A DNA stretch of 64,000 nucleotides from Parapedobacter luteus. GTDB lineage: Bacteria > Bacteroidota > Bacteroidia > Sphingobacteriales > Sphingobacteriaceae. Location: the NCBI RefSeq assembly GCF_900168055.1, contig NZ_FUYS01000002.1, forward strand, positions 558,888 through 622,887, given 5' to 3'. The position numbers were made by a program, and so were the translations under genes. This document shows, in pieces, positions 1 to 64,000 of this stretch (positions are counted from its first letter, which is position 1; every line of letters begins with the position of its first letter). The notes beneath the pieces are model-generated. The model saw only the letters and a program-made list of their open reading frames with translations, was not told where the DNA came from and searched no databases.

Positions 1-3000
1 GATGAATGTGTAACGCTCATTCATTTCTTGGTAGGCCTCCATAGCCATCGGATTGATGCTGCCGAAGTCGTCCAATTGCCTGCGCAGCTTGTCTGTTTTC
101 TCGCGTAGGGTTTCCTCATCGTCTGCTGGCTCGGTATTTGTAGTCTCCGGCTTCTCGGAGGCTGCGGCCATCAGCTCATTGATATCGATCGAAAATTCCA
201 CCGAAAGACGTTCCTTCAGCGCATTTAGATCGAGCTTGAGACTGGTCTTTTTATCACGCAGCTCGTCGAATAAAAAGTCCACCTGCTCTTTCTGCCTGCG
301 CAGCTGGGTGATTTGGTCTTCCGTCTCGTTTATTTTTCCGCGAGCGGCATAATACGCTTCTTCTACCTCCTGCAGACCTTTTTCGAATGCTTCCTTTTGC
401 GCATACATGGCGATGAGATCCTCATCCGAGTCATCCACGTGCTGCAGCGTCCCTTTGATATCGGCCTGCACCTGCTCGTATTCGGTAGCGTTTTTTGCGA
501 TGCGGGTTTCGTACGTATCTCGTAGGCTTTCGCGGTATTCGAGATCCTTATTGATGCTGGACACCTTGTTTTGCTGCTGATGAAAGCGGATATTTTCCTG
601 ATTGTAGGCCGACGACCGCTCGGTGAGTATTTCGGACAGCTCTTGGAAAGCCAACTGCATTTCCTGCACGGTCGTATCAAGCTCCATTTTTTCGGCTTTC
701 AATCGTTCCAGCCGCGGTTCAGCCTCCCGGAGTTCACCGACGATACCTGTTATTTTCTGTTCGATGTCATGCTTTCGGTTTTGACTGGTGGTGATGAACG
801 CTTGGTATTGTTCCTGCTTGGTCTTTACCGAAACCAGCTCGTTGTTGAGCCGGTTGAGTTGCTGGCTGAGTTCTTCCATCCGCGCTTTTTGCGAGCTATT
901 TTTTAAGCTTGCAACCTGCTGTATTGCCGTATCCAGTCGTTCTTGCTGGGCAGCGATATGCTGCCCCAATGATTTGATCTCTTTGGACAGGTTTTCGAGG
1001 TTTTTAGCCCGCCCGATGCGTTTTCCCTCAAAGAGGCCCACCGAACCGCCAGAAATGCCAAATCGGTTTTTGCCAAATTTGCCGCCTTTGTGAAGCACGA
1101 CGATCGCTTCCATCGGTAGTGGTTCTTCCAGCGCCTTTTCGTCGTCTGCCTGAAGCAAGAATACGTTATGCAACAACATCCTGCACAATGGAAGATATCG
1201 TTCGTCCGCGCTGATTATATCGAGCGCCGGGATTAGACGGTTGTCTGGCACTGGCAGCGACTCAGGCACGCGCAGGCCGTCGATGGCGTCAAGCACAAAG
1301 AAATTGGCCCGCCCACGTGCGGCATCGCTCAATAGACGTATCGCTTGCACCGCCTCCCCGTGGTGTTGCACCACGTAGTGATTCATGTACGGTTCGAGGT
1401 AATTTTCGACCGCAATGCGGTAATCTTCTTGGCAGAAGAGGATATCAGAAAACAACGGGTATTGCTTTTTCCAAGCCGCGCTTTTACGCAGGAATCGGAT
1501 AGACTCCGGGAAACCTTCCAGATTGTCAACCAGGGATTTGGTTAGGTTATATTCGTTTTGTTTGGCATCAAGTTGCCTGTTGTCCTTGATGATTGCATCC
1601 TTAAGCGACTGGATAACGGCCTCGGTATCGGTAATTTGCCGCTGCAATTCGCCTTCTGACTGAACGGCGAGGTCGTACTCCCGCTGCAACGTAGTTGTTT
1701 GGTCCTCGAGTTCAGCAACCAACGCGTTGAACTGATCGAGCTCGGCCGCCTTTGATGCGGCGTCCGTTACATTTCGTAGGCTTTCCTGCTCGAGTGCATC
1801 GCGCTGGATATGCAATACGGCAATTTCCTTTTCGAGCTTATAGCTTTCGTTTTGTAGCTCGTTGTGTTGCCGTGTGATGGCGTTGAGCTTGTTCTTAGCC
1901 GTTTGCTGTTGCCCGCGCAGTTCGTCAACCTCGGTCCGTTGCCGGTTAAGTGCGGTGGTGATGGTATCGAGTTTCTGTTGTTCTACGGCATGCTCCTCGT
2001 TTAGCCGTTTGATATTATACAGCGCATGATTGAGCTGTTGTTTATCTTGGGCAAGTTCTTCGCTAAGCCGCTTTTCCTTATCCTGCAGGTTGCGAAGCTG
2101 TTCGTTTTTTACTTTTTTTTCGCTTTCGTATGCACGTATTTTCGCGATATATTCATGCGTGGCCTTCTGCTGGGTGGAAAGGTTTTTCTCTTTCGCCAGG
2201 CTTTCTTGTTTCAACTGCTGGAGTTGTGCCTCCAGCTTGGCTATTTCCGCGCTCACGCGGGCCTGTTCGGTACGCTGGCTCAATTCTTGTTCGTCTAAAC
2301 GTGCCAGCGACTCACTGAAATGCGTAATGCGGTGAGTGGCCAATGCCATACTTAGCGTTTTGTACTGCGCTTTAAGCCGATGGTAGCGTTCTGCTTTTTT
2401 GGCCTGGTTTTCCAGGGTCTTTAGGTTTTTCTCGATTTCAAACAGCAGGTCTTCGACCCGTGCTAAATCACTTTCGGTATCCTTCAGCTTATTAAGCGTC
2501 TGCTTTTTGCGGACTTTGTATTTGGAGATGCCCGAAGCTTCCTCAAAAAGGTTGCGGCGTGAGTTTTCTTTATTGTTGATGATTTCATCAATCATCTTCA
2601 GTTCGATGATGGAATAGGAATCGGCACCGATACCTGTATCCAAAAACAAATCGGTGATGTCTTTCAGACGACATTTCACGTCATTAAGCCGGTATTCACT
2701 TTCCCCATTGCGGTAAAGCTTGCGGGTGATAGTTACCTGTGAAAACTCCGTGGGTAGGATGTTCTTCGTGTTATCAAACGAAAGCGATACCTCGGCAAGG
2801 TTTGCAGGCTTGCGATTTTTGGTGCCGTTGAAGATGATGTTTTCCATCTTTTCCGAACGAAGCATACGGGTACTCTGTTCGCCGAGTACCCAACGGATGG
2901 CATCCACCACATTGGATTTGCCGCAGCCATTAGGCCCTACAATAGCCGTCACGCCTTCGTTGAAATGAATGGTAATTTTGTCACCGAAACTTTTAAAGCC

Positions 3001-3027
3001 TTTTATTTCGAGCTTGGTAAGTTGCAT
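1..3027 (-). CDS. smc: Chromosome segregation ATPase SMC (3' end cut by window)
   Basis: SMC is the ATPase that compacts and segregates the chromosome. The start at 3027 opens with MQLTKLEIKGFKSFGDK, the classic SMC N-terminus, followed by the Walker A motif GPNGCGKSN near residue 33. Then come a long Glu/Lys/Gln-rich coiled coil, a hinge region (around residues 500-680, containing GGKFGKNRFGISGG) and a second coiled coil. The visible 1009 codons end with NPMAMEAYQEMNERYTFI, which precedes the C-terminal ATPase lobe. SMC proteins are near 1180 residues, so roughly 170 residues (signature motif, Walker B) lie outside. GAGGAG lies 13 nt before the ATG. The frame is open across the whole stretch. 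It is divergent from the UbiD-family gene. Confidence 0.96.
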   Translation of the reverse strand, partial: MQLTKLEIKGFKSFGDKITIHFNEGVTAIVGPNGCGKSNVVDAIRWVLGEQSTRMLRSEKMENIIFNGTKNRKPANLAEVSLSFDNTKNILPTEFSQVTITRKLYRNGESEYRLNDVKCRLKDITDLFLDTGIGADSYSIIELKMIDEIINNKENSRRNLFEEASGISKYKVRKKQTLNKLKDTESDLARVEDLLFEIEKNLKTLENQAKKAERYHRLKAQYKTLSMALATHRITHFSESLARLDEQELSQRTEQARVSAEIAKLEAQLQQLKQESLAKEKNLSTQQKATHEYIAKIRAYESEKKVKNEQLRNLQDKEKRLSEELAQDKQQLNHALYNIKRLNEEHAVEQQKLDTITTALNRQRTEVDELRGQQQTAKNKLNAITRQHNELQNESYKLEKEIAVLHIQRDALEQESLRNVTDAASKAAELDQFNALVAELEDQTTTLQREYDLAVQSEGELQRQITDTEAVIQSLKDAIIKDNRQLDAKQNEYNLTKSLVDNLEGFPESIRFLRKSAAWKKQYPLFSDILFCQEDYRIAVENYLEPYMNHYVVQHHGEAVQAIRLLSDAARGRANFFVLDAIDGLRVPESLPVPDNRLIPALDIISADERYLPLCRMLLHNVFLLQADDEKALEEPLPMEAIVVLHKGGKFGKNRFGISGGSVGLFEGKRIGRAKNLENLSKEIKSLGQHIAAQQERLDTAIQQVASLKNSSQKARMEELSQQLNRLNNELVSVKTKQEQYQAFITTSQNRKHDIEQKITGIVGELREAEPRLERLKAEKMELDTTVQEMQLAFQELSEILTERSSAYNQENIRFHQQQNKVSSINKDLEYRESLRDTYETRIAKNATEYEQVQADIKGTLQHVDDSDEDLIAMYAQKEAFEKGLQEVEEAYYAARGKINETEDQITQLRRQKEQVDFLFDELRDKKTSLKLDLNALKERLSVEFSIDINELMAAASEKPETTNTEPADDEETLREKTDKLRRQLDDFGSINPMAMEAYQEMNERYTFI

Positions 3028-3076
3028 CTATGCCGATATTCTCCTCATTATTCGTGGGCGAATTTAAGAAATTGGA

Positions 3077-3106
3077 TTGATTAAGCGCAAGTATCGCCTA
3101 TCTTTG
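3077..3106 (+). promoter_or_regulatory. Bacteroidetes-type promoter of the UbiD-family gene
   Basis: TTG at 3077-3079, 19 nt, then TATCTTTG at 3099-3106. This is an exact match to the Bacteroidetes consensus TTG-N19-TAnnTTTG. It gives a leader of roughly 15-20 nt before the ATG at 3129. Confidence 0.6.
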
Positions 3107-3128
3107 CCACAAACAACTCAATTGCCCC

Positions 3129-4967
3129 ATGGGATATACTAGCCTTGCTGCATGCATCGATGACCTGGAACGCCATAACCACCTGATTCGCATCAAACAG
3201 GAGGTCGACCCGTATCTGGAGATGGCTGCCATTCATATGCGCGTCTACGATGCTCAAGGACCAGCCTTGTTGTTTGAAAACATTAAGGGAAGCCAGTTTC
3301 CGGCAGTGTCCAATCTCTTCGGCACCTTGGAGCGATCGCGTTTTATGTTCAGAGATACACTTGACAAAATCAAAGTGCTGGTAGACGTCAAGTCCGATCC
3401 TATGCGGGCACTCAAAAATCCCTTGAAATACGCGCATGTAGCAACGACCGCTTTATCGGCGTTGCCGTGGAAAAAGCGAAGCGGTGCCCCGATCCTCTAT
3501 GGCACCACGCAAATCAGCCAATTGCCTCAAATCGTGAATTGGCCCATGGATGGCGGTCCTTTTGTGACGATGCCCCAGGTTTATACCGAGGACGTAGCCA
3601 AGCCTGGCCCCATGCATGCCAATCTTGGCATGTATCGTATCCAACTGGCAGGCAACGATTACGTACGTGATGCTGAAGTAGGTCTTCATTACCAACTTCA
3701 CCGAGGCATTGGGGTGCATCAAACAAAGGCGAATGCAATGGGGCAGCCGCTCAAGGTAAGCATTTTCGTGGGCGGCCCGCCGTCGCACCCGTTATCCGCC
3801 GTAATGCCGTTGCCTGAAGGGTTGTCGGAACTGACGTTTGCTGGAGCGCTGGGCAATAGACGTTTCCGGTATTTCTATGATGAGGAAGGTTTTTGTGTTT
3901 CTGCAGATGCTGATTTTGTTATTACTGGTACAGTTTATCCGGGGGAGAATAAGCCAGAAGGGCCTTTTGGCGACCATCTGGGCTATTACAGTCTGGTGCA
4001 CCCATTCCCGCTGATGCGTATACATAAAGTATATCACCGGAAAGACCCCATCTGGTCGTTTACTGTCGTTGGACGCCCGCCACAGGAAGACACCAGCTTT
4101 GGGGCATTGATACACGAAATCACCGGATCCGCTATTCCGCAGGAAATCAACGGACTCCATGCCGTCCACGCGGTGGATGCTGCCGGTGTGCACCCGCTGC
4201 TGTTTGCCATCGGCAGCGAGCGTTACACACCTTATTTGGAAACTGATCGGCCGCAGGAAATTCTTACCATTGCTAATCAGGTGCTTGGCAAAAACCAATT
4301 GAGCCTTGCCAAATACCTTTTTATAACTGCATATCAGGATAACCCCGAATTGGATATCCATGACGTAGCAGCTTTTTTGAAACATGTGCTCGAACGTATA
4401 GACTTCCAGCGGGATTTGCACTTTCATACGCAAACAACCATTGACACCCTTGACTATTCGGGCGACGGATTGAATGCGGGTTCGAAGGTAGTCTTTGCCG
4501 CCGCTGGCAGCAAAAGGCGCGAACTGGCTACCGAACTGCCTGCCGGTCTGTCATTGCCCCAGCCGTTTCAGGACTGCAAACTCGCACTGCCCGGCATTTT
4601 GGCCGTCGAAGCCCCTCCATTCACGGACAACGACACGGAGGCTGGCCGCATTGAGCGGTGGAGTGCTGCAGTACATGCAGTTGACTTTACAGGCATCATG
4701 CTTATCGTGCTTTGTGATGATGCCGCATTTACTGCTGCCAACATCAATAACCTGGTGTGGATTACATTCACCCGCAGCAACCCTTCGCATGATATCCATG
4801 GCGTGGGGAGTTTCACCAGGCACAAGCATTGGGGATGCCATGGACCGGTAATTATTGACGCACGCAAAAAGCCCCATCACGCCCCCGAGCTCATCAAAGA
4901 TCCCCAAGTAGAGAAACGTGTGGATGCGATGGGAGCGAAGGGTGGACCGCTTCATGGCGTGATATAA
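3129..4967 (+). CDS. UbiD family decarboxylase
   Basis: Predicted prenylated-FMN-dependent decarboxylase of the UbiD family (612 residues). These enzymes remove a carboxylate from aromatic or unsaturated acids, as in quinone biosynthesis. The hallmark segment KPEGPFGDHLGYYS near residues 276-289 holds the conserved acidic residues of the cofactor pocket. The upstream part (GNDYVRDAEVGLHYQLHRG, then GGPPSHPL) matches the flavin/metal-binding half. In Bacteroidetes, members of this length are often annotated as menaquinone-pathway decarboxylases; that substrate is inference, since no ubiX or men gene is nearby. The start at 3129 is supported by the promoter at 3077-3106. No close partner gene lies downstream. 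Confidence 0.9.
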   Translation: MGYTSLAACIDDLERHNHLIRIKQEVDPYLEMAAIHMRVYDAQGPALLFENIKGSQFPAVSNLFGTLERSRFMFRDTLDKIKVLVDVKSDPMRALKNPLKYAHVATTALSALPWKKRSGAPILYGTTQISQLPQIVNWPMDGGPFVTMPQVYTEDVAKPGPMHANLGMYRIQLAGNDYVRDAEVGLHYQLHRGIGVHQTKANAMGQPLKVSIFVGGPPSHPLSAVMPLPEGLSELTFAGALGNRRFRYFYDEEGFCVSADADFVITGTVYPGENKPEGPFGDHLGYYSLVHPFPLMRIHKVYHRKDPIWSFTVVGRPPQEDTSFGALIHEITGSAIPQEINGLHAVHAVDAAGVHPLLFAIGSERYTPYLETDRPQEILTIANQVLGKNQLSLAKYLFITAYQDNPELDIHDVAAFLKHVLERIDFQRDLHFHTQTTIDTLDYSGDGLNAGSKVVFAAAGSKRRELATELPAGLSLPQPFQDCKLALPGILAVEAPPFTDNDTEAGRIERWSAAVHAVDFTGIMLIVLCDDAAFTAANINNLVWITFTRSNPSHDIHGVGSFTRHKHWGCHGPVIIDARKKPHHAPELIKDPQVEKRVDAMGAKGGPLHGVI

Positions 4968-5140
4968 AGTAAACAAGCTAAAGCCGCCATCGTTGATACC
5001 CATATTTAGGGTAAGTTGTTGCCCGCGCTGATTTTGCCGGTCGACAAACAACCAATAGCCTGGGTAGAACAATCCCGTCGTCAACCTGTTAACCCCTATA
5101 GCAAGTAAGTCACAGATGTTTTACAAAAACCAGTATCGTT

Positions 5141-5857
5141 ATGAGAAAAGTGCTGATGGTGCTCACTTCCCACCAGGATATGGAAAATACGGATAGTAAA
5201 ACGGGCGTATGGCTCGGCGAGTTTACAGAGCCGTACTACGAGTTTATAGACAATGGCTTCGCGGTGGTATTAGCAAGCCCGGTGGGTGGCGAGCCTCCCG
5301 TGGATCCTATGAGTAAATTGGCGGAGCATATCACCGCTTCCAACCGGCGGTTTCATGACGACCCGGATGCGCAGCGTCTGTTTAGTAACACGTTGACGCT
5401 GGATACATTAACGGCTGTAAATTTCGACGCGCTGTTTTATCCAGGCGGACACGGGCCGCTTTGGGATTTGGCAAGGAATGCCACCAGTGGGCAGCTAATT
5501 CTGGATTTCATGGCAGCTGGCAAACCCGTCGGTGCAGTATGCCATGGACCGGCCGCACTCATCAAGGCGGCGGCATTGCAACCTGGGCTGTTGCGGGGTA
5601 AGCGGGTCACAGCATTTACCAACATGGAAGAGACGCTGAGCGCCCGCACGGGCAACATCCCGTATAACCTTGAATCGGCGTTGAAAGAACTTGGTGCCGA
5701 TTTCCACGCTGCGCTGGTTCCATTTACCAAGCATGTAGAGACCGATGGTATGTTGGTAACCGGCCAAAACCCACTGTCTGCCGGCCCCACTGCCCGGGCA
5801 GTCATTCAGCTACTCGGCGCAAAAGGTGAACTCGGGGTGGTCGACCCGCTGCCCTGA
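5141..5857 (+). CDS. Type 1 glutamine amidotransferase-like protein, Hsp31/DJ-1 superfamily
   Basis: 238-residue DJ-1/PfpI superfamily protein of the Hsp31-like branch, whose members act as glutathione-independent glyoxalases or chaperones. The nucleophile elbow is GAVCHGPAAL with the predicted catalytic Cys134. The N-terminal GVWLGEFTEPYYEF segment carries the acidic residue that pairs with it, and YPGGHGPLWDL near residue 100 is typical of the branch. The 170-bp gap upstream shows no clear promoter. The gene stands alone and converges on the ABC transporter pair. A second, more distant DJ-1/PfpI member lies at 34531-35094. Confidence 0.88.
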   Translation: MRKVLMVLTSHQDMENTDSKTGVWLGEFTEPYYEFIDNGFAVVLASPVGGEPPVDPMSKLAEHITASNRRFHDDPDAQRLFSNTLTLDTLTAVNFDALFYPGGHGPLWDLARNATSGQLILDFMAAGKPVGAVCHGPAALIKAAALQPGLLRGKRVTAFTNMEETLSARTGNIPYNLESALKELGADFHAALVPFTKHVETDGMLVTGQNPLSAGPTARAVIQLLGAKGELGVVDPLP

Positions 5858-5867
5858 AAGGACAAAA

Positions 5868-5895
5868 TCCGGTCCCACTACTGCGCGGGACCGGA
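5868..5895. terminator. Hairpin between convergent genes
   Basis: Perfect 9-bp stem (TCCGGTCCC 5868-5876 with GGGACCGGA 5887-5895) and a 10-nt loop. On the minus strand it is followed by TTTTG, so it best serves as terminator for the ABC transporter operon; it may work in both directions. Confidence 0.6.
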
Positions 5896-5928
5896 CTTGC
5901 CATCATACCAACTACTTAAATCTAAAAA

Positions 5929-7254
5929 CTAACCTTTATACCGGAACCATTTTGCCAGTTCTTTGTAACTTGCTTTCTTGCCATACATCAAAATACCTAC
6001 TCGGTATATACGGCCAGCAACCCACGTGGTAAGGACGAACCCGCCAACCAACAGGGCCAGCGACAAGCCGATCTGCCAAACGGGTACACCGAAGGGTATA
6101 CGCACCAGCATCGCAATCGGGGAGGTGAATGGGATCATGCTTAGCCAGAAGGCCAGCGGCCCGTGGGGATCGTTGACCAAAATGCCGAACGACAGGATAT
6201 ACGTGAATAATAGCGGGATGGTTATCGGAAACATGAACTGCTGGGTTTCTGTTTCGCTGTCTACCGCAGAACCGACAGCTGCAAACAAAGCGCTGTAAAG
6301 CAGATATCCCCCAAAGAAATAAAGCAAAAAGGTAATGACGATGGTTTGAAAATCAACTTTACTCAATTCATGCGTGGCTTTGCTGAATAAACCGCCTTGA
6401 GATTTGGTTGCTGGCGTGACCCCGTCGCCCGAGACACGCTGCTGATTTTCGATTTGTGCCTTGATATCCCGCCCGTCCATGATTCCGGCACTTGCTACGC
6501 CCATTAACGTAGTAGAAAGGACAATCCAGAGAATAAACTGGGTAAGCCCTACCAACCCGATGCCGATGATTTTGCCCATCATCAATTGAAAAGGCTTGAC
6601 CGAGGAGATGATGACTTCCACAATGCGACTGTTTTTTTCTTCGATAATACCCCGCATCACCTGTGCGCCGTAAAGAAACAGGCAAATATAAACCAGGATA
6701 GAAAGCGAAATTGCAATTCCCATCGCGGCCCCAGCACTGCTATCCTTCTCCCCATCGGCGGAAATCTCCTTAGCGGAAAGGGTTACGTTTGGACTGATAC
6801 GCTCTACGGTTGCCCGATCAATCCCTGCATTGGCAAACGCGATGTCACGCAATACCTGTTCCAGCTGGCGGCTTACTTCGTTCTGTATGCCAAAACTGGC
6901 CGTTTCCTTGGCATACAGCTCGACGTTGGATGACGTCGCTACATCAGGCGGAATGATGAGGAGGAGTGTTTTCTCTTTTTCGCTCAGAATCCGTGCTTTT
7001 TCGGCAACGATGTCATCCGACACATCCATAAACGTGATGTTTTTGGTGTTGGACAGCTTTCCTTCAATAAGACTGCTCTGATCAATGACATATATGGTTG
7101 CTTGATTACCTTCGAAGCTCTTTGCGGTAAGGTAAATGGTGAGCGCATAAATCCCTATCAGGAACAAGGGCACAAGGAACGTCACCAGTAAAAATGACTT
7201 TTTCTTTACCCGGCTAAGGTATTCGCGCTTGATGATGAGTAATATCTTGTTCAT
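5929..7254 (-). CDS. ABC-2 type transporter permease (NatB-like)
   Basis: 441-residue membrane subunit of an ABC exporter. It has one N-terminal transmembrane helix after a basic start (IIKREYLSRVKKKSFLLVTF), a large extracytoplasmic domain (about residues 45-175) and a C-terminal block of five to six helices. This layout fits the NatB/ABC-2 family (sodium or antibiotic efflux and similar roles); the substrate cannot be told from sequence. The start overlaps the stop of the upstream ATPase gene by 4 nt, so the pair is translationally coupled. Confidence 0.88.
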   Translation of the reverse strand: MNKILLIIKREYLSRVKKKSFLLVTFLVPLFLIGIYALTIYLTAKSFEGNQATIYVIDQSSLIEGKLSNTKNITFMDVSDDIVAEKARILSEKEKTLLLIIPPDVATSSNVELYAKETASFGIQNEVSRQLEQVLRDIAFANAGIDRATVERISPNVTLSAKEISADGEKDSSAGAAMGIAISLSILVYICLFLYGAQVMRGIIEEKNSRIVEVIISSVKPFQLMMGKIIGIGLVGLTQFILWIVLSTTLMGVASAGIMDGRDIKAQIENQQRVSGDGVTPATKSQGGLFSKATHELSKVDFQTIVITFLLYFFGGYLLYSALFAAVGSAVDSETETQQFMFPITIPLLFTYILSFGILVNDPHGPLAFWLSMIPFTSPIAMLVRIPFGVPVWQIGLSLALLVGGFVLTTWVAGRIYRVGILMYGKKASYKELAKWFRYKG

Positions 7255-8204
7255 TCGGATGTCGCGATTAATGTATTTGAAGTTTGTGCGGTTACCTGTT
7301 GCACAAAAATATCATGGATGCTGGGAATTACCTCTTTAAGTTCTTGGATTTGAACCAGCGGGATTAAATAGGTCAATACGTCATTGATCGTTTTCCCTGC
7401 CGCCACCTTGATGGTTAGTATGGTGTTTTCACCGGCGTGTACCGAATTTTCAATGGAAAACAAACCTTCTACCGCCGGTATGGGCTCGTCATGGGCAAGG
7501 TGTTCTACGCGATAAGTGTTGGTCCGATAGGTATTTCTGATTTCTTTTACTTTGCCATCCAATATTTTCTTGGATTTATTTATCAACACGATACTATCGC
7601 AGAGCTCTTCGACAGATTCCATGCGGTGAGTGGAAAAGATGATAGTAGCACCGCTGCGATTCAGCGCTAATATTTCTTCTTTGATGATATTTGCATTGAC
7701 GGGGTCAAAGCCGGTAAACGGTTCGTCCAGTATAATCAAATCGGGTCGATGAATGACCGTGGCCACAAACTGAACCTTTTGCTGCATTCCCTTGCTGAGA
7801 TCTTCCACTTTTTTATTCCACCAGCTCTGCATCTCCATTTTTTCAAACCAGTGCTTGATGCGATCGACTGCCTCTTTTCGTGAAAGTCCCTTGAGTTGGG
7901 CAAGGTAGAGCATTTGTTCGCCGATTTCCATTTTTTTGTACAGGCCGCGTTCTTCGGGCAAATAACCGATACGGCTGATATGGTTGGGATTAAGCCGCTC
8001 GCCATCGAAATACACCTCGCCGCTGTCGGGAGCAGTGATTTGGTTGATAATGCGAATCAGTGAGGTTTTCCCCGCTCCATTAGGGCCTAACAGCCCAAAA
8101 ATGCTGCCTTTTGCTACACGCGTGGAAACATCATCCAATGCTCGATGGTTGGCGTATTGCTTCACGATGTTTTTGACTTCAAGCATATGTGTGTATTGGT
8201 TCAT
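7251..8204 (-). CDS. ABC transporter ATP-binding protein (NatA-like)
   Basis: ATPase partner of the ABC-2 permease. Walker A is GPNGAGKTS, the signature region is LSKGMQQKVQ, Walker B is LIILDEPFTGFD and the switch His lies in FSTHRMESVEELCD. After the ATPase domain there is a C-terminal extension of about 90 residues, as in NatA/DrrA-type proteins. The frame is open up to 8264, but the first 20 codons (MLKNVKTCNV...) do not look like family sequence. I place the start at 8204 (MNQYTH), with 8186 (MLEVKN) as the alternative. Confidence 0.88.
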   Translation of the reverse strand: MNQYTHMLEVKNIVKQYANHRALDDVSTRVAKGSIFGLLGPNGAGKTSLIRIINQITAPDSGEVYFDGERLNPNHISRIGYLPEERGLYKKMEIGEQMLYLAQLKGLSRKEAVDRIKHWFEKMEMQSWWNKKVEDLSKGMQQKVQFVATVIHRPDLIILDEPFTGFDPVNANIIKEEILALNRSGATIIFSTHRMESVEELCDSIVLINKSKKILDGKVKEIRNTYRTNTYRVEHLAHDEPIPAVEGLFSIENSVHAGENTILTIKVAAGKTINDVLTYLIPLVQIQELKEVIPSIHDIFVQQVTAQTSNTLIATSE

Positions 8205-8353
8205 GCGGTTGAGACGCCGCAGTTCCGATATTGTTACATTACATGTTTTAACATTTTTTAACAAAGGACGGGGTTAAACTTTTCCGGTTAAATCTCCTCT
8301 TATGATTAAACGCAGCAAGTAACAGATAGCAACAATAACGAAAGGAGATTATC

Positions 8354-8842
8354 ATGAAAATTGCACTATTGATTACGCTTTTAGTTTCTGGAATGACCTA
8401 TGGAACCGTCGCTCAACAGCCACGGCCAGAGCACCCGCGGAGCGCGGAAGAAATCGCCAAAATGCGGACGGACCGGCTGGCGGAAAATCTGGGGCTCAGC
8501 GACGAACAACAAAAAGAAGTTTATGCGCTGAATCTCGAAAAAGCGGAAAAATTGAAAGCTACGCGCGAAGAACGGGCAGCTAAGATGGCCGAACTGCGTT
8601 CGGAAATGAAAGCTGATCAGGAACGGCTGAATGATATCCTGACGGAAGAACAGCGCGAAATGCTGAAACAGCAACAAGCGGAACGCGCTGAAAAAATGAA
8701 AGCCGCGAGGAAAGGGCGCAACGAAGGAAAATTTAGGGGCGACCGGTTTAGAAAAGGAGATAGACACTTCCATAAAAGGGGAGGCGCCAAGGCGGATACC
8801 ACACAGGTCACCCTGTCAGAAGTAACCCCGAATGTAAAGTAG
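8354..8842 (+). CDS. Small exported Glu/Lys-rich protein, DUF4890-like
   Basis: 162-residue protein with a signal peptide (MKIALLITLLVSGMTYGTVAQ, cut near residue 21). The mature part is very rich in Glu, Lys, Arg and Gln and predicted helical, including TDRLAENLGLSDEQQKEVY and LNDILTEEQREML. This resembles Bacteroidetes DUF4890 proteins and, more remotely, Spy/CpxP-type periplasmic proteins with LTxxQ motifs. A periplasmic stress or chaperone role is inference. It has a strong Shine-Dalgarno sequence, AAGGAGA, 5 nt before the ATG; this is rare in the window and suggests high expression. A strong terminator follows at 8882-8919. Confidence 0.75.
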   Translation: MKIALLITLLVSGMTYGTVAQQPRPEHPRSAEEIAKMRTDRLAENLGLSDEQQKEVYALNLEKAEKLKATREERAAKMAELRSEMKADQERLNDILTEEQREMLKQQQAERAEKMKAARKGRNEGKFRGDRFRKGDRHFHKRGGAKADTTQVTLSEVTPNVK

Positions 8843-8881
8843 TTTAATTGTTCTATATTTTTTTGGTTAAGTTTGATGATG

Positions 8882-8919
8882 AACGCCCATTCCGCCTTTG
8901 GTGGATGGGCGTTTTTTTT
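8882..8919 (+). terminator. Rho-independent terminator of the DUF4890-like gene
   Basis: Stem AACGCCCAT (8882-8890) with ATGGGCGTT (8905-8913), extended inward by CCGCC/GGTGG around a TTT loop and followed by a run of T. It shows that the frame open from 8873 is not the true start of the next gene. Confidence 0.9.
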
Positions 8920-9004
8920 GCATCTCGCACGAGTTTTATGCTGTATCGGATATGGGAACTCATGCAGGTTTGTTATGTTTGTGCCATACCAATACAATTC
9001 CATT

Positions 9005-9850
9005 ATGCGGCATATCAGTATCATTGGTTCGGGCACCATGGGAAATGGAATCGCCCATACATTTGCTCAATTCGGTTTTGACGTTTCCCTTGTTGACATC
9101 AACCCGGATGCATTATCAAAAGCGCTGCTCACGATTGCGGACAACCTTGATCGTCAAATCAAAAAAGGAACGATTACCGATAGTGACAAACTGCACACAC
9201 TTGGACGCATCGCTACATATTCGAGTGTAGCCGACGGCGTCAAGGCGGCGGACTTCGTCGTGGAAGCGGCCACCGAAAATGAGGCGGTAAAGCTGGGCCT
9301 ATTTGCCGAACTGGATCGTTTATGTCCAGCCCACACGATCTTAGCCAGCAATACTTCGTCAATATCGATAACCAAAATTGCGTCAGCCACTTCGAGGCCG
9401 GACAAGGTTATCGGAATGCACTTTATGAACCCCGTGCCGGTCATGAAGCTTGTTGAAGTGATAAAAGGCTATGCCACATCAGTGGATACAATAACCACAA
9501 TTATTGCCCTTTCAAAACAGTTGGATAAAGTCCCCGTGGAATCAAATGACTATCCGGGCTTCGTGGCTAACCGCATTTTAATGCCCATGATTAACGAAGC
9601 GATCTATGCCTTATACGAGGGTGTAGCGGATGCCGAGGCGATTGATACCGTCATGAAACTGGGCATGGCCCACCCGATGGGGCCTCTGCAATTGGCTGAT
9701 TTTATTGGACTTGATGTGTGTTTGTCCATACTGCGGGTACTCCACAGCGGCTTCGGGAATCCCAAATACGCACCATGTCCGCTGCTGGTCAATATGGTGG
9801 CCGCGGGTAAGCTGGGCCGTAAAAGCGGACAGGGGTTTTACCGATATTGA
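9005..9850 (+). CDS. 3-hydroxybutyryl-CoA dehydrogenase (3-hydroxyacyl-CoA dehydrogenase family)
   Basis: 281-residue NAD-dependent enzyme that interconverts 3-hydroxyacyl-CoA and 3-oxoacyl-CoA. The Rossmann glycine motif is GSGTMGNGIA at residues 7-16. The catalytic His lies in GMHFMNPVPVMKLVEV, and the C-terminal helical dimer domain contains NRILMPMINEAIYAL and GMAHPMGPLQLADFIGLD. The start was moved from 8873 to 9005 because the upstream extension runs through a terminator hairpin and is not family-like. A TATGTTTG box at 8974-8981 could be its -7 element, though no good TTG lies upstream of it. It may work with the acyl-CoA dehydrogenase and enoyl-CoA hydratase genes elsewhere in the window. 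Confidence 0.92.
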   Translation: MRHISIIGSGTMGNGIAHTFAQFGFDVSLVDINPDALSKALLTIADNLDRQIKKGTITDSDKLHTLGRIATYSSVADGVKAADFVVEAATENEAVKLGLFAELDRLCPAHTILASNTSSISITKIASATSRPDKVIGMHFMNPVPVMKLVEVIKGYATSVDTITTIIALSKQLDKVPVESNDYPGFVANRILMPMINEAIYALYEGVADAEAIDTVMKLGMAHPMGPLQLADFIGLDVCLSILRVLHSGFGNPKYAPCPLLVNMVAAGKLGRKSGQGFYRY

Positions 9851-9930
9851 TGGAGCCTTCGGGCTGAAAAACGCCAAAGTCCCTAAGACAATCGCATTCA
9901 ACAAATGCTGGTGTTCTATGGCACCCTAAG

Positions 9931-10033
9931 GTACTTCTTTCGTACTACTTCCTTACACTTACTTTACCTTTTACTCGGATTTTATTCGGCATTTGTTCGG
10001 ATCATGTTCGGAGTTTGCTCGGTTATTAACCGA
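9931..10033. repeat. 11-bp periodic degenerate array ending in a palindrome
   Basis: Nine consecutive 11-bp units. The first four (from 9931, 9942, 9953, 9964) carry TAC at positions 2-4, and the next five (from 9975, 9986, 9997, 10008, 10019) each begin TCGG. The register holds at exactly 11 bp throughout, although the unit bodies differ. The array closes with a perfect inverted repeat, TCGGTTA-T-TAACCGA, at 10019-10033. It fills part of the 374-bp gene-free stretch 9851-10224, which also holds a 7-bp hairpin (TATATTC/GAATATA, 10058-10075) and no convincing gene. Confidence 0.7.
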
Positions 10034-10190
10034 ATAAACTAAAAAGAAAAAACAACTTATATTCATAAGAATATACCGTTTTATGTAAATTTGGGGTAAG
10101 GCTGACTTACGTTATGAGTAGGGGGACACCTGCCTAAGTTAAGCCCTCAACAGGAGATCGTGCGGTTGACCCGCCGAGTCCTGGATGTTT

Positions 10191-10220
10191 TTGCGTCTCG
10201 CAAGGAAATGCGTACCTTTG
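10191..10220 (+). promoter_or_regulatory. Promoter of RluA-family gene, abutting the start codon
   Basis: TTG at 10191-10193, 19 nt, TACCTTTG at 10213-10220. The ATG follows after only 4 nt (10225), so the transcript should begin at or next to the start codon. Confidence 0.7.
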
Positions 10221-10224
10221 TAAC

Positions 10225-10968
10225 ATGAAAACCCTGGATGGGCGCACGCCCAAATTCTTGCAGTTTGCCGATTTGATTATCCACGAAGATGACAACCTTA
10301 TTGTCATCAATAAACCACCGTTTCTAGCATCACTCGATGAACGCGAAGGGGGAGAAGCTAGTGTGCTACGCCTGGCAAAAAAATACCATCCGGATGCCCA
10401 GATATGTCACCGGTTGGATAAGGAGACTTCGGGACTCTTGCTGATTGCTAAAAATCCAGAAACATACCGTTTGATTGCTATCGAATTTGAGCGCCGCCGG
10501 GTGTCTAAGATATACCATGCCATCATTGAAGGTACGCATGTGTTTGAAGACCTATTGGTAGATTTGCCCATTCTGAACTTAGGTAACAAGAACGTAACTA
10601 TTGACCGTGCCAACGGTAAACGTGCCGAAACGTATTTCAGATCGCTACGCTATTTTAAACACTATACATTGGTAGAATGCCGTCCCATAACGGGCCGCAT
10701 GCACCAAATCCGTGTACATTTGGCTACACAGCACGCTGCTATAGTGGGTGACACCCTCTATCGCGGTAAACCCGTTTTTCTTTCGCAAATCAAGAAACGG
10801 GGGTTTACCTTGGGTAAAGGACAGGAAGAACTTCCGATTATGAAGCGGTTTGCGCTCCATGCCCGTGAGTTGCAATTGACCGTTGGCGACCAAGCCTATC
10901 GTTTCGAAGCCCCATACCCGAAAGATTTTGCTACGCTGCTCCGACAGTTGGAAAAATACGATGACTGA
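10225..10968 (+). CDS. RluA family RNA pseudouridine synthase
   Basis: 247-residue pseudouridine synthase that isomerises uridines in rRNA or tRNA. The RluA catalytic motif HRLDKETSGLLL is present, with predicted nucleophile Asp65. Further family motifs are INKPPFLASLDE near residue 31 and GRMHQIRVHLA near residue 156. It has no S4 domain. The exact RNA target is unknown. A well-formed promoter ends 4 nt before the ATG, so this mRNA is probably leaderless. Confidence 0.93.
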   Translation: MKTLDGRTPKFLQFADLIIHEDDNLIVINKPPFLASLDEREGGEASVLRLAKKYHPDAQICHRLDKETSGLLLIAKNPETYRLIAIEFERRRVSKIYHAIIEGTHVFEDLLVDLPILNLGNKNVTIDRANGKRAETYFRSLRYFKHYTLVECRPITGRMHQIRVHLATQHAAIVGDTLYRGKPVFLSQIKKRGFTLGKGQEELPIMKRFALHARELQLTVGDQAYRFEAPYPKDFATLLRQLEKYDD

Positions 10969-10983
10969 ATGCACCCCGTCGTA

Positions 10984-11013
10984 TTGGATATCCATACAAT
11001 TTTACTAAGTTTG
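10984..11013 (+). promoter_or_regulatory. Promoter of the metal-efflux locus, abutting a GTG start
   Basis: TTG at 10984-10986, 19 nt, TAAGTTTG at 11006-11013, then 5 nt to the GTG at 11019. It fits the consensus and probably drives the small gene together with czcA and czcB. Confidence 0.65.
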
Positions 11014-11018
11014 GCTCC

Positions 11019-11345
11019 GTGAAGTTACTTCGTGTCATATTGCTGATGTACATCGGCGTATTGTCGTTGATTCCTTGTCGTGATGATATCTCGGCATTAG
11101 GGTTTGACGGTCCATTGACACATGCGGCTTCCGGCCATTCGGACGCTCATTCCCACGACTCATGCAGCCCATTCTGTGTAGGCAACTGCTGTGGTGCAGT
11201 ATGGGGGCTCCGTATGGGGATTGGTCCGATAAAAGATCCCATTTATTTCCCTTTCACGAGTGACCGCGCAATTCTTTACGATATCGGCCTCATCCCTAAC
11301 TGGTTTTTGAGCAAAATCTGGCAACCCCCGCAGGCTACCGTTTAA
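11019..11345 (+). CDS. Small Cys/His-rich exported protein, DUF6660-like
   Basis: 108 residues beginning with GTG. A hydrophobic N-terminus (MKLLRVILLMYIGVLSLIPC) looks like a signal peptide or lipoprotein signal. A cluster likely to bind metal follows: SGHSDAHSHDSCSPFCVGNCC, about residues 38-58. Proteins of this build (DUF6660 family) commonly sit directly before CusA/CzcA-type efflux genes in Bacteroidetes. A role as periplasmic metal-binding accessory is inference from composition and position. The GTG start is supported by a promoter ending 5 nt before it. It lies 113 bp before the efflux pump gene. Confidence 0.75.
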   Translation: MKLLRVILLMYIGVLSLIPCRDDISALGFDGPLTHAASGHSDAHSHDSCSPFCVGNCCGAVWGLRMGIGPIKDPIYFPFTSDRAILYDIGLIPNWFLSKIWQPPQATV

Positions 11346-11458
11346 TCTTACTTTACATTTCTATTTAATCGCTGTAGATTGGCGTTGGCATGCCTATGGC
11401 TGTACGCGGCGGTATCGGCGATCCGAAGTTGATTACTTATAAATTAATCGGTCAAGCA

Positions 11459-14400
11459 ATGTTAGATGCTGTCATAAAATTTAGTATAAAAAACAAGATT
11501 ATTATTGGCTTGCTGACCCTATCCCTCATCATTTGGGGAATATGGAGTGCTAGCAGACTGCCCATTGATGCCGTACCCGATATCACTGACAATCAGGTAC
11601 AGATTATTACCATCTGTCCAACACTGGCGGGGCAAGAGGTGGAACAATTGGTCACCTTTCCGATTGAACAAAGCATTGCAAATGTACCCAACCTGGACGA
11701 GATAAGGAGTATTTCGCGGTTTGGTTTGTCGGTTGTCACGGCTGTGTTCTACGAAAATACCGATATTTATTTCGCCCGACAGCTTATCCACGAACGGCTA
11801 CAGGAGGCCGTTGAACAGATACCGATTGGTATCGGTACACCTGAATTGGCACCAGTAAGCACCGGCCTGGGCGAAGTATATCAATACATCTTGCGCCCAA
11901 AGGCAGGAAGCGAAGCCAATTATTCGGCCATGGACCTGCGTACCATGCAGGATTGGATTGTCGCCCGTCAGTTGCGGGGAACGCCCGGCGTTGCTGAGAT
12001 CAACAGCTTCGGCGGTCAACTCAAGCAATACGAGGTTTCGGTCAATCCAGATAAGCTCAAATCCATGGATATCGGTATCCCGGATATATTTGACGCCCTG
12101 GAAGTCAATAATCAAAATACGGGCGGGGCGTATATTGATAAAAAGCCAAACGCGTATTTCATCCGAGGGATCGGGCTGGTCAACTCACTGGAAGATATCG
12201 GCAATATCGTTGTGAAAAGCCGCTCCAACAGCGTTCCGATACTCATCAGGGATGTTGCCGAAGTGCGGTACGGAAGTGCTATACGGTACGGGGCGCTCAC
12301 ATACAACGGCGAGGTGGATGCGGTAGGAGGCGTGGTGATGATGCTTAAGGGACACAACAGCAATGAAGTTGTCCAGCGTGTGAAAGCCAAGATACCCACG
12401 ATACAGCAATCGCTGCCGGACGATGTGGTCATAGAGCCCTACCTTGACCGCACCGAACTGGTGGGTCGAGCCATGGGTACAGTGGAAAAGAACCTTGTTG
12501 AAGGGGCGCTAATCGTCATTTTTGTATTGGTGGTTTTTCTGGGGAACCTTCGGGCGGGACTCATTGTCGCTTCTTCCATCCCCCTTGCAATGCTTTTCGC
12601 GCTGGGCATGATGAATGTCTTTGGCGTAAGCGCAAACCTGATGAGCCTGGGTGCGATTGATTTTGGACTCATCGTTGATGGCGCAGTGATTGTCGTAGAG
12701 GCCGCCCTGCACCACTTGGGAATACGAAAATCTACCGAACGCCTTACCCAACGTGAAATGGATGAGGAAGTGTACCGGTCGGCTTCAAAAATACGCACGA
12801 GCGCGGCATTCGGCGAAATCATCATCCTTATTGTCTATATTCCGATCCTCACACTGGTAGGTATCGAGGGCAAAATGTTCCGCCCCATGGCCATGACCGT
12901 GGGCTTTGCCATATTAGGGGCATTGATATTGTCGCTTACTTACATCCCCGTGATGTGTGCCTTGTTCCTTCCAAAGGCAAAGACCGCAAAGACTTCGTTT
13001 TCAGACCGGATGATGGCTCGCCTGCAACAGGTTTACAGGCCGCTGCTGGAAGGTGCAATGCGCATAAAATACGTGCTTATTGGTACTACCGCGGTGATTT
13101 TTGCTGTATCCCTCATCGTCTTTTCAAGAATGGGCGGAGAGTTTATCCCACAATTGGAAGAAGGCGATTTTGCGTTCCATTGTATCCTGCCGCAGGGTAC
13201 GTCCTTGAGCCAAAGTGTCGAAACCTCCATGCTGGCATCGCGTATCATCAAACAATTCGACGAGGTCAAAATGGTCGTCGGCAAAACCGGTGCTGCCGAG
13301 GTGCCAACTGACCCAATGCCTCCCGAAGCTACAGACCTGATGATTATCCTTAACCCCAAAGATGAGTGGCCGGTACGTAAAACATATAAGCAACTTGCCG
13401 ATGAAATCATGGAAAAACTGACCGTAATCCCAGGCGTTTTCTTCGAGTCAAACCAACCGATTCAAATGCGTTTTAATGAGCTGATGACGGGTATCCGACA
13501 GGATGTAGCTGTGAAGATCTTCGGGGAAAACCTGGATTCGCTATTGGTCTACGCAAACCAAGTGAGCCGAATCATACAAGGCGTGGAAGGTATCACTGCA
13601 CCACAGGTAGAACGGATAGCCGGTCTACCGCAGATCAACGTCGTATACGATCGTGCGCGGATCGCTAACTACGGATTGTCAGTTTCGGCACTGAATGACA
13701 TATTGAGTACGGCATTTGCCGGAAAGGCCGCTGGATTGGTGTTTGAAAATGAACGGCGGTTCGAGCTTGTTGTCCGGCTAGACAGTGTATATCGGAGTTC
13801 GATAGCGGATGTCGCCAACTTATGGGTACCTTTGCCGACCGGAGAACAGGTGCCGTTGTCCCAACTGGCACAGGTGTCATTTAAGATTGGCCCGGCACAG
13901 ATAAGCCGCGAAGATGGAAAAAGGCGCATCGTTATTGGATTCAATCTGGACGGCCGTGATGTAGCTAGCGCAGTAGCCGAAATACAGGCAAAACTCCAGC
14001 AACAGGTCCAACTACCCGCGGGATACTATTATACCTATGGAGGAATGTTCGAGAACCTACAAAAGGCCTCAAACCGCCTGATGGTGGTGGTCCCTATATC
14101 GCTGGCGTTGATTTTCATGCTGCTTTTTTTTACGTTCAACACGTTCAGACACGCAGCATTGATCTTTACGGCTATCCCGATGAGTGCAATCGGTGGCGTA
14201 TGCGCATTGCTGTTGCGGGGCATGCCGTTCAGCATCTCGGCGGGGATCGGTTTTATCGCACTCTTCGGCGTCGTGGTATTGAATGGAATTGTATTGATCG
14301 GCACATTCAACCAACTTGAAAAGGAAGGGTGGACTGACGTAGTTGCGCGAGTGTTGGAGGGAACGAAGATCCGGTTACGGCCGGTGCTGATGACCGCCGC

Positions 14401-15844
14401 CGTGGCCAGCTTGGGCTTCCTGCCTATGGCATTGAGCAATACGGCTGGCGCAGAAGTGCAACGCCCTTTGGCAACGGTGGTAATTGGCGGGCTATTGACC
14501 GCAACCTTTCTGACGTTGTTTATTTTGCCGTTGCTTTACGTGGTGTTCGATGGTGGCAAACGTCGACGATCCGGTGTAGCAGGTACTGCAAAAAGAACGC
14601 CGCTTGTTGTTTTCCTGACGTTGTTGGCTGGAATACCACAGGCCTCCCGCGCACAGCTTACCGACTGCACCAACGGGATTACCATTGAACAGGCCATATC
14701 GATGGCTCTCGCCAATAACCAGGATGTCCTGGCAGCTGAATTGCATGCTAAGGCCTCGGAAAGCATGCTTGTGGCCACGGCGGAGCTACCCAAAGCAGAA
14801 GTCGGCGTGCAATCGGGAAGCTTCAACAGTTTGGCGCGTGACAATGCCTTTCAATTGTCCCAGGCCATACCCTTTCCGACGGTGTTTGGTGCCCGGCGCA
14901 AACTATATCAAGCTGAAGCGGAAGCGAGCCGGATTAACCGGGAGATTACCGTCAATACACTCAAAAATCAAGTGCGGACATCGTTTTACTACATTCAGTA
15001 CCTTCTGCACCGGCAGGACAAATTGACCTACCTTGATAGCCTGTATGCCGATGCTTCCAGAGCTGCTTTCCTGCGCTACCAAACGGGAGAGGCGAGCCAG
15101 CTGGAAATGAGTATGGCTGACACGAAACGAGGCGAAATCAAACTGCTGTTGGAGGAAAACGGGACACAACTGCGTAATGCGTATCGAGATTTTAGCGCGT
15201 TATTAAATATGGATGGCATGCTATCAATAGCTCCTGGGGCTACCTATGAACCCGTGGAGCTGACTACGCTTGTTGACAATGCAGCTGTCATCCGCCATCC
15301 GATCATCCGCGAACTTCAGCAACGTGCTTTTATTACCGAACAGCGCAAAAGAGTTGAAACCGCCCAGACACTACCTGACGTGACAGTAGGATATACGAAC
15401 CAATCCCTTGTTGGTACCTATTTGATGAATGGCCGCGAGCAATATTTCGGACGCGATAAACGGTTCGGTTTTGTCAACGTCGGTATTGCCATCCCGCTTA
15501 CATTAGGAGCGACCAAAGGCCGCATACGCGCAATGGAATACCAGCAACAAGCAGCCGAAGCGGTGAGCCAGCAAGCTGTACGCATGATGGAAGCGCGGCT
15601 GCTGAATGCTTATGAGCAATACGAGCTTCGTTGGAGACGCTACCAGTATTTCGTCAAAAAGGCTTTGCCTAATGCAGAACGTATTATCCAAGCGGCACAA
15701 TTGGGTTACCAAACCGGTGAAATCACTTATGTAGAGTATCTGTATGCGTTGCAGACCTCTACCGATGTAGAACTGGATTGTCTTGAAGTTATCCAATCGC
15801 TCAATCAGGCAGTTATCGATATCAATTTTTTACTAAACAATTAG
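11459..15844 (+). CDS. czcA: CzcA/CusA heavy-metal RND efflux pump fused to a CzcC/TolC-like outer membrane domain
   Basis: 1461-residue fusion. Residues 1 to about 1035 form a complete HME-RND proton antiporter: MLDAVIKFSIKNKI start, TM4 proton-relay motif DFGLIVDGAVIVVE (Asp401, Asp407, Glu414), two large periplasmic domains and the twelfth helix ending YVVFDGGKRRR. Residues about 1047-1065 (TPLVVFLTLLAGIPQASRA, then Gln) look exactly like a signal peptide with an A-x-A-like cut site. Residues 1066-1461 are an outer membrane factor of the CzcC/TolC family with paired coiled coils. The pump works with the CzcB adaptor encoded 8 bp downstream. The start was moved from 11390 to 11459, where the family sequence begins. 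Such fusions are known in Bacteroidetes. The metal (Cu/Ag or Co/Zn/Cd) cannot be fixed from sequence alone. Confidence 0.93.
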   Translation: MLDAVIKFSIKNKIIIGLLTLSLIIWGIWSASRLPIDAVPDITDNQVQIITICPTLAGQEVEQLVTFPIEQSIANVPNLDEIRSISRFGLSVVTAVFYENTDIYFARQLIHERLQEAVEQIPIGIGTPELAPVSTGLGEVYQYILRPKAGSEANYSAMDLRTMQDWIVARQLRGTPGVAEINSFGGQLKQYEVSVNPDKLKSMDIGIPDIFDALEVNNQNTGGAYIDKKPNAYFIRGIGLVNSLEDIGNIVVKSRSNSVPILIRDVAEVRYGSAIRYGALTYNGEVDAVGGVVMMLKGHNSNEVVQRVKAKIPTIQQSLPDDVVIEPYLDRTELVGRAMGTVEKNLVEGALIVIFVLVVFLGNLRAGLIVASSIPLAMLFALGMMNVFGVSANLMSLGAIDFGLIVDGAVIVVEAALHHLGIRKSTERLTQREMDEEVYRSASKIRTSAAFGEIIILIVYIPILTLVGIEGKMFRPMAMTVGFAILGALILSLTYIPVMCALFLPKAKTAKTSFSDRMMARLQQVYRPLLEGAMRIKYVLIGTTAVIFAVSLIVFSRMGGEFIPQLEEGDFAFHCILPQGTSLSQSVETSMLASRIIKQFDEVKMVVGKTGAAEVPTDPMPPEATDLMIILNPKDEWPVRKTYKQLADEIMEKLTVIPGVFFESNQPIQMRFNELMTGIRQDVAVKIFGENLDSLLVYANQVSRIIQGVEGITAPQVERIAGLPQINVVYDRARIANYGLSVSALNDILSTAFAGKAAGLVFENERRFELVVRLDSVYRSSIADVANLWVPLPTGEQVPLSQLAQVSFKIGPAQISREDGKRRIVIGFNLDGRDVASAVAEIQAKLQQQVQLPAGYYYTYGGMFENLQKASNRLMVVVPISLALIFMLLFFTFNTFRHAALIFTAIPMSAIGGVCALLLRGMPFSISAGIGFIALFGVVVLNGIVLIGTFNQLEKEGWTDVVARVLEGTKIRLRPVLMTAAVASLGFLPMALSNTAGAEVQRPLATVVIGGLLTATFLTLFILPLLYVVFDGGKRRRSGVAGTAKRTPLVVFLTLLAGIPQASRAQLTDCTNGITIEQAISMALANNQDVLAAELHAKASESMLVATAELPKAEVGVQSGSFNSLARDNAFQLSQAIPFPTVFGARRKLYQAEAEASRINREITVNTLKNQVRTSFYYIQYLLHRQDKLTYLDSLYADASRAAFLRYQTGEASQLEMSMADTKRGEIKLLLEENGTQLRNAYRDFSALLNMDGMLSIAPGATYEPVELTTLVDNAAVIRHPIIRELQQRAFITEQRKRVETAQTLPDVTVGYTNQSLVGTYLMNGREQYFGRDKRFGFVNVGIAIPLTLGATKGRIRAMEYQQQAAEAVSQQAVRMMEARLLNAYEQYELRWRRYQYFVKKALPNAERIIQAAQLGYQTGEITYVEYLYALQTSTDVELDCLEVIQSLNQAVIDINFLLNN

Positions 15845-15851
15845 CTATAAA

Positions 15852-17138
15852 ATGAATAACACCGATTTTGTATTCAACAGTCGCAAACAGGTAGACTGGT
15901 GGCTTATCATGCTTATGGCCGTTTTGCTTAGCGCCTGCGACAGCCACGGGACAAGGGATGCACACGAGCATGGGGCTACACATAGCCACCACGGCGGAGC
16001 GGGGCAGGGTGGGACAATCGCTCGGCTTACCAAGGCACAGAGGCAGTCTATCGACCTGACGTTGGGAACGTTTGAACAAATGGAACTGGCCGCTATCATC
16101 AAGGCCAATGGTCGTTTGAAAGTACCCAACAGCAACAAGGCAAGTATTACCGCTTTATATGGCGGGGTGATCAAGACCTTGCGTGTAGATGTGGGCACTT
16201 CCGTAAAACAAGGTGCGGTCATTGCGACCATTGTGCATCCACAGTTTGTGCAACTCCAGGAAGAATATCTCGCCATCAGCAGTAAGATCGCATTTGCCGA
16301 GCAGGAACAGGAGCGGCAACGCGCACTGAATACAGGCAATGTGGGCGCACTGAAAAACCTTCAGCAGGCTGATGCGGAGCTCAATGTACAACGCACACGA
16401 AGGGCGTCACTTTTTCAACAGCTCCGGCTGATGGGAATCGACCCCGACGCCGTGACGTACAACAACCTCCAAACGGAATTGGCCGTCACTAGCCCGGTGA
16501 GCGGCATTGTCAGCCAGGTATACGCGCAGCTGGGTAGCTATGTGGATGCATCGTCTCCGGTGGCCGAAGTTGTGCAAAACAATCAGCTTCACCTGGATTT
16601 ACATGTTTTTGAAAAGGATCTTCCCTTTTTGCGTGTCGGACAGCGGGTACATTTTAGGTTGACCAACAACCCAAGTAAGACCTACGATGCTCGCATATTT
16701 GGTGTCGGCGCTTCATTTGAAGACGAAAGCAAAACCGTGCCTGTGCACTGTGCAGTAGATGGCGATAAAGCCGGCCTTATAGACGGAATGAACATCACGG
16801 CTGCAATCAGTCTCGCCGAGATATCGTCCACAGCCTTACCCGATGATGCGATTGTAGATGCAGAAGGGAAGGCCTATATCTTCGTGGTGGTCGATGGACA
16901 AGCGCATGACCACAGTCATTCTCATGGCCACATCGGGCACGACCACGGTGAGGAACCCTCGTATCATGCCGAAGATTGGATGAGTTTCGAAAAAGTAGAA
17001 GTTGTAAAAGGGATATCGGAAATGGGCTATACAGCGGTTACTCTGGTTAATCCGATTCCAGACCAAGCACAAATCGTAACAAAAGGCGCATTTTTTGTAA
17101 ACGCAGTATTAACCGGTACGGCAGGGCACTCGCATTAG
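15852..17138 (+). CDS. czcB: CzcB/CusB periplasmic adaptor of RND efflux (lipoprotein)
   Basis: 428-residue membrane-fusion protein linking the RND pump to the outer membrane channel. The N-terminus carries a lipoprotein signal with lipobox LLSAC. It is followed by a His-rich stretch (HEHGATHSHHGG), the lipoyl/barrel-sandwich halves around residues 75-240 (IKANGRLKVPN... SPVSGIVSQVYAQLGSYV), a coiled-coil hairpin with many Gln/Glu between them, and a beta-barrel domain. A second His cluster (HDHSHSHGHIGHDHG, about residues 353-367) and a terminal GHSH suggest direct binding of Zn, Cu or Ni. It is read 7 nt after the czcA fusion stop, so it is in the same operon. Confidence 0.92.
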   Translation: MNNTDFVFNSRKQVDWWLIMLMAVLLSACDSHGTRDAHEHGATHSHHGGAGQGGTIARLTKAQRQSIDLTLGTFEQMELAAIIKANGRLKVPNSNKASITALYGGVIKTLRVDVGTSVKQGAVIATIVHPQFVQLQEEYLAISSKIAFAEQEQERQRALNTGNVGALKNLQQADAELNVQRTRRASLFQQLRLMGIDPDAVTYNNLQTELAVTSPVSGIVSQVYAQLGSYVDASSPVAEVVQNNQLHLDLHVFEKDLPFLRVGQRVHFRLTNNPSKTYDARIFGVGASFEDESKTVPVHCAVDGDKAGLIDGMNITAAISLAEISSTALPDDAIVDAEGKAYIFVVVDGQAHDHSHSHGHIGHDHGEEPSYHAEDWMSFEKVEVVKGISEMGYTAVTLVNPIPDQAQIVTKGAFFVNAVLTGTAGHSH

Positions 17139-17188
17139 CACAGGCCCGGCCAACCGGCCAACCTCGTCTGTATACGTCCATCGGCGTA

Positions 17189-18067
17189 TTAGGTAAACAA
17201 TTGATGTTGGGGGCCACGGACCTGAAGCCCCAAAGCTTTATTTAAAGCTTCAATGAAATAGGTGGACAGCAGCGGCGATTCAATCTCCACATTTTGATGG
17301 ACAAAGAAATAAAGGGCTTGCAAACCAGCGTCCCGCCATTCCTGGATGCGTTCAACCCAATCATCCAGCCGACTTTTGTCCGTAGGGTGGTTTGCACCCA
17401 CATAGCGCACGAAGGCCGTGGGCGTGGTCAAGCGCATATGCAGCATGTCTCGTCGTCCGGCAGTATCCACAATGACGTTTGCCACTTTCTCGGTCTCCAG
17501 CAGTTTATACAGCTTTTCGCGCGCATCCTGATTGGCAAACCACTCCGCATTGCGAACTTCCACCGCGAGTGGTACCGAACCGGCAAATTTTTTAACAAAG
17601 GAGGCTAACCGTTCAAAATCCTTGAGCTTGAAATTGTCATGCAATTGAAGGAAGCTCATCCCCAATTTTTCTTCAAACAGGGCAATAGCATCACAAAATG
17701 CAATCATCTTCTCGTCTACATTCAGCAACCGGCCATAGTGGCTGATCGTCTGTGGTACTTTAGGAAAAAACTTGAAATCGGCAGGCGTTTTGGCTTTCCA
17801 GATTTCCACCTGTTGCTTATCGGGTGAGTTATAGAATGTGCCATTCAGCTCGATGCTATTGAACTGGGTGGCGTAGTAGGTCAGCTCATCTTTGGTGCCG
17901 CGGGGGTAGAATCCCTTAAGGTCCTGTTTGTTCCACTTGGCACAACCAACGAACACTTCCAAGTCTTGGCCCTTGTGCTGCTTGCGAAGCAGGGCTGTCG
18001 TGTCCGGGTGAGTGGGGGGGAGGGTGAAGTCCACCGCTTCTGGATGATCTACGCTTCCGAATTTCAT
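17189..18067 (-). CDS. DUF72 family protein (YecE-like)
   Basis: 292-residue member of the DUF72/YecE family, a TIM-barrel-like fold of unknown activity. Diagnostic segments are VGCAKWNKQDLKGFYPRGTK near residue 40, YATQFNSIELNGTFYN near 65, and FKFFPKVPQTISHYGRL near 100. The family is widespread and has been compared with xylose isomerase-like barrels, but no reaction is established. It starts 37 nt after the purH stop on the same strand, so it may be co-transcribed with purH. It converges on czcB; the 50-bp gap holds only weak GC-rich inverted repeats (GGCC/GGCC). Confidence 0.9.
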   Translation of the reverse strand: MKFGSVDHPEAVDFTLPPTHPDTTALLRKQHKGQDLEVFVGCAKWNKQDLKGFYPRGTKDELTYYATQFNSIELNGTFYNSPDKQQVEIWKAKTPADFKFFPKVPQTISHYGRLLNVDEKMIAFCDAIALFEEKLGMSFLQLHDNFKLKDFERLASFVKKFAGSVPLAVEVRNAEWFANQDAREKLYKLLETEKVANVIVDTAGRRDMLHMRLTTPTAFVRYVGANHPTDKSRLDDWVERIQEWRDAGLQALYFFVHQNVEIESPLLSTYFIEALNKALGLQVRGPQHQLFT

Positions 18068-18104
18068 GTTTTTTGCTCTATGCCGTAGGCCTATGGCTAC
18101 ACGA

Positions 18105-19631
18105 CTAATGTTTAAAATGCCTTACTCCCGTAAAGACCATTGCCACGCCTTTTTTGTTTGCCATTGCTATGGATTCCTCATCGCGGATAGAACCGCCGGG
18201 TTGGGTGATTGCCGTAATACCAGCTTCGGCAGCTATTTCTACACAATCCGAGAATGGGAAAAACGCATCTGAAGCGAGTACCGCGCCATGGAGATTGAAA
18301 CCGAATGACTTCGCTTTTTGGATGGCTTGGCGCAGGGCATCTACCCGTGAGGTTTGGCCGACACCACTGGCTGACAGTTGTCCATCTTTGGCCAACACGA
18401 CGGCGTTGGACTTGGTGTGTTTTACCACTTTGTTGGCAAACAAGAGATCGGCCAGCTCATTGTCCGTAGGTTTGTTATCCGTAACGACTTCCATTTGCGA
18501 AGCCCCTTCAATCACAGCGTCTTTGTCCTGTTCGATGATACCATTTAGCAGGGTCTTGAATTGCGTGGCCGGAAGCGGGGTGTCTTTTCTCCGCAGGATA
18601 ATGCGGTTTTTCTTGCCAGTAAGGATGCGCAATGCGCCCGCTGTATATACAGGTGCGATAAGCACTTCAAAGAAAAGCTTATTGATTTCTGTCGCGGTAG
18701 CCTCATCGATTTCACCATTGCCGATAATCACGCCACCGAATGCCGAAACCGGATCACAAGCCAACGCATCTTGCCAGGCTGTTAATAGGTCTGCACGCGT
18801 GGCCACGCCACAAGCATTGGTATGCTTCAGGATGGCAAATGTAGGTTCTTCAAATTCGTCAATCAGCGCTAGTGCGGCATCCACGTCTACCAAGTTATTA
18901 TAAGAGAGCTCCTTGCCGTTCAACTTGTCGAACAGGTTGTCCAAATTGCCGTAAAATATACCCCGTTGGTGTGGGTTTTCGCCATACCGCAGTACCTGAG
19001 CTTGCTGCTCACTTCGTTTAAACACCGGCAGTGGCTGCTCCTGGTTGAAATAATTAAAAATGGCTGAATCGTAATGGGAAGACACGTTGAACGCCCGCTT
19101 GGCAAACTCCTTACGGTGCTGCAAAAATGTATAACCTTCGTTTTCGGCGAGGATATCAGCCAATTGCTGGTAATCATGCTTAGAAGCAATAATCACCACA
19201 TCGTTGAAGTTTTTCGCAGCGGCACGGATGAGCGATATGCCACCAATGTCAATCTTTTCTATAATATCCTGCTCCGGTGCTCCAGACGCCACGGTCTCCT
19301 CGAACGGATAGAGGTCTACAATCACCAAGTCAATTTCCGGTATTTCGTATTCTTGAAGTTGTTGCTTGTCTGACTCAAGGGGCCTGCGGGACAAAATACC
19401 CCCAAAAACCTTCGGGTGGAGGGTCTTTACCCGTCCACCCAATATAGAGGGATATCCGGTAAGATCTTCCACCGGCACCACGTCGTACCCCAAATCACGA
19501 ATAAATGTCTCCGTGCCACCAGTTGAATAAAAGGTGACGCCGTGTTTATGCAGCAGATGGATTAACGGATCAAGGCCGTCTTTGTAGTATACGGATACCA
19601 GTGCGTTTTTTATTTTAACCGGATGGCTCAT
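18105..19631 (-). CDS. purH: Bifunctional AICAR formyltransferase / IMP cyclohydrolase
   Basis: 508-residue enzyme catalysing the last two steps of de novo purine synthesis, AICAR to FAICAR to IMP. The N-terminal MGS-like cyclohydrolase domain shows FYSTGGTETFIRDLGYDVVPV and VDLYPFEETVA. The C-terminal transformylase domain shows the signature LKHTNACGVA near residue 265, AFGGVIIGNGEID, and the end GGSIRDEESIAMANKKGVAMVFTGVRHFKH. Length is normal. purN lies 145 bp upstream on the same strand. A TAAGTTTG box (19671-19664) and an operator-like inverted repeat lie just upstream, so purH has its own control. Confidence 0.97.
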   Translation of the reverse strand: MSHPVKIKNALVSVYYKDGLDPLIHLLHKHGVTFYSTGGTETFIRDLGYDVVPVEDLTGYPSILGGRVKTLHPKVFGGILSRRPLESDKQQLQEYEIPEIDLVIVDLYPFEETVASGAPEQDIIEKIDIGGISLIRAAAKNFNDVVIIASKHDYQQLADILAENEGYTFLQHRKEFAKRAFNVSSHYDSAIFNYFNQEQPLPVFKRSEQQAQVLRYGENPHQRGIFYGNLDNLFDKLNGKELSYNNLVDVDAALALIDEFEEPTFAILKHTNACGVATRADLLTAWQDALACDPVSAFGGVIIGNGEIDEATATEINKLFFEVLIAPVYTAGALRILTGKKNRIILRRKDTPLPATQFKTLLNGIIEQDKDAVIEGASQMEVVTDNKPTDNELADLLFANKVVKHTKSNAVVLAKDGQLSASGVGQTSRVDALRQAIQKAKSFGFNLHGAVLASDAFFPFSDCVEIAAEAGITAITQPGGSIRDEESIAMANKKGVAMVFTGVRHFKH

Positions 19632-19663
19632 GCTTATATTTAGCTATGTTAGTTTTTGAGCGG

Positions 19664-19671
19664 CAAACTTA
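19664..19671 (-). promoter_or_regulatory. Putative -7 box of purH
   Basis: TAAGTTTG read on the minus strand, giving a leader of about 27-30 nt. No TTG lies at the usual 19-21 bp distance; the inverted repeat at 19676-19700 occupies that place. Confidence 0.4.
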
Positions 19672-19675
19672 GACA

Positions 19676-19700
19676 AATTTGCTGAAAATATAAGCAAATT
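19676..19700. promoter_or_regulatory. Inverted repeat upstream of purH, possible repressor operator
   Basis: AATTTGCT (19676-19683), 9-nt AT-rich spacer, AGCAAATT (19693-19700): perfect 8-bp arms lying directly upstream of the -7 box. Position and symmetry suggest a purine-responsive operator, but I know of no matching described site. Confidence 0.4.
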
Positions 19701-19776
19701 ATTCGCAGAGGTCGTACTCATCAGTACGTTTGGTTGGCTGCGCCTTTCGGTAGAAACAGCGTTTTGCCAGGGCGAA

Positions 19777-20349
19777 TTACATTTTCTTCAACAAGTTTTC
19801 AATAATTTTCGGATAGTGTAGGTGTTCCAATTGCTGCCCTTTGAACTTAACCACTTCCAGACTGTCTCCGGGGTCGATGCGGAAGCGTGCCTGGTAGATG
19901 ATTTCGCCTTCATCGAAATTTTCGTTGACAAAATGGATGGTGATGCCGGACTCTTCCTCATTTGCATCCAGAATAGCTTGGTGCACGCGGTCACCATACA
20001 TGCCTTTACCGCCGTATGCAGGAAGCAGCGCCGGGTGGATATTGATGATCTTATTTGGATAATGACGTAATAGGTTTTGCGGCACAAGCCATAGGAAGCC
20101 AGCCAATACGATTAAATCAATTTTAAGTTTATCCAATAGATTGACAATCTCATCGGTTTCATAAAATGCATGTCGATCAAAAATATGCGTGGGTACTTCA
20201 AAGTTGTCAGCGCGCTGCAATACATAAGCGTCAGGATTATTGCTTAGTACAAGCGATACCTCGGCCTGATCGTGGTACTTGAAATGCTCCATAATCTTTT
20301 GGGCATTCGACCCGGATCCGGAGGCAAAAATAGCGATTCGTTTCTTCAC
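19777..20349 (-). CDS. purN: Phosphoribosylglycinamide formyltransferase
   Basis: 190-residue folate-dependent GAR transformylase, third step of purine synthesis. The start segment VKKRIAIFASGSGSNAQKIMEHF is the family N-terminus. The catalytic region IINIHPALLPAYGGKGMYGD and the GITIHFVNENFDEGEII segment are intact. The frame is open to an ATG at 20418, but that codon overlaps the -33 region of a promoter with TAAGTTTG at 20395-20388. The start is therefore most likely the GTG at 20349, which gives the normal family length. The stop is 145 bp before purH. Confidence 0.93.
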   Translation of the reverse strand: MKKRIAIFASGSGSNAQKIMEHFKYHDQAEVSLVLSNNPDAYVLQRADNFEVPTHIFDRHAFYETDEIVNLLDKLKIDLIVLAGFLWLVPQNLLRHYPNKIINIHPALLPAYGGKGMYGDRVHQAILDANEEESGITIHFVNENFDEGEIIYQARFRIDPGDSLEVVKFKGQQLEHLHYPKIIENLLKKM

Positions 20350-20387
20350 GTTTTGATGATTGATGATGTGTTTTTGTCGATTGTATC

Positions 20388-20418
20388 CAAACTTAAAAAA
20401 GTTTGCGAAACAAAACAA
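20388..20418 (-). promoter_or_regulatory. Promoter of purN
   Basis: On the minus strand: TTG at 20418-20416, 20 nt, TAAGTTTG at 20395-20388. It predicts a leader of about 35 nt to the GTG at 20349 and excludes the upstream ATG. Confidence 0.5.
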
Positions 20419-20460
20419 ACTTAATACGTCACGTGGGCAGGAAAACTACTTTCGGCGACG

Positions 20461-20595
20461 GTGTCCCTTTTTGCTTGCAAAAGTAGCCTTTATGACGCAG
20501 TCGACCAAAAAGTTCAACCTATCGATGTAGCGGCCGAGTCGTTTGCCGTTGAAATGAAAAGATTAACGCGGTTGATCAACACCGCTTTATATTAA
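20461..20595 (+). other. Possible 44-codon ORF or gene remnant in the purN-asnB gap
   Basis: The 338-bp stretch 20419-20756 holds a frame, open from about 20427 to the stop at 20593-20595, with protein-like composition: SLYDAVDQKVQPIDV and then FAVEMKRLTRLINTALY. The only early starts are a GTG at 20461 or an internal ATG. I recognise no family. It may be a real small gene, the tail of a decayed gene, or chance. Confidence 0.2.
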
Positions 20596-20756
20596 AATTG
20601 TGACAAGTATAACCTTATATTTGTTGATATTATTTCTCAAAAAATGCAATTTTATTGAAAAAATGATTAAAAATTGTGTTAATTGTTGCGAATGTTAATG
20701 TTTTTATTCGTTACTTTGTGACTCTATAATAACTATCAAATTTAATTGATTTATTT

Positions 20757-22454
20757 ATGTGTGGAATCATTGGTGCTTTTGACCTAAAAGTAAAGTCAGA
20801 AGAATTGCGCCCCCAAGTGTTGAAGATGTCGAAAAAAATTCGGCACCGTGGGCCGGATTGGTCGGGTATATATAGCTCAGAACGAGCTATTCTGGCGCAT
20901 GAACGTTTAGCAATTGTTGATCCGAAGTCCGGCCAGCAGCCCCTGTACAGTCCCAATCGGAATGTTGTGCTTGCTGTGAACGGCGAGATTTATAATCACC
21001 AGCACTTGCGCAATCAATTACCCAACTACGAATTTTCCACGCAATGCGACAGCGAGGTGATATTGGCGTTATATGAGCAGAAGGGACCAGGCTTCCTTGA
21101 AGACTTGAACGGTATTTTTGCCTTCGCGTTATACGATGTTGAACAGGATGCTTATTTAGTTGCCCGGGATCACATTGGGATCATTCCGCTCTATATCGGT
21201 TGGGACAGCGCAGGCACATTTTATGTGGCGTCAGAACTGAAAGCATTGGAAGGCTATTGCACTCGTATCGAAGGCTTTCCTCCGGGACATTACCTCTATA
21301 GTAAAGAAAGCAACGAACCTCGCAAATGGTATAAACGGGACTGGGAACACTACGAAAGCGTAAAAGACAACGTAACGGATATCGAAACGTTGCGAAAAGG
21401 GTTGGAAGATGCTGTACATCGGCAGCTCATGTCTGACGTGCCCTATGGCGTATTGCTATCCGGAGGCTTGGATTCATCAGTCATTGCGGCGGTGACTAAA
21501 AAGTTTGCATCCCGCCGCGTAGAGTCGAACGACCAAGAGAAAGCTTGGTATCCACGGCTGCACTCATTTGCTGTAGGATTGAAAGGGTCACCTGATTTGG
21601 CAGCAGCAAAGAAAGCCGCTGAACACATTGGAACGATACATCACGAAATCAATTTCACAATCCAAGAGGGCCTGGATGCGATTCGCGATGTTATTTACCA
21701 TTTGGAGACTTACGATGTGACCACCATACGGGCGTCTACGCCAATGTACCTACTTGCCCGCGTCATCAAATCAATGGGTATCAAGATGGTTCTTTCAGGA
21801 GAAGGCTCGGATGAATTATTCGGTGGGTACCTGTATTTCCACAAGGCTCCCAATGCGAAAGAATTTCACGAGGAAACCGTACGCAAACTCAGTAAGCTGC
21901 ACCTCTATGATTGCCTGCGCGCCAACAAATCGTTAGCTGCGTGGGGCGTGGAAGGCCGTGTACCTTTCCTCGACAAAGAATTTATAGACATCGCTATGCG
22001 ATTGAACCCCGGAGATAAGATGATCAGAGAAGGGCGCATGGAGAAGTGGGTGGTACGCAAAGCTTTTGAAGACTACCTACCGGAAAGTATTGCGTGGCGG
22101 CAGAAGGAGCAATTTTCGGACGGCGTGGGCTATAGTTGGATTGACACGTTGAAGGAACAAGCTGCACTGCGTGTCAGTGATGAAGAACTGGCGGCCGCTG
22201 CTGAACGTTTTCCGATAAACCCACCGCAAAACAAAGAGGAATACTTATATCGGTCTATCTTTACCGAGCATTTTCCTTCGGACACCGCGGCACTAACAGT
22301 GCCGTCTGTCAAATCGGTGGCGTGCAGCACACCCGAAGCATTGGCATGGGATGCTTCTTTTCAAAACGTGAATGATCCATCGGGCCGTGCTGTCGCGAAT
22401 GTGCACAATGAGAGCTACGAAAAGGAAAAAACAAAGGTAGCCGAAGCGCTATAA
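20757..22454 (+). CDS. asnB: Asparagine synthase B (glutamine-hydrolysing)
   Basis: 565-residue enzyme making asparagine from aspartate, ATP and glutamine. Met1 is followed by the nucleophile Cys2 (MCGIIGAFD), exposed once Met is removed. The N-terminal glutaminase domain includes RHRGPDWSG and NGEIYNH. The C-terminal synthetase domain has the PP-loop LSGGLDSS (Ser235 region) and SGEGSDELFGGYLYF. Length matches E. coli AsnB-type enzymes. A TTACTTTG sequence about 45 nt upstream is an imperfect -7 box in an AT-rich leader region. Confidence 0.97.
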   Translation: MCGIIGAFDLKVKSEELRPQVLKMSKKIRHRGPDWSGIYSSERAILAHERLAIVDPKSGQQPLYSPNRNVVLAVNGEIYNHQHLRNQLPNYEFSTQCDSEVILALYEQKGPGFLEDLNGIFAFALYDVEQDAYLVARDHIGIIPLYIGWDSAGTFYVASELKALEGYCTRIEGFPPGHYLYSKESNEPRKWYKRDWEHYESVKDNVTDIETLRKGLEDAVHRQLMSDVPYGVLLSGGLDSSVIAAVTKKFASRRVESNDQEKAWYPRLHSFAVGLKGSPDLAAAKKAAEHIGTIHHEINFTIQEGLDAIRDVIYHLETYDVTTIRASTPMYLLARVIKSMGIKMVLSGEGSDELFGGYLYFHKAPNAKEFHEETVRKLSKLHLYDCLRANKSLAAWGVEGRVPFLDKEFIDIAMRLNPGDKMIREGRMEKWVVRKAFEDYLPESIAWRQKEQFSDGVGYSWIDTLKEQAALRVSDEELAAAAERFPINPPQNKEEYLYRSIFTEHFPSDTAALTVPSVKSVACSTPEALAWDASFQNVNDPSGRAVANVHNESYEKEKTKVAEAL

Positions 22455-22520
22455 TCTTGGTCAGGGAATCAGTGATGGGAGGTTGGCGGGATGACACTTA
22501 AGATCAATGCGAAAAATATG

Positions 22521-22548
22521 ATAGGCTGGATAACAATATCCAGCCTAT
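22521..22548. terminator. Hairpin between convergent asnB and DUF1080 genes
   Basis: Perfect 12-bp stem (ATAGGCTGGATA with TATCCAGCCTAT) and a 4-nt loop. There is no clear T-run on either side, so it is a probable bidirectional terminator or mRNA 3'-end stabiliser. Confidence 0.6.
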
Positions 22549-22594
22549 TATCGTATTAGCCACTTAGGTGGCGAACACCGATTATCTATCGCTG

Positions 22595-23332
22595 CTAAAG
22601 TGGCCGTATCCAAATATTTCTGAAGCTTACAGGATTGCCATGATCCTGCAAAACAATTGGACCCGGGCCATGAGCCTTGTATTTCGGTATGCCGATGTAC
22701 TCGGTGGGTCCATCCAATTCAACGTTGTTTTGCACCAGGACGCCATTATGGAGCACTGTTACGCGTGCCTTACTGATTAGGATGCCGTCGGCGTTGAATC
22801 GCGGAGCTGTCCAGATGATGTCATAGGTTTGCCATTCACCCGGCGGCTTGGTGGCGTTCACCAGTGGGATGCGTTGTTTATAAAGACTTGCGGCTTGCCC
22901 ATTGGAATAGGTACGGTTATTGTAACTATCCAATACCTGCACTTCGTATAGTCCCTGCATGAAGATACCGCTGTTGCCACGTCCTTGGCTTTCCCCGACG
23001 ATTTCCGTTGGGCTACGCCATTCAACATGTAATTGATAATCTGAGAATTCCTGCTTGGTTTGGATATCCCCCTTACCCCGCACGACGGTAAATGCTCCAT
23101 TGGATACCGCCCATTCAGCAGGAGAGGATCCATCTTTCTTGCTTACCCACTGGTCGAGCGACGTGCCGTCAAACAAGACAATCGCATCTGACGGTGCGCG
23201 ATCCGGATAGGTCGTAACCACGCGCGGTTCCGGCTCCCATACTTCGGTTTCTTCTGGTTTCATTTTTTGTTGTTGTGCAAATGCCGGAACGGCCAATAGT
23301 GCGACCATCCCAGCGGAAATAAACGACTTCAT
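22595..23332 (-). CDS. Exported DUF1080 protein (3-keto-disaccharide hydrolase fold)
   Basis: About 245 residues with a signal peptide (MKSFISAGMVALLAVPAFAQ). The rest is a DUF1080 concanavalin-like domain: IVLFDGTSLDQW, then EFSDYQLHVEWRSP, GNSGIFMQGLYEVQVLDSY, PPGEWQTYDIIW and GPIVLQDHGNPVSFRNIWIRPL. Members of this Bacteroidetes/Planctomycetes family act on sugars, some as 3-keto-glucoside hydrolases; the substrate here is unknown. Start choices are 23347 (MMYMNM) or 23332 (MKSF); the latter gives the more typical signal peptide. The gene stands alone, with no SusC/SusD pair beside it. Confidence 0.88.
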   Translation of the reverse strand: MKSFISAGMVALLAVPAFAQQQKMKPEETEVWEPEPRVVTTYPDRAPSDAIVLFDGTSLDQWVSKKDGSSPAEWAVSNGAFTVVRGKGDIQTKQEFSDYQLHVEWRSPTEIVGESQGRGNSGIFMQGLYEVQVLDSYNNRTYSNGQAASLYKQRIPLVNATKPPGEWQTYDIIWTAPRFNADGILISKARVTVLHNGVLVQNNVELDGPTEYIGIPKYKAHGPGPIVLQDHGNPVSFRNIWIRPL

Positions 23333-23395
23333 ATTCATATACATCATATTAATTTAACTTGCTTCTAACGTCCGCATCCGACGTGATGACCAACG

Positions 23396-24568
23396 TTAAC
23401 TAAACGCATTTATTCCGGTGATATCCATGCCGGTGATCAGCAAATGGATGTCGTGTGTACCTTCGTACGTCACCACCGATTCGAGGTTCATCATGTGTCG
23501 CATAATAGGGTATTCACCAGTGATACCCATCGCTCCGAGTACCTGCCTGGCTTCGCGGGCGATATGCAATGCTGAGGCGACACTATTGCGCTTCGCCATG
23601 GATATCTGAGCCGGCGTAGCGCGACCCTCGTTCTTTAGTGTGGCCAGGCGCCATACCAGTAATTGCCCCTTGGTGATCTCCGTGAGCATCTCCGCCAGCT
23701 TTTTCTGCTGCAGCTGGAATCCTGCAATGGGTTTGCCGAACTGCTCCCGCTCCCTGGCGTAACGCAGCGCTGTATCATAGCAATCCATTGCCGCGCCCAA
23801 CGCACCCCATGCAATACCATAGCGGGCCTGGTTGAGGCAACTCAGCGGCCCGCGCATCCCGGTAACGCCCGGCAGGATATGGCTTTTGGGCACGCGCACG
23901 TTGTCAAACACCAGTTCGCCTGTGGCTGATGCCCGCAGACTCCACTTGTTGTGCGTTTCTGGTGTGCTGAACCCCTCCATTCCGCGTTCCACGATGAGGC
24001 CCTGCACCTTCCCATCCGGGTTTTTGGCCCAAACGATGGCAATGTCGGCAAAGGGTGCGTTGGATATCCACATCTTCGAGCCGTTGAGCACCACATGGTC
24101 GCCGTCGTCTTTGAAATTGGTGAGCATCCCTGCTGGATTTGAACCGTGGTCCGGCTCGGTAAGGCCAAAGCAGCCCATCAGTTGGCCGCCTGCCAGTTTG
24201 GGCAGGTAGTTACGTTTCTGTTCTTCGCTGCCATAAGCGTAGATGGGGTACATTACCAATGAACCCTGTACCGACGCCGTAGAGCGGATGCCTGAGTCGC
24301 CGCGTTCCAGCTCCTGCATCATGATGCCGTAAGCCAGGTAGTCGAGCCCCGCACCGCCGTACTCCTCCGGGACGGTAGGGCCGAAAAGGCCAAGCCGCGC
24401 CATGTTGGGAAGCAACTGGCGCGGAAATTCTGCCCGTTGGGCATAATCCTCGATGATAGGCAATAACTGTGTGTTGACCCATTGCCGCACGCTATCGCGG
24501 ATAAGCAAATAGTCTTCGCTTATCAATTCATCCAGCAGGTAATAATCTGGCGACCGATATTGGCTCAT
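23396..24568 (-). CDS. gcdH: Acyl-CoA dehydrogenase, glutaryl-CoA dehydrogenase-like
   Basis: 390-residue FAD-dependent acyl-CoA dehydrogenase. Recognisable parts are PEEYGGAGLDYLAYGIMMQE, the FAD-binding GCFGLTEPDHGSNP and MWISNAPFADIAIVWAK, REREQFGKPIAGFQLQQ and the C-terminal VVTYEGTHDIH with the catalytic Glu. The EGTHDIH motif, together with SIRSTASVQGSLVMYPI-like sequence, matches glutaryl-CoA dehydrogenase (lysine/tryptophan breakdown, decarboxylating) rather than short-chain enzymes; the assignment is by family pattern only. A strong palindrome lies directly before the start codon. No partner electron-transfer flavoprotein genes are in view. Confidence 0.88.
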   Translation of the reverse strand: MSQYRSPDYYLLDELISEDYLLIRDSVRQWVNTQLLPIIEDYAQRAEFPRQLLPNMARLGLFGPTVPEEYGGAGLDYLAYGIMMQELERGDSGIRSTASVQGSLVMYPIYAYGSEEQKRNYLPKLAGGQLMGCFGLTEPDHGSNPAGMLTNFKDDGDHVVLNGSKMWISNAPFADIAIVWAKNPDGKVQGLIVERGMEGFSTPETHNKWSLRASATGELVFDNVRVPKSHILPGVTGMRGPLSCLNQARYGIAWGALGAAMDCYDTALRYAREREQFGKPIAGFQLQQKKLAEMLTEITKGQLLVWRLATLKNEGRATPAQISMAKRNSVASALHIAREARQVLGAMGITGEYPIMRHMMNLESVVTYEGTHDIHLLITGMDITGINAFS

Positions 24569-24569
24569 A

Positions 24570-24590
24570 ACTTGTATTTAGCATACAAGT
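24570..24590. promoter_or_regulatory. Palindrome at the acyl-CoA dehydrogenase start, probable operator
   Basis: ACTTGTAT (24570-24577), 5-nt spacer, ATACAAGT (24583-24590): perfect 8-bp arms ending one base before the ATG. On the minus strand it overlaps TATACTTG, a near match to the -7 box, so a bound repressor (TetR-like, as is common for acyl-CoA genes) would block initiation. Confidence 0.5.
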
Positions 24591-24708
24591 ATAGGGATAA
24601 AATCTGGTTTAATGAATAGGTAATGTAACACGCATCCAGTTTATAGTTTTCCGATAAAACGTCGTCTTTTCGCGTTTTACCGGCTCCAAAAAATGCGCCC
24701 GAAGTCGG

Positions 24709-24813
24709 TTAGCGTTGGGTGGTGATGTGTAGCAGTCGTTGCCCGTTATCCAGTAGAAAGCCGGCTTCCGTGTGCCTATTGCCACAGTGTGGCTTGGTGA
24801 CCTGCCGGCATCG
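24709..24813 (-). pseudogene. Possible gene-tail remnant
   Basis: In the 276-bp gap 24569-24844, one minus-strand frame reads 34 codons with natural composition (RCRQVTKPHCGNRH, then EAGFLLDNGQRLLHI) between two stops and without a start. It looks like the C-terminal end of a lost gene. I do not recognise the family. Confidence 0.25.
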
Positions 24814-24844
24814 TTAAGGTATCCCCGTTTAATATTGGCAAAAG

Positions 24845-25903
24845 TTATTGTCCCTCTTCTTTTATTAATGCGATGATTTGAGGTGTAAATTCTTGAAAAT
24901 TAATCTTTTCTCTATTATCCCAGTATTCGTTTTCAATTAAGTTGACCACTTTTCGGTATAACGGACTTCCATAAGATTCATTTAGGCTAAGATGCTCCTC
25001 GGCTTCTTCAACTCCAATATATTTTTTCTTCAAAAATATGGTAACTGCATCCGCAATGATTTCGTGGATGTAGGAATAGGTATTTTGTGCGTCACTTTCA
25101 AAGGTTTTAAAATTTATGGAAAGTGAGTCTGCATATTTAAGTGCCAGTATTTCATCGCGATATGGAGCGTTCAGGTACTCCCAATAAAGATGGCTTACCT
25201 CGTGCCATACATTATTGTTCAAGGATACTCTAGAATATTTAAAATTGGGCTCTTTACTTTCATTATCAATAAACCTGTTGTCAAACGGGATAATAACGGG
25301 GGCGTAAATTTTGTTTTCGGGGCTGATTTCTGCTTGAAAAATATTTGCCCTAAGCACCACCCCCATGGGTGAAATGGAAAAGTATATTTTTTGTCTCAAT
25401 GGTATTTGATAGAAATTTCCCAATGCTTGCAATGGTTTTTCTTCCCGTAGCCTGGTTAGGAATTGATTTTCCCATTTGCTATAGTTATCCTCTTGGCTGT
25501 CAAAGAAGCTCATAAAATCAGATGCTTTGGCAAACTCCGTGCTAAGTGTTAAGTAGTTGGCAAGGAGATTTTTATCAACTATTTGATCGAAATAGCCGTA
25601 CTTTTCAGGAAATGTTATACTATAATCCGGGAATTGGATACACCAACCTAAATCAACAAAGTCATTGTAGGGAAGTTTCCTGGCCACATCAAGCACAGGA
25701 TGGTCTTTGAAGTTGACAAACCACTCGTCTACTGCTTTTCGATAACTTGAGTTTTGTACTGCCGGACTATAGACCCCGGCCAGATAATTGATGATGTGTA
25801 ACAGCTCCGTACCCTTGTGTACTTCAACCACATAATTATGTTGGCTTTGTCGGCTGCATTGGCAAAAACAAAAAAACAGAATGGTGATTATTACAGATCT
25901 CAT
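24845..25903 (-). CDS. Predicted zinc metalloprotease-like lipoprotein, DUF4932-like
   Basis: 352 residues. The N-terminus (MRSVIITILFFCFCQC) is a signal with a Cys that may be lipidated. The body contains HEVSH at residues 234-238, an HExxH zinc-metallopeptidase motif, and a downstream HEIIADAV segment that could give the third zinc ligand. The overall pattern resembles DUF4932 proteins of Bacteroidetes; proteolytic activity is inference. The gene is clearly more AT-rich than its neighbours. The start was moved from 25999 to 25903, where the signal peptide begins. It is flanked by two GC-richer apparent gene remnants and preceded by a 20-bp-period direct repeat, which suggests acquisition by transfer. 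Confidence 0.7.
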   Translation of the reverse strand: MRSVIITILFFCFCQCSRQSQHNYVVEVHKGTELLHIINYLAGVYSPAVQNSSYRKAVDEWFVNFKDHPVLDVARKLPYNDFVDLGWCIQFPDYSITFPEKYGYFDQIVDKNLLANYLTLSTEFAKASDFMSFFDSQEDNYSKWENQFLTRLREEKPLQALGNFYQIPLRQKIYFSISPMGVVLRANIFQAEISPENKIYAPVIIPFDNRFIDNESKEPNFKYSRVSLNNNVWHEVSHLYWEYLNAPYRDEILALKYADSLSINFKTFESDAQNTYSYIHEIIADAVTIFLKKKYIGVEEAEEHLSLNESYGSPLYRKVVNLIENEYWDNREKINFQEFTPQIIALIKEEGQ

Positions 25904-25933
25904 TAGTGTTGACCTCGATAAAATAGTGTTGAC
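25904..25933. repeat. Direct repeat with 20-bp period before the metalloprotease gene
   Basis: TAGTGTTGAC at 25904-25913 and again at 25924-25933, in phase by two helical turns and immediately upstream of the ATG at 25903 (minus strand). It is a candidate tandem regulator-binding site or a duplication scar. Confidence 0.45.
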
Positions 25934-26021
25934 ACCGAAAGAAAATCGGCGTCCGCGTACACTTTTTCCAAAGATAGCATTTCCCGTTAAGAAACCCAAA
26001 TAGGCGCCGCGTGGGCCGGCC

Positions 26022-26144
26022 CTAAACTGCCCGGCAATTCAGCGTCTGCCATGCGGCTTTTGCATCGGCGGTTTCGGTGCCATTCTCATCCGTCCGGGCA
26101 GCGAGGAGAACGTTCACGTCGGGCCTGGCCTGGGCGAATGTAAC
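26022..26144 (-). pseudogene. Possible GC-rich gene remnant
   Basis: The 347-bp stretch 25904-26250 contains a 40-codon minus-strand frame bounded by stops, with protein-like composition (FAQARPDVNVLLAARTDENG, then ADAKAAWQTLNC) and GC content well above the adjacent metalloprotease gene. It has no ATG start. Probably the tail of a decayed gene; family not recognised. Confidence 0.3.
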
Positions 26145-26182
26145 CTAGGATGCGACGTTTTTTCAACGTATTGGGAAACGCG

Positions 26183-26212
26183 AAAAAAACACTAACTTTC
26201 GGGTGTTTTTTT
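26183..26212. terminator. A-run/T-run hairpin
   Basis: Perfect 10-bp stem AAAAAAACAC (26183-26192) with GTGTTTTTTT (26203-26212) and a 10-nt loop. The arms form a terminator on either strand. No intact gene leads into it, which fits a leftover terminator of the decayed gene or insulation of the regulator locus. Confidence 0.55.
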
Positions 26213-26250
26213 ATCTTTACCGTGTGAAATAAAACCTAAAGCTTAGACTT

Positions 26251-26412
26251 ATGACCAATTTATTGCCTACTGAATTCAATTGCAGTGATGCGGAGCGCAC
26301 CACATTTTTAAGCATATCGCGATACGCGAGAAACCGACCGAATCACTCAGAAGGTATTTATTTCGGTATCATCAAGTTTGCACGGGCATTTAATTTAACA
26401 CAATCCCAATAA
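26251..26412 (+). pseudogene. Internally deleted relic of the adjacent LuxR-type regulator gene
   Basis: A 53-codon frame whose two ends match the two ends of the next gene. The N-terminus MTNLLPTEFNCSDAERT aligns with MDDFLPPHFNCSDAVRK, and the C-terminus GIIKFARAFNLT aligns with DIIKFAQAFNLV. A short middle piece (RPNHSEG) resembles QNHISEK of the neighbour's recognition region. Nucleotide similarity is high at both ends. About 180 codons, including the PAS-like region and most of the HTH, are missing. It is best read as a tandem duplicate gutted by deletion. Because the frame is still open, expression of a tiny protein cannot be excluded. Confidence 0.7.
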
Positions 26413-26429
26413 TAGTCTCATAAATAGCT

Positions 26430-27134
26430 ATGGACGATTTTTTACCTCCTCATTTTAACTGCAGTGATGCCGTCCGGAAAAATATAATACGGAAACTGGC
26501 CGCATTTGAAGTCATTGCTGATGAACTGCCGGTGTATATCATCCACGATGTAAGAGACTTTTCGGTGGTTTATCTATCCCAAAAAGGGTTGCGGCAATTG
26601 GGAGCTTCGCTCAAAGATGTAAGGCGGATGGGGCAGGAGTATTTTATCAAGTTTTTTAACCCGGACGATGTGCAGTTTTATTTGCCCAGATTCGTTGAGC
26701 GATTGCGGGATAAGGAGTCGGCTGCTCGATGGTTTTCATTTTTCCAACAAGTGACAACTGGACAAAACCAGTCGTTTGAATGGTACTTGAGTGCATCCCG
26801 GCCTTTCATTTACGATGAAGAAGGTAAGCCGCTGCTTTCGCTCACCTTCGCGCTCCAATTGGATCCGAATCATCATTTAGCCGAAAAAGCTGAACGGCTG
26901 ATGATGGAGAACTTGCTCCTCAAAGACAATTACCAGCGCTATGCTTCATTGACCAAACGTGAAAAGGAACTGCTCCAGTACATCGCTTCGGGCCAGAAGA
27001 CTGCTGAAATCAGTAATCAAAATCACATTTCAGAAAAGACGCTAAACACCCATAGGAGGAATATCAAACGTAAGTTGGGGGCCAAAACACACTATGATAT
27101 TATCAAATTTGCGCAGGCATTTAATTTGGTGTAA
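26430..27134 (+). CDS. LuxR-type transcriptional regulator with N-terminal PAS-like sensor
   Basis: 234 residues. The N-terminal half (about residues 30-145, with LPVYIIHDVRDFSVVYLSQKG) has the look of a PAS domain. The C-terminal 65 residues form a LuxR/GerE helix-turn-helix: SLTKREKELLQYIASGQKTA, then SEKTLNTHRRNIKRKLG. This architecture is common for Bacteroidetes regulators; neither the signal nor the targets can be read from the sequence. A relic copy lies 17 bp upstream. The folB promoter overlaps its stop codon. Confidence 0.85.
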   Translation: MDDFLPPHFNCSDAVRKNIIRKLAAFEVIADELPVYIIHDVRDFSVVYLSQKGLRQLGASLKDVRRMGQEYFIKFFNPDDVQFYLPRFVERLRDKESAARWFSFFQQVTTGQNQSFEWYLSASRPFIYDEEGKPLLSLTFALQLDPNHHLAEKAERLMMENLLLKDNYQRYASLTKREKELLQYIASGQKTAEISNQNHISEKTLNTHRRNIKRKLGAKTHYDIIKFAQAFNLV

Positions 27135-27157
27135 TCAAGGCATTATCAGTAGGTTTG
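27126..27157 (+). promoter_or_regulatory. Promoter of folB inside the LuxR stop region
   Basis: TTG at 27126-27128, 21 nt, TAGGTTTG at 27150-27157, then 4 nt to the ATG at 27162. It overlaps the last codons of the upstream gene and predicts a leaderless folB transcript. Confidence 0.55.
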
Positions 27158-27161
27158 TTGC

Positions 27162-27530
27162 ATGGAATACGTTCGTCGACAGGTGGCGCTAACCAATTTG
27201 CGCTTTTTTGCCTACCATGGCTTTTATCCGGAAGAGCAAGTGATTGGTAATGAGTTTGTTGTATCGGTGCAGGTGGGCTTTGTTGACGAAAATGATGATC
27301 ATGACAGCCTTTCCAATACTGTAGATTACGAGGTGCTGTATGGTATCGCGAAAAGCGAAATGCAGCATCCCCGCAAGTTATTGGAAGCCGTAGCAGACGC
27401 TATATTAAACCGTATAGTACAAGAATTCCCCTTCATTGCAAACGCTGAAGTAAGTATCACTAAGCAACACCCGCCCTTTGGTGGTGATCGAGCCAATGCG
27501 ACGGTTACGCTTAGATGGCAACAACAATGA
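27162..27530 (+). CDS. folB: Dihydroneopterin aldolase
   Basis: 122 residues. FolB cleaves 7,8-dihydroneopterin to 6-hydroxymethyl-dihydropterin and glycolaldehyde in folate synthesis. Typical features are LTNLRFFAYHGFYPEEQVIGNEF near the start, TVDYEVLYGIAKSEM near residue 50, LLEAVADAILNRIVQEF, and the C-terminal SITKQHPPFGGDRANATVTL. Length is standard for the family. No other folate gene is adjacent. Confidence 0.94.
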   Translation: MEYVRRQVALTNLRFFAYHGFYPEEQVIGNEFVVSVQVGFVDENDDHDSLSNTVDYEVLYGIAKSEMQHPRKLLEAVADAILNRIVQEFPFIANAEVSITKQHPPFGGDRANATVTLRWQQQ

Positions 27531-27670
27531 TGTTAGCGACATAATGTCATTTTAAAGTACGGTATGGTGACAAAAAGTCATTAAAACAATTCCTTTTTTT
27601 CGTTGGTATATCTTTTGGATAACATTTACCAAAGTTTGCAATTAAACAAAATTTATAGGAGGGATTAAAA

Positions 27671-28108
27671 ATGACATTGGTAAAATTTCAAGGAAACAAA
27701 AACAGGGGAGTGGACAGTTGGGTAAATGATTTTTTCAACCCGATTTTTAATGATTCGTTTTTGTCTGATCGTTTCATTTCCCGCGTACCGGCGGTGAATG
27801 TAGCGGAAACAAACGAAGCGTACCACATCGAGCTGGCTGCTCCGGGACTGGAAAAGGGCGATTTCAAAATCAATGTGGATGGCGACGTGCTGACCATTTC
27901 GGGTGAAAAGAAATCGGAAACAACCGACGGGAACAAGAAATACAGCAAGCGGGAATACAGTTATACCTCATTTACCCGATCGTTCACATTGCCCGACAGC
28001 ATTGACCACAACAGAATTGACGCAAATTACAAGGATGGTGTGTTGAAAGTGGATATTGCTAAAAAAGAAGAGGCCAAAGTGGCTTCTCGTTTGATTGAAG
28101 TAAAATAA
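27671..28108 (+). CDS. Hsp20/alpha-crystallin small heat shock protein
   Basis: 145 residues. The alpha-crystallin domain spans about residues 38-140 (VPAVNVAETNEAYHIELAAPG, DFKINVDGDVLTISGEK, FTRSFTLPDSIDHNRIDANYKDGVLKVDI). The terminal SRLIEVK fits the family tail. It is an ATP-independent holdase that protects unfolded proteins under heat or other stress. A strong Shine-Dalgarno, AGGAGGG, sits 6 nt before the ATG, unlike most genes here, which fits very high expression on demand. A clear terminator follows. Confidence 0.95.
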   Translation: MTLVKFQGNKNRGVDSWVNDFFNPIFNDSFLSDRFISRVPAVNVAETNEAYHIELAAPGLEKGDFKINVDGDVLTISGEKKSETTDGNKKYSKREYSYTSFTRSFTLPDSIDHNRIDANYKDGVLKVDIAKKEEAKVASRLIEVK

Positions 28109-28147
28109 CCCAACGAGATTAGCGGTAGATAATCAGTGGCTAACGTG

Positions 28148-28182
28148 GAAAGCCCGCGGAATCAAGGGTTCCGTGGGCTTTC
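28148..28182. terminator. Bidirectional terminator between Hsp20 and thioesterase genes
   Basis: 14-bp stem with one G-U pair (GAAAGCCCGCGGAA with TTCCGTGGGCTTTC) and a 7-nt loop, ending 6 bp from the thioesterase stop codon. Confidence 0.85.
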
Positions 28183-28187
28183 GCTCT

Positions 28188-28631
28188 TCATGCAGACACG
28201 TCTTGATAATCGTCGCTTTTCGGCAATTGCACAACCAAGGCCTGCCATTCGGATGGCAAAACAGTTAGTTTCCGTTTAAACAGATCCATCCAGGCACCGT
28301 CTACCGTCACCACAGCACATTTTGTACCATCCGAACGGTAAATCTCATGACGGAAAGAGAACCTGGAATTCGCCGCATTGTATTTGGTCATTTCCACCGT
28401 CACGGCCACGGCATCATTAAGGTGTATTTCCCTGAGATACACAAGCTCCTCGCGGAAAAGTACAGGCCCGATACCGTCTTCTGCAATCCGGCTAAGGGAA
28501 AGCCCTATTTTTTCAAGCATGTTGCTTCTTGCCTGCGCGCAGAAATCGGCATATGCTGAATGCCGTAGGTGCCTATTGGCGTCAATTTGAGCCCATATAA
28601 CTTGTCCTTCATAAAATACATTCTTCTTCAT
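28188..28631 (-). CDS. Acyl-CoA thioesterase, hotdog fold (YbgC/FadM-like)
   Basis: 147 residues. The hotdog thioesterase pattern includes AQIDANRHLRHSAYADFCAQARSN, where the segment normally carries the catalytic Asp (IDANRHLRH), followed by LREIHLNDAVAVTVEMTKY and a C-terminal strand region. Such enzymes hydrolyse acyl-CoA esters; the chain length is unknown. The TATGTTTG box at 28643-28636 ends 4 nt before the ATG, so the mRNA is probably leaderless. It is divergent from the DNA-repair cassette. Confidence 0.85.
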   Translation of the reverse strand: MKKNVFYEGQVIWAQIDANRHLRHSAYADFCAQARSNMLEKIGLSLSRIAEDGIGPVLFREELVYLREIHLNDAVAVTVEMTKYNAANSRFSFRHEIYRSDGTKCAVVTVDGAWMDLFKRKLTVLPSEWQALVVQLPKSDDYQDVSA

Positions 28632-28635
28632 AACC

Positions 28636-28643
28636 CAAACATA
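28636..28643 (-). promoter_or_regulatory. -7 box of the thioesterase gene
   Basis: TATGTTTG on the minus strand, 4 nt before the ATG at 28631. No TTG is found at the standard upstream distance. Confidence 0.45.
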
Positions 28644-28670
28644 GTAATATTAGCATAAACTAAGGCGCAC

Positions 28671-28678
28671 TATTTTTG
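28671..28678 (+). promoter_or_regulatory. -7 box of the DNA-repair cassette
   Basis: TATTTTTG, 13 nt before the ATG at 28692. The upstream -33 element is not convincing. It lies in a 60-bp divergent intergenic region shared with the thioesterase promoter. Confidence 0.4.
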
Positions 28679-28691
28679 TTTAATATCCACG

Positions 28692-29684
28692 ATGCTGAAA
28701 TTTACTGAACGTGGTGTTTACTGTCCGCAAGCGGATGTGTATATTGATCCGTGGGAGCCTGTGGAACGGGCTATCGTCACTCATGGGCATAGCGACCATG
28801 CTCGACGGGGGATGGGGCGCTATCTGTGCCATCAACACACCGCGCTTATTCTGCGGTCACGCTTGGGAGTAGATATTGTCATACAGGAACTGGCGTACCA
28901 GCAAGCCGTTTCCATCAACGGCGTACGGATAAGCCTGCATCCGGCAGGGCATATCATTGGGTCGGCACAGGTTCGGCTGGCATATAAAGGGGAAGTATGG
29001 GTGGTATCCGGCGACTATAAATGCGTGAATGATGGTGTAAGTATACCATACGAACCGGTACCGTGCCATCATTTTGTTACAGAATCTACTTTTGGATTGC
29101 CTATTTACCGATTTCCGCAACCGGGTGCTGTCTTCTCGGAGATAAATGGGTGGTGGGCTCAAAACGCAGCGGAGGGCACCAATACCGTACTCCTTGGCTA
29201 TGCGCTCGGCAAATCTCAAGTTATCCTTCGGCATTTGGACACATCGATCGGTCCAATATTCTTACACGGTGCTGTGGCTAATGCCAATGCCGTACTGGCA
29301 AGCGCAGGATATCAATTTCCGGGTGATTATCTTATACCGGAGACAGGACGGCAAACCGTAAAGGGTGCAGCAATCGTAGCCCCGCCGTCAGCCTTGAATA
29401 CTTCATGGCTAAGAAAACTGATGCCGTACCGCATCGCGTTGTGTAGTGGTTGGATGCAGCTTCGTGGTACCCGGCGGCGCAAAGGTGTAGACCGCGGGTT
29501 TGTACTTTCCGACCACGCCGACTGGGATCAGCTCAATCGTGCGGTAATAGCCACCGGAGCTGGAGACGTATACGTTACCCACGGCTACGAAGGGCCGTTT
29601 GCCCGGTGGCTACGCGACCAGCACGGGCTGCAGGCGTCTGAGGTGCATTTGCGGGGTGCTGCTACTGTGGAGGATGAGCTATGA
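28692..29684 (+). CDS. Ligase-associated DNA exonuclease (metallo-beta-lactamase fold)
   Basis: 330 residues, first gene of the ligase-associated DNA damage response cassette. The metal-binding motif THGHSDHARRG near residues 34-44 is the HxHxDH signature of beta-CASP/SNM1-type nucleases. Further conserved parts are LHPAGHIIGSAQV, SGDYKCVNDGVSIPYEPVPC and SDHADWDQL. It is a predicted DNA end-processing exonuclease related to archaeal/eukaryotic SNM1/Artemis. Its stop overlaps the start of the ligase gene (ATGA), so the two are translationally coupled. Confidence 0.93.
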   Translation: MLKFTERGVYCPQADVYIDPWEPVERAIVTHGHSDHARRGMGRYLCHQHTALILRSRLGVDIVIQELAYQQAVSINGVRISLHPAGHIIGSAQVRLAYKGEVWVVSGDYKCVNDGVSIPYEPVPCHHFVTESTFGLPIYRFPQPGAVFSEINGWWAQNAAEGTNTVLLGYALGKSQVILRHLDTSIGPIFLHGAVANANAVLASAGYQFPGDYLIPETGRQTVKGAAIVAPPSALNTSWLRKLMPYRIALCSGWMQLRGTRRRKGVDRGFVLSDHADWDQLNRAVIATGAGDVYVTHGYEGPFARWLRDQHGLQASEVHLRGAATVEDEL

Positions 29685-31279
29685 AGTTGTTTACCCAACT
29701 ATTTGTCGCCGTCGATCAGACGACCAAGACAAATGATAAGGTTGCCGCGATCGTTAACTACCTGCAGCATGCAGACGATCGGAGCAAACTGTATGCTATA
29801 GCACTGTTGATTGGCAACCGGCCAAAACGTCCAGTACGTACCAGCGATCTCAAGTTTTGGGCAGCCGATATAAGCAGAATCCCGTATTGGTTATTTGAAG
29901 AATCCTATCACATCGTAGGCGACCTTGCCGAGGCAATCGCTTTGATGTTGCCCCCGCACGCTCCGGAAAAGGAACATCGGTTGCCCGATGTTATTGGGCA
30001 GCTTGCCGGCCTTCATGGGCTGAGCGATGACCGCAAAAGGGAAATTATCACAACGTATTGGCGAGACATGGACACCGATCAACGATTTGTATTTACCAAA
30101 CTGATCACTGGCAATTTCCGGATCGGCGTATCTCGCCAGCTGGTTATCAAAGCGCTGGTCATCCACCTGGGAATTGATGAGGCTGCGGTGGCTCACCGTT
30201 TGATGGGTAAATGGCTGCCTGCTAAAGAGACCATGACATCGCTGTTTGCGGAATCTAAAAAGGGGGCGAGGGATTTTCAACCGTATCCCTTTTATCTCGC
30301 CTATCAGTTGGACAGTCCCCCGGAATCACTTGGCGATATCGGTGATTGGTATATCGAGAGGAAACTGGACGGGATTCGAGGGCAGATCATCGTGCGTAAC
30401 GGCCAGTTGTTTGTATGGAGTAGAGGAGAAGATCTACTCACCGACAAGTTTCCTGAGTTTGCGCCACTGAGGAATTTATTGCCCGATGGAACGGTCATCG
30501 ATGGTGAAATCATTCCATGGAAAGATGAACGACCGTTATCCTTCCAAGTGATGCAGACGCGTATTGGAAGGAAATCACTCTCCCCGAAAATACTTCAGGA
30601 AGCCCCGCTTGTGATGGTATGTTTTGACCTGTTAGAATGGAAAGGGGAGGACATGCGGGATACTCCGATGTATTACCGCCGGAAGCTGCTTGAGACCTTG
30701 TTGTCGTCGCCAGGCTTACGCCATGTATTGCTGCTCTCTGAATTAATGCCCTTTAACCACTGGGGAGAAGTAGCGGTTTTCAGACAACATGCCCGGGATT
30801 TCCATTGCGAAGGTGTCATGCTCAAACGCAAAGGCAGTACGTATGGCAGCGGCCGCAGAAGAGGCAATTGGTGGAAATGGAAGACTAATCCGCTGACGGT
30901 AGATGGAGTGCTCATTTATGCCCAGAGTGGCCATGGACGACGGGCCAACCTTTATACAGACTACACGTTTGCCGTATGGGGCGATGACGGTACGCTGGTA
31001 CCATTCGCCAAAGCCTACTCCGGATTGACTGACAAGGAAATCGCCGAGCTGGACAGGTGGATAAAGCATCATACGGTGGAGCGTTTTGGGCCGGTTCGCA
31101 GCGTGCCCCCTCACCATGTGTTTGAAATTGCTTTCGAGGGCATTCAAGCGAGCAGTAGGCATAAGTCGGGTGTAGCGCTGCGCTTTCCGCGCATCCTGCG
31201 CTGGCGGCGTGATAAGTCGCCCGAGTCGGCCAATACCCACGCTGATTTACTGGAGCTGATCCAATCGGCGAACGCGTGA
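29681..31279 (+). CDS. ATP-dependent DNA ligase of the ligase-associated repair cassette
   Basis: 532 residues. The nucleotidyltransferase motif I is ERKLDGIRG with the adenylated Lys228. Motifs further along include DGEIIPW, VMVCFDLLEW, EGVMLKRKGSTYGSGRR and WWKWKTNPLTVDGVLIYAQ. An N-terminal DNA-binding domain (about residues 1-205) and a C-terminal OB-fold complete the LigB/eukaryotic-like layout. It seals nicks using ATP, separate from the essential NAD-dependent LigA. It overlaps the exonuclease gene by 4 nt and is followed after 95 bp by the helicase gene. Confidence 0.95.
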   Translation: MKLFTQLFVAVDQTTKTNDKVAAIVNYLQHADDRSKLYAIALLIGNRPKRPVRTSDLKFWAADISRIPYWLFEESYHIVGDLAEAIALMLPPHAPEKEHRLPDVIGQLAGLHGLSDDRKREIITTYWRDMDTDQRFVFTKLITGNFRIGVSRQLVIKALVIHLGIDEAAVAHRLMGKWLPAKETMTSLFAESKKGARDFQPYPFYLAYQLDSPPESLGDIGDWYIERKLDGIRGQIIVRNGQLFVWSRGEDLLTDKFPEFAPLRNLLPDGTVIDGEIIPWKDERPLSFQVMQTRIGRKSLSPKILQEAPLVMVCFDLLEWKGEDMRDTPMYYRRKLLETLLSSPGLRHVLLLSELMPFNHWGEVAVFRQHARDFHCEGVMLKRKGSTYGSGRRRGNWWKWKTNPLTVDGVLIYAQSGHGRRANLYTDYTFAVWGDDGTLVPFAKAYSGLTDKEIAELDRWIKHHTVERFGPVRSVPPHHVFEIAFEGIQASSRHKSGVALRFPRILRWRRDKSPESANTHADLLELIQSANA

Positions 31280-31349
31280 AGCCGAACAAGCTGGGCGGGT
31301 GCATTATTCGGGCGAAGAGATAACAACTTTAAATTCGTTGGCAAAACCT

Positions 31350-31357
31350 TACCTTTG
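31350..31357 (+). promoter_or_regulatory. -7 box before the helicase gene
   Basis: TACCTTTG at 31350-31357, with TTT (not TTG) 19 bp upstream. It would give the helicase and PdeM genes their own transcript, with a leader of about 12-15 nt to the TTG start at 31375. Confidence 0.4.
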
Positions 31358-31374
31358 TTGAAGGGATTACATCG

Positions 31375-33792
31375 TTGAACGTATTCGCAGATACATGGTT
31401 TTTCAATAAAGGCTGGCGACCTCACCGGTTTCAGCAAGAGACTTGGTCAGCCATTGCAGATGGCCAATCGGGGTTGCTCAATGCACCTACGGGATACGGG
31501 AAGACCTTCGCCGTATGGTTTGGCATAGTGCAACGGTATTACCGTAGTCAAACGAAGCCGAAGGGCGTTCATTGCCTTTGGATTACGCCGCTTCGGGCAC
31601 TTTCGGCAGAAATTTTACAGGCCACCCGCACAGTAAGCGAAGACCTGGAACTCGACTATAATATTGGACTACGCACGGGAGATACGGACACCAACGAACG
31701 GCAACGCCAGCGCAAAACACCACCGCAAGCGCTTATAACCACGCCAGAAAGCATTCATTTATTACTCGCTTCCAAAGGCTATCACGATTATTTCAGGCAG
31801 CTGGAGTTTGTAGTAGTGGATGAGTGGCACGAGTTAGTGGGCAGCAAGCGGGGAGTGCTCGTTGAGCTGGCACTCAGTCGCTTGCGTAAAATTTGTCCAA
31901 ATTTATGCGTATGGGGTATTTCGGCGACGATTGGCAACTTACGCGAAGCTATGGATATCTTACTCGGTGCGAATAATCGGGGGCGCCTCGTGAAGGCCGA
32001 TCTGAAGAAGGCTATCTACATGGAAACGCTACTGCCTGACACGTTGGACCGGTTTCCTTGGGCCGGTCATCTGGGCACCAAAATGGTTAATAAAGTACTC
32101 CCCATTATCCAGGCCCACCGATCGACCTTGTTATTTACGAATACTCGATCCCAAGCTGAAATTTGGTACCACCACCTATTAGCGGCAGCACCGGAACTGG
32201 CTGGTGCGATAGCCATACACCACGGATCGCTGAGCGAAGAGCTCCGCCAATGGGTGGAGGATGCGCTGCATCGCGGCGTACTGAAAGCCGTGGTCTGTAC
32301 AAGCAGTCTCGATCTGGGTGTCGATTTCAGGCCAGTAGATTGTGTAGTACAAATTGGTTCGCCCAAGGGCGTTGCCCGGTTCATCCAACGTGCGGGAAGA
32401 AGCGGCCACCGCCCCGGTGAGACTAGCAAGATCTACTTTTTGCCAACTCATTCGCTCGAAATCATGGAAGGAGCAGCTATCCGTTACGCTGTGGAAAACG
32501 GACTGCTGGAACAACGCCTACCGTACGTTCGGTCTTTCGACGTGTTGGTGCAGTATATGGTCACGCTGGCCGTGTCCGATGGATTCCGCGCCGATGAATT
32601 GTACGCTGAAGTAAAGAATACCCATTGTTTTGCGTCCATCAGCCGCGAGGAGTTTGATGAATGCCTGCTGATGATCACAAAAGGAGGGCGTACGCTCGAT
32701 ACCTATGAGGAATTCCATAAAGTGGTGTTGGAAAACGATGTTTACCGCGTGACGAGTAAACCGGTGGCCATGCGCCACCGGTTGAGCATCGGTGCCATTG
32801 TATCCGACACGATGATGCGCGTGAAATTTCTTAGCGGCAAATATTTGGGGACCATCGAGGAATGGTTTATTTCGCGCCTACAGCCGGGCAATACCTTCTG
32901 GTTTTCGGGTCGATTATTGGAATTGGTGCGTGTAAAGGATATCCACGCTATTGTACGTCCCGCCGCAGGAAAGAAAGGGGCGGTGCCTTCATGGATGGGT
33001 GGCAGGTTTCCCATCTCCGACAACTTCGGGGCGGCGTTGCGACATACCTTTACCGAGCTTCATGGCGAGCCGCACACCTATCCAGCGGAATTAGATTTCC
33101 TGCAACCCTTATTTGATGAGCAGCGTAAGGTATCGGAGCTGCCCACGGCGGACGAATTGTTAGTGGAATACATCCATACACGATATGGTTATCACCTCTT
33201 CGTATTTCCTTTTGAAGGCAAGCTGGTGCATGAAGGTATGGCTGCCGTGGTGGCTTACCGGCTAAGTAGCATCCGTAATGCTTCGTTTAGCATTGCCAGC
33301 AACGAATATGGCTTTGAGCTGCTCTGCGACCATCCGCTACCCTTAGAAGAAGCACTGCAAAAGGGATTGTTTTCAACCGAAAAACTGTTTGATGATATCC
33401 AAAGCGGCATCAACATCCGTGAAATGGCACGGCGAAAATTCCGGGACATTGCTGGCATAGCGGGCTTGGTATTCCAAGGATATCCCGGCAAACCGATGAA
33501 AACCAAACATCTGCAAGCCAACTCTGGTTTGTTCTTTTCTGTATTCGAAGAATTCGATTCGGACAACCTGCTGTTGCGGCAGGCCTATGACGAGGTCTAT
33601 GATTTCCAATTGGAAGCATCGCGCATGTATAAAGCGTTTGAACGCATAGAAACACACCGCATTGTGCTGCAACGTCCGGGTCACCTCACCCCCTTTGCGT
33701 TTCCTGTGTTTGCTGAATCTTTCCGCGAGCGATATAGCAACGAAGATTGGCAAGCACGCTTGGAGAAGCTGAAAACACAATTGGAGGCCTAA
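31375..33792 (+). CDS. Ligase-associated DEXH-box helicase (Lhr-like)
   Basis: 805-residue superfamily 2 helicase. Walker A is NAPTGYGKT near residue 40, the Walker B box is VVVDEWHEL (a DEWH variant), and the later motifs include WGISATIG, SSLDLGVDFRPVDCVVQ and RFIQRAGRSGHRPGE. After the two RecA lobes comes the long winged-helix and C-terminal region of Lhr-core proteins. It probably unwinds damaged DNA for the partner nucleases and ligase. The start is TTG: the early ATG is out of frame, and family sequence (FFNKGWRPHRFQQETW) begins right after. PdeM follows after 4 nt. Confidence 0.94.
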   Translation: MNVFADTWFFNKGWRPHRFQQETWSAIADGQSGLLNAPTGYGKTFAVWFGIVQRYYRSQTKPKGVHCLWITPLRALSAEILQATRTVSEDLELDYNIGLRTGDTDTNERQRQRKTPPQALITTPESIHLLLASKGYHDYFRQLEFVVVDEWHELVGSKRGVLVELALSRLRKICPNLCVWGISATIGNLREAMDILLGANNRGRLVKADLKKAIYMETLLPDTLDRFPWAGHLGTKMVNKVLPIIQAHRSTLLFTNTRSQAEIWYHHLLAAAPELAGAIAIHHGSLSEELRQWVEDALHRGVLKAVVCTSSLDLGVDFRPVDCVVQIGSPKGVARFIQRAGRSGHRPGETSKIYFLPTHSLEIMEGAAIRYAVENGLLEQRLPYVRSFDVLVQYMVTLAVSDGFRADELYAEVKNTHCFASISREEFDECLLMITKGGRTLDTYEEFHKVVLENDVYRVTSKPVAMRHRLSIGAIVSDTMMRVKFLSGKYLGTIEEWFISRLQPGNTFWFSGRLLELVRVKDIHAIVRPAAGKKGAVPSWMGGRFPISDNFGAALRHTFTELHGEPHTYPAELDFLQPLFDEQRKVSELPTADELLVEYIHTRYGYHLFVFPFEGKLVHEGMAAVVAYRLSSIRNASFSIASNEYGFELLCDHPLPLEEALQKGLFSTEKLFDDIQSGINIREMARRKFRDIAGIAGLVFQGYPGKPMKTKHLQANSGLFFSVFEEFDSDNLLLRQAYDEVYDFQLEASRMYKAFERIETHRIVLQRPGHLTPFAFPVFAESFRERYSNEDWQARLEKLKTQLEA

Positions 33793-33796
33793 CGCC

Positions 33797-34456
33797 ATGA
33801 GCAAAACGATTGATATCATGGGTACGCCATTCGCCTTGCTTCCAGAAAGGGCGCTTCTCCTGCCTGCGCAAAAAACCTTGGTCGTTGCAGATTGGCACTT
33901 AGGTAAGGCCGCACACTTTCGCAAGGCTGGCATCTTCATGCCCTCCGTTCTGCATGATAAGGATACGACACGCCTACAGTCGTTGCTTGATGGCTATCCG
34001 ATTCGCACGGTTGTGTTTTTGGGAGATCTGTTTCATAGCGATTTGAATAGTGAGTGGCTGGCTTTTGAACAGTTCCGCAGCGCCAATACCACGGTCCGGT
34101 TTGTCCTTACTCGAGGCAATCACGACATTCTGCCGGATAATTTGTTGAAAAAAAATGCTATCGAGGTCTTTGTCTCTTATCCGGTAGCGCCACATATCGT
34201 CTGTACGCACCACCCGATGGAACATGTGGCGGCCGGTCTAATCAACATTGCTGGCCATGTGCATCCGGGGTGCCTTATCCCAACGAAAGGGCGGCAAACT
34301 TACAGGCTACCTTGCTTTTATCACTATAGACAAACACTAATACTGCCCGCGTTCGGCGCTTTGACCGGAGTCCATCTTCTTCAGCCCCTCCGTGACGCGA
34401 ACATTTACCCAATAGCAGGAAACGAAGTGTGGAAGTGGATACCAACGGAAAGATGA
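33797..34456 (+). CDS. pdeM: Ligase-associated DNA damage response endonuclease PdeM
   Basis: 219-residue calcineurin-like metallophosphoesterase. The metal-binding motifs appear in order: VVADWHLGKAAHFRKAG, FLGDLFHSD, LTRGNHDIL, THHPME and INIAGHVHPG. Together with the exonuclease, ligase and helicase it completes the four-gene ligase-associated cassette. By family it is a Mn-dependent nuclease acting on DNA during repair. It starts 4 nt after the helicase stop, so the two are co-transcribed. Confidence 0.93.
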   Translation: MSKTIDIMGTPFALLPERALLLPAQKTLVVADWHLGKAAHFRKAGIFMPSVLHDKDTTRLQSLLDGYPIRTVVFLGDLFHSDLNSEWLAFEQFRSANTTVRFVLTRGNHDILPDNLLKKNAIEVFVSYPVAPHIVCTHHPMEHVAAGLINIAGHVHPGCLIPTKGRQTYRLPCFYHYRQTLILPAFGALTGVHLLQPLRDANIYPIAGNEVWKWIPTER

Positions 34457-34530
34457 CATTTCAAAAACAAATTTCGCCGTTTCCCTGTAACTTACTATTG
34501 AATGGTAATGACAAAAAGGAGGATAGCATT

Positions 34531-35094
34531 ATGGCTGAAACATTGAGCAATCGAAAAGTGGCTATTTTAACGGCCGATGGGTTTGAAGAAATTGAATTGA
34601 CCAGCCCTAGGGATGCATTGCAATTGGAAGGTGCGACCACACATATTGTATCGCCAAGTAAGGATGTTGTACGAGCTAAAAAAGGCAACGAATGGAGTCT
34701 TGATTTCGATGTGGATATGTCCCTGGATAAGGCGAATCCAAACGACTATGACGCCCTATTGCTACCGGGGGGCGTAATAAACCCAGACACGCTCCGAGTA
34801 GATGAAAAGGCATTGGAATTTGTAAAGGCCTTTTTTAGCGCCGGTAAACCGGTGGCAGCAATATGCCACGGTCCACAGGTGCTGATAGACGCTGAAGTGG
34901 TGGAGGGACGCCGAATGACTTCAGTCAAAAACATCAGCAAGGATCTGATTAACGCCGGGGCATTATGGGAGGACAGCGCCGTTGTTGTAGACCAGGGGTT
35001 GGTGACCAGCCGTACCCCCGACGACCTTCCCGATTTCAACGAAAAGATTATTGAAGAGTTTGCTGAGGGCAAACATGCTGGTCAGCATGCTTAG
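34531..35094 (+). CDS. DJ-1/PfpI family protein (YhbO/YraA-like)
   Basis: 187 residues. PfpI-type domain with nucleophile Cys112 in AAICHGPQVLI, acidic partner in LTADGFEEIELTSPRDAL, and a typical RTPDDLPDFNEKIIEEFA tail. Homologues act as stress-induced deglycase/glyoxalase-type or chaperone proteins; the exact chemistry is disputed. The start was moved from 34429 to 34531, where AAGGAGGA lies 9 nt upstream and family sequence begins. The strong Shine-Dalgarno is one of few in the window and fits a stress protein. Confidence 0.92.
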   Translation: MAETLSNRKVAILTADGFEEIELTSPRDALQLEGATTHIVSPSKDVVRAKKGNEWSLDFDVDMSLDKANPNDYDALLLPGGVINPDTLRVDEKALEFVKAFFSAGKPVAAICHGPQVLIDAEVVEGRRMTSVKNISKDLINAGALWEDSAVVVDQGLVTSRTPDDLPDFNEKIIEEFAEGKHAGQHA

Positions 35095-35123
35095 TATCAT
35101 GCGGTAATTAGCGGTAATAACCA

Positions 35124-35142
35124 GGGGGGTCAGTAGCCCCCC
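35124..35142. terminator. GC hairpin overlapping the end of the SMP-30 gene
   Basis: GGGGGG (35124-35129) pairs with CCCCCC (35137-35142) around TCAGTAG, then TTTA. The right arm is made by the last Gly codons of the convergent gene, so the PfpI terminator is built partly into its coding end. Confidence 0.6.
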
Positions 35143-36008
35143 TTTACTTGCATTTTCAATATAAATACCTTGTCGGTGGCGGTAATAAAAAGATAATCGC
35201 GATCCCGGCCCCCGAAGCATACATTAGCCGTCCAGTTGACTGGCACATCAATGTGTTCGATCCGCTCTCCTTGAGGGTTATAGACATCCACGCCTTTGCC
35301 GGTAAGGTAAATATTCCCTTTGCTGTCTATGGTCATACCATCCGAACCTTGCGATGCAAACAACTGCTTATCCGTGAGCGAACCGTCACGTTCAACGCGA
35401 TACCGATATATTTTACTGTCACCAATATCTGCTACGTACAGCATTTTGCCATCCGGGGTGCCGATAATGCCATTGGGTTTTTTAAATTGATCGTCCAAGC
35501 GAATGACTTGGCCGTTTTTGTAAAGGTAAAGGCCCTGCGTCGGCATGTCCGGCTCCGTGCGGCTCCAGTAGTTGCGCTGGTAGTAAGGATCGGTAAAATA
35601 AATGAGCCCTGAAGGGGACACCCATACATCGTTGGGACCATTGAATAGCGAGTCATCATAGCCTGCCGCAAGCTTTTCGACCTGCTTATCCATACCGATG
35701 CGCCATAGCTCATACTGTTCGTCGGCACAGGCAATCAGGTACCCCTCGTTGTCGAAATAGAGGCCATTAGCACGCCCGGCGGGTTCCATGAAAATGGAAA
35801 GCTTGCCCTTGGTGTCATATTTCCATATCCGGTTATTGGGTTGGTCGGTAAAGAACACGTTCCCTTCCGCATCCATGGCCGGACCTTCGGTGAAGCCAAA
35901 CCCGTCGGCCACCAGTTGTAATTTAGCGGCGGGTGCGACGACCTGCGCTGTGCATTCTAAACCGCATGCCAATGATAATAATGCAAGTAGATGGAGTTTT
36001 CTTTTCAT
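35130..36008 (-). CDS. SMP-30/gluconolactonase family exported protein
   Basis: 292 residues with a signal peptide (MKRKLHLLALLSLACGLECTA, cut near residue 22). The six-bladed beta-propeller pattern is visible: GFGFTEGPAMDAEGNVFFTD, NRIWKYDTKG, NGPNDVWVSPSGLIYFTDPYY, KKPNGIIGTPDGKMLYVADI, SDGMTIDSKGNIYLTG. Such proteins are metal-dependent sugar lactonases; the metal-binding Glu (TEGP), Asn and Asp positions appear conserved. The substrate is unknown, and the protein is probably periplasmic. It starts 12 nt after the OmpA-family gene stop, so they form one operon. Confidence 0.9.
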   Translation of the reverse strand: MKRKLHLLALLSLACGLECTAQVVAPAAKLQLVADGFGFTEGPAMDAEGNVFFTDQPNNRIWKYDTKGKLSIFMEPAGRANGLYFDNEGYLIACADEQYELWRIGMDKQVEKLAAGYDDSLFNGPNDVWVSPSGLIYFTDPYYQRNYWSRTEPDMPTQGLYLYKNGQVIRLDDQFKKPNGIIGTPDGKMLYVADIGDSKIYRYRVERDGSLTDKQLFASQGSDGMTIDSKGNIYLTGKGVDVYNPQGERIEHIDVPVNWTANVCFGGRDRDYLFITATDKVFILKMQVKGGY

Positions 36009-36020
36009 GTGTATGGCAAT

Positions 36021-37925
36021 TTATTTAATGATTTTAAAGTCTGTGCGACGATTTAGTTGGCGCCCCTCTTCAGTATCATTTCCAGCGATGGGCTGCGATG
36101 GTCCATACCCTTTATAGTGAAGCCGCCCCACGGCGATGCCTGCATGAATCAGGTAGTCATGTACGGCTTTGGCACGGTTCTCCGAAAGTGTTCTGTTATA
36201 GGCGTCGCTTCCCGTGTCATCCGTGTGCCCGCCGATTTCTATTCGTACTTCTTTATTTAATTGCAGAAAATCGATCAAATTGTCCAAGTCACTTTTGGAC
36301 TGTGGCAACAACTCATACTGGTTTGTCTCAAAGAAAATATTGTTGAGTGTTTCTTTGTTCCCTATTTTTATCGGCGAAAGTGCAATACGGATTTCGTAGG
36401 CATCATTTATTTTTGTGCTGTCGTCAAGAGGGTAGTTTTTGGAGAAAAAGAGATATCCCGGATGTTTGACGTGAAGGGCATAGGTCTTGCCGAATGGCAA
36501 GGGTGCGAGGAATGTACCGTCTTCGTAGTCTGCGGATTCTTGGTATAGCGGTTCATTGGTCAAGATGTCTGTGACCGTTATTTCCGCTTGGATAGGCACA
36601 TCACTGTCCGAGTCTACGATGGCGCCCTTAAGGTAAGCTACCGGGTTAGGTCGGCTAGCTTCGGGCAATTCGAACGAGTAAATATCCAATCCGCCCAGTG
36701 CATCCGGCCTGCGGCTGGAAAAGAAGGCATACCGACCATTCATGCTCACGGTCAGCGCGCTTTGTTCACGGTGGTCGTTAATGGGATAGCCGAGGTTATT
36801 TGGCTGTGGCCAATGACCATCAGCATCCATTTGGCTTTTGAAAATGTCCTTATCCCCAAATCCCGGCCATCCATTTGAAACGAAATAAAGGGTACGGTTG
36901 TCGGCGTGGATATACGGCGAACTTTCGTCAAAAGGAGTGTTGATAGCTGGACCGAGATTCTGCGGGTCACCCCATTGCCCATTACTTTGGAGTGTAGATT
37001 TCCAGATATCGTAGCCGCCCTGGCCACCACTTCTGTTGCTTACGAAATAAAGTGTTTTTCCATCTGCCCCCAGTGCTGGCTGTGCCTCCCAGCCCGCGCT
37101 GTTAATTGGCTCACCTAAATTATAGGGCTCGCCCCAACGGTCGCCTTCCCGCCGTGACACATAGATATCACAACTGCCTAATCCATTCGGGCGGTTGCAT
37201 CCGGTGAAAAACAGGTATTTACCGTCAGCTGAGATACAATGTGCTCCTTCATTATATTGTGCTGAATTGATATCTCCCTCCAGAAACCGTGCTGGTTGCC
37301 ATTTACCATTGCTATCCAGGGAACTCTCATAAAAACTTTCCCTTTCATTTACCTTACGGGTGAAGATAATGGTCCGATGATCGGCGGTAAGCTTGGGGAA
37401 GTACTCGTCATATTCCGTGTTGATGGCAGGCCCGGGATTGACAGGATGGAAATCCAGTGGATGTTGTTGAGCAGACAAGCTAAATTCGCAGTCCGCTATA
37501 TATTTATTTGTGAGCCGTTTACCCGATGCATCCAGTCCGGGTATGGCCGCATAGTTCCGCAGTGCAGGTAACGCCTCCTGATAATTTCCGGTATGCAAAA
37601 GACTTTCGCCCAAGCCAAACCAGGTGAGCGGCGTCAAAGCGGGGTTCAGTTGAATAACACGGGAATAGTGGGGAATCGCCTTTTCATAGTCGCGTTGTCT
37701 ACGATAAATATCGCCCAATTGCTGGTGAGCTGCAGCGAAGTCTGGGTCAAGTGCAACGGCGGATTCCAAAGACGCAACAGCCAGTGCGTATTGCCTGTTT
37801 TTTAGTTGACTACCCGCCTTTTCGAAAGCTTGCTGGGCTCTTCGGTTTAGGGAATGTTCCTGCGCGCTGCCAGTCACAAAGAACAGCACGACGCATAACG
37901 GGAAGGTATACAACGATTTTCGCAT
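36021..37925 (-). CDS. OmpA-family protein with TPR and PD40 repeats
   Basis: 634 residues, exported (signal peptide MRKSLYTFPLCVVLFFVTGSA). Order of domains: TPR repeats at about 25-130 (AVALDPDFAAAHQQLGDIYR, then YEKAIPHYSRVIQLNPALT), WD40-like PD40 repeats at about 190-400 (DGKTLYFVSNRSGGQGGYDIW and similar), a carboxypeptidase-regulatory-like domain at about 430-505, and a C-terminal OmpA peptidoglycan-binding domain (IEIGGHTDDTGSDAYNRTLS). It is a typical Bacteroidetes outer membrane anchoring or sensing protein; the function is not defined. It heads an operon with the SMP-30 gene. Confidence 0.9.
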   Translation of the reverse strand: MRKSLYTFPLCVVLFFVTGSAQEHSLNRRAQQAFEKAGSQLKNRQYALAVASLESAVALDPDFAAAHQQLGDIYRRQRDYEKAIPHYSRVIQLNPALTPLTWFGLGESLLHTGNYQEALPALRNYAAIPGLDASGKRLTNKYIADCEFSLSAQQHPLDFHPVNPGPAINTEYDEYFPKLTADHRTIIFTRKVNERESFYESSLDSNGKWQPARFLEGDINSAQYNEGAHCISADGKYLFFTGCNRPNGLGSCDIYVSRREGDRWGEPYNLGEPINSAGWEAQPALGADGKTLYFVSNRSGGQGGYDIWKSTLQSNGQWGDPQNLGPAINTPFDESSPYIHADNRTLYFVSNGWPGFGDKDIFKSQMDADGHWPQPNNLGYPINDHREQSALTVSMNGRYAFFSSRRPDALGGLDIYSFELPEASRPNPVAYLKGAIVDSDSDVPIQAEITVTDILTNEPLYQESADYEDGTFLAPLPFGKTYALHVKHPGYLFFSKNYPLDDSTKINDAYEIRIALSPIKIGNKETLNNIFFETNQYELLPQSKSDLDNLIDFLQLNKEVRIEIGGHTDDTGSDAYNRTLSENRAKAVHDYLIHAGIAVGRLHYKGYGPSQPIAGNDTEEGRQLNRRTDFKIIK

Positions 37926-37990
37926 TGGATCGACTCAGTTTTCTACGCTAAGGTAATCGTTTTTTTTCTTAGCCGAGATGGATTTGCACC

Positions 37991-38755
37991 TTATTTGCTC
38001 TTTTTAATACTGTTCAGCTGTTGTTTAATTTCTGCACCAACTGCTAACCTGCCACTGATAGCTGCCTGTTCGTAAAGCAGTTCATCCCAATCTTCAGTCC
38101 CGCGCCAAAGCGTCTTTTTGAGTGCCAGGAGCGCTTCCTGGTTTGTATTGAGCAAGGACATACAAAACCCATGAACCTTGTCGTCAAGATCATCAACAGA
38201 AGGCATCACCGTGTGAAAAAGGCCATGTTGCAATGCCCATTGCGCATCAAAAAACACCGTCGGATTAAGGGAAAGCGCGGTCAGGGCTGATACGCCAATT
38301 TTGCGGGCCAAAGCCGGTGCGATGACAAACGGACCTAAATGGATGCTGATTTCGCTCAATTTAACCGCAGCTTTCTCCGATGCAAAACAGTAATCGCACG
38401 ACGCGATAAGGCCTACTCCGCCGCCGACAGCCTTACCTTGTACTCTTCCAATGACGAGTTTGGTCGACTTCCGTATGGCGTTTATGACATCGGCAACACG
38501 CGAAAAAAAAGCGGTCCCGGCCTGTTCATCTGCTAAAGTCAGTAGTTCATCGAAACTTGCACCAGCGCAGAAGGCCCCTTCACCACTGCTTTGCAAGAGA
38601 ATCAGTTTAGTTGCCATACTGGCGCTCGCTGTCTCAATATGTTCACGCAGTTGCGTGAGCAAGTTCGACGGCAACGCGTTATGAACAGGATGGCCGAAGG
38701 TGATTATGGCTAATCCTGAAGTATCGATTGCTGTTTTTACGAATCCAGAGTCCAT
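37991..38755 (-). CDS. Enoyl-CoA hydratase/isomerase family protein
   Basis: 254-residue crotonase-fold protein. Family landmarks are LQSSGEGAFCAGASFDELL near residue 55 (oxyanion-hole segment), TKLVIGRVQGKAVGGGVGLIASCDYCFASE near residue 95, and KLSEISIHLGPFVIAPALARKIG. One of the two classical catalytic Glu residues appears replaced in the SEISIHLG segment (E is present at SEI), so the exact reaction (hydratase, isomerase or thioesterase) is open. It follows manC by 24 nt on the same strand, an odd functional partner. Confidence 0.82.
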   Translation of the reverse strand: MDSGFVKTAIDTSGLAIITFGHPVHNALPSNLLTQLREHIETASASMATKLILLQSSGEGAFCAGASFDELLTLADEQAGTAFFSRVADVINAIRKSTKLVIGRVQGKAVGGGVGLIASCDYCFASEKAAVKLSEISIHLGPFVIAPALARKIGVSALTALSLNPTVFFDAQWALQHGLFHTVMPSVDDLDDKVHGFCMSLLNTNQEALLALKKTLWRGTEDWDELLYEQAAISGRLAVGAEIKQQLNSIKKSK

Positions 38756-38779
38756 GAAGTCGTTGTGCGCGTCAGGCCG

Positions 38780-39862
38780 TCAAACGAATTTATTCCCGGA
38801 TTTTTCCTTAACATCCGCGACAATCTGTTTCACACCTTGCTCTTGATCTTTCGGACAGATCATCAACGTATCGTCTGATTGGACCACGATAAAGTTATGC
38901 AATCCTTTGACGATGACCAGCTTATCTTTAGGCGTATGGATCATGCAGTTGGACGAGTCATATACAATGACGTTTTCCGCAGAAGAAGATACGTTGCCCA
39001 AGTAGTCCTTTTCGGCCAGTTCATAGATAGATGCCCAGGTGCCTAAGTCAGACCAACCGAAGTCTGCGGGAAGCACATATACATTATCCGCCTTTTCCAT
39101 GATGGCGAAATCGATGGAAATATTGACACACCGGACAAAAGCGCCAGAAATAAATTTGGTCTCGTGGTCGGAATTATACAGGTCGGTTCCTTCCTTAAAC
39201 ACCTCATTCATCTCTGTCTGATATTTTTGGAACGCGCTGATAATGGAGTTGGCAGACCAGATAAATATGCCGGCATTCCACAGGAAATCGCCACTTTGCA
39301 AAAATGTTTTGGCTAATTCAAGGTTGGGCTTTTCTGTAAAAGTCTTGACTTTCTTAAATCCCGGTGTTGTTGCGCTTTTGCCATACTGAATGTAACCATA
39401 GCCTGTATCTGGGCGAGAGGGCTTGATGCCTAAGGTAATCAGCCAATCATTGCTTTCCGCGCATTTGAGCCCTTTGGTGATATCACTTACAAAAACGTCC
39501 GTTTCGAGAATCAAATGGTCGGCTGGAGCAATGACCATCGTGGCATTCGGATTCAGTTGGAGTATTTTGTGGCTCGCGTATGCGATGCATGGTGCGGTAT
39601 TGCGCATAATGGGTTCCAAAATCAATTGCCGGGCTGATAGCTCGGGCAATTGCTCACGAACCAAATCTGCGTAGGACTCGTTCGTGGCCACAAAGATGTT
39701 TTCTGGGGGGACAATTTTCTGAAAACGGTCATATGTCGCCTGGATGAGTGTTTTTCCGGTGCCCAGCATATCGATGAATTGCTTTGGCATTTTGGTGCGG
39801 CTTACGGGCCAGAATCGGCTCCCGATACCTCCGGCCATGATAACGGCATAATAATTCTTCAT
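38780..39862 (-). CDS. manC: Mannose-1-phosphate guanylyltransferase
   Basis: About 360 residues. It makes GDP-mannose from mannose-1-phosphate and GTP for surface polysaccharide. The nucleotide-binding start is YAVIMAGGIGSRFWPVSRTKMPKQF, followed by the NDP-hexose pattern (FVATNESYADLV, MRNTAPCIAYAS, VIAPADHLI, FTEKPNLELAKTFL, FLWNAGIFIWSA, ADFGWSDLGTWAS). It is the short form without the isomerase domain. The start is placed at MKNYYAV (39862); eight codons upstream are also open. It lies downstream of kdsD, in an envelope-sugar group. Confidence 0.94.
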   Translation of the reverse strand: MKNYYAVIMAGGIGSRFWPVSRTKMPKQFIDMLGTGKTLIQATYDRFQKIVPPENIFVATNESYADLVREQLPELSARQLILEPIMRNTAPCIAYASHKILQLNPNATMVIAPADHLILETDVFVSDITKGLKCAESNDWLITLGIKPSRPDTGYGYIQYGKSATTPGFKKVKTFTEKPNLELAKTFLQSGDFLWNAGIFIWSANSIISAFQKYQTEMNEVFKEGTDLYNSDHETKFISGAFVRCVNISIDFAIMEKADNVYVLPADFGWSDLGTWASIYELAEKDYLGNVSSSAENVIVYDSSNCMIHTPKDKLVIVKGLHNFIVVQSDDTLMICPKDQEQGVKQIVADVKEKSGNKFV

Positions 39863-39961
39863 TGGTTCTTGTTTTGTGTCGGCCAATCAGCGGTCAATAC
39901 CTACTGCAGCTTTATTTTGTTAAAACTAAAAATTTAAATTTAGTATTTAAAACCCAACAGC

Positions 39962-40927
39962 CTAAATTATCCCTTCTTTCAATAAATCATGTAAATGCAC
40001 GATTCCATCATATGATTGTTCGTTCAATACCAAAAGCTGTGTAATATTATGTTGACGCATTATATCGAACGCGTGCACCGCCAACTCATTTTTATCGATG
40101 GTTTTGGGACACCTGCCCATAATGTCTTTTGCAGCCAACCCATCGATTTGAGGATGATTTTCAAGCATCCGTCTTATATCGCCATCCGTAATGATTCCAA
40201 TCAAATCGTCTCCGCGGATTACCGCTACTGCGCCTAAGCGATGCTTGGTTATGGTCACGATAACTTCACGCACCGATGCTTCCGATGTCACCCACGGCTT
40301 TGGATTTTGCGTGGATAGATCGGCTACCTTGAGGTACAGGCGCTTACCCAAGGCGCCGCCGGGATGGTAGCGGGCAAAATCCTGATCGGTAAACTGACGG
40401 CACTCCAAAAGACAAATGGCCAAGGCATCGCCCATTGCTAATTGGGCTGTCGTGCTGGTGGTGGGAGCAAGGTTATGCGGGCAGGCCTCTTTTTCTACCG
40501 TAGCATCCAAGACATAGTCGGCTTGGTGCGCCAAATAAGATTGGATGTTGCCCACAATGGCTACCAGCAGATTTTGTGTTTGCCTCAGTAACGGTACCAA
40601 TACTTTTATTTCCGGCGTATTACCGCTTTTGGAAACTACAACGACGAGATCATCTTCCTGTATAATACCCAAATCGCCGTGTATGGCGTCCGCGGCATGC
40701 ATAAATATTGCCGGCGTACCCGTAGAGTTTAGCGTCGCTACAATTTTTTGCGCGATGATAGCACTCTTGCCGACTCCTGTAACTATCACTCTTCCCTTCA
40801 ATTTCAAGATAGCCCCGACAACGGCAATAAAATCACTGTCAATTCGTTCCGTCAGTTTGTTTAAAGCATTTGCCTCTTGCGTCAAAACGTTTATTGCGAT
40901 ATTTTTGATTTCGGAATTGCTTTTCAC
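39962..40927 (-). CDS. kdsD: Arabinose-5-phosphate isomerase, KpsF/GutQ/KdsD family
   Basis: 321 residues. Converts ribulose-5-phosphate to arabinose-5-phosphate, the first step to Kdo of lipopolysaccharide. The SIS domain shows VTGVGKSAIIAQKIVATLNSTG, HGDLGIIQEDDLVVVVSKSGNT and HNLAPTTSTTAQLAMGDALA; two CBS domains fill the C-terminal third (VTITKHRLGAVAV, GIITDGDIRRML). The frame is open to an ATG at 40984, but a TATTTTTG box lies at 40969-40962, downstream of that ATG. I therefore choose the GTG at 40927, which gives normal length. kdsA lies nearby on the other strand. Confidence 0.93.
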   Translation of the reverse strand: MKSNSEIKNIAINVLTQEANALNKLTERIDSDFIAVVGAILKLKGRVIVTGVGKSAIIAQKIVATLNSTGTPAIFMHAADAIHGDLGIIQEDDLVVVVSKSGNTPEIKVLVPLLRQTQNLLVAIVGNIQSYLAHQADYVLDATVEKEACPHNLAPTTSTTAQLAMGDALAICLLECRQFTDQDFARYHPGGALGKRLYLKVADLSTQNPKPWVTSEASVREVIVTITKHRLGAVAVIRGDDLIGIITDGDIRRMLENHPQIDGLAAKDIMGRCPKTIDKNELAVHAFDIMRQHNITQLLVLNEQSYDGIVHLHDLLKEGII

Positions 40928-40961
40928 AAATATATTTTCTAATTTTAGATACTGATATGCG

Positions 40962-40969
40962 CAAAAATA
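40962..40969 (-). promoter_or_regulatory. -7 box of kdsD
   Basis: TATTTTTG on the minus strand; predicted leader of about 30 nt to the GTG at 40927. No good TTG lies upstream. It is in the 98-bp divergent region with recQ. Confidence 0.4.
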
Positions 40970-41025
40970 TGTTATTTTGGGCATTCTTTGGTTATCAGTC
41001 TATCTAAATTTTTGCGAGAGGCGCA

Positions 41026-43218
<2,193 letters not shown>

Positions 43219-43226
43219 TTTAGAAA

Positions 43227-44042
43227 ATGACACTACACAATATTCCGGGCATTAAACATGCCGATTCTACTAATTTTTTCCTGATGGCCGGTCCCTGCGC
43301 CGTCGAAGGTGAAGAGATTACGCTGCGGATTGCTGAACGAATCGTCGCGATTACAGACAAACTGGCCATTCCTTATGTTTTCAAGGGCTCTTATCGTAAG
43401 GCAAACCGCTCGCGGGTAGATTCGTTTACCGGTATTGGCGACGAAAAGGCGCTGAAGATATTGCGCAAGGTAGGAACGACTTTCGGTGTGCCGACGATAA
43501 CCGATATACATGAAAGCGGTGAAGCGGAAATGGCCGCCGAGTATGTGGATGTATTACAAATACCGGCATTCCTTTGCCGGCAAACCGATTTGCTCATCGC
43601 TGCGGCAAAAACGGGCAAAACGGTCAACATAAAAAAAGGCCAGTTCCTTTCGGCGGGGGCCATGCGGTTTGCAGTAGACAAGGTAAAGGATGGAGGCAAC
43701 GATAATGTAATTCTCACGGACAGGGGCAATACGTTTGGTTATCAAGACTTAATCGTAGATTTCAGGGGGATCCCCGAGATGAAGAGCTTTGGCGTGCCGG
43801 TAGTAATGGATTGTACACACTCGTTACAACAACCCAATCAAGCGTCCGGCGTGACCGGAGGAAAGCCGGCACTTATTGAAACCATTGCCAAGGCGGCTAT
43901 CGCGGTAGGGGCAGACGGATTATTTATTGAGACACACCCAGACCCAGCCAACGCGAAATCAGACGGCGCGAATATGCTGCACTTGGATTTGTTGGAAGGC
44001 TTGCTACAAAAATTGGTGAAACTACGGGCCGCCATACAATAA
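43227..44042 (+). CDS. kdsA: 3-deoxy-8-phosphooctulonate (Kdo-8-phosphate) synthase
   Basis: 271 residues. It condenses phosphoenolpyruvate with arabinose-5-phosphate to Kdo-8-phosphate, the product line begun by KdsD. Family segments: FLMAGPCAVEGEE, VFKGSYRKANRSR, DVLQIPAFLCRQTDLL, KKGQFLSAGAM, ILTDRGNTFGYQDLIVDFRG, VMDCTHSLQQPN and ADGLFIETHPDPANAKSDGANML. Residue CTHSLQ with N missing near TDRG does not let me decide between metal-dependent and metal-independent classes with confidence. It is co-transcribed with recQ. Confidence 0.95.
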   Translation: MTLHNIPGIKHADSTNFFLMAGPCAVEGEEITLRIAERIVAITDKLAIPYVFKGSYRKANRSRVDSFTGIGDEKALKILRKVGTTFGVPTITDIHESGEAEMAAEYVDVLQIPAFLCRQTDLLIAAAKTGKTVNIKKGQFLSAGAMRFAVDKVKDGGNDNVILTDRGNTFGYQDLIVDFRGIPEMKSFGVPVVMDCTHSLQQPNQASGVTGGKPALIETIAKAAIAVGADGLFIETHPDPANAKSDGANMLHLDLLEGLLQKLVKLRAAIQ

Positions 44043-44050
44043 GCTATCCC

Positions 44051-44083
44051 ACATGCGGCGCCTGTACGTGTTCAATGCCGCGT
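44051..44083. terminator. Weak hairpin between convergent kdsA and pstB
   Basis: CATGCGGC (44051-) pairs with GCCGCGTG through one wobble, with a 17-nt loop and no T-run. It is a possible mRNA 3'-end structure. Confidence 0.3.
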
Positions 44084-44089
44084 GGAAGA

Positions 44090-44851
44090 TTAACTAATAA
44101 AACCTTTTACATATTGCTTGGTTAATTCCTCCTTGGGGTTGAGCAACAGCTCTTCCGTAGGTCCGAACTCGACAATTTCCCCCATGTATACAAAAACGAT
44201 GTAATCCGATATCCGTCGGGCTTGACGCAAAATATGGGTCACCAACACGATGGTATATTGTTCTTTTAGCCGTACGAACAGGTCTTCTATCTTATGCGTT
44301 GAAATGGGATCAAGCGCCGATGTAGATTCGTCGCCGAGGATGATTTCAGGCTCAACAGCCAGCCCCCTGGCGAGGCAAAGCCGTTGTTGTTGGCCAATAG
44401 AAAGTTTGGCCGCAGAGGTGTGCAAGCGGTCCTTTACTTCTTCCCAAAGCCCGGTGTCTTTCAGCTGCTTTTCGACGATGTCGTCCAAATCCGTTTTTTT
44501 TCGTATACCGTGTATTCTTGGTCCATAGGCGACATTGTCATAGATAGACATAGGTAACGGATAAGGGCGTTGTGACAGGAGCCCCATTTTCTTACGGATA
44601 TGCGTCACTTCGGCACCGGATGCATAAATATCTTCCTCGTCTACCAATACACTTCCGGTTACCCTTACCTCGGCTGTATCATCCAGCAATCGATTAAAGG
44701 TCTTCAACAACGTAGTTTTGCCACATCCCGAAGGGCCGATAATCGACGTCACGCTTTTATCGGGAATATTGATATTGATATGTTTAAGAATATGATGGCC
44801 ACCAATGTGAACATTCAAATCCCTGACACGTATGAGCGGATGTTGCGTCAT
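44090..44851 (-). CDS. pstB: Phosphate ABC transporter ATP-binding protein
   Basis: 253 residues. ATPase of the high-affinity phosphate importer. Walker A GPSGCGKTTLLKTFNRL, the PstB-typical LLSQRPYPLPMSIYDNVAYG, signature LSIGQQQRLCLARGLA, Walker B ILGDESTSALDP, and switch VLVTHILRQARRISDYIVF. The D-loop Walker B reads GDES rather than DEPT-like LLDEP, a minor variant. It directly abuts pstA, and is the last gene of the pst operon; no phoU follows, since kdsA lies next on the opposite strand. Confidence 0.95.
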   Translation of the reverse strand: MTQHPLIRVRDLNVHIGGHHILKHININIPDKSVTSIIGPSGCGKTTLLKTFNRLLDDTAEVRVTGSVLVDEEDIYASGAEVTHIRKKMGLLSQRPYPLPMSIYDNVAYGPRIHGIRKKTDLDDIVEKQLKDTGLWEEVKDRLHTSAAKLSIGQQQRLCLARGLAVEPEIILGDESTSALDPISTHKIEDLFVRLKEQYTIVLVTHILRQARRISDYIVFVYMGEIVEFGPTEELLLNPKEELTKQYVKGFIS

Positions 44852-45703
44852 CTATATTTTGTGTTTAGTCTGTTTTGCTGCAAGAAAATGTGAAGCGACA
44901 ACAATAGCTAAAATAATCACAGTAAGGATAAGTGCGGAGGCATATGCACGGCCCTGCACCTCGGGTATGGGGCTTCCCAATTGGAAAAATATTGCTAAGG
45001 GCAACGTAGCCGCGGGTTCATCCAAGTATTTCGGAATGTTGTCGCTGAAGCCTGCTGTAAAGAGTACCGAAGCTACGTCGCCAATGCCGCGGCCAAAAGC
45101 AAGGAGGATAGCTGTATAAATGCCAGGTTTGATTTGACGAAGGATCACCTTGGCAGCTTCCCATCGCGTAGCCCCCAAGGATAGCGCAGCATGTTTAAGT
45201 TCCTTGGGTACGGTAGTAATGACCTCATCCAGCGTACGTACCAAAATAGGAATAATCAGTAACGTGACAGCAATGACACCGCCAAGCAACGAAGCGCGAA
45301 CGCCCAGCCAAATCATAATACTGAAGGCGAAAGCGCCATATACGATAGAAGGGATGCCAAACAGAACATCATAGGCTAGTTTGGCTGATTTGTTCAATAA
45401 GCTTCCGCTCTTTAGGTAGATATTCAGATAAATGGAAATCGGGATGCTGACTAGCAGCCCCAATATGGTGGCGCCTCCTGCCAAGTAGAGCGAGCCGATG
45501 ATTGCATTGAGCACGCCGCCTTCTTTGCCTATATAAAAGCCGCCTTGTGGGGCTTTAGATACCATATCCCAAGTAAGATAGGGCAATCCTTTGATCACAA
45601 TAGTACCAACAATTAAAAACAAGCTGGAACTGACTACGGTACAAGCGCCTACCATCAATACCTTAAAAACGGTTTCTTCAGCTTTTCTTTTTTTGATACT
45701 CAT
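44852..45703 (-). CDS. pstA: Phosphate ABC transporter permease PstA
   Basis: 283 residues, about six transmembrane helices. Inner-membrane channel subunit that pairs with PstC. The BPD-transport signature is LKHAALSLGATRWEAAKVILRQIKPGI, followed by GFGRGIGDVASVLFTAG-like sequence. A typical early motif is GGVLNAIIGSLYLAGGATILGL. It overlaps pstC by 4 nt (ATGA) and abuts pstB, as expected for stoichiometric expression. Confidence 0.94.
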   Translation of the reverse strand: MSIKKRKAEETVFKVLMVGACTVVSSSLFLIVGTIVIKGLPYLTWDMVSKAPQGGFYIGKEGGVLNAIIGSLYLAGGATILGLLVSIPISIYLNIYLKSGSLLNKSAKLAYDVLFGIPSIVYGAFAFSIMIWLGVRASLLGGVIAVTLLIIPILVRTLDEVITTVPKELKHAALSLGATRWEAAKVILRQIKPGIYTAILLAFGRGIGDVASVLFTAGFSDNIPKYLDEPAATLPLAIFFQLGSPIPEVQGRAYASALILTVIILAIVVASHFLAAKQTKHKI

Positions 45704-46596
45704 GAGGCGCTGTATTTTGATTCAACACGATGAAGAACAATGCGCGAAACGAGATTAAACAAAAAGATGATAACAAATAACAGCAACGCCGCAAACATCA
45801 ATGCGGAATCATACAACGGAATGGACATCATTTCGCCAAAATTATTCGCAATAAGTGCAGGTAGGGGATACCCGCCGTCAAAAACAGATGTAGGTGCAAT
45901 CGGCACATTCCCGCAGACCATTAGTACGGCAATGGTTTCACCGAATGCTCGCGATACTGCCAATACGGTTGCCGCAACAATTCCAGATAACGCCCGCTTA
46001 AGCACGACTTTTTTAATGGTTTCCCATTTAGTAGCCCCCAAAGAAAGGGATGCATCCTTGAGTTCTTTAGGAATGGTGCGTAACACTTCAGAAACAATGC
46101 TGACCAGAATGGGAAATATCATCACCGCCAACACCACGCCGCCCGTAAATACCGTATAACCGCTTGAGTAATCGGTAAACTGAGGGGCGATATACTCACG
46201 GACGATGGGTACCACAAAAAATATACCCCATACTCCATAAATCACAGGAGGAATCCCTGCAAGGATATTGACCAACGGCAGGATAACACTACGCACACCT
46301 GGTTTGGCATACTCAGTAAGATAAATTGCAGTAAGTAAGCATAAAGGCAGCGCGACTACGATGGCAATCAGTGTAACCCACAATGTACCCATGATAAATG
46401 GGTAAAAACCAAACTGGCCTTTGGAGGGAGCCCACTCACTGGCACTGAAGAGCGATAGCAGGGTTTGTTCTTCGAATAAAGGCGCGGCCCGCCAATATAA
46501 ACCAATGCCAATCAAAAACACAAAGGATACCGACGCAATTGATAGGATAAGCATCGTGTTGGCTATCAATTTATCTTTAATAATCCTCCAGTTCAC
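45700..46596 (-). CDS. pstC: Phosphate ABC transporter permease PstC
   Basis: 298 residues with about six transmembrane helices. PstC features are FGFYPFIMGTLWVTLIAIVVALPLCLLTAIYLTEYA-type first core (about residues 60-98), LAGIPPVIYGVWGIFFVVP, and the coupling motif LKDASLSLGATKWETIKKVVL, then VSRAFGETIAVLMVCGN. It overlaps the end of pstS by 20 nt and pstA by 4 nt. Confidence 0.94.
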   Translation of the reverse strand: MNWRIIKDKLIANTMLILSIASVSFVFLIGIGLYWRAAPLFEEQTLLSLFSASEWAPSKGQFGFYPFIMGTLWVTLIAIVVALPLCLLTAIYLTEYAKPGVRSVILPLVNILAGIPPVIYGVWGIFFVVPIVREYIAPQFTDYSSGYTVFTGGVVLAVMIFPILVSIVSEVLRTIPKELKDASLSLGATKWETIKKVVLKRALSGIVAATVLAVSRAFGETIAVLMVCGNVPIAPTSVFDGGYPLPALIANNFGEMMSIPLYDSALMFAALLLFVIIFLFNLVSRIVLHRVESKYSAS

Positions 46597-47584
46597 AATA
46601 TCGATTTAGTTTAGCAAGTTCTTCCTTTAGCAGCTCTTCATGTAGTGGGATATAACCGTTTTCCAGCAGAATCGCCTGCGACTCCTTAGTCAACACGAAT
46701 TTGATAAATTCAATCACCACAGCATCATCCGGTTTGCCCTTCAACAGAAATGAGAGATTGCGCGACGGAGGCGATGGATACCGGCCGAGTGCGACTGCTT
46801 GGGTAAGGCTATCGATGGTATCATAGAAATTTTCCTCCGATGAAATCCTGCCGTCTCCGTTTAAATCTATCGGGATGACCCGGATACCCGCCGTCTGTTG
46901 CCGTGTTTTTAAATCATAAACGTAGTTGATGTTGTTGAACCCTACGGCTAATGGATTTTTTTGGATAGCCTGCGCAATGCCAGGATCCCCGAAAATACCC
47001 ACTCCTTTGAGTTCTTCCTGCGAGCTCCCTAAGAACGCTGCCCAGGTCTCTGCGGCGCCCGCAGCGTCCGATCGGACATATACATGCAAGTCCTCAGGAG
47101 AAAATGTGGGATCCAACTGACTCCATTTTAAACGGTTGCCTTTTACGAATACCTCACTCAACTCCCGTTGCTTTAATCCACGTTCCAAGATGGCATTCCG
47201 ATTAGGATTGTGCTCGCTGAACGTCCCAACAACTGCATCTTTCGCCACATTGATGACATAAGCGCCACGCGCATATTCCTGCTGGTGAATGTCGCGTGAT
47301 ACTAACCCGATGTCTACCATTCCACTTAATGCATCAGCGATACCTTTGCCGGCGCCCCCGGCAGAGATGTTAAAGCGAACATTAGGATGCACCTCCTTGA
47401 ATTGTTCGCTCCATAATACGACAAGGGGATAGAGCGCAAAGGCGCCCGATATACTGATCGCTCCCCGCAGCTCCTTTCCGCCGTCCAAACTGGATGAATT
47501 TTTAGGAGCACAGCCACACTGTACACTGATAAAAATGACTGTTAAAATACGAAGTGATAAATACCGTATGCCGTCAATCCTCAT
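46577..47584 (-). CDS. pstS: Phosphate-binding lipoprotein PstS
   Basis: 335 residues. Periplasmic phosphate-binding component. N-terminal lipoprotein signal ends ISVQCGCAPK. The ligand-binding core shows ISISGAFALYPLVVLWSEQF, FNISAGGAGKGIADALSG and VYVRSDAAGAAETWAAFLG, with Ser/Gly/Asp positions typical for phosphate coordination. The ATG at 47608 overlaps the -7 box at 47613-47606, so the start is placed at 47584. The last 20 nt overlap pstC. This substrate-binding version is of the PstS-like family rather than classical E. coli PstS. Confidence 0.92.
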   Translation of the reverse strand: MRIDGIRYLSLRILTVIFISVQCGCAPKNSSSLDGGKELRGAISISGAFALYPLVVLWSEQFKEVHPNVRFNISAGGAGKGIADALSGMVDIGLVSRDIHQQEYARGAYVINVAKDAVVGTFSEHNPNRNAILERGLKQRELSEVFVKGNRLKWSQLDPTFSPEDLHVYVRSDAAGAAETWAAFLGSSQEELKGVGIFGDPGIAQAIQKNPLAVGFNNINYVYDLKTRQQTAGIRVIPIDLNGDGRISSEENFYDTIDSLTQAVALGRYPSPPSRNLSFLLKGKPDDAVVIEFIKFVLTKESQAILLENGYIPLHEELLKEELAKLNRYCELEDY

Positions 47585-47605
47585 ATCGTCATAAACTCGA
47601 GATGG

Positions 47606-47613
47606 CAAATATA
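47606..47613 (-). promoter_or_regulatory. -7 box of the pst operon
   Basis: TATATTTG on the minus strand, about 21 nt before the ATG at 47584. No consensus TTG is seen upstream, which fits an activator-dependent (phosphate-starvation) promoter; that is inference. The 224-bp intergenic region 47585-47808 is shared with the sulfate operon. Confidence 0.45.
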
Positions 47614-47695
47614 TACAAAATAGGTAGACATTATATAATTCAGTAAATTTTAGTTGTTGAATAAAAATTATACTACTTATTCTATATACTTTACG

Positions 47696-47703
47696 TATAT
47701 TTG
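47696..47703 (+). promoter_or_regulatory. -7 box of the sulfate assimilation operon
   Basis: TATATTTG at 47696-47703 in a very AT-rich stretch, lacking a standard TTG. It predicts a leader of about 100 nt before the sulfite reductase ATG, long by the standards of this window. Confidence 0.45.
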
Positions 47704-47739
47704 CCTGCGTGGGCTATACACATCGAAGCATGGTCTGAA

Positions 47740-47793
47740 ATGGCGCAAATCGTGCAACGTATAAACAAGGCCCTCCGTGTAGGTAGTTCTTAA
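47740..47793 (+). CDS. Short upstream ORF (17 codons) in the sulfate operon leader
   Basis: MAQIVQRINKALRVGSS followed by TAA, 15 nt before the sulfite reductase start and within the predicted leader. It ends in two Ser codons and has no Cys or Met run. It could be a regulatory leader peptide or chance. Confidence 0.3.
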   Translation: MAQIVQRINKALRVGSS

Positions 47794-47808
47794 AAACTAA
47801 ACAACATC

Positions 47809-49917
47809 ATGCAGAGTTTTAGGACAGAACTCGAGAACCCGATAGTAGAAAAGGAGATTATCGAACTCGAACGTAAAATCAGGGAGTACCAGGAAGGCAA
47901 GATTGCAGAAGAGAAGTTCCGCAGTCTCCGGCTGGCGAGAGGCGTATACGGCCAGCGGCAGCCCGGTGTGCAGATGGTCCGTATTAAGCTGCCATTTGGC
48001 AAAGTAACATTCAAGCAGTTGCTTCGGATAGCTGATATATCGGATGAATACGCGAGCAGTAATTTGCACTTGACCACCCGGCAGGATATCCAAATCCATT
48101 ATGTTAGCTTAGCCAAAACACCTGAATTGTGGACTAAACTTGCGCAAGACGATATTACCTTGCGGGAGGCGTGCGGCAATACGGTCCGGAATGTGACCGC
48201 GTCGCCCAATGCGGGGATTGATCCGGAAGAGCCATTTGACGTATCGCCGTATGCGCAAGCTTTGTTTTCCTACTTCCTCCGGAATCCGATTTGCCAGGAA
48301 ATGGGGCGCAAATTTAAGGTCGCTTTTTCATCCAGTGAACGGGATACCGCGTTCAGTTATGTCCATGATTTGGGTTTCATTCCCAAAGTCCGCACCGTAG
48401 CAGGCATTGATGAACGAGGTTTCAAGGTCATGCTGGGTGGCGGATTGGGTGCACAGCCGATGATTGCCCATGTGGTTCATGACTTTTTGCCTGAGGACCA
48501 ACTCATCCCTTATACAGAAAGCGTCATTCGTGTGTTTGACCGTTATGGCGAACGCAATAACCGGAATAAAGCCCGATTTAAGTTTCTTGTTCAAAAAATA
48601 GGACTTGAGGAAGTGCTGCGATTGGTTGACGAAGAACATACAGCAAATAAAGTGAAGTCGTTTATGGTCGATCGAAATGCAGTGCCCCAACCGGAGCCGC
48701 CTGAGGTATCCCCAGTCGTTGCGGAACTGCCGATAGACCTGTTTCGTTACGAGGTATGGGAAAAAACCAACGTGTTCCCCCAAAAACAGGAAGGGTTCTA
48801 TGCAGTCTATGTGAAAGTACCGACAGGCGACCTCAGCACGACCAAGGTCCGTAAACTCGTCGAAGGCGTAAAGGGTCATATCGCCGATGAAATACGCATC
48901 ACGCAAAATCAGGGCTTACTATTTAAATTTGTCAGGAAGCAGTCATTGCCTCATGTCTTTAACATATTGAACAGCCTCGGGCTTGCGGCGCCGGGTTTCG
49001 ACAGCGTGGCGGACGTGACAACCTGTCCCGGTACGGACACCTGTAATTTGGGGATTTCAAATAGCACAGAGATGGCGCGGGTGCTCGAACAGTTGATTTA
49101 CGAGGCGTATGCAGATCTGGTCTACAACCGCGAACTAAAGATAAAAATCAGTGGCTGCATGAACTCTTGTGGACAGCACGGATTGGCGCACATCGGGTTT
49201 CATGGCAGTTCGTTAAAAGCTGCCGGCAAGGTGGTCCCCGCAGCACAGGTTATGATGGGTGGAGGTACACTCGGCGATGGCCTCGGCAGGGTGGCGGATC
49301 GCGTAATCAAGGTTCCTTCCAAACGGGTCACCGACGTTTTACGATTGATCTTAGACGACTATGCGTCCTATGCCATGGAGGGCGAACTATTTCACGATTA
49401 CTACGATCGGCAAACCAAGGATTATTTCTACCGTTTACTTAAGCCGTTGGCCGATTTGACCACATTGACGGATGACGAGTTTGTGGATTGGGGCCACGAA
49501 GAAACATTTCAAACGGCAATCGGTGTTGGCGAATGCGCGGGTGTAGTAATCGATTTGGTCGCTACTTTGCTGTTTGAGGCCGAGGAAAAGCTGGACTGGG
49601 CGAACGAAAGTTACCGAACGGGGGGATATGCCGATGCCATATACCACGCCTATAGCGTGTTTGTCAGCGTCGCGAAGGCATTATTACTCGATAAAGGGGT
49701 CAACAGCAGCTCGCAGCATGCCATTCTTAAGGACTTCGACAATCACTTTGTCGAAACCGGGGAGTTTACTGTTTCGGGTGGTTTTGCCGAACACGTCTTG
49801 CAAATTAATAAACATGAGCCTTCCGAAACTTTTGCCAGCTATTACTTGGCGGCGGCGATCGATTTCTTTGAAACAACGAAGGCAAAGCGAAAGGCCAAAG
49901 ACATGATCAACGTCTAA
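47809..49917 (+). CDS. Sulfite reductase hemoprotein (nitrite/sulfite reductase family) with C-terminal HEPN-like extension
   Basis: 702 residues. Six-electron reduction of sulfite to sulfide at a siroheme-[4Fe-4S] centre. The cluster ligands are in TCPGTDTC (C-x5-C) and GCMNSCG (C-x3-C). The two ferredoxin-like half domains are seen in LRIADISDEYASSNLHLTTRQ and VRKLVEGVKGHIADEIRITQN. After residue 560 there is an added all-helical domain of about 130 residues (YRTGGYADAIYHAYSVFVSVAKALL) that resembles HEPN domains. Context (cobA, siroheme synthase, APS reductase, cysD, cysN) shows sulfite rather than nitrite as substrate. No CysJ flavoprotein is nearby, so ferredoxin may be the donor. Confidence 0.93.
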   Translation: MQSFRTELENPIVEKEIIELERKIREYQEGKIAEEKFRSLRLARGVYGQRQPGVQMVRIKLPFGKVTFKQLLRIADISDEYASSNLHLTTRQDIQIHYVSLAKTPELWTKLAQDDITLREACGNTVRNVTASPNAGIDPEEPFDVSPYAQALFSYFLRNPICQEMGRKFKVAFSSSERDTAFSYVHDLGFIPKVRTVAGIDERGFKVMLGGGLGAQPMIAHVVHDFLPEDQLIPYTESVIRVFDRYGERNNRNKARFKFLVQKIGLEEVLRLVDEEHTANKVKSFMVDRNAVPQPEPPEVSPVVAELPIDLFRYEVWEKTNVFPQKQEGFYAVYVKVPTGDLSTTKVRKLVEGVKGHIADEIRITQNQGLLFKFVRKQSLPHVFNILNSLGLAAPGFDSVADVTTCPGTDTCNLGISNSTEMARVLEQLIYEAYADLVYNRELKIKISGCMNSCGQHGLAHIGFHGSSLKAAGKVVPAAQVMMGGGTLGDGLGRVADRVIKVPSKRVTDVLRLILDDYASYAMEGELFHDYYDRQTKDYFYRLLKPLADLTTLTDDEFVDWGHEETFQTAIGVGECAGVVIDLVATLLFEAEEKLDWANESYRTGGYADAIYHAYSVFVSVAKALLLDKGVNSSSQHAILKDFDNHFVETGEFTVSGGFAEHVLQINKHEPSETFASYYLAAAIDFFETTKAKRKAKDMINV

Positions 49918-49952
49918 CGGCCTGAAGACTATCATATCCAACGGACAGACAT

Positions 49953-50711
49953 ATGAAACTTTACCCGAAAATAACGTTGGTAGGGGCAGGGCCCGGCGAT
50001 GCCGATTTGATTAGCCTCAAAGGCTTGAAGGCATTGGCTATGGCCAACGTGGTCCTTTATGATGCATTGATAAATGACGAACTGTTGACCTATGCGCCAG
50101 CGCATGCACTACGGGTATATGTGGGCAAACGGGCAAATCGCCACGCGTACAGCCAACAGGAAATTAACGAAATGATGGTTGCCTACGCACGGTCCCAAGG
50201 TCACGTCGTGCGTCTCAAAGGGGGTGATCCGTTCGTATTTGGCAGAGGCGGGGAAGAGCTGGAATATGCAGCTAAACACTTTATACCTACCGCCGTCGTG
50301 CCAGGCATATCCAGTTCCATAGCCTTAGCGGGGCTACAGGGCATTCCGCTAACCTACAGGGGGGTGAGTGAGAGTTTTTGGGTAATCACCGGCTCTACGA
50401 CGACAGGTGTAATAGCCAAGGATATTTATACCGCTGCCAAGACAGATGCGACGGTGGTCGTACTGATGGGATTAAATAAGTTAACCGAGATCACCGAAAT
50501 CTACAGGCAGGAGGGAAGAGGTAATCTTCCCGTGGCGATTATCCAGAATGGTTCCTTGCCCGATGAAAAAATCGCATTAGGAACAATGGACACCATTGAA
50601 GCTGAAGCCGGCGATCAACAAATAGGGGCTCCCGCGGTGATTATAATAGGAGAGGTGGTGGGTAAACACGAACGGTTTACATCACGCCAACGGCGTGCGG
50701 TGGCAATATAA
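49953..50711 (+). CDS. cobA: Uroporphyrinogen-III C-methyltransferase
   Basis: 252 residues. Two SAM-dependent methylations of uroporphyrinogen III to precorrin-2, first step towards siroheme. Diagnostic motifs are VGAGPGDADLISLKGLKAL, VLYDALINDELL, VRLKGGDPFVFGRGGEE, VVPGISSSIALAGLQGIPLTYRG and TVVVLMGLNKLTEI. It is the single-domain SUMT form. It lies 35 nt after the sulfite reductase gene and 16 nt before the next siroheme enzyme, which supports supply of siroheme to that reductase. Confidence 0.96.
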   Translation: MKLYPKITLVGAGPGDADLISLKGLKALAMANVVLYDALINDELLTYAPAHALRVYVGKRANRHAYSQQEINEMMVAYARSQGHVVRLKGGDPFVFGRGGEELEYAAKHFIPTAVVPGISSSIALAGLQGIPLTYRGVSESFWVITGSTTTGVIAKDIYTAAKTDATVVVLMGLNKLTEITEIYRQEGRGNLPVAIIQNGSLPDEKIALGTMDTIEAEAGDQQIGAPAVIIIGEVVGKHERFTSRQRRAVAI

Positions 50712-50727
50712 ATAACAGAAAACAAGA

Positions 50728-51330
50728 ATGGACAATCAGTTATTCCCGATCTTTCTGCAATTGAATCACTTACGAACACTCCTTGTCGGCGGGGGCGGTG
50801 TAGCACTTGAAAAGCTTACCGCCTTGCTCCGGAACAGCCCACAGGCGTCCGTTACCGTGGTTGCGAAACGCTTAATACCTGAAGTTCGTGCATTTGTACG
50901 CGACTATCCTTCGGTTCAGGTATTCGAACGGGCTTTTGACGATACGGATTTGGATAATGCGGATTTGGTGGTCGTGGCATCAAATAACCCTTTTTTAAAT
51001 GCTCATATCCGCCAGGAAAGCCGTAAGCGGCACCTTCTGATCAATGTTGCGGACAAACCGGATCTATGTGACTTTTACCTGGGTTCAATCGTCAAGAAGG
51101 GGAATCTCAAGCTAGGTATATCCACCAATGGCAAATCACCCACAATGGCCAAACGCATCAAGGAGTTATTGGATGAATCGATTCCCGATGAAATTGACGA
51201 AACGCTCCAATACATGAGTGAATTGCGCGATTTATTAAAAGGGGATTTTACGGATAAAGTGAGGGAACTGAACGCCCACACTGCTTCGTTGCTGATGTCA
51301 AAACGGACGCATGGAAACACTGGTAGATGA
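50728..51330 (+). CDS. Precorrin-2 dehydrogenase / sirohydrochlorin ferrochelatase (siroheme synthase, CysG N-terminal type)
   Basis: 200 residues. NAD-dependent oxidation of precorrin-2 and iron insertion to siroheme, as in Met8p/CysG-B. The Rossmann motif is LLVGGGGVALEKLTALL, followed by ADLVVVASNNPFLNAHIR, LLINVADKPDLCDFYLGSIV and LKLGISTNGKSPTMAKRIKEL. With cobA it gives the full two-protein route to siroheme. Its end overlaps the start of cysH by 20 nt. Confidence 0.93.
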   Translation: MDNQLFPIFLQLNHLRTLLVGGGGVALEKLTALLRNSPQASVTVVAKRLIPEVRAFVRDYPSVQVFERAFDDTDLDNADLVVVASNNPFLNAHIRQESRKRHLLINVADKPDLCDFYLGSIVKKGNLKLGISTNGKSPTMAKRIKELLDESIPDEIDETLQYMSELRDLLKGDFTDKVRELNAHTASLLMSKRTHGNTGR

Positions 51331-52018
51331 AATAAAGAGAAGTTTGGCCGATAGGCACGTAGTGGAGGCGTTGGCTATATTGACCGAACGATTTCCAGGA
51401 AAGGTTGTGTTTTCCACTAGTTTTGGTATTGAGGATCAGGTTATTGCTCATTTTATTTTTAGCAATAATTTACCCATCCGAGTTTTCACCCTTGAGACCG
51501 GTCGGCTATTTCCGGAAACCTACTACGTATGGAACCGAACCTTAGAAACATATGCCGCAGAGATAGAAGCTTATTTTCCGGATACTTGCGCAGTGCAGCG
51601 ATTAATCAGCCAAAAGGGGCCGTCAAGCTTTTATGAATCCATCGAAAACCGGAAGGAATGTTGCCGGATTCGCAAGATTGAGCCATTACAGCGGGCCCTC
51701 GAAGGCGCAGCATGCTGGATTACGGGAATCAGGGCCGACCAATCGGACAACAGGCAGGGCATGTCACAAGTAGAGTGGGATAACACCAATCAACTTATTA
51801 AATTTCATCCAATCTACACCTGGTCACTTGACGATGTATGGCAGTTTGTCAAAAACCAAAATATTCCCTATAATCCTCTTCACGACAAGGGATTCCCTAG
51901 TATCGGTTGTGCACCGTGCACCCGTGCAGTACGAGCGGGAGAAGATTTCAGGGCCGGGCGTTGGTGGTGGGAAGACAAAAGTAAAAAGGAGTGTGGATTG
52001 CACGCAACGAGCTCATAG
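51311..52018 (+). CDS. cysH: Adenylyl-sulfate (APS) reductase, CysH family
   Basis: 235 residues. It reduces activated sulfate to sulfite with thioredoxin. It carries both [4Fe-4S] ligand pairs, Cys117-Cys118 (KECCRIRK) and Cys200-x2-Cys203 (IGCAPCTRA), plus the catalytic Cys228 in KKECGLH. The four-Cys cluster marks APS-using enzymes, in contrast to cluster-free PAPS reductases. This agrees with the absence of an APS kinase (cysC) in the operon. PP-loop-like SFGIEDQV is at residue 37. It overlaps the siroheme synthase gene by 20 nt. Confidence 0.95.
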   Translation: METLVDEIKRSLADRHVVEALAILTERFPGKVVFSTSFGIEDQVIAHFIFSNNLPIRVFTLETGRLFPETYYVWNRTLETYAAEIEAYFPDTCAVQRLISQKGPSSFYESIENRKECCRIRKIEPLQRALEGAACWITGIRADQSDNRQGMSQVEWDNTNQLIKFHPIYTWSLDDVWQFVKNQNIPYNPLHDKGFPSIGCAPCTRAVRAGEDFRAGRWWWEDKSKKECGLHATSS

Positions 52019-52038
52019 TTTGAAAAATAGAGAAAAGT

Positions 52039-52929
52039 ATGGATTATTTAGATCAGTTAGAGGCAGAGGCTATTTACATCCTACGGGAAGTGGCAGGCCA
52101 ATTTGAAAAGCCTGCATTATTGTTTTCAGGTGGAAAGGATTCAATTACATTGGTTCACCTCGCTGAGAAAGCCTTCCGCCCCGGCAAATTTCCCTTTCCA
52201 TTGGTGCATATTGATACCGGACATAACTTTCCAGAAACCATAGCCTTCCGTGACCAATTAGTCGCAGGTTTGGGCGAAAAACTGATTGTGGGCTATGTAC
52301 AAGACAGCATAGACGCCGGTAAGGTAGTTGAGCAAAAGGGCAAGCATGCCAGCCGCAATGCCCTGCAAACGGTGACCCTCCTCGACACGATTGCCGAGCA
52401 CGGCTTTGACGCTTGTATCGGCGGTGCCAGAAGGGATGAGGAGAAAGCACGAGCCAAAGAACGGATATTTTCCGTGCGCGACGAATTCGGACAATGGGAT
52501 CCGAAGCGCCAACGTCCCGAACTTTGGAACATATACAACGGACGGATCCAGAAGGGCGAAAACGTGCGGGTATTTCCCATCAGCAACTGGACTGAGCTGG
52601 ATGTGTGGAATTACATTCGCAGGGAGGGCATTAAGCTTCCGTCGATCTATTTTTCACATGAACGAGACGTGATTACTCGGAATGGCCAGTTGATGGCTGC
52701 CTCCGAATTCTTGAATATTGACCATGAAGATGTTGTGGAGTACCGCAAGGTGCGCTTCCGTACCGTGGGGGATATGACCTGCACGGCAGCTGTGCCGTCT
52801 GAGGCTTACCACATCGACGATATCATCGATGAGATTCGTCTGTCGAACATCAGCGAACGCGGAGCACGGATGGATGACAAGGTTTCGGAAGCGGCCATGG
52901 AAGACCGCAAGAAAAGTGGGTATTTTTAA
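52039..52929 (+). CDS. cysD: Sulfate adenylyltransferase subunit CysD
   Basis: 296 residues. Catalytic subunit of ATP sulfurylase, forming APS from sulfate and ATP. The PP-loop is LLFSGGKDSITLVHLA near residue 29, followed by PFPLVHIDTGHNFPETI, CIGGARRDEEKARAKERIFS, FPISNWTELDVWNYI and a C-terminal TVGDMTCTAAVPSEA. It is active with the GTPase CysN encoded 45 nt downstream. Confidence 0.97.
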   Translation: MDYLDQLEAEAIYILREVAGQFEKPALLFSGGKDSITLVHLAEKAFRPGKFPFPLVHIDTGHNFPETIAFRDQLVAGLGEKLIVGYVQDSIDAGKVVEQKGKHASRNALQTVTLLDTIAEHGFDACIGGARRDEEKARAKERIFSVRDEFGQWDPKRQRPELWNIYNGRIQKGENVRVFPISNWTELDVWNYIRREGIKLPSIYFSHERDVITRNGQLMAASEFLNIDHEDVVEYRKVRFRTVGDMTCTAAVPSEAYHIDDIIDEIRLSNISERGARMDDKVSEAAMEDRKKSGYF

Positions 52930-52974
52930 GACAAATAACACAAGGAAAGACTGAAATCATAACCTGAATAATAA

Positions 52975-54222
52975 ATGGATATACTCAAATTCTTCACCGC
53001 GGGCAGTGTGGACGACGGGAAAAGTACCCTGATCGGAAGGTTGTTGTACGATACCAATTCCGTGCTGGATGACCAACTCGAAGCCATCCGACGTGCCAAT
53101 CGCAAGAACAATGACGGTACATTGGATTTAGCCATACTAACCGATGGGCTGAAAGCCGAGCGCGAGCAGGGTATCACTATTGATGTAGCCTATAAATATT
53201 TTCAGACCGAGGAACGGAAATTTATCATAGCCGATACTCCCGGGCACATTCAATATACAAGAAACATGGTAACAGGTGCCTCTAATGCCGACTTAGCCAT
53301 TATCTTGATTGACGCCCGGAAAGGGGTGGTCGAGCAGACGCGAAGGCATTCGTTCATCGTATCGTTGTTGGCTATTCCAAATGTATTGGTTTGCGTCAAT
53401 AAGATGGATATGGTAGACTACGACCATTCGGTCTTCGATAAAGTGAAGGATGATTACGAACGGCTAACCGAAAGCCTGAACATCCGGCAAGTCGACTATA
53501 TTCCGGTAAGCGCGTTAAAAGGTGATAATATCGTCAATCGGTCAGCCAATATGCCGTGGTTTACAGGATCACCATTGCTCAGATTCCTGGAAACCATACC
53601 GATCAGCCAAGCCGTGGAAACCGCAAAGGCGAGATTCCCCGTGCAGTGGGTCATCAGACCCCAGACAGATGAATTGCACGACTACCGCGGATATGCGGGA
53701 CGGGTTATCGGCGGTTCATTCCGGGTAGGGGATCCCGTGGTCGCGATGCCATCGGGCTTCGGCAGTGTCATCAAGCGCATCGAATTGGCCTCGGATGACC
53801 TGAATGTCGCCGAAAATGGCGCCTCTGTGGTCATCCACTTGACGGACGATATCGATATCAGCCGTGGCGACATCCTGGTAAAACAAGGTGAACAGCCAGC
53901 GGTATCCCGACAATTCGAAGCCGAAATTTGTTGGATGGATGCCAAATCGCTTGACCCAAGCCAAATTTACTTATTACAACATCACGGCAAAACAACTAAA
54001 GTGAAAGTACAAGATGTTATTTATCGCATCGATATGCAAACGCTGGAAAAATCGTCTGGCAGTGAATTCGGACTAAATGATATCGGTAAAATACAGTTCA
54101 AATCGGCGGATCCATTAGCCATGGATCCATACACGGCAAACAAAGCCAACGGCGGTGCCATCCTTATCGATTCGCGTAATAATTTGACCGTAGCTGCATT
54201 AATGATTACAAAACTGGACTAA
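52975..54222 (+). CDS. cysN: Sulfate adenylyltransferase subunit CysN (GTPase)
   Basis: 415 residues. Regulatory GTPase of ATP sulfurylase. G motifs are AGSVDDGKSTLIGRLL (G1), DTPGHIQYTRNM (G3), VNKMDMVDYD (G4) and SALKGDN (G5), followed by two EF-Tu-like beta-barrel domains. It has no C-terminal CysC kinase domain, unlike NodQ-type fusions, consistent with direct use of APS by CysH. It is the last gene of the operon. A weak hairpin (CCGTTC/GGACGG near 54237) follows, without a T-run. Confidence 0.96.
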   Translation: MDILKFFTAGSVDDGKSTLIGRLLYDTNSVLDDQLEAIRRANRKNNDGTLDLAILTDGLKAEREQGITIDVAYKYFQTEERKFIIADTPGHIQYTRNMVTGASNADLAIILIDARKGVVEQTRRHSFIVSLLAIPNVLVCVNKMDMVDYDHSVFDKVKDDYERLTESLNIRQVDYIPVSALKGDNIVNRSANMPWFTGSPLLRFLETIPISQAVETAKARFPVQWVIRPQTDELHDYRGYAGRVIGGSFRVGDPVVAMPSGFGSVIKRIELASDDLNVAENGASVVIHLTDDIDISRGDILVKQGEQPAVSRQFEAEICWMDAKSLDPSQIYLLQHHGKTTKVKVQDVIYRIDMQTLEKSSGSEFGLNDIGKIQFKSADPLAMDPYTANKANGGAILIDSRNNLTVAALMITKLD

Positions 54223-54389
54223 CTCGTACAGTAGCCGTTCATGCAGCTTGGACGGTCTAATGGGTTGATGAGGCGAACACTATTTAACATAACATCAATT
54301 ATATAATTTACTCAACTTAGTGACTTTCCAAAAATAGCCCGACCCATTTAAAAATTAGTTTACAGAACACAATCATTATTAAAAATTTT

Positions 54390-54397
54390 TAAATTTG
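54390..54397 (+). promoter_or_regulatory. -7 box of gdhA
   Basis: TAAATTTG at 54390-54397, 27 nt before the ATG at 54425, in an AT-rich region; the -33 element is unclear. Nothing else is seen in the 202-bp gap after cysN. Confidence 0.4.
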
Positions 54398-54424
54398 TGG
54401 CTCCAGACACTATATTAAATTTAC

Positions 54425-55756
54425 ATGTCAGAATATTTCCAATCGTTTATTGATTACGTAGCTGCACGCAATCCAAACCAAGCTGAATTTATACAAGCCG
54501 TCAAGGAAGTCTCAAGCGATGTCATTCCTTACATCAACGAACATGCACCTGAGCTTATCAATTTGAAATTGCTGGAACGAATGGTTGAGCCGGAGCGAAC
54601 AATTTCATTCCGGGTTGTCTGGCTTGACGATAATCAGCAGGTGCAAATAAACCGGGGTTATCGTGTACAGATGAACAGTGCGCTTGGTCCGTATAAAGGC
54701 GGACTACGATTTGCTCCAACGGTTAACCTAAGTGTCTTAAAATTTTTAGCATTTGAGCAAATATTCAAGAATAGTCTCACCGGGTTGCCCCTTGGTGCAG
54801 GCAAAGGTGGCGCAGATTTCAACCCCAAAGGCAGATCGGACAACGAAATTATGCGTTTTTGTCAAAGCTTTATGACCGAACTTTATCGGCATATCGGTTC
54901 AGACACGGACGTGCCCGCGGGTGATATTGGTGTCGGCCAACGCGAAATCGGTTATTTGTTTGGCCAGTATAAACGTCTCCAGAACAACTTTACTGGTGTC
55001 TTAACGGGCAAAGGTCCGGCCTGGGGCGGTAGCTTTATGCGGCCCGAAGCCACTGGATTTGGATTACTGTACTTTGTCGAGCGAATGCTTTATGAAAATG
55101 GTGACTCATTGAAAGGAAAAAAGGTGGCTATCTCCGGCGCCGGTAACGTAGCTTATTATGCAGCTTTGAAAGCAATAGCGCTTGGCGCTAAAGTGGTTAC
55201 CATTTCGAACAGTAACGGGACAATCTATGATGAAAGTGGATTTACGCTGGAGAAGCTGGATTACGTGAATTCGTTGAATCGTAACCTTGAAGCGTATACT
55301 GCACGCTATGCTGGCGAATATCATGCGGGTAAAAAACCTTGGCAATTTACGTGCGATATCGCCCTCCCCTGCGCCACCGAAAATGAGCTAAACGAGCAGG
55401 ATGCCGAGCTGCTGCTAAAAAACGGTTGCATCTGTATAGCGGAAGGCGCAAATATGCCTTGCACGGCAGAAGCTGTAGAAGCTGTTTTGAGGTCGGACAT
55501 GCTTTATGCACCGGGTAAAGCTGCTAATGCAGGCGGTGTGGCGGTATCAGGGCTTGAAATGTCGCAGAATCGGCTTGGTCAGCAGTGGCCTGCAGACGCC
55601 GTGGATAATCAGCTCAAAAAGATTATGCATGACATCCATGACACTTGTGTGCATTACGGCAAAAACAAACATGGCAAGATCAATTACCTGAAAGGCGCCA
55701 ATATTGGCGGTTTTATCAAAGTTGCGGAAGCCATGAAATCGCAAGGCTTAGTATAA
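54425..55756 (+). CDS. gdhA: NADP-type glutamate dehydrogenase (hexameric)
   Basis: 443 residues. Assimilates ammonia by reductive amination of 2-oxoglutarate. Family landmarks: NRGYRVQMNSALGPYKGGLRFAP, FEQIFKNSLTGLPLGAGKGGADFNPKG (catalytic Lys in the GAGKGG segment), DVPAGDIGVGQREIGYLFGQY, the Rossmann SGAGNVAYYAALKA and EGANMPCTAEA. Length and start pattern (IQAVKEVSSDVIPYI) match the anabolic small form. A small gene follows after 9 nt. Confidence 0.97.
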   Translation: MSEYFQSFIDYVAARNPNQAEFIQAVKEVSSDVIPYINEHAPELINLKLLERMVEPERTISFRVVWLDDNQQVQINRGYRVQMNSALGPYKGGLRFAPTVNLSVLKFLAFEQIFKNSLTGLPLGAGKGGADFNPKGRSDNEIMRFCQSFMTELYRHIGSDTDVPAGDIGVGQREIGYLFGQYKRLQNNFTGVLTGKGPAWGGSFMRPEATGFGLLYFVERMLYENGDSLKGKKVAISGAGNVAYYAALKAIALGAKVVTISNSNGTIYDESGFTLEKLDYVNSLNRNLEAYTARYAGEYHAGKKPWQFTCDIALPCATENELNEQDAELLLKNGCICIAEGANMPCTAEAVEAVLRSDMLYAPGKAANAGGVAVSGLEMSQNRLGQQWPADAVDNQLKKIMHDIHDTCVHYGKNKHGKINYLKGANIGGFIKVAEAMKSQGLV

Positions 55757-55765
55757 AATAAACGC

Positions 55766-56011
55766 ATGAGAACGGTAGCCGAACTCCCCCACCCTGACTT
55801 TAAGATTACGATTTTCGCGATGAATCAGAAATTCATCATTAAGTTTGAGCAGGGCTCACTTGAACAAGTTTACAAAATCGCCGAATCAGCGATCACAAAC
55901 GGCGTCGATGGTGTATTCCAGCTTATTGATGATGAATTTAGCCATTCTGTTGCAGAGCGTTTTAATGACATGCGCAAGTCATTTATCAGTGCCTACGACC
56001 GGCATGAATAG
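55766..56011 (+). CDS. Small protein of unknown function
   Basis: 81 residues if started at 55766, or 63 if started at the internal ATG at 55820 (MNQKFIIKFEQGS). The protein is soluble, mixed charge, without signal peptide or helices in a membrane. It reads naturally (YKIAESAITNGVDGVFQLID) and is followed by a convergent gene only 4 bp away, both of which argue that it is real. It may be co-transcribed with gdhA. I do not recognise a family. Confidence 0.6.
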   Translation: MRTVAELPHPDFKITIFAMNQKFIIKFEQGSLEQVYKIAESAITNGVDGVFQLIDDEFSHSVAERFNDMRKSFISAYDRHE

Positions 56012-56015
56012 TGAT

Positions 56016-56699
56016 TTAGGTGGTCAGCTGTGCGACGATCCACGGCACACCAACGGTAGCTTTTTCATCAACACAGATAACGTCGGTCCGCTTAAGTAAT
56101 TCCGACGCCTGCTGGTCAACAAAATATTTCGTCGCGGTTGCTGGCACCTCGTTTAATAAGCCGGCAGCTGGATAAACTTGGAGTGAAGTACCAATTATGA
56201 TGAATATATCTGCTGTCTGGCAAATACGGATAGCTTCCCCCATTGCAGGCACCGGTTCCCCGAACCAAACAACGTGCGGTCGCAACTGGCTTCCTAATTC
56301 GCAACGGTCTCCCATGTGAAGTTTGCTTCCCGTTATCGGATAAGTCAGCTTAGGATTGATACTCGACTGCGAACGTGTAATAAGTCCGTGGAGGTGCAGT
56401 ACAGTACTTGAGCCCGCACGTTCGTGCAGATCATCGATATTTTGTGTAATAATACTTACCCGATTGGTTTCCTCCAACGTTACCAAGGCGCGGTGTGCAG
56501 CATTTGGTTCCGCTTCTAATACGGCCTTGCGACGGATATTGTAAAAATGCTGTACCATTTCCGGGTCTTTTGCCCAAGCTTCTGGCGTGGCTACATCCTC
56601 CACCCTATAACCTTCCCACAGGCCGTCTTCGCCCCTAAAAGTTTTTAACCCGCTTTCCGCGGAAATGCCAGCTCCGGTAAATACTACGATGTGTTTCAT
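56016..56699 (-). CDS. cobB: NAD-dependent protein deacylase (sirtuin, class III-like)
   Basis: 227 residues. NAD motif FTGAGISAESGLKTFRG at residue 7, QNIDDLHERAG at 86, catalytic His104 in HLHG, and LRPHVVWFGE. Tyr53 and Arg56 (YNIRR) match the Y-x-x-R pair that recognises succinyl/malonyl-lysine in CobB and SIRT5. The usual four zinc-binding cysteines are missing: only Cys133 is found in that region, where S and other residues replace the rest. This is also seen in relatives among Bacteroidetes as I recall them. The start was moved from 56735 to 56699; its -7 box ends 5 nt upstream. Confidence 0.93.
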   Translation of the reverse strand: MKHIVVFTGAGISAESGLKTFRGEDGLWEGYRVEDVATPEAWAKDPEMVQHFYNIRRKAVLEAEPNAAHRALVTLEETNRVSIITQNIDDLHERAGSSTVLHLHGLITRSQSSINPKLTYPITGSKLHMGDRCELGSQLRPHVVWFGEPVPAMGEAIRICQTADIFIIIGTSLQVYPAAGLLNEVPATATKYFVDQQASELLKRTDVICVDEKATVGVPWIVAQLTT

Positions 56700-56704
56700 T
56701 TGTG

Positions 56705-56735
56705 CAAACTTAGGCAACCTGCTATTTTTTCGCAA
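56705..56735 (-). promoter_or_regulatory. Promoter of the sirtuin gene, abutting its ATG
   Basis: On the minus strand: TTG 56735-56733, 20 nt, TAAGTTTG 56712-56705, 5 nt, ATG 56699. Predicted leaderless. Confidence 0.6.
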
Positions 56736-56754
56736 GGGTTTCCCTCCGAATAAC

Positions 56755-56762
56755 TACCTTTG
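56755..56762 (+). promoter_or_regulatory. -7 box of rnhA, abutting its ATG
   Basis: TACCTTTG at 56755-56762, 6 nt before the ATG at 56769. No clear TTG is seen. The two divergent promoters share only 69 bp between the start codons. Confidence 0.5.
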
Positions 56763-56768
56763 CTGGCC

Positions 56769-57227
56769 ATGATTGAATTATATACCGATGGCGCGTCAAG
56801 CGGCAATCCCGGTCCTGGCGGATACGGAGTTATCCTACGCTCAGGTCCTCATTATAAAGAAATATCAGAAGGCTTCCGAAAGACCACCAACAACCGCATG
56901 GAACTCTTGGCTGTCATAACGGGCTTGGAGGCACTTAAGAAGCCGGGGCAAGATGTCGTTGTTTATTCGGATTCGAAATATGTCATTGATGCGGTAGAAA
57001 AAGGCTGGGTGCACGGATGGGTAAGAAAAGGATTTGCAGGCAAGAAGAACAAAGATTTGTGGATGCGTTTCCTCAAGGTTTATAAAGTACATAAGGTACG
57101 CTTCGTTTGGGTAAAAGGTCATGCGGGTCATGCTGAGAACGAACGGTGCGACCAACTTGCCGTACAAGCTTCGCTTAATTCCTTGAACTGGAAAATAGAT
57201 GCCGTTTTCGAATCGGGCAATGTATAA
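56769..57227 (+). CDS. rnhA: Ribonuclease HI
   Basis: 152 residues. Degrades the RNA of RNA-DNA hybrids. The carboxylate catalytic set is visible: Asp7 in [16 protein letters not shown], Glu in [14 protein letters not shown], Asp in [12 protein letters not shown], and the last Asp in [11 protein letters not shown], with the basic protrusion [17 protein letters not shown]. The TTG at 56760 overlaps the -7 box, so the ATG at 56769 is chosen. Confidence 0.95.
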
Positions 57228-57256
57228 AATACCCATTTTGGTGTATTGCCGTTGAT

Positions 57257-57303
57257 GGTCTTTTTTTTGATGTTTGTGAATCTAAGTGCAAACATAAAAG
57301 ACC
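57257..57303. promoter_or_regulatory. Nested inverted repeat upstream of the signalling cassette
   Basis: Outer arms GGTCTTTT (57257-57264) and AAAAGACC (57296-57303), inner arms ATGTTTG (57270-57276) and CAAACAT (57289-57295), 12-nt loop, and a 5-nt bulge TTTTG. Total 15 bp of stem, ending 6 nt before the ATG at 57310. It could be a translation-blocking hairpin, an operator, or the rnhA terminator. Confidence 0.55.
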
Positions 57304-57309
57304 TTTATT

Positions 57310-57816
57310 ATGGAAGATGCAAACAGCCGAAAAAAAAGCAAACTTACCCTCATTTCAGTCAAGTTAGCCAAGGAAATGGTTGATGCCTATGACGTCCAAA
57401 GACGACAACCCGCAGCAAAGGAACGCAGCAAAATCCTTGGCCGAAAGGTAGACGAACCACGTTGCGTTTGGGTGAGTAAGGAAGCCATCCTTGAGCTTCT
57501 GGAAATCAATAATGCAGACGGTATCCGCTTCTATTACGCAGTCGCGGATGATTACCCGGATTCCAAGCTTAAGAACCAAGAATATAAGTTGGCACAAACG
57601 CTTGTCATGGTAGCTACCAAATCCAAGGATCCGAAAGATCCAACGATGGAAAACAGTGTTGATTGTTTAAATATCCCCAAGGAAGACGAGACTGCCGTTA
57701 AATCTGACGAAAAAGCCGGACCGATAGTAATGCCCCTCAGTTCAACGAATGCAGGCCTACCAGCGGATGATTTAAACATGTGTCCGCCGCCCCCGTCGGA
57801 AGGCATGCTGCTTTAA
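57310..57816 (+). CDS. Uncharacterised soluble protein, first gene of a signalling cassette
   Basis: 168 residues, no signal peptide or membrane segment. The first 120 residues look like a compact domain (SVKLAKEMVDAYDVQR, CVWVSKEAILELLEINNADG, RFYYAVADDYPD, LAQTLVMVATKSKDPKD). The pattern is like a loosely defined family of Bacteroidetes proteins with a G(I/V)R(I/F)Y(Y/F)A core that I recall seeing unannotated. The tail is low complexity and ends NMCPPPPSEGMLL, a Cys-Pro cluster. It lies upstream of a seven-helix membrane protein, a kinase and a regulator, probably one operon. Function unknown; a role as ligand or modulator of the kinase pathway is inference. Confidence 0.7.
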   Translation: MEDANSRKKSKLTLISVKLAKEMVDAYDVQRRQPAAKERSKILGRKVDEPRCVWVSKEAILELLEINNADGIRFYYAVADDYPDSKLKNQEYKLAQTLVMVATKSKDPKDPTMENSVDCLNIPKEDETAVKSDEKAGPIVMPLSSTNAGLPADDLNMCPPPPSEGMLL

Positions 57817-57837
57817 GGTTATGTGCCCCAGACATCG

Positions 57838-58500
57838 ATGAATACAATCACCATCGCTTTATTGTCCTTAGTTTTATTGGCGGCAATTCTTAGTTTCTAT
57901 AAGAGAAAAATTTTGGGATCCTCCGTCCTGAAATTTTTCTCCTTTTTCCTGCTTTTCCAATTCCTCTACCAGTTGGCGGCGGCGCTGTATTCGTTTGTAT
58001 TCACTCAGCATGAACCAAATTATTTTATATTCAACCTCACGATGCCAGTCAACATCGCATATTTTAGTGCTTTGTTCTATGACATCGTCAAACATCCGGC
58101 AAAACGGAAGTTTATCGTTTCCACCACCGTAATAAACTTGCTATTCTATGTTATCAATCTGGCTTTTATTCAAGGCTTTTTCGCATTGATGACTTACTCC
58201 CGTACAGCCTTGGCCGTTTCGTTGGTGATTTATTCGTTGCTTTATTTTCATGAAATGTTGACCTCATCGGCCGCGGAAAATGAAGTAAACCCTACCCGGA
58301 GTGCCACATTCTGGATTGTCACTGCCATCTTTTTCTTTTACCTTTGTAGTACACTGACCATCATTATTTGGGATTATTTAGTCGCCAGCAATCCGATCAT
58401 AGGTCCGTTGATGACAAGAATATTCGGTTTTTTGCTTTACGCCATGTATGTTGTCGGCATGATGTTACATAAAGCTGAACACAAGGAGCCAACCGCATAA
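57838..58500 (+). CDS. Predicted seven-helix membrane protein of a signalling cassette
   Basis: 220 residues. Hydrophobic segments near residues 3-21, 31-51, 64-82, 95-115, 118-140, 158-180 and 190-210 predict seven helices. The layout resembles the membrane sensor modules often fused to histidine kinases, but here it is a separate protein. No catalytic motif is seen. The start at 57838 (MNTITIALL) is preferred over GTG at 57823. It lies 21 nt after the soluble protein gene and 37 nt before the kinase, which has only one helix of its own. Confidence 0.7.
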   Translation: MNTITIALLSLVLLAAILSFYKRKILGSSVLKFFSFFLLFQFLYQLAAALYSFVFTQHEPNYFIFNLTMPVNIAYFSALFYDIVKHPAKRKFIVSTTVINLLFYVINLAFIQGFFALMTYSRTALAVSLVIYSLLYFHEMLTSSAAENEVNPTRSATFWIVTAIFFFYLCSTLTIIIWDYLVASNPIIGPLMTRIFGFLLYAMYVVGMMLHKAEHKEPTA

Positions 58501-58537
58501 ATAAATACGTTGATAAAACGGGATAATACCTGAAAAC

Positions 58538-59296
58538 ATGGACGCTTCCAGTAATGAAATCATCATCGCATTCCTGTTTGGAAGTTTGATGCTCGCGTTG
58601 ATTGGCGTTTTTATGTTTATGATGGTCATCTTTTATCAAAAGCGGAAAATCAGGTCCATCGAGGAGCGCCAGCGCTTAATCGCGCAATACGAGCAGGCTG
58701 CATTGAAAGCCAAAGTGGAAATACGTGAAGAAACGTTGAAATACGTAGGTCAGGAACTCCATGACAATGTTGGCCAGCTTCTATCCTTGATCAAACTGTA
58801 TCTTACTCATCCGGAAACGCAGCAAAAGACAGCCGTTACTCAATTAATTGACCAAGCTATTACAGATATCCGTGTCTTGTCCCACGATCTTAATATCAAT
58901 CGTGTCGAGCAATATTCGCTAGGCGACTTTATCGAACAGGAACTTAATAAAGTACATAAGGCGGGTACGATGCAAACATCATTCGAGAGCGAGGGGATAT
59001 GCGAGCTTCCAAGTATCCAGAACCGTGTGATGATAAGTCGCATTTTTCAGGAATGCATCAATAATATCTTAAAACATGCGGAAGCTAAACATATATTTGT
59101 TAAGTTAGTGGCGGAAAAAGGAAGTTGTGTATTATCCATTATTGACGACGGCGTCGGCTTTGAGACAAGTACTGTTCGCAATGGAACGGGATTCATTAAT
59201 ATCTATGATCGCTTGAAGCTCATCGGCGGAGATATCCGGATAAATTCTGCACCCGGCAATGGAACCAATATAACACTCCGTATTCCGCAAGGGTAA
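58538..59296 (+). CDS. Sensor histidine kinase, HisKA_3/NarX family
   Basis: 252 residues. One N-terminal helix at about residues 8-32, a short coiled coil (RQRLIAQYEQAALKAKVEIREE as charge-rich linker), the H-box GQELHDNVGQLLSLIKL with phosphorylated His, and an ATPase domain with N-box ECINNILKHAEAKH, G1 IIDDGVGFE and G2 GTGFINIYDRLKLIGG. It has no extracellular sensor domain of its own, so the signal probably comes from the neighbouring seven-helix protein (inference). The response regulator gene follows after 23 nt. Confidence 0.93.
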   Translation: MDASSNEIIIAFLFGSLMLALIGVFMFMMVIFYQKRKIRSIEERQRLIAQYEQAALKAKVEIREETLKYVGQELHDNVGQLLSLIKLYLTHPETQQKTAVTQLIDQAITDIRVLSHDLNINRVEQYSLGDFIEQELNKVHKAGTMQTSFESEGICELPSIQNRVMISRIFQECINNILKHAEAKHIFVKLVAEKGSCVLSIIDDGVGFETSTVRNGTGFINIYDRLKLIGGDIRINSAPGNGTNITLRIPQG

Positions 59297-59319
59297 CTGC
59301 TTTCCATAGTCTTTTAGCA

Positions 59320-59946
59320 ATGATAACGATTGCGATAGCTGATGATCACAAGCTAATGTCAGAAGGTGTTGCATCCATTTTGCAATCCGATCCGAGTTTG
59401 ACGGTAACTAAGATCTGCACCAATGGAAAAGAGCTTATAGACTTTCTGGAAACGCATACCGTCGACGTGGTGTTGATTGATTTAAACATGCCGATCTTAA
59501 ACGGACCTGATACCATTCGCGCCTTGAAAAGAAATCAAACCCCCAGTAAAATCGTTGTTTTGAGCATGTATGCCGACGAGCATGTTTATGCAACGTGCAG
59601 GGAATTGGATATCAACGGATATTTACGCAAAGATTCCAATGCACAGCATCTCATCGATACCATTAAAGCAATCCATAACGGCGAGAATCGGTATGATTAT
59701 GACCGAGCCGACAAGTCTAACTCGATAGTGGCAAACGCGCTGTTCGAAGATAAATTCTTGAATAAGTTCAAGCTTTCCAAACGCGAACTCGAAATCATTA
59801 AGCTGGTAAGCAACGGGCATACAAATCAGGAGATTGCGGATATTCTATTTTTATCCATCCATACCGTGATGACACACCGTAAAAATATCCTGCACAAGCT
59901 GGATGTACGCAATACCGCAGAAATGCTGACACTAATCAATGGGTAG
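59320..59946 (+). CDS. NarL/FixJ-type response regulator
   Basis: 208 residues. Receiver domain: acidic pair in IAIADDHKLMSEG, phospho-acceptor Asp in VVLIDLNMPILNGPD, Lys in GYLRKDSN. C-terminal LuxR helix-turn-helix: KLSKRELEIIKLVSNGHTNQ, then FLSIHTVMTHRKNILHKLDV. It pairs with the kinase just upstream. Its stop lies 1 bp from the lysA stop on the other strand. Target genes unknown. Confidence 0.95.
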   Translation: MITIAIADDHKLMSEGVASILQSDPSLTVTKICTNGKELIDFLETHTVDVVLIDLNMPILNGPDTIRALKRNQTPSKIVVLSMYADEHVYATCRELDINGYLRKDSNAQHLIDTIKAIHNGENRYDYDRADKSNSIVANALFEDKFLNKFKLSKRELEIIKLVSNGHTNQEIADILFLSIHTVMTHRKNILHKLDVRNTAEMLTLING

Positions 59947-59947
59947 A

Positions 59948-61120
59948 TCAGGATTGCTGAATGTCGTCGCTGTACACGTACCGTATTTCGTTTCGTAGGT
60001 TATAGTGCGAGGCCATGACCTCACCGTAAGCACCTGCCGTGCGTATGACTATCAGGTCTCCGCGTTCTGATTTTGGAAGCAGCACTTCCTTGCCAAAACA
60101 GTCGCTACTTTCGCAAATCGGCCCAACAACATCGTAATGCAGCATTTCCGTCTCCGACTCGGTTTGGTCGAGCCGTTCGATGCGATGATATGCCTGATAT
60201 AACACCGGCCGCATCAATTCGGTCATACCTGCATCCAGAATTAGAAAATTTTTCTTGATTCCATTTTTCACATACAGCACCCGGCTGACTAAGCTACCAC
60301 ACTGTGATACCAATGCCCTGCCCAACTCAAAATGAACCTCCTGACCGGGCTTGCGTTCAAGAAAGTTGGCAAAAACCGAGAAATATCCAAGAAAATCCGG
60401 AACCAATGAAGCGTCAGGTTGGTGATAATCGACACCAAGTCCGCCTCCCACGTTAAGCACACGCAGACGGAAGCCACGTTCGTCAAACCAATTGTTAAGT
60501 TCATTAACTTTTACACAAAGGCTCTTAAACACGTTGAGATCAGTAATCTGGGATCCAATATGGAAATGTATGCCTATCAGCTCGATGTGTTGGCATTGCC
60601 TCAGTGTTTCGATGGCTTCGGGCAGTTCCCACTGTGCAATACCAAATTTATTTTCATCTAAGCCCGTAGTGATATAATGGTGCGTTTGGGCATCCACATT
60701 CGGATTGATACGGAGGGCTACACGTGCTTTTTTCCCTTGATCCGCCGCCAACCCATCAATAACCAACAACTCCTGAACCGATTCGACATTGAAGCTAAAA
60801 ATGTCCTGGGTCAGCGCATACTTGATTTCCCTATCAGATTTGCCGACGCCGGCAAACACGATGTCGGTCGATCTGAAGCCAATTTCAACGGCTTTTTTTA
60901 CTTCGTTTCCACTCACACAATCGGCTCCGAATCCGGCTTTGCAAATAGCGTTCAACAGCCTGTGATTGAAATTCGCTTTAAGCGCATAATGCACGTGAAA
61001 ATTGTGGATATCGGCAGCTTGTTTAGCAGCGTCTAACGTCTGCTGCAACAATGCTAAATCATAAAAATAAAAAGGGGTTTCCTGCTGGGAAAAAGCAACA
61101 ATACGTTGTGCGTCAAACAT
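59948..61120 (-). CDS. lysA: Diaminopimelate decarboxylase
   Basis: 390 residues. Last step of lysine synthesis. PLP-dependent barrel: HYALKANFNHRLL with the PLP Lys48, GADCVSGNEVKKAVEIGF, IGIHFHIGSQITDL, LNVGGGLGVDYHQPD, and the C-terminal GPICESSDCFGKEVLLP with the active-site Cys of the partner subunit. It lies 17 nt after lysC, so both are one operon for the lysine branch. Confidence 0.96.
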   Translation of the reverse strand: MFDAQRIVAFSQQETPFYFYDLALLQQTLDAAKQAADIHNFHVHYALKANFNHRLLNAICKAGFGADCVSGNEVKKAVEIGFRSTDIVFAGVGKSDREIKYALTQDIFSFNVESVQELLVIDGLAADQGKKARVALRINPNVDAQTHHYITTGLDENKFGIAQWELPEAIETLRQCQHIELIGIHFHIGSQITDLNVFKSLCVKVNELNNWFDERGFRLRVLNVGGGLGVDYHQPDASLVPDFLGYFSVFANFLERKPGQEVHFELGRALVSQCGSLVSRVLYVKNGIKKNFLILDAGMTELMRPVLYQAYHRIERLDQTESETEMLHYDVVGPICESSDCFGKEVLLPKSERGDLIVIRTAGAYGEVMASHYNLRNEIRYVYSDDIQQS

Positions 61121-61137
61121 AATTGATCATTGGTAAA

Positions 61138-62451
61138 TTAAAAAAGTCGGTTGTGTAATGACCGCAAAGCCTCAACTTTGTGTGCTGTTTGCAGCAGCAT
61201 GGATATGTTATAGTTACTTCCCCCATAAGAAATCATGCGAATGGGGATGTGTTTCACGGCGTCCAGCACCCGCGAGGCGTAGCCGTGGGTGTCTAATCCG
61301 AAATCACCGACTACGCATACAATCGTCTGGTCCTTGTCTACTTCCACCGAACCGAAGTCCTTAAGTTCGTTTTCAATCTCCGTCAAGTATTTGGTATCGT
61401 CTATCGTCAGTGATATGGCCACTTCTGATGTCGTGATCATGTCAATAGGCGTTTTATAACGTTCGAACACTTCGAAGACCCTGCGTAAAAAGCCATAGGC
61501 GAGTAACATTCTCGACGAATGGATACGGATAGCCGTAATACCATCCTTCGCCGCGACGGATCGCACCACACCTTTTGCGGCACCTTCCTTGTTAATCAGT
61601 GTTCCCGGGGCCTGTGGCTGCATGGTATTCAATAACCGTACCGGCACATTATAACGTTGGGCGGGGAAGACACTCTGCGGATGCAATATCTTCGCTCCGA
61701 AGTAAGCTAGCTCCGCGGCCTCATCAAAACTGAGATTAGCAATCGGCTGGGTCCCCTTCACGATACGGGGATCGTTGTTATGCATACCATCGATATCTGT
61801 CCAAATCTGGATTTCGTCGGCACGAATAGCCGCCCCTATAAGCGAAGCAGTATAGTCACTCCCTCCCCTACGGAGATTATCAATTTCGCCAAAAGAGTTT
61901 CTGCATATATAGCCCTGTGTGATAAAGAAATTGTGGTCGTTTGATTGGAGTAACAGTTCGTTCAACTGCTCTCGGATGAAATCTATTCTCGGCTCGTTGT
62001 CTTCATCGATTTTCATGAAGTCTAATGCCGGCAATAATTTTGACCGTATCCCGAGTTCAGTCAGGTAAAAATGGAAAAGTGTCGTCGAGATCAATTCGCC
62101 TTGTGCCAGAATAATTTTCTCCTCAATGGGAGTAAACAGATGGCTGGAAAAAGAATCGATAAGGTTAAAGTGATATTCGATTAGTTCTTTCCCGTTTTGA
62201 AGCCCTTCTTCCGTAGTAAAAAGCTCGGAAATCAATGCACTGTATTTATTGCGGAGTTCATGGATAAGCGCTGCGGCCTGACTCTTATCGCCTGCTGTGA
62301 AAGCTTGGGCTATTTCGACCAAGGCATTGGTGGTGCCAGCAACAGCCGACAGCACAACGATTTGGCGTTCCCGCGTATCGATGATATCAAGGAGTGCCTT
62401 CATGCGCTCGGCGCTCCCTACAGATGTTCCTCCGAATTTTAATACTTTCAT
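61138..62451 (-). CDS. lysC: Aspartate kinase (monofunctional, LysC type)
   Basis: 437 residues. Phosphorylates aspartate, entry to lysine, threonine and methionine. Kinase core: MKVLKFGGTSVGSAERM, FITQGYICRNSFGEI, LRRGGSDYTASLIGAAI, IWTDIDGMHNNDPR and AYFGAKILHPQS; C-terminal ACT domains bind an inhibitor (DMITTSEVAISLTIDD and VCVVGDFGLDTHG). The start was moved from 62472 to 62451, since the former overlaps the TATCTTTG box at 62477-62470. Confidence 0.96.
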   Translation of the reverse strand: MKVLKFGGTSVGSAERMKALLDIIDTRERQIVVLSAVAGTTNALVEIAQAFTAGDKSQAAALIHELRNKYSALISELFTTEEGLQNGKELIEYHFNLIDSFSSHLFTPIEEKIILAQGELISTTLFHFYLTELGIRSKLLPALDFMKIDEDNEPRIDFIREQLNELLLQSNDHNFFITQGYICRNSFGEIDNLRRGGSDYTASLIGAAIRADEIQIWTDIDGMHNNDPRIVKGTQPIANLSFDEAAELAYFGAKILHPQSVFPAQRYNVPVRLLNTMQPQAPGTLINKEGAAKGVVRSVAAKDGITAIRIHSSRMLLAYGFLRRVFEVFERYKTPIDMITTSEVAISLTIDDTKYLTEIENELKDFGSVEVDKDQTIVCVVGDFGLDTHGYASRVLDAVKHIPIRMISYGGSNYNISMLLQTAHKVEALRSLHNRLF

Positions 62452-62469
62452 TATAAAAAAATAAAGGCA

Positions 62470-62477
62470 CAAAGATA
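62470..62477 (-). promoter_or_regulatory. -7 box of lysC-lysA
   Basis: TATCTTTG on the minus strand, 18 nt before the ATG at 62451. The -33 element is unclear. It excludes the upstream ATG at 62472. Confidence 0.5.
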
Positions 62478-62514
62478 GCTAAATGCCCCTTCATGCCACC
62501 ATAACGCTTTGAAA

Positions 62515-63462
62515 TTATTTTTTTAGGGTCTGGATGATTAAGTTGGCCAATTCCTCGCCAATACGCTCCTGCGCCTCATTAGTTGCTGCCCCGATATGGG
62601 GGGTCAGCGATACCCGGGGATTTGTCAATAATTCCTTACGGGGTGTGGGCTCGTTTTCGAACACATCCAAGCCTGCAAAGGCTACTTTTCCACTATTGAG
62701 CGCATCGATAAGTGCCAACTCGTCGATCACACCGCCGCGTGAAGCATTGACAAGGCCGACCCCGGGCTTCAACAGCTCAAATTCGTCCTTTCCAATAATC
62801 GGTTTATCGGTGAAGGGCACATGCAATGAAATGAAATCAGCATTTTGCAATAACTCGGCAAGTGCAACCTGTTTGATAGGCACGTCCACGGTAATGCCTC
62901 CAGACAAGGTTAGCGGGAGCGCCGCAGGAACTTCAAACAGGTCACTTACCATCACGTCCATTCCCAATCCCAGTCCGACCTTGGCTGTCTCTTTGCCGAT
63001 TCGTCCGAACCCAACGATACCCAACGTTTTTCCGCGCAGTTCGACACCTTTCGCATACGCCTTTTTAAGCCCACCAAAATTGGTATCTCCCTCAAGAGGC
63101 ATTTTGCGCTGTGCATCATAAAGGAACCGCACACCGCCCAATAAATGCGCAAACACCAATTCGGCCACGGACAATGAGGAGGCCGCTGGCGTATTCACCA
63201 CGGCAATTCCCTTGGCAAGGGCATAATCGACATCGATATTGTCCATCCCTACTCCTCCCCTTCCGATCAATTTCAGGTTTGGACACACATCAATTAGCGC
63301 TTGGCGCACTTTCGTTGCACTGCGTACCGTAATAGCGTCGTATGCAGGTAGTTTTAAAGGGAGCTCCTTTTGTGGTATATGATTCGTATCTACGGTGAAC
63401 CCTGCCTTTTCAAGCAGTAGCTTGCCAAGGGGATCTATTCCGTCGTTTGCTAGTATTTTCAT
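62515..63462 (-). CDS. serA: D-3-phosphoglycerate dehydrogenase (short form)
   Basis: 315 residues. Oxidises 3-phosphoglycerate, first step of serine synthesis. D-2-hydroxyacid dehydrogenase pattern: ITVRSATKVRQALID, LIGRGGVGMDNIDV, NTPAASSLSVAELVFAHLL, the NAD motif LGIVGFGRIGKETA, LHVPFTDKPIIG, NASRGGVIDELALI, GLDVFENEPTP and LTPHIGAATNEAQERIG. It lacks the C-terminal ACT domain of long SerA. serC precedes it by 76 nt on the same strand, which strongly supports the substrate. Confidence 0.93.
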   Translation of the reverse strand: MKILANDGIDPLGKLLLEKAGFTVDTNHIPQKELPLKLPAYDAITVRSATKVRQALIDVCPNLKLIGRGGVGMDNIDVDYALAKGIAVVNTPAASSLSVAELVFAHLLGGVRFLYDAQRKMPLEGDTNFGGLKKAYAKGVELRGKTLGIVGFGRIGKETAKVGLGLGMDVMVSDLFEVPAALPLTLSGGITVDVPIKQVALAELLQNADFISLHVPFTDKPIIGKDEFELLKPGVGLVNASRGGVIDELALIDALNSGKVAFAGLDVFENEPTPRKELLTNPRVSLTPHIGAATNEAQERIGEELANLIIQTLKK

Positions 63463-63494
63463 CTATATATTTGCTTTTTTATCCGCGACGAAGC

Positions 63495-63522
63495 TCGCCT
63501 GCCTACGATAAGCGGCGGGCGA
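63495..63522. promoter_or_regulatory. Hairpin in the serC-serA gap
   Basis: 9-bp stem with one wobble (TCGCCTGCC with GGCGGGCGA) and a 10-nt loop between the two genes. It may adjust relative expression or stabilise mRNA. Confidence 0.35.
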
Positions 63523-63538
63523 TAGCTTACAGTTACAA

Positions 63539-64000
63539 CTATTTATTTTTTTCTTCAAATTCCTGCATGGCATCGACCAGTGCATTAACACCAGTGATAC
63601 TCAACGCGTTGTATATGGAAGCCCGGAAACCGCCAACGCTCCGGTGACCTTTAAGCCCTACTAAGCCGCGTTCTTTAGCCAACGCTAAGAATGCGTCTTC
63701 ATGTACCTTGTCCTCCATTACAAACGTGACATTCATCCGTGAGCGATCTTCCGGTACAGCCGTTCCCCTGAACAACGGATTCCGGTCAATTTCGTCATAA
63801 AGCGTACGTGCCTTAATGATGTTCTCCTGTTCGATCACTTCGACCCCTCCCTTGCTTTTCAGCCAACGCAGGTTGAGCATAGATACATAAATCGAGAATA
63901 CGGGGGGCGTATTATACATGGAGCCCGCAGCGATATGAGGTTGGTAATCAAAAATAGTCGGTAAGGTACGCCCTGTTTTACCCAACAAGTCGTCTTTCAC
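63539..64000 (-). CDS. serC: Phosphoserine aminotransferase (C-terminal part; start outside window)
   Basis: The visible 153 residues are the C-terminal part of SerC, which makes phosphoserine from 3-phosphohydroxypyruvate. Landmarks: NTPPVFSIYVSMLNLRWLKSKG-type helix (split here as NTPPVFSIYVSML and LRWLKSKGG), RSRMNVTFVMEDK and LVGLKGHRSVGGFRASIYNA, including the Arg that binds the substrate. The PLP-Lys and N-terminal half lie beyond the window end. Together with serA it forms the serine operon. Confidence 0.94.
   Translation of the reverse strand: MKDDLLGKTGRTLPTIFDYQPHIAAGSMYNTPPVFSIYVSMLNLRWLKSKGGVEVIEQENIIKARTLYDEIDRNPLFRGTAVPEDRSRMNVTFVMEDKVHEDAFLALAKERGLVGLKGHRSVGGFRASIYNALSITGVNALVDAMQEFEEKNK

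Follow-up and report, generated by a model that had tools for sequence, protein, structure and literature searches.

The 11-bp phased array found in the window, the whole 64,000-nucleotide stretch of Parapedobacter luteus DNA that was analysed, is the left arm of a two-armed element built around a dyad. Arrays of this kind share their phasing, have a recurring dyad geometry, are dispersed through the genomes of the genus, are linked to genes of the DUF6266 family and have exchanged their unit type at two fixed loci. By analogy with known systems the array may, tentatively, be regarded as an operator or nucleation site for a head-to-tail oligomer of a winged-helix protein, which is the best of the explanations considered. 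It appears to work most like the winged-helix direct-repeat operators, of which it may be one.

The array and its dyad consist of the following parts.

9932..9975, plus strand: outer left arm, four 11-bp units starting with TAC, identified from the sequence and the lag-11 self-match.

9976..10022, plus strand: inner left arm, CGG at five successive 11-bp steps, identified from the sequence and conserved in an alignment of 19 copies.

10019..10033, no strand: perfect 15-bp palindrome with the dyad centre at 10026, identified from the sequence; the 10-bp CGG-to-CCG offset is also found in 12 of 15 other CGG loci.

10085..10120, minus strand: right arm, GTA, GTA, TTA and GTA mirroring the left TAC units, identified from the sequence, the mirror score and a reverse-strand profile match (E 0.0017).

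An earlier note on this DNA had placed TAC at 9932, 9943, 9954 and 9965, CGG at 9976, 9987, 9998, 10009 and 10020, and the palindrome TCGGTTA-T-TAACCGA at 10019-10033, all of them correctly. It was mistaken in taking the palindrome as the close of the array. The palindrome is the centre of the element, and the right arm had been missed. The mirror images of the left TAC units about 10026 are GTA at 10085-10087, GTA at 10096-10098, TTA at 10107-10109 and GTA at 10118-10120, and the element therefore spans about 9932-10120. Outside the palindrome, complementarity about 10026 is 42/90, compared with a maximum of 36 and a mean of 22.5 for other centres within 9000-11500. The mirror score beats every control centre in 12 of 16 elements (L011 and L024 are below, L020 and L026 tie), and 18 of the 23 CGG loci have an opposite-strand profile match at E 0.01 or better.

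The periodicity of the left arm is unique in the window. Over the whole 64 kb the highest lag-11 score of any 55-bp stretch matched to itself is 35/55, whereas the lag-11 maxima of 40 first-order Markov simulations of 64 kb have a mean of 27.3 and a highest value of 31. All 62 starts of 55-bp stretches that reach 30 at lag 11 lie in 9922-9985, and when lags 5 to 30 are compared, a score above 30 is reached at 11 (35), at twice that lag, 22 (34), and at no other. A chance origin is ruled out by the simulations, by the single-site lag-11 peak and by the recurrence of the profile in the genus. The earlier note had held chance to be the likely reading should relatives lack similar arrays and no protein bind, and this reading fails because such arrays recur across the genus and upstream of DUF6266 genes. 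A simple tandem repeat was also rejected: Tandem Repeats Finder reports merely a 2.2-copy fragment at 9969-9994, because the bodies of the array units vary.

Close copies of the element were found in its own genome and in the genus by a DNA search of 41 genomes. A family profile was built from the sequence of 19 copies, and loci matching it at E 1e-12 or better were called strong. There are 23 strong CGG-type loci in six of the nine Parapedobacter genomes: five in the genome of the window (G000), three in G002, six in G006, five in G005, three in G004 and one in G007. G003 and G008 have no profile match at E 0.01, and G001 has weak matches only. The copies in G000 are 71-85% identical across 182-336 bp. 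In the 19-copy alignment the left arm carries deletions, of exactly 11 bp in L011, of 12 bp in L012 and of a larger part in L027. The repeat number also varies: the window has nine forward units, and other loci have as many as 25 TAC-phased ones. The switch from TAC to CGG units, which had been called odd, is indeed present, but arrays of this type are usually built that way in the genus. No description of such arrays was found in the literature searched, which does describe other 11-bp repeat systems.

The units of the arrays differ between DUF6266 groups. Types read by eye and by consensus are TTCGG, TACC, TAGGG, ATCGT, CCCGTCA and CGAAC (a TTCG unit read on the opposite strand); the window has the type AGTTTATTCGG. 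The 11-bp period is constant across these types, and many loci of other genera have a period of 10 or 11 bp. The dyad offset, counted only where an inverted triplet lies within 30 bp, is usually the same in three of the types. From the forward to the mirrored triplet it is 10 bp in 13 of 16 CGG loci (21, 21 and 9/20 in the others) and 10 bp in six ATCGT loci, ATCGT loci lacking an inverted triplet having been left out. From TACC to GGTA it is 9 bp in 12 of 16 loci, which is the same geometry as the 10-bp triplet offset, and 20 bp, about one unit more, in the remaining four. With the motif used, the TAGGG arrays do not show the 10-bp offset: theirs is 11 bp in two loci and 22 bp in one. From the sequences we infer that a constant geometry across types reflects one binding architecture with changing base recognition. 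The earlier note had proposed that a protein could lie along one face of the DNA. An 11-bp period that is kept while the unit sequence changes fits binding of this sort, and the proposal is partly supported.

The arms of the TACC arrays are unequal in 14 of 16 loci, with 3-4 units on one side and 9-25 on the other when one missing unit is allowed. This bears on the idea that the array acts as RNA by forming hairpins. The plus strand of the window's element folds better than all of 200 shuffles (z -3.2), but the minus strand is weaker (z -1.8, with 10 of 200 shuffles folding as well) and the window has no Rfam match at the gathering score. Furthermore, most units of these TACC arrays would have no pairing partner because of the inequality of the arms. 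A role as RNA is extremely unlikely.

Two loci show that the unit type can be replaced in place. The D-Ala ligase/PASTA locus carries a CGG array in G005 and a TACC array in G006, and the ribD/prmC locus carries a CGG array in G006 and TACC arrays in G000 and G003 (the neighbours were named by Pfam in one species each and by eye in the others). At both loci the flanks align on either side of the array, and the TACC arrays are all-TACC where the other species has a CGG array. Orphan arrays are also of TACC and TAGGG type. It is possible, if somewhat doubtful, that these arrays form a sequence-addressing system of the Sphingobacteriaceae, in which chromosomal tracks of constant geometry (11-bp period, 10-bp dyad offset) with a swappable triplet would stay at fixed intergenic sites while their unit sequence is replaced there, and would diversify together with DUF6266 cassettes carrying the same tracks.

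The surroundings of the element in the window, and the promoter-like boxes in and beside it, are as follows.

9005..9850, plus strand: upstream gene for 3-hydroxybutyryl-CoA dehydrogenase (NCBIfam NF004474, E 3.8e-125, above the cut-off).

9853..10187, no strand: DNA present here and missing at the same junction in G002 and G003, from an empty-site comparison with approximate ends set by eye.

10086..10093, plus strand: promoter-like box TAAATTTG inside the right arm, which fits TAnnTTTG; 10 of the 19 copies have an exact TAnnTTTG in this position.

10213..10220, plus strand: TACCTTTG, which, judging from the sequence, probably serves the downstream gene as its own promoter box; it is present in G003 too.

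10225..10968, plus strand: downstream gene for an RluA family pseudouridine synthase (NCBIfam TIGR00005, E 2.4e-50, below the model's cut-off).

The -7 promoter consensus of Bacteroidota is TAnnTTTG. An exact box of this form is present in all four copies that precede a DUF6266 gene but in only 6 of the 15 copies without one. The distance from the dyad to the box is gapless in 18 of the 19 aligned copies, the exception being L027, by one base. Flanking ORFs are divergent at 17, co-oriented at 12 and convergent at 3 of the 32 CGG/TACC loci, and divergent at 1, co-oriented at 3 and convergent at 3 of the 7 TAGGG loci. The ORFs were called mechanically with a minimum length of 110 aa, and four of them run into an array; some of the 32 loci are orthologous and hence not independent.

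The rluA locus has the array in G000, G005 and G006, whereas in G002 and G003 the same genes are separated by 43-50 bp and there is no array. In the other four genomes of the genus the two genes do not stand side by side within the stretch read. Such presence and absence, together with the 71-85% identity of the G000 copies, would be expected of a non-autonomous mobile element of the REPIN or MITE sort, moved by some enzyme that recognizes the phased units at its ends. REP and REPIN sequences associated with RAYT are dispersed intergenic repeats, and the gene family is flanked by the same repeats. The arrays are likewise dispersed and intergenic and also stand beside a gene family. However, the REPs described in the available text of PMC3733652 are palindromes of 20-40 bp, whereas the element is about 190 bp long, contains long 11-bp phased arrays and occurs at only 1-6 strong CGG loci per genome in six genomes. 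Unlike REP and REPIN sequences, the arrays exchange their unit type at fixed loci, and at the two loci described above the type was replaced while the flanks remained alignable. DUF6266 matches no transposase in Pfam, and none was recognized among the 25 neighbour families listed of 37 matched (69 of 94 ORFs, from other genera). No target duplication was seen at the rluA locus, the single locus inspected. Mobility of this kind is unlikely as an explanation of the arrays.

The regions around some of the arrays are identical between G000 and G002 over runs of 474 and 940 bp (L010/L013 and L012/L014), and the RluA-like proteins of these two genomes are just 87% identical. A recent exchange of array regions between G000 and G002 is possible.

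A chromosome-organizing or segregation site of the parC/ParR sort was also considered. There are several array sites per genome, and ParR sites are direct-repeat arrays too, with a repeat of 10 or 11 bp in two plasmids and with cognate specificity according to the available text of PMC9426499. Unlike plasmid parC, however, the arrays are chromosomal and several per genome, there are no partition genes (ParM/ParR) among the neighbour families listed, and the CGG and TACC arrays are mostly upstream of at least one gene. A segregation site is very unlikely.

A gene of family PF19781 (DUF6266) is directly downstream of 4 of the 23 strong CGG loci. The family is found in all nine genomes of the genus (86 matches) and in 60 of 121 genomes of the taxonomic family, and no paper on it was found in the literature searched. 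The arrays upstream of these genes were detected by a lag test, which takes the best self-match lag among 7 to 20 in the 450 bp upstream of a gene; two of the 86 matches were left out for want of upstream sequence. For the 62 DUF6266 genes that are first in their locus the best lag is 11 in 55, 10 in 3 and another in 4, whereas lag 11 is best in 1 of 22 genes that are second in tandem. The 129 control ORFs, purged beforehand of CGG-array upstream matches and of CGG-type DUF6266 genes, have lag 11 as the best in 11 cases, and five of them reach 30 at lag 11. At 31 loci, of which almost all belong to other genera and the majority to the same taxonomic family, the best lag is 11 in 12, 10 in 9 and another in 10; these counts have no control set, and several of the scores are no higher than the control values.

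The link raises the question of whether DUF6266 itself binds the arrays, each group reading its own unit, regulating its own gene and acting in trans on orphan arrays such as that of the window. The unit sequence tracks the DUF6266 group. In the nine genomes, and for the CGG, TACC and TAGGG types, all 15 genome-type pairs that have the matching DUF6266 group also have arrays, as against 4 of the 12 pairs that lack the group (Fisher p 0.0002), a result for which relatedness, left uncorrected, could alone account and in which the types were chosen after inspection, the groups were set by eye and the patterns were exact. Reversed patterns, used as a control, give up to 2 matches in a few genomes. 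Taken type by type, TAGGG alone is below p 0.05. Moreover, G000 contains five CGG arrays but no CGG-type DUF6266.

Structure prediction also bears on this reading. In the AlphaFold2 model of DUF6266 (pLDDT 82; a second model has pLDDT 71) a three-stranded sheet at the N terminus and two helices, which could agree with a DNA-binding role, are accompanied by a C-terminal sandwich. The sandwich, however, matches FN3 domains (best E 5.8e-5), and all of the 50 Foldseek matches listed are FN3 or cytokine-receptor-like chains, with no DNA-binding fold among them. One DUF6266 protein compared by sequence with known structures gives a best E of 0.61, and in Pfam the only family matched above the cut-off is PF19781. 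In other genera DUF6266 precedes endolysin-like CHAP genes, which suggests a structural or released protein. That DUF6266 reads the arrays is distinctly unlikely. As a necessary binder it is weakened further by the genomes that have arrays and no matching DUF6266, and by the HTH_17 genes described next.

A same-strand gene of family PF12728 (HTH_17, excisionase/MerR-like) lies within 2.6 kb upstream of 19 of the 64 first DUF6266 genes, where 0.12 would be expected. The count is a lower bound, because the script motifs reveal more HTH_17 genes below the threshold. The four CGG-type DUF6266 genes have none nearby, and 45 of the 64 first genes have none at the threshold. Among 69 of the 94 ORFs that neighbour 25 loci of the taxonomic family, HTH_17 and CHAP are the commonest families, with 10 each. 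Matches of the HTH_17 proteins to the PHROGs excisionase families are weak (best E 2.4e-5), and the PADLOC match to mad1 (E 7e-6) was read as the HTH domain alone. The TACC locus of G000 has an HTH_17 gene, at C10:486848-487144, and an AAA_14/DUF4143 gene lies between its array and DUF6266, on the opposite strand (L174, G000 C10, 1654-2811). G002 and G006 have TACC arrays without the TACC-associated HTH_17 and without that DUF6266 group, and G007 has this HTH_17 and no TACC array by exact pattern. The binder is most likely a protein of the HTH_17/MerR-like class, because such genes precede a fair share of the arrays at DUF6266 genes. CarH, one of the proteins compared below, belongs to the MerR family.

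The operator reading can be put as a model, in which the binder, the filament and the effect on transcription are all inferred by analogy. The element is a double-stranded DNA track with nine forward 11-bp units to the left of the dyad and mirrored units to the right, one per helical turn. A small DNA-binding protein would nucleate at the dyad and assemble head-to-tail along each arm. Once the right arm was occupied, the promoter-like TAAATTTG would lie under the protein, and transcription would thereby be gated. The target would be DUF6266 where it is present downstream and, in the window, transcription towards the rluA-like gene, which probably has its own TACCTTTG further downstream. The genes downstream of orphan arrays look unrelated, and no regulon logic is therefore visible.

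Several characterized operators resemble such a track. The Apl protein of phage 186 binds direct repeats spaced 10-11 bp and represses two promoters. Its operators and those of lambda Xis, like the arrays, have several direct repeats at intervals of one helix turn, placed at promoters or between them (PMC7498355, available text), and some of the arrays have beside them small HTH_17 proteins with weak excisionase-family matches. In the same text, however, Apl has seven and five sites, whereas the arrays have up to 25 phased units, two opposed arms at a dyad, dispersed orphans and units that vary with type. BldC of Streptomyces, a MerR-like protein, forms a head-to-tail filament on a varying number of direct repeats. 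It differs, in what is available of PMC5859096, by the two to four subunits measured per DNA, a single consensus repeat and the lack of opposed arms. CarH binds tandem 11-bp direct repeats over promoter elements, but the accessible part of PMC9304148 describes a tetramer on three or four repeats and no dispersed orphan sites. The 25 phased units thus exceed the unit counts given in these texts for the operators of Apl, BldC and CarH. RdfS, as far as its account was available, forms helical filaments and has no clear consensus site.

If the filament reading is true, nature has in these arrays long tracks on which helical DNA-binding oligomers assemble, and they provide a ready series for the study of filament nucleation and spread, with about 9 to 25 units, differing unit sequences and a period of 10 or 11 bp. 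A change of specificity in place, with the geometry kept, would make the co-evolution of a DNA-binding protein and its multi-site operators directly observable. The arrays are also the first handle on DUF6266, a multi-copy family.

Additional repeats are found close to DUF6266 genes. Several genera (L129, L131, L133 and others) have units in a 10-bp phase, each made of GTCAAA or GGCAA with a few further bases, shortly before the gene, and at some of these loci the units are preceded by an 11-bp array. Upstream of many DUF6266 genes, such as those of L041, L045 and L051, a TACCGGTA or ATACCGGTAT palindrome follows a TAnnTTTG-like box and precedes the start codon, and may be a second operator.

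Other identities were tried for the DUF6266 proteins and rejected: five of them compared with PHROGs give a best E of 0.094, and two, with three downstream proteins, have no PADLOC match, so neither a phage gene nor a defence system was recognized in these searches. At several loci of other genera HTH_17, the array and DUF6266 follow one another in this order, and after them come genes for a small protein that we read as a putative membrane protein, for a CHAP/endolysin-like protein and for a protein that we read as lipoprotein-like. DUF6266 and its downstream genes in L123-L141 (for example L127 and L141) are reminiscent of a phage lysis or release cassette. One of two viral contig scans gave no relative and the other gave one. 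In a viral contig (L117, 290-3925) DUF6266 is accompanied by putative holin-, lysozyme- and lipoprotein-like genes, which adjoin genes that by eye look like Cas2 and Cas1.
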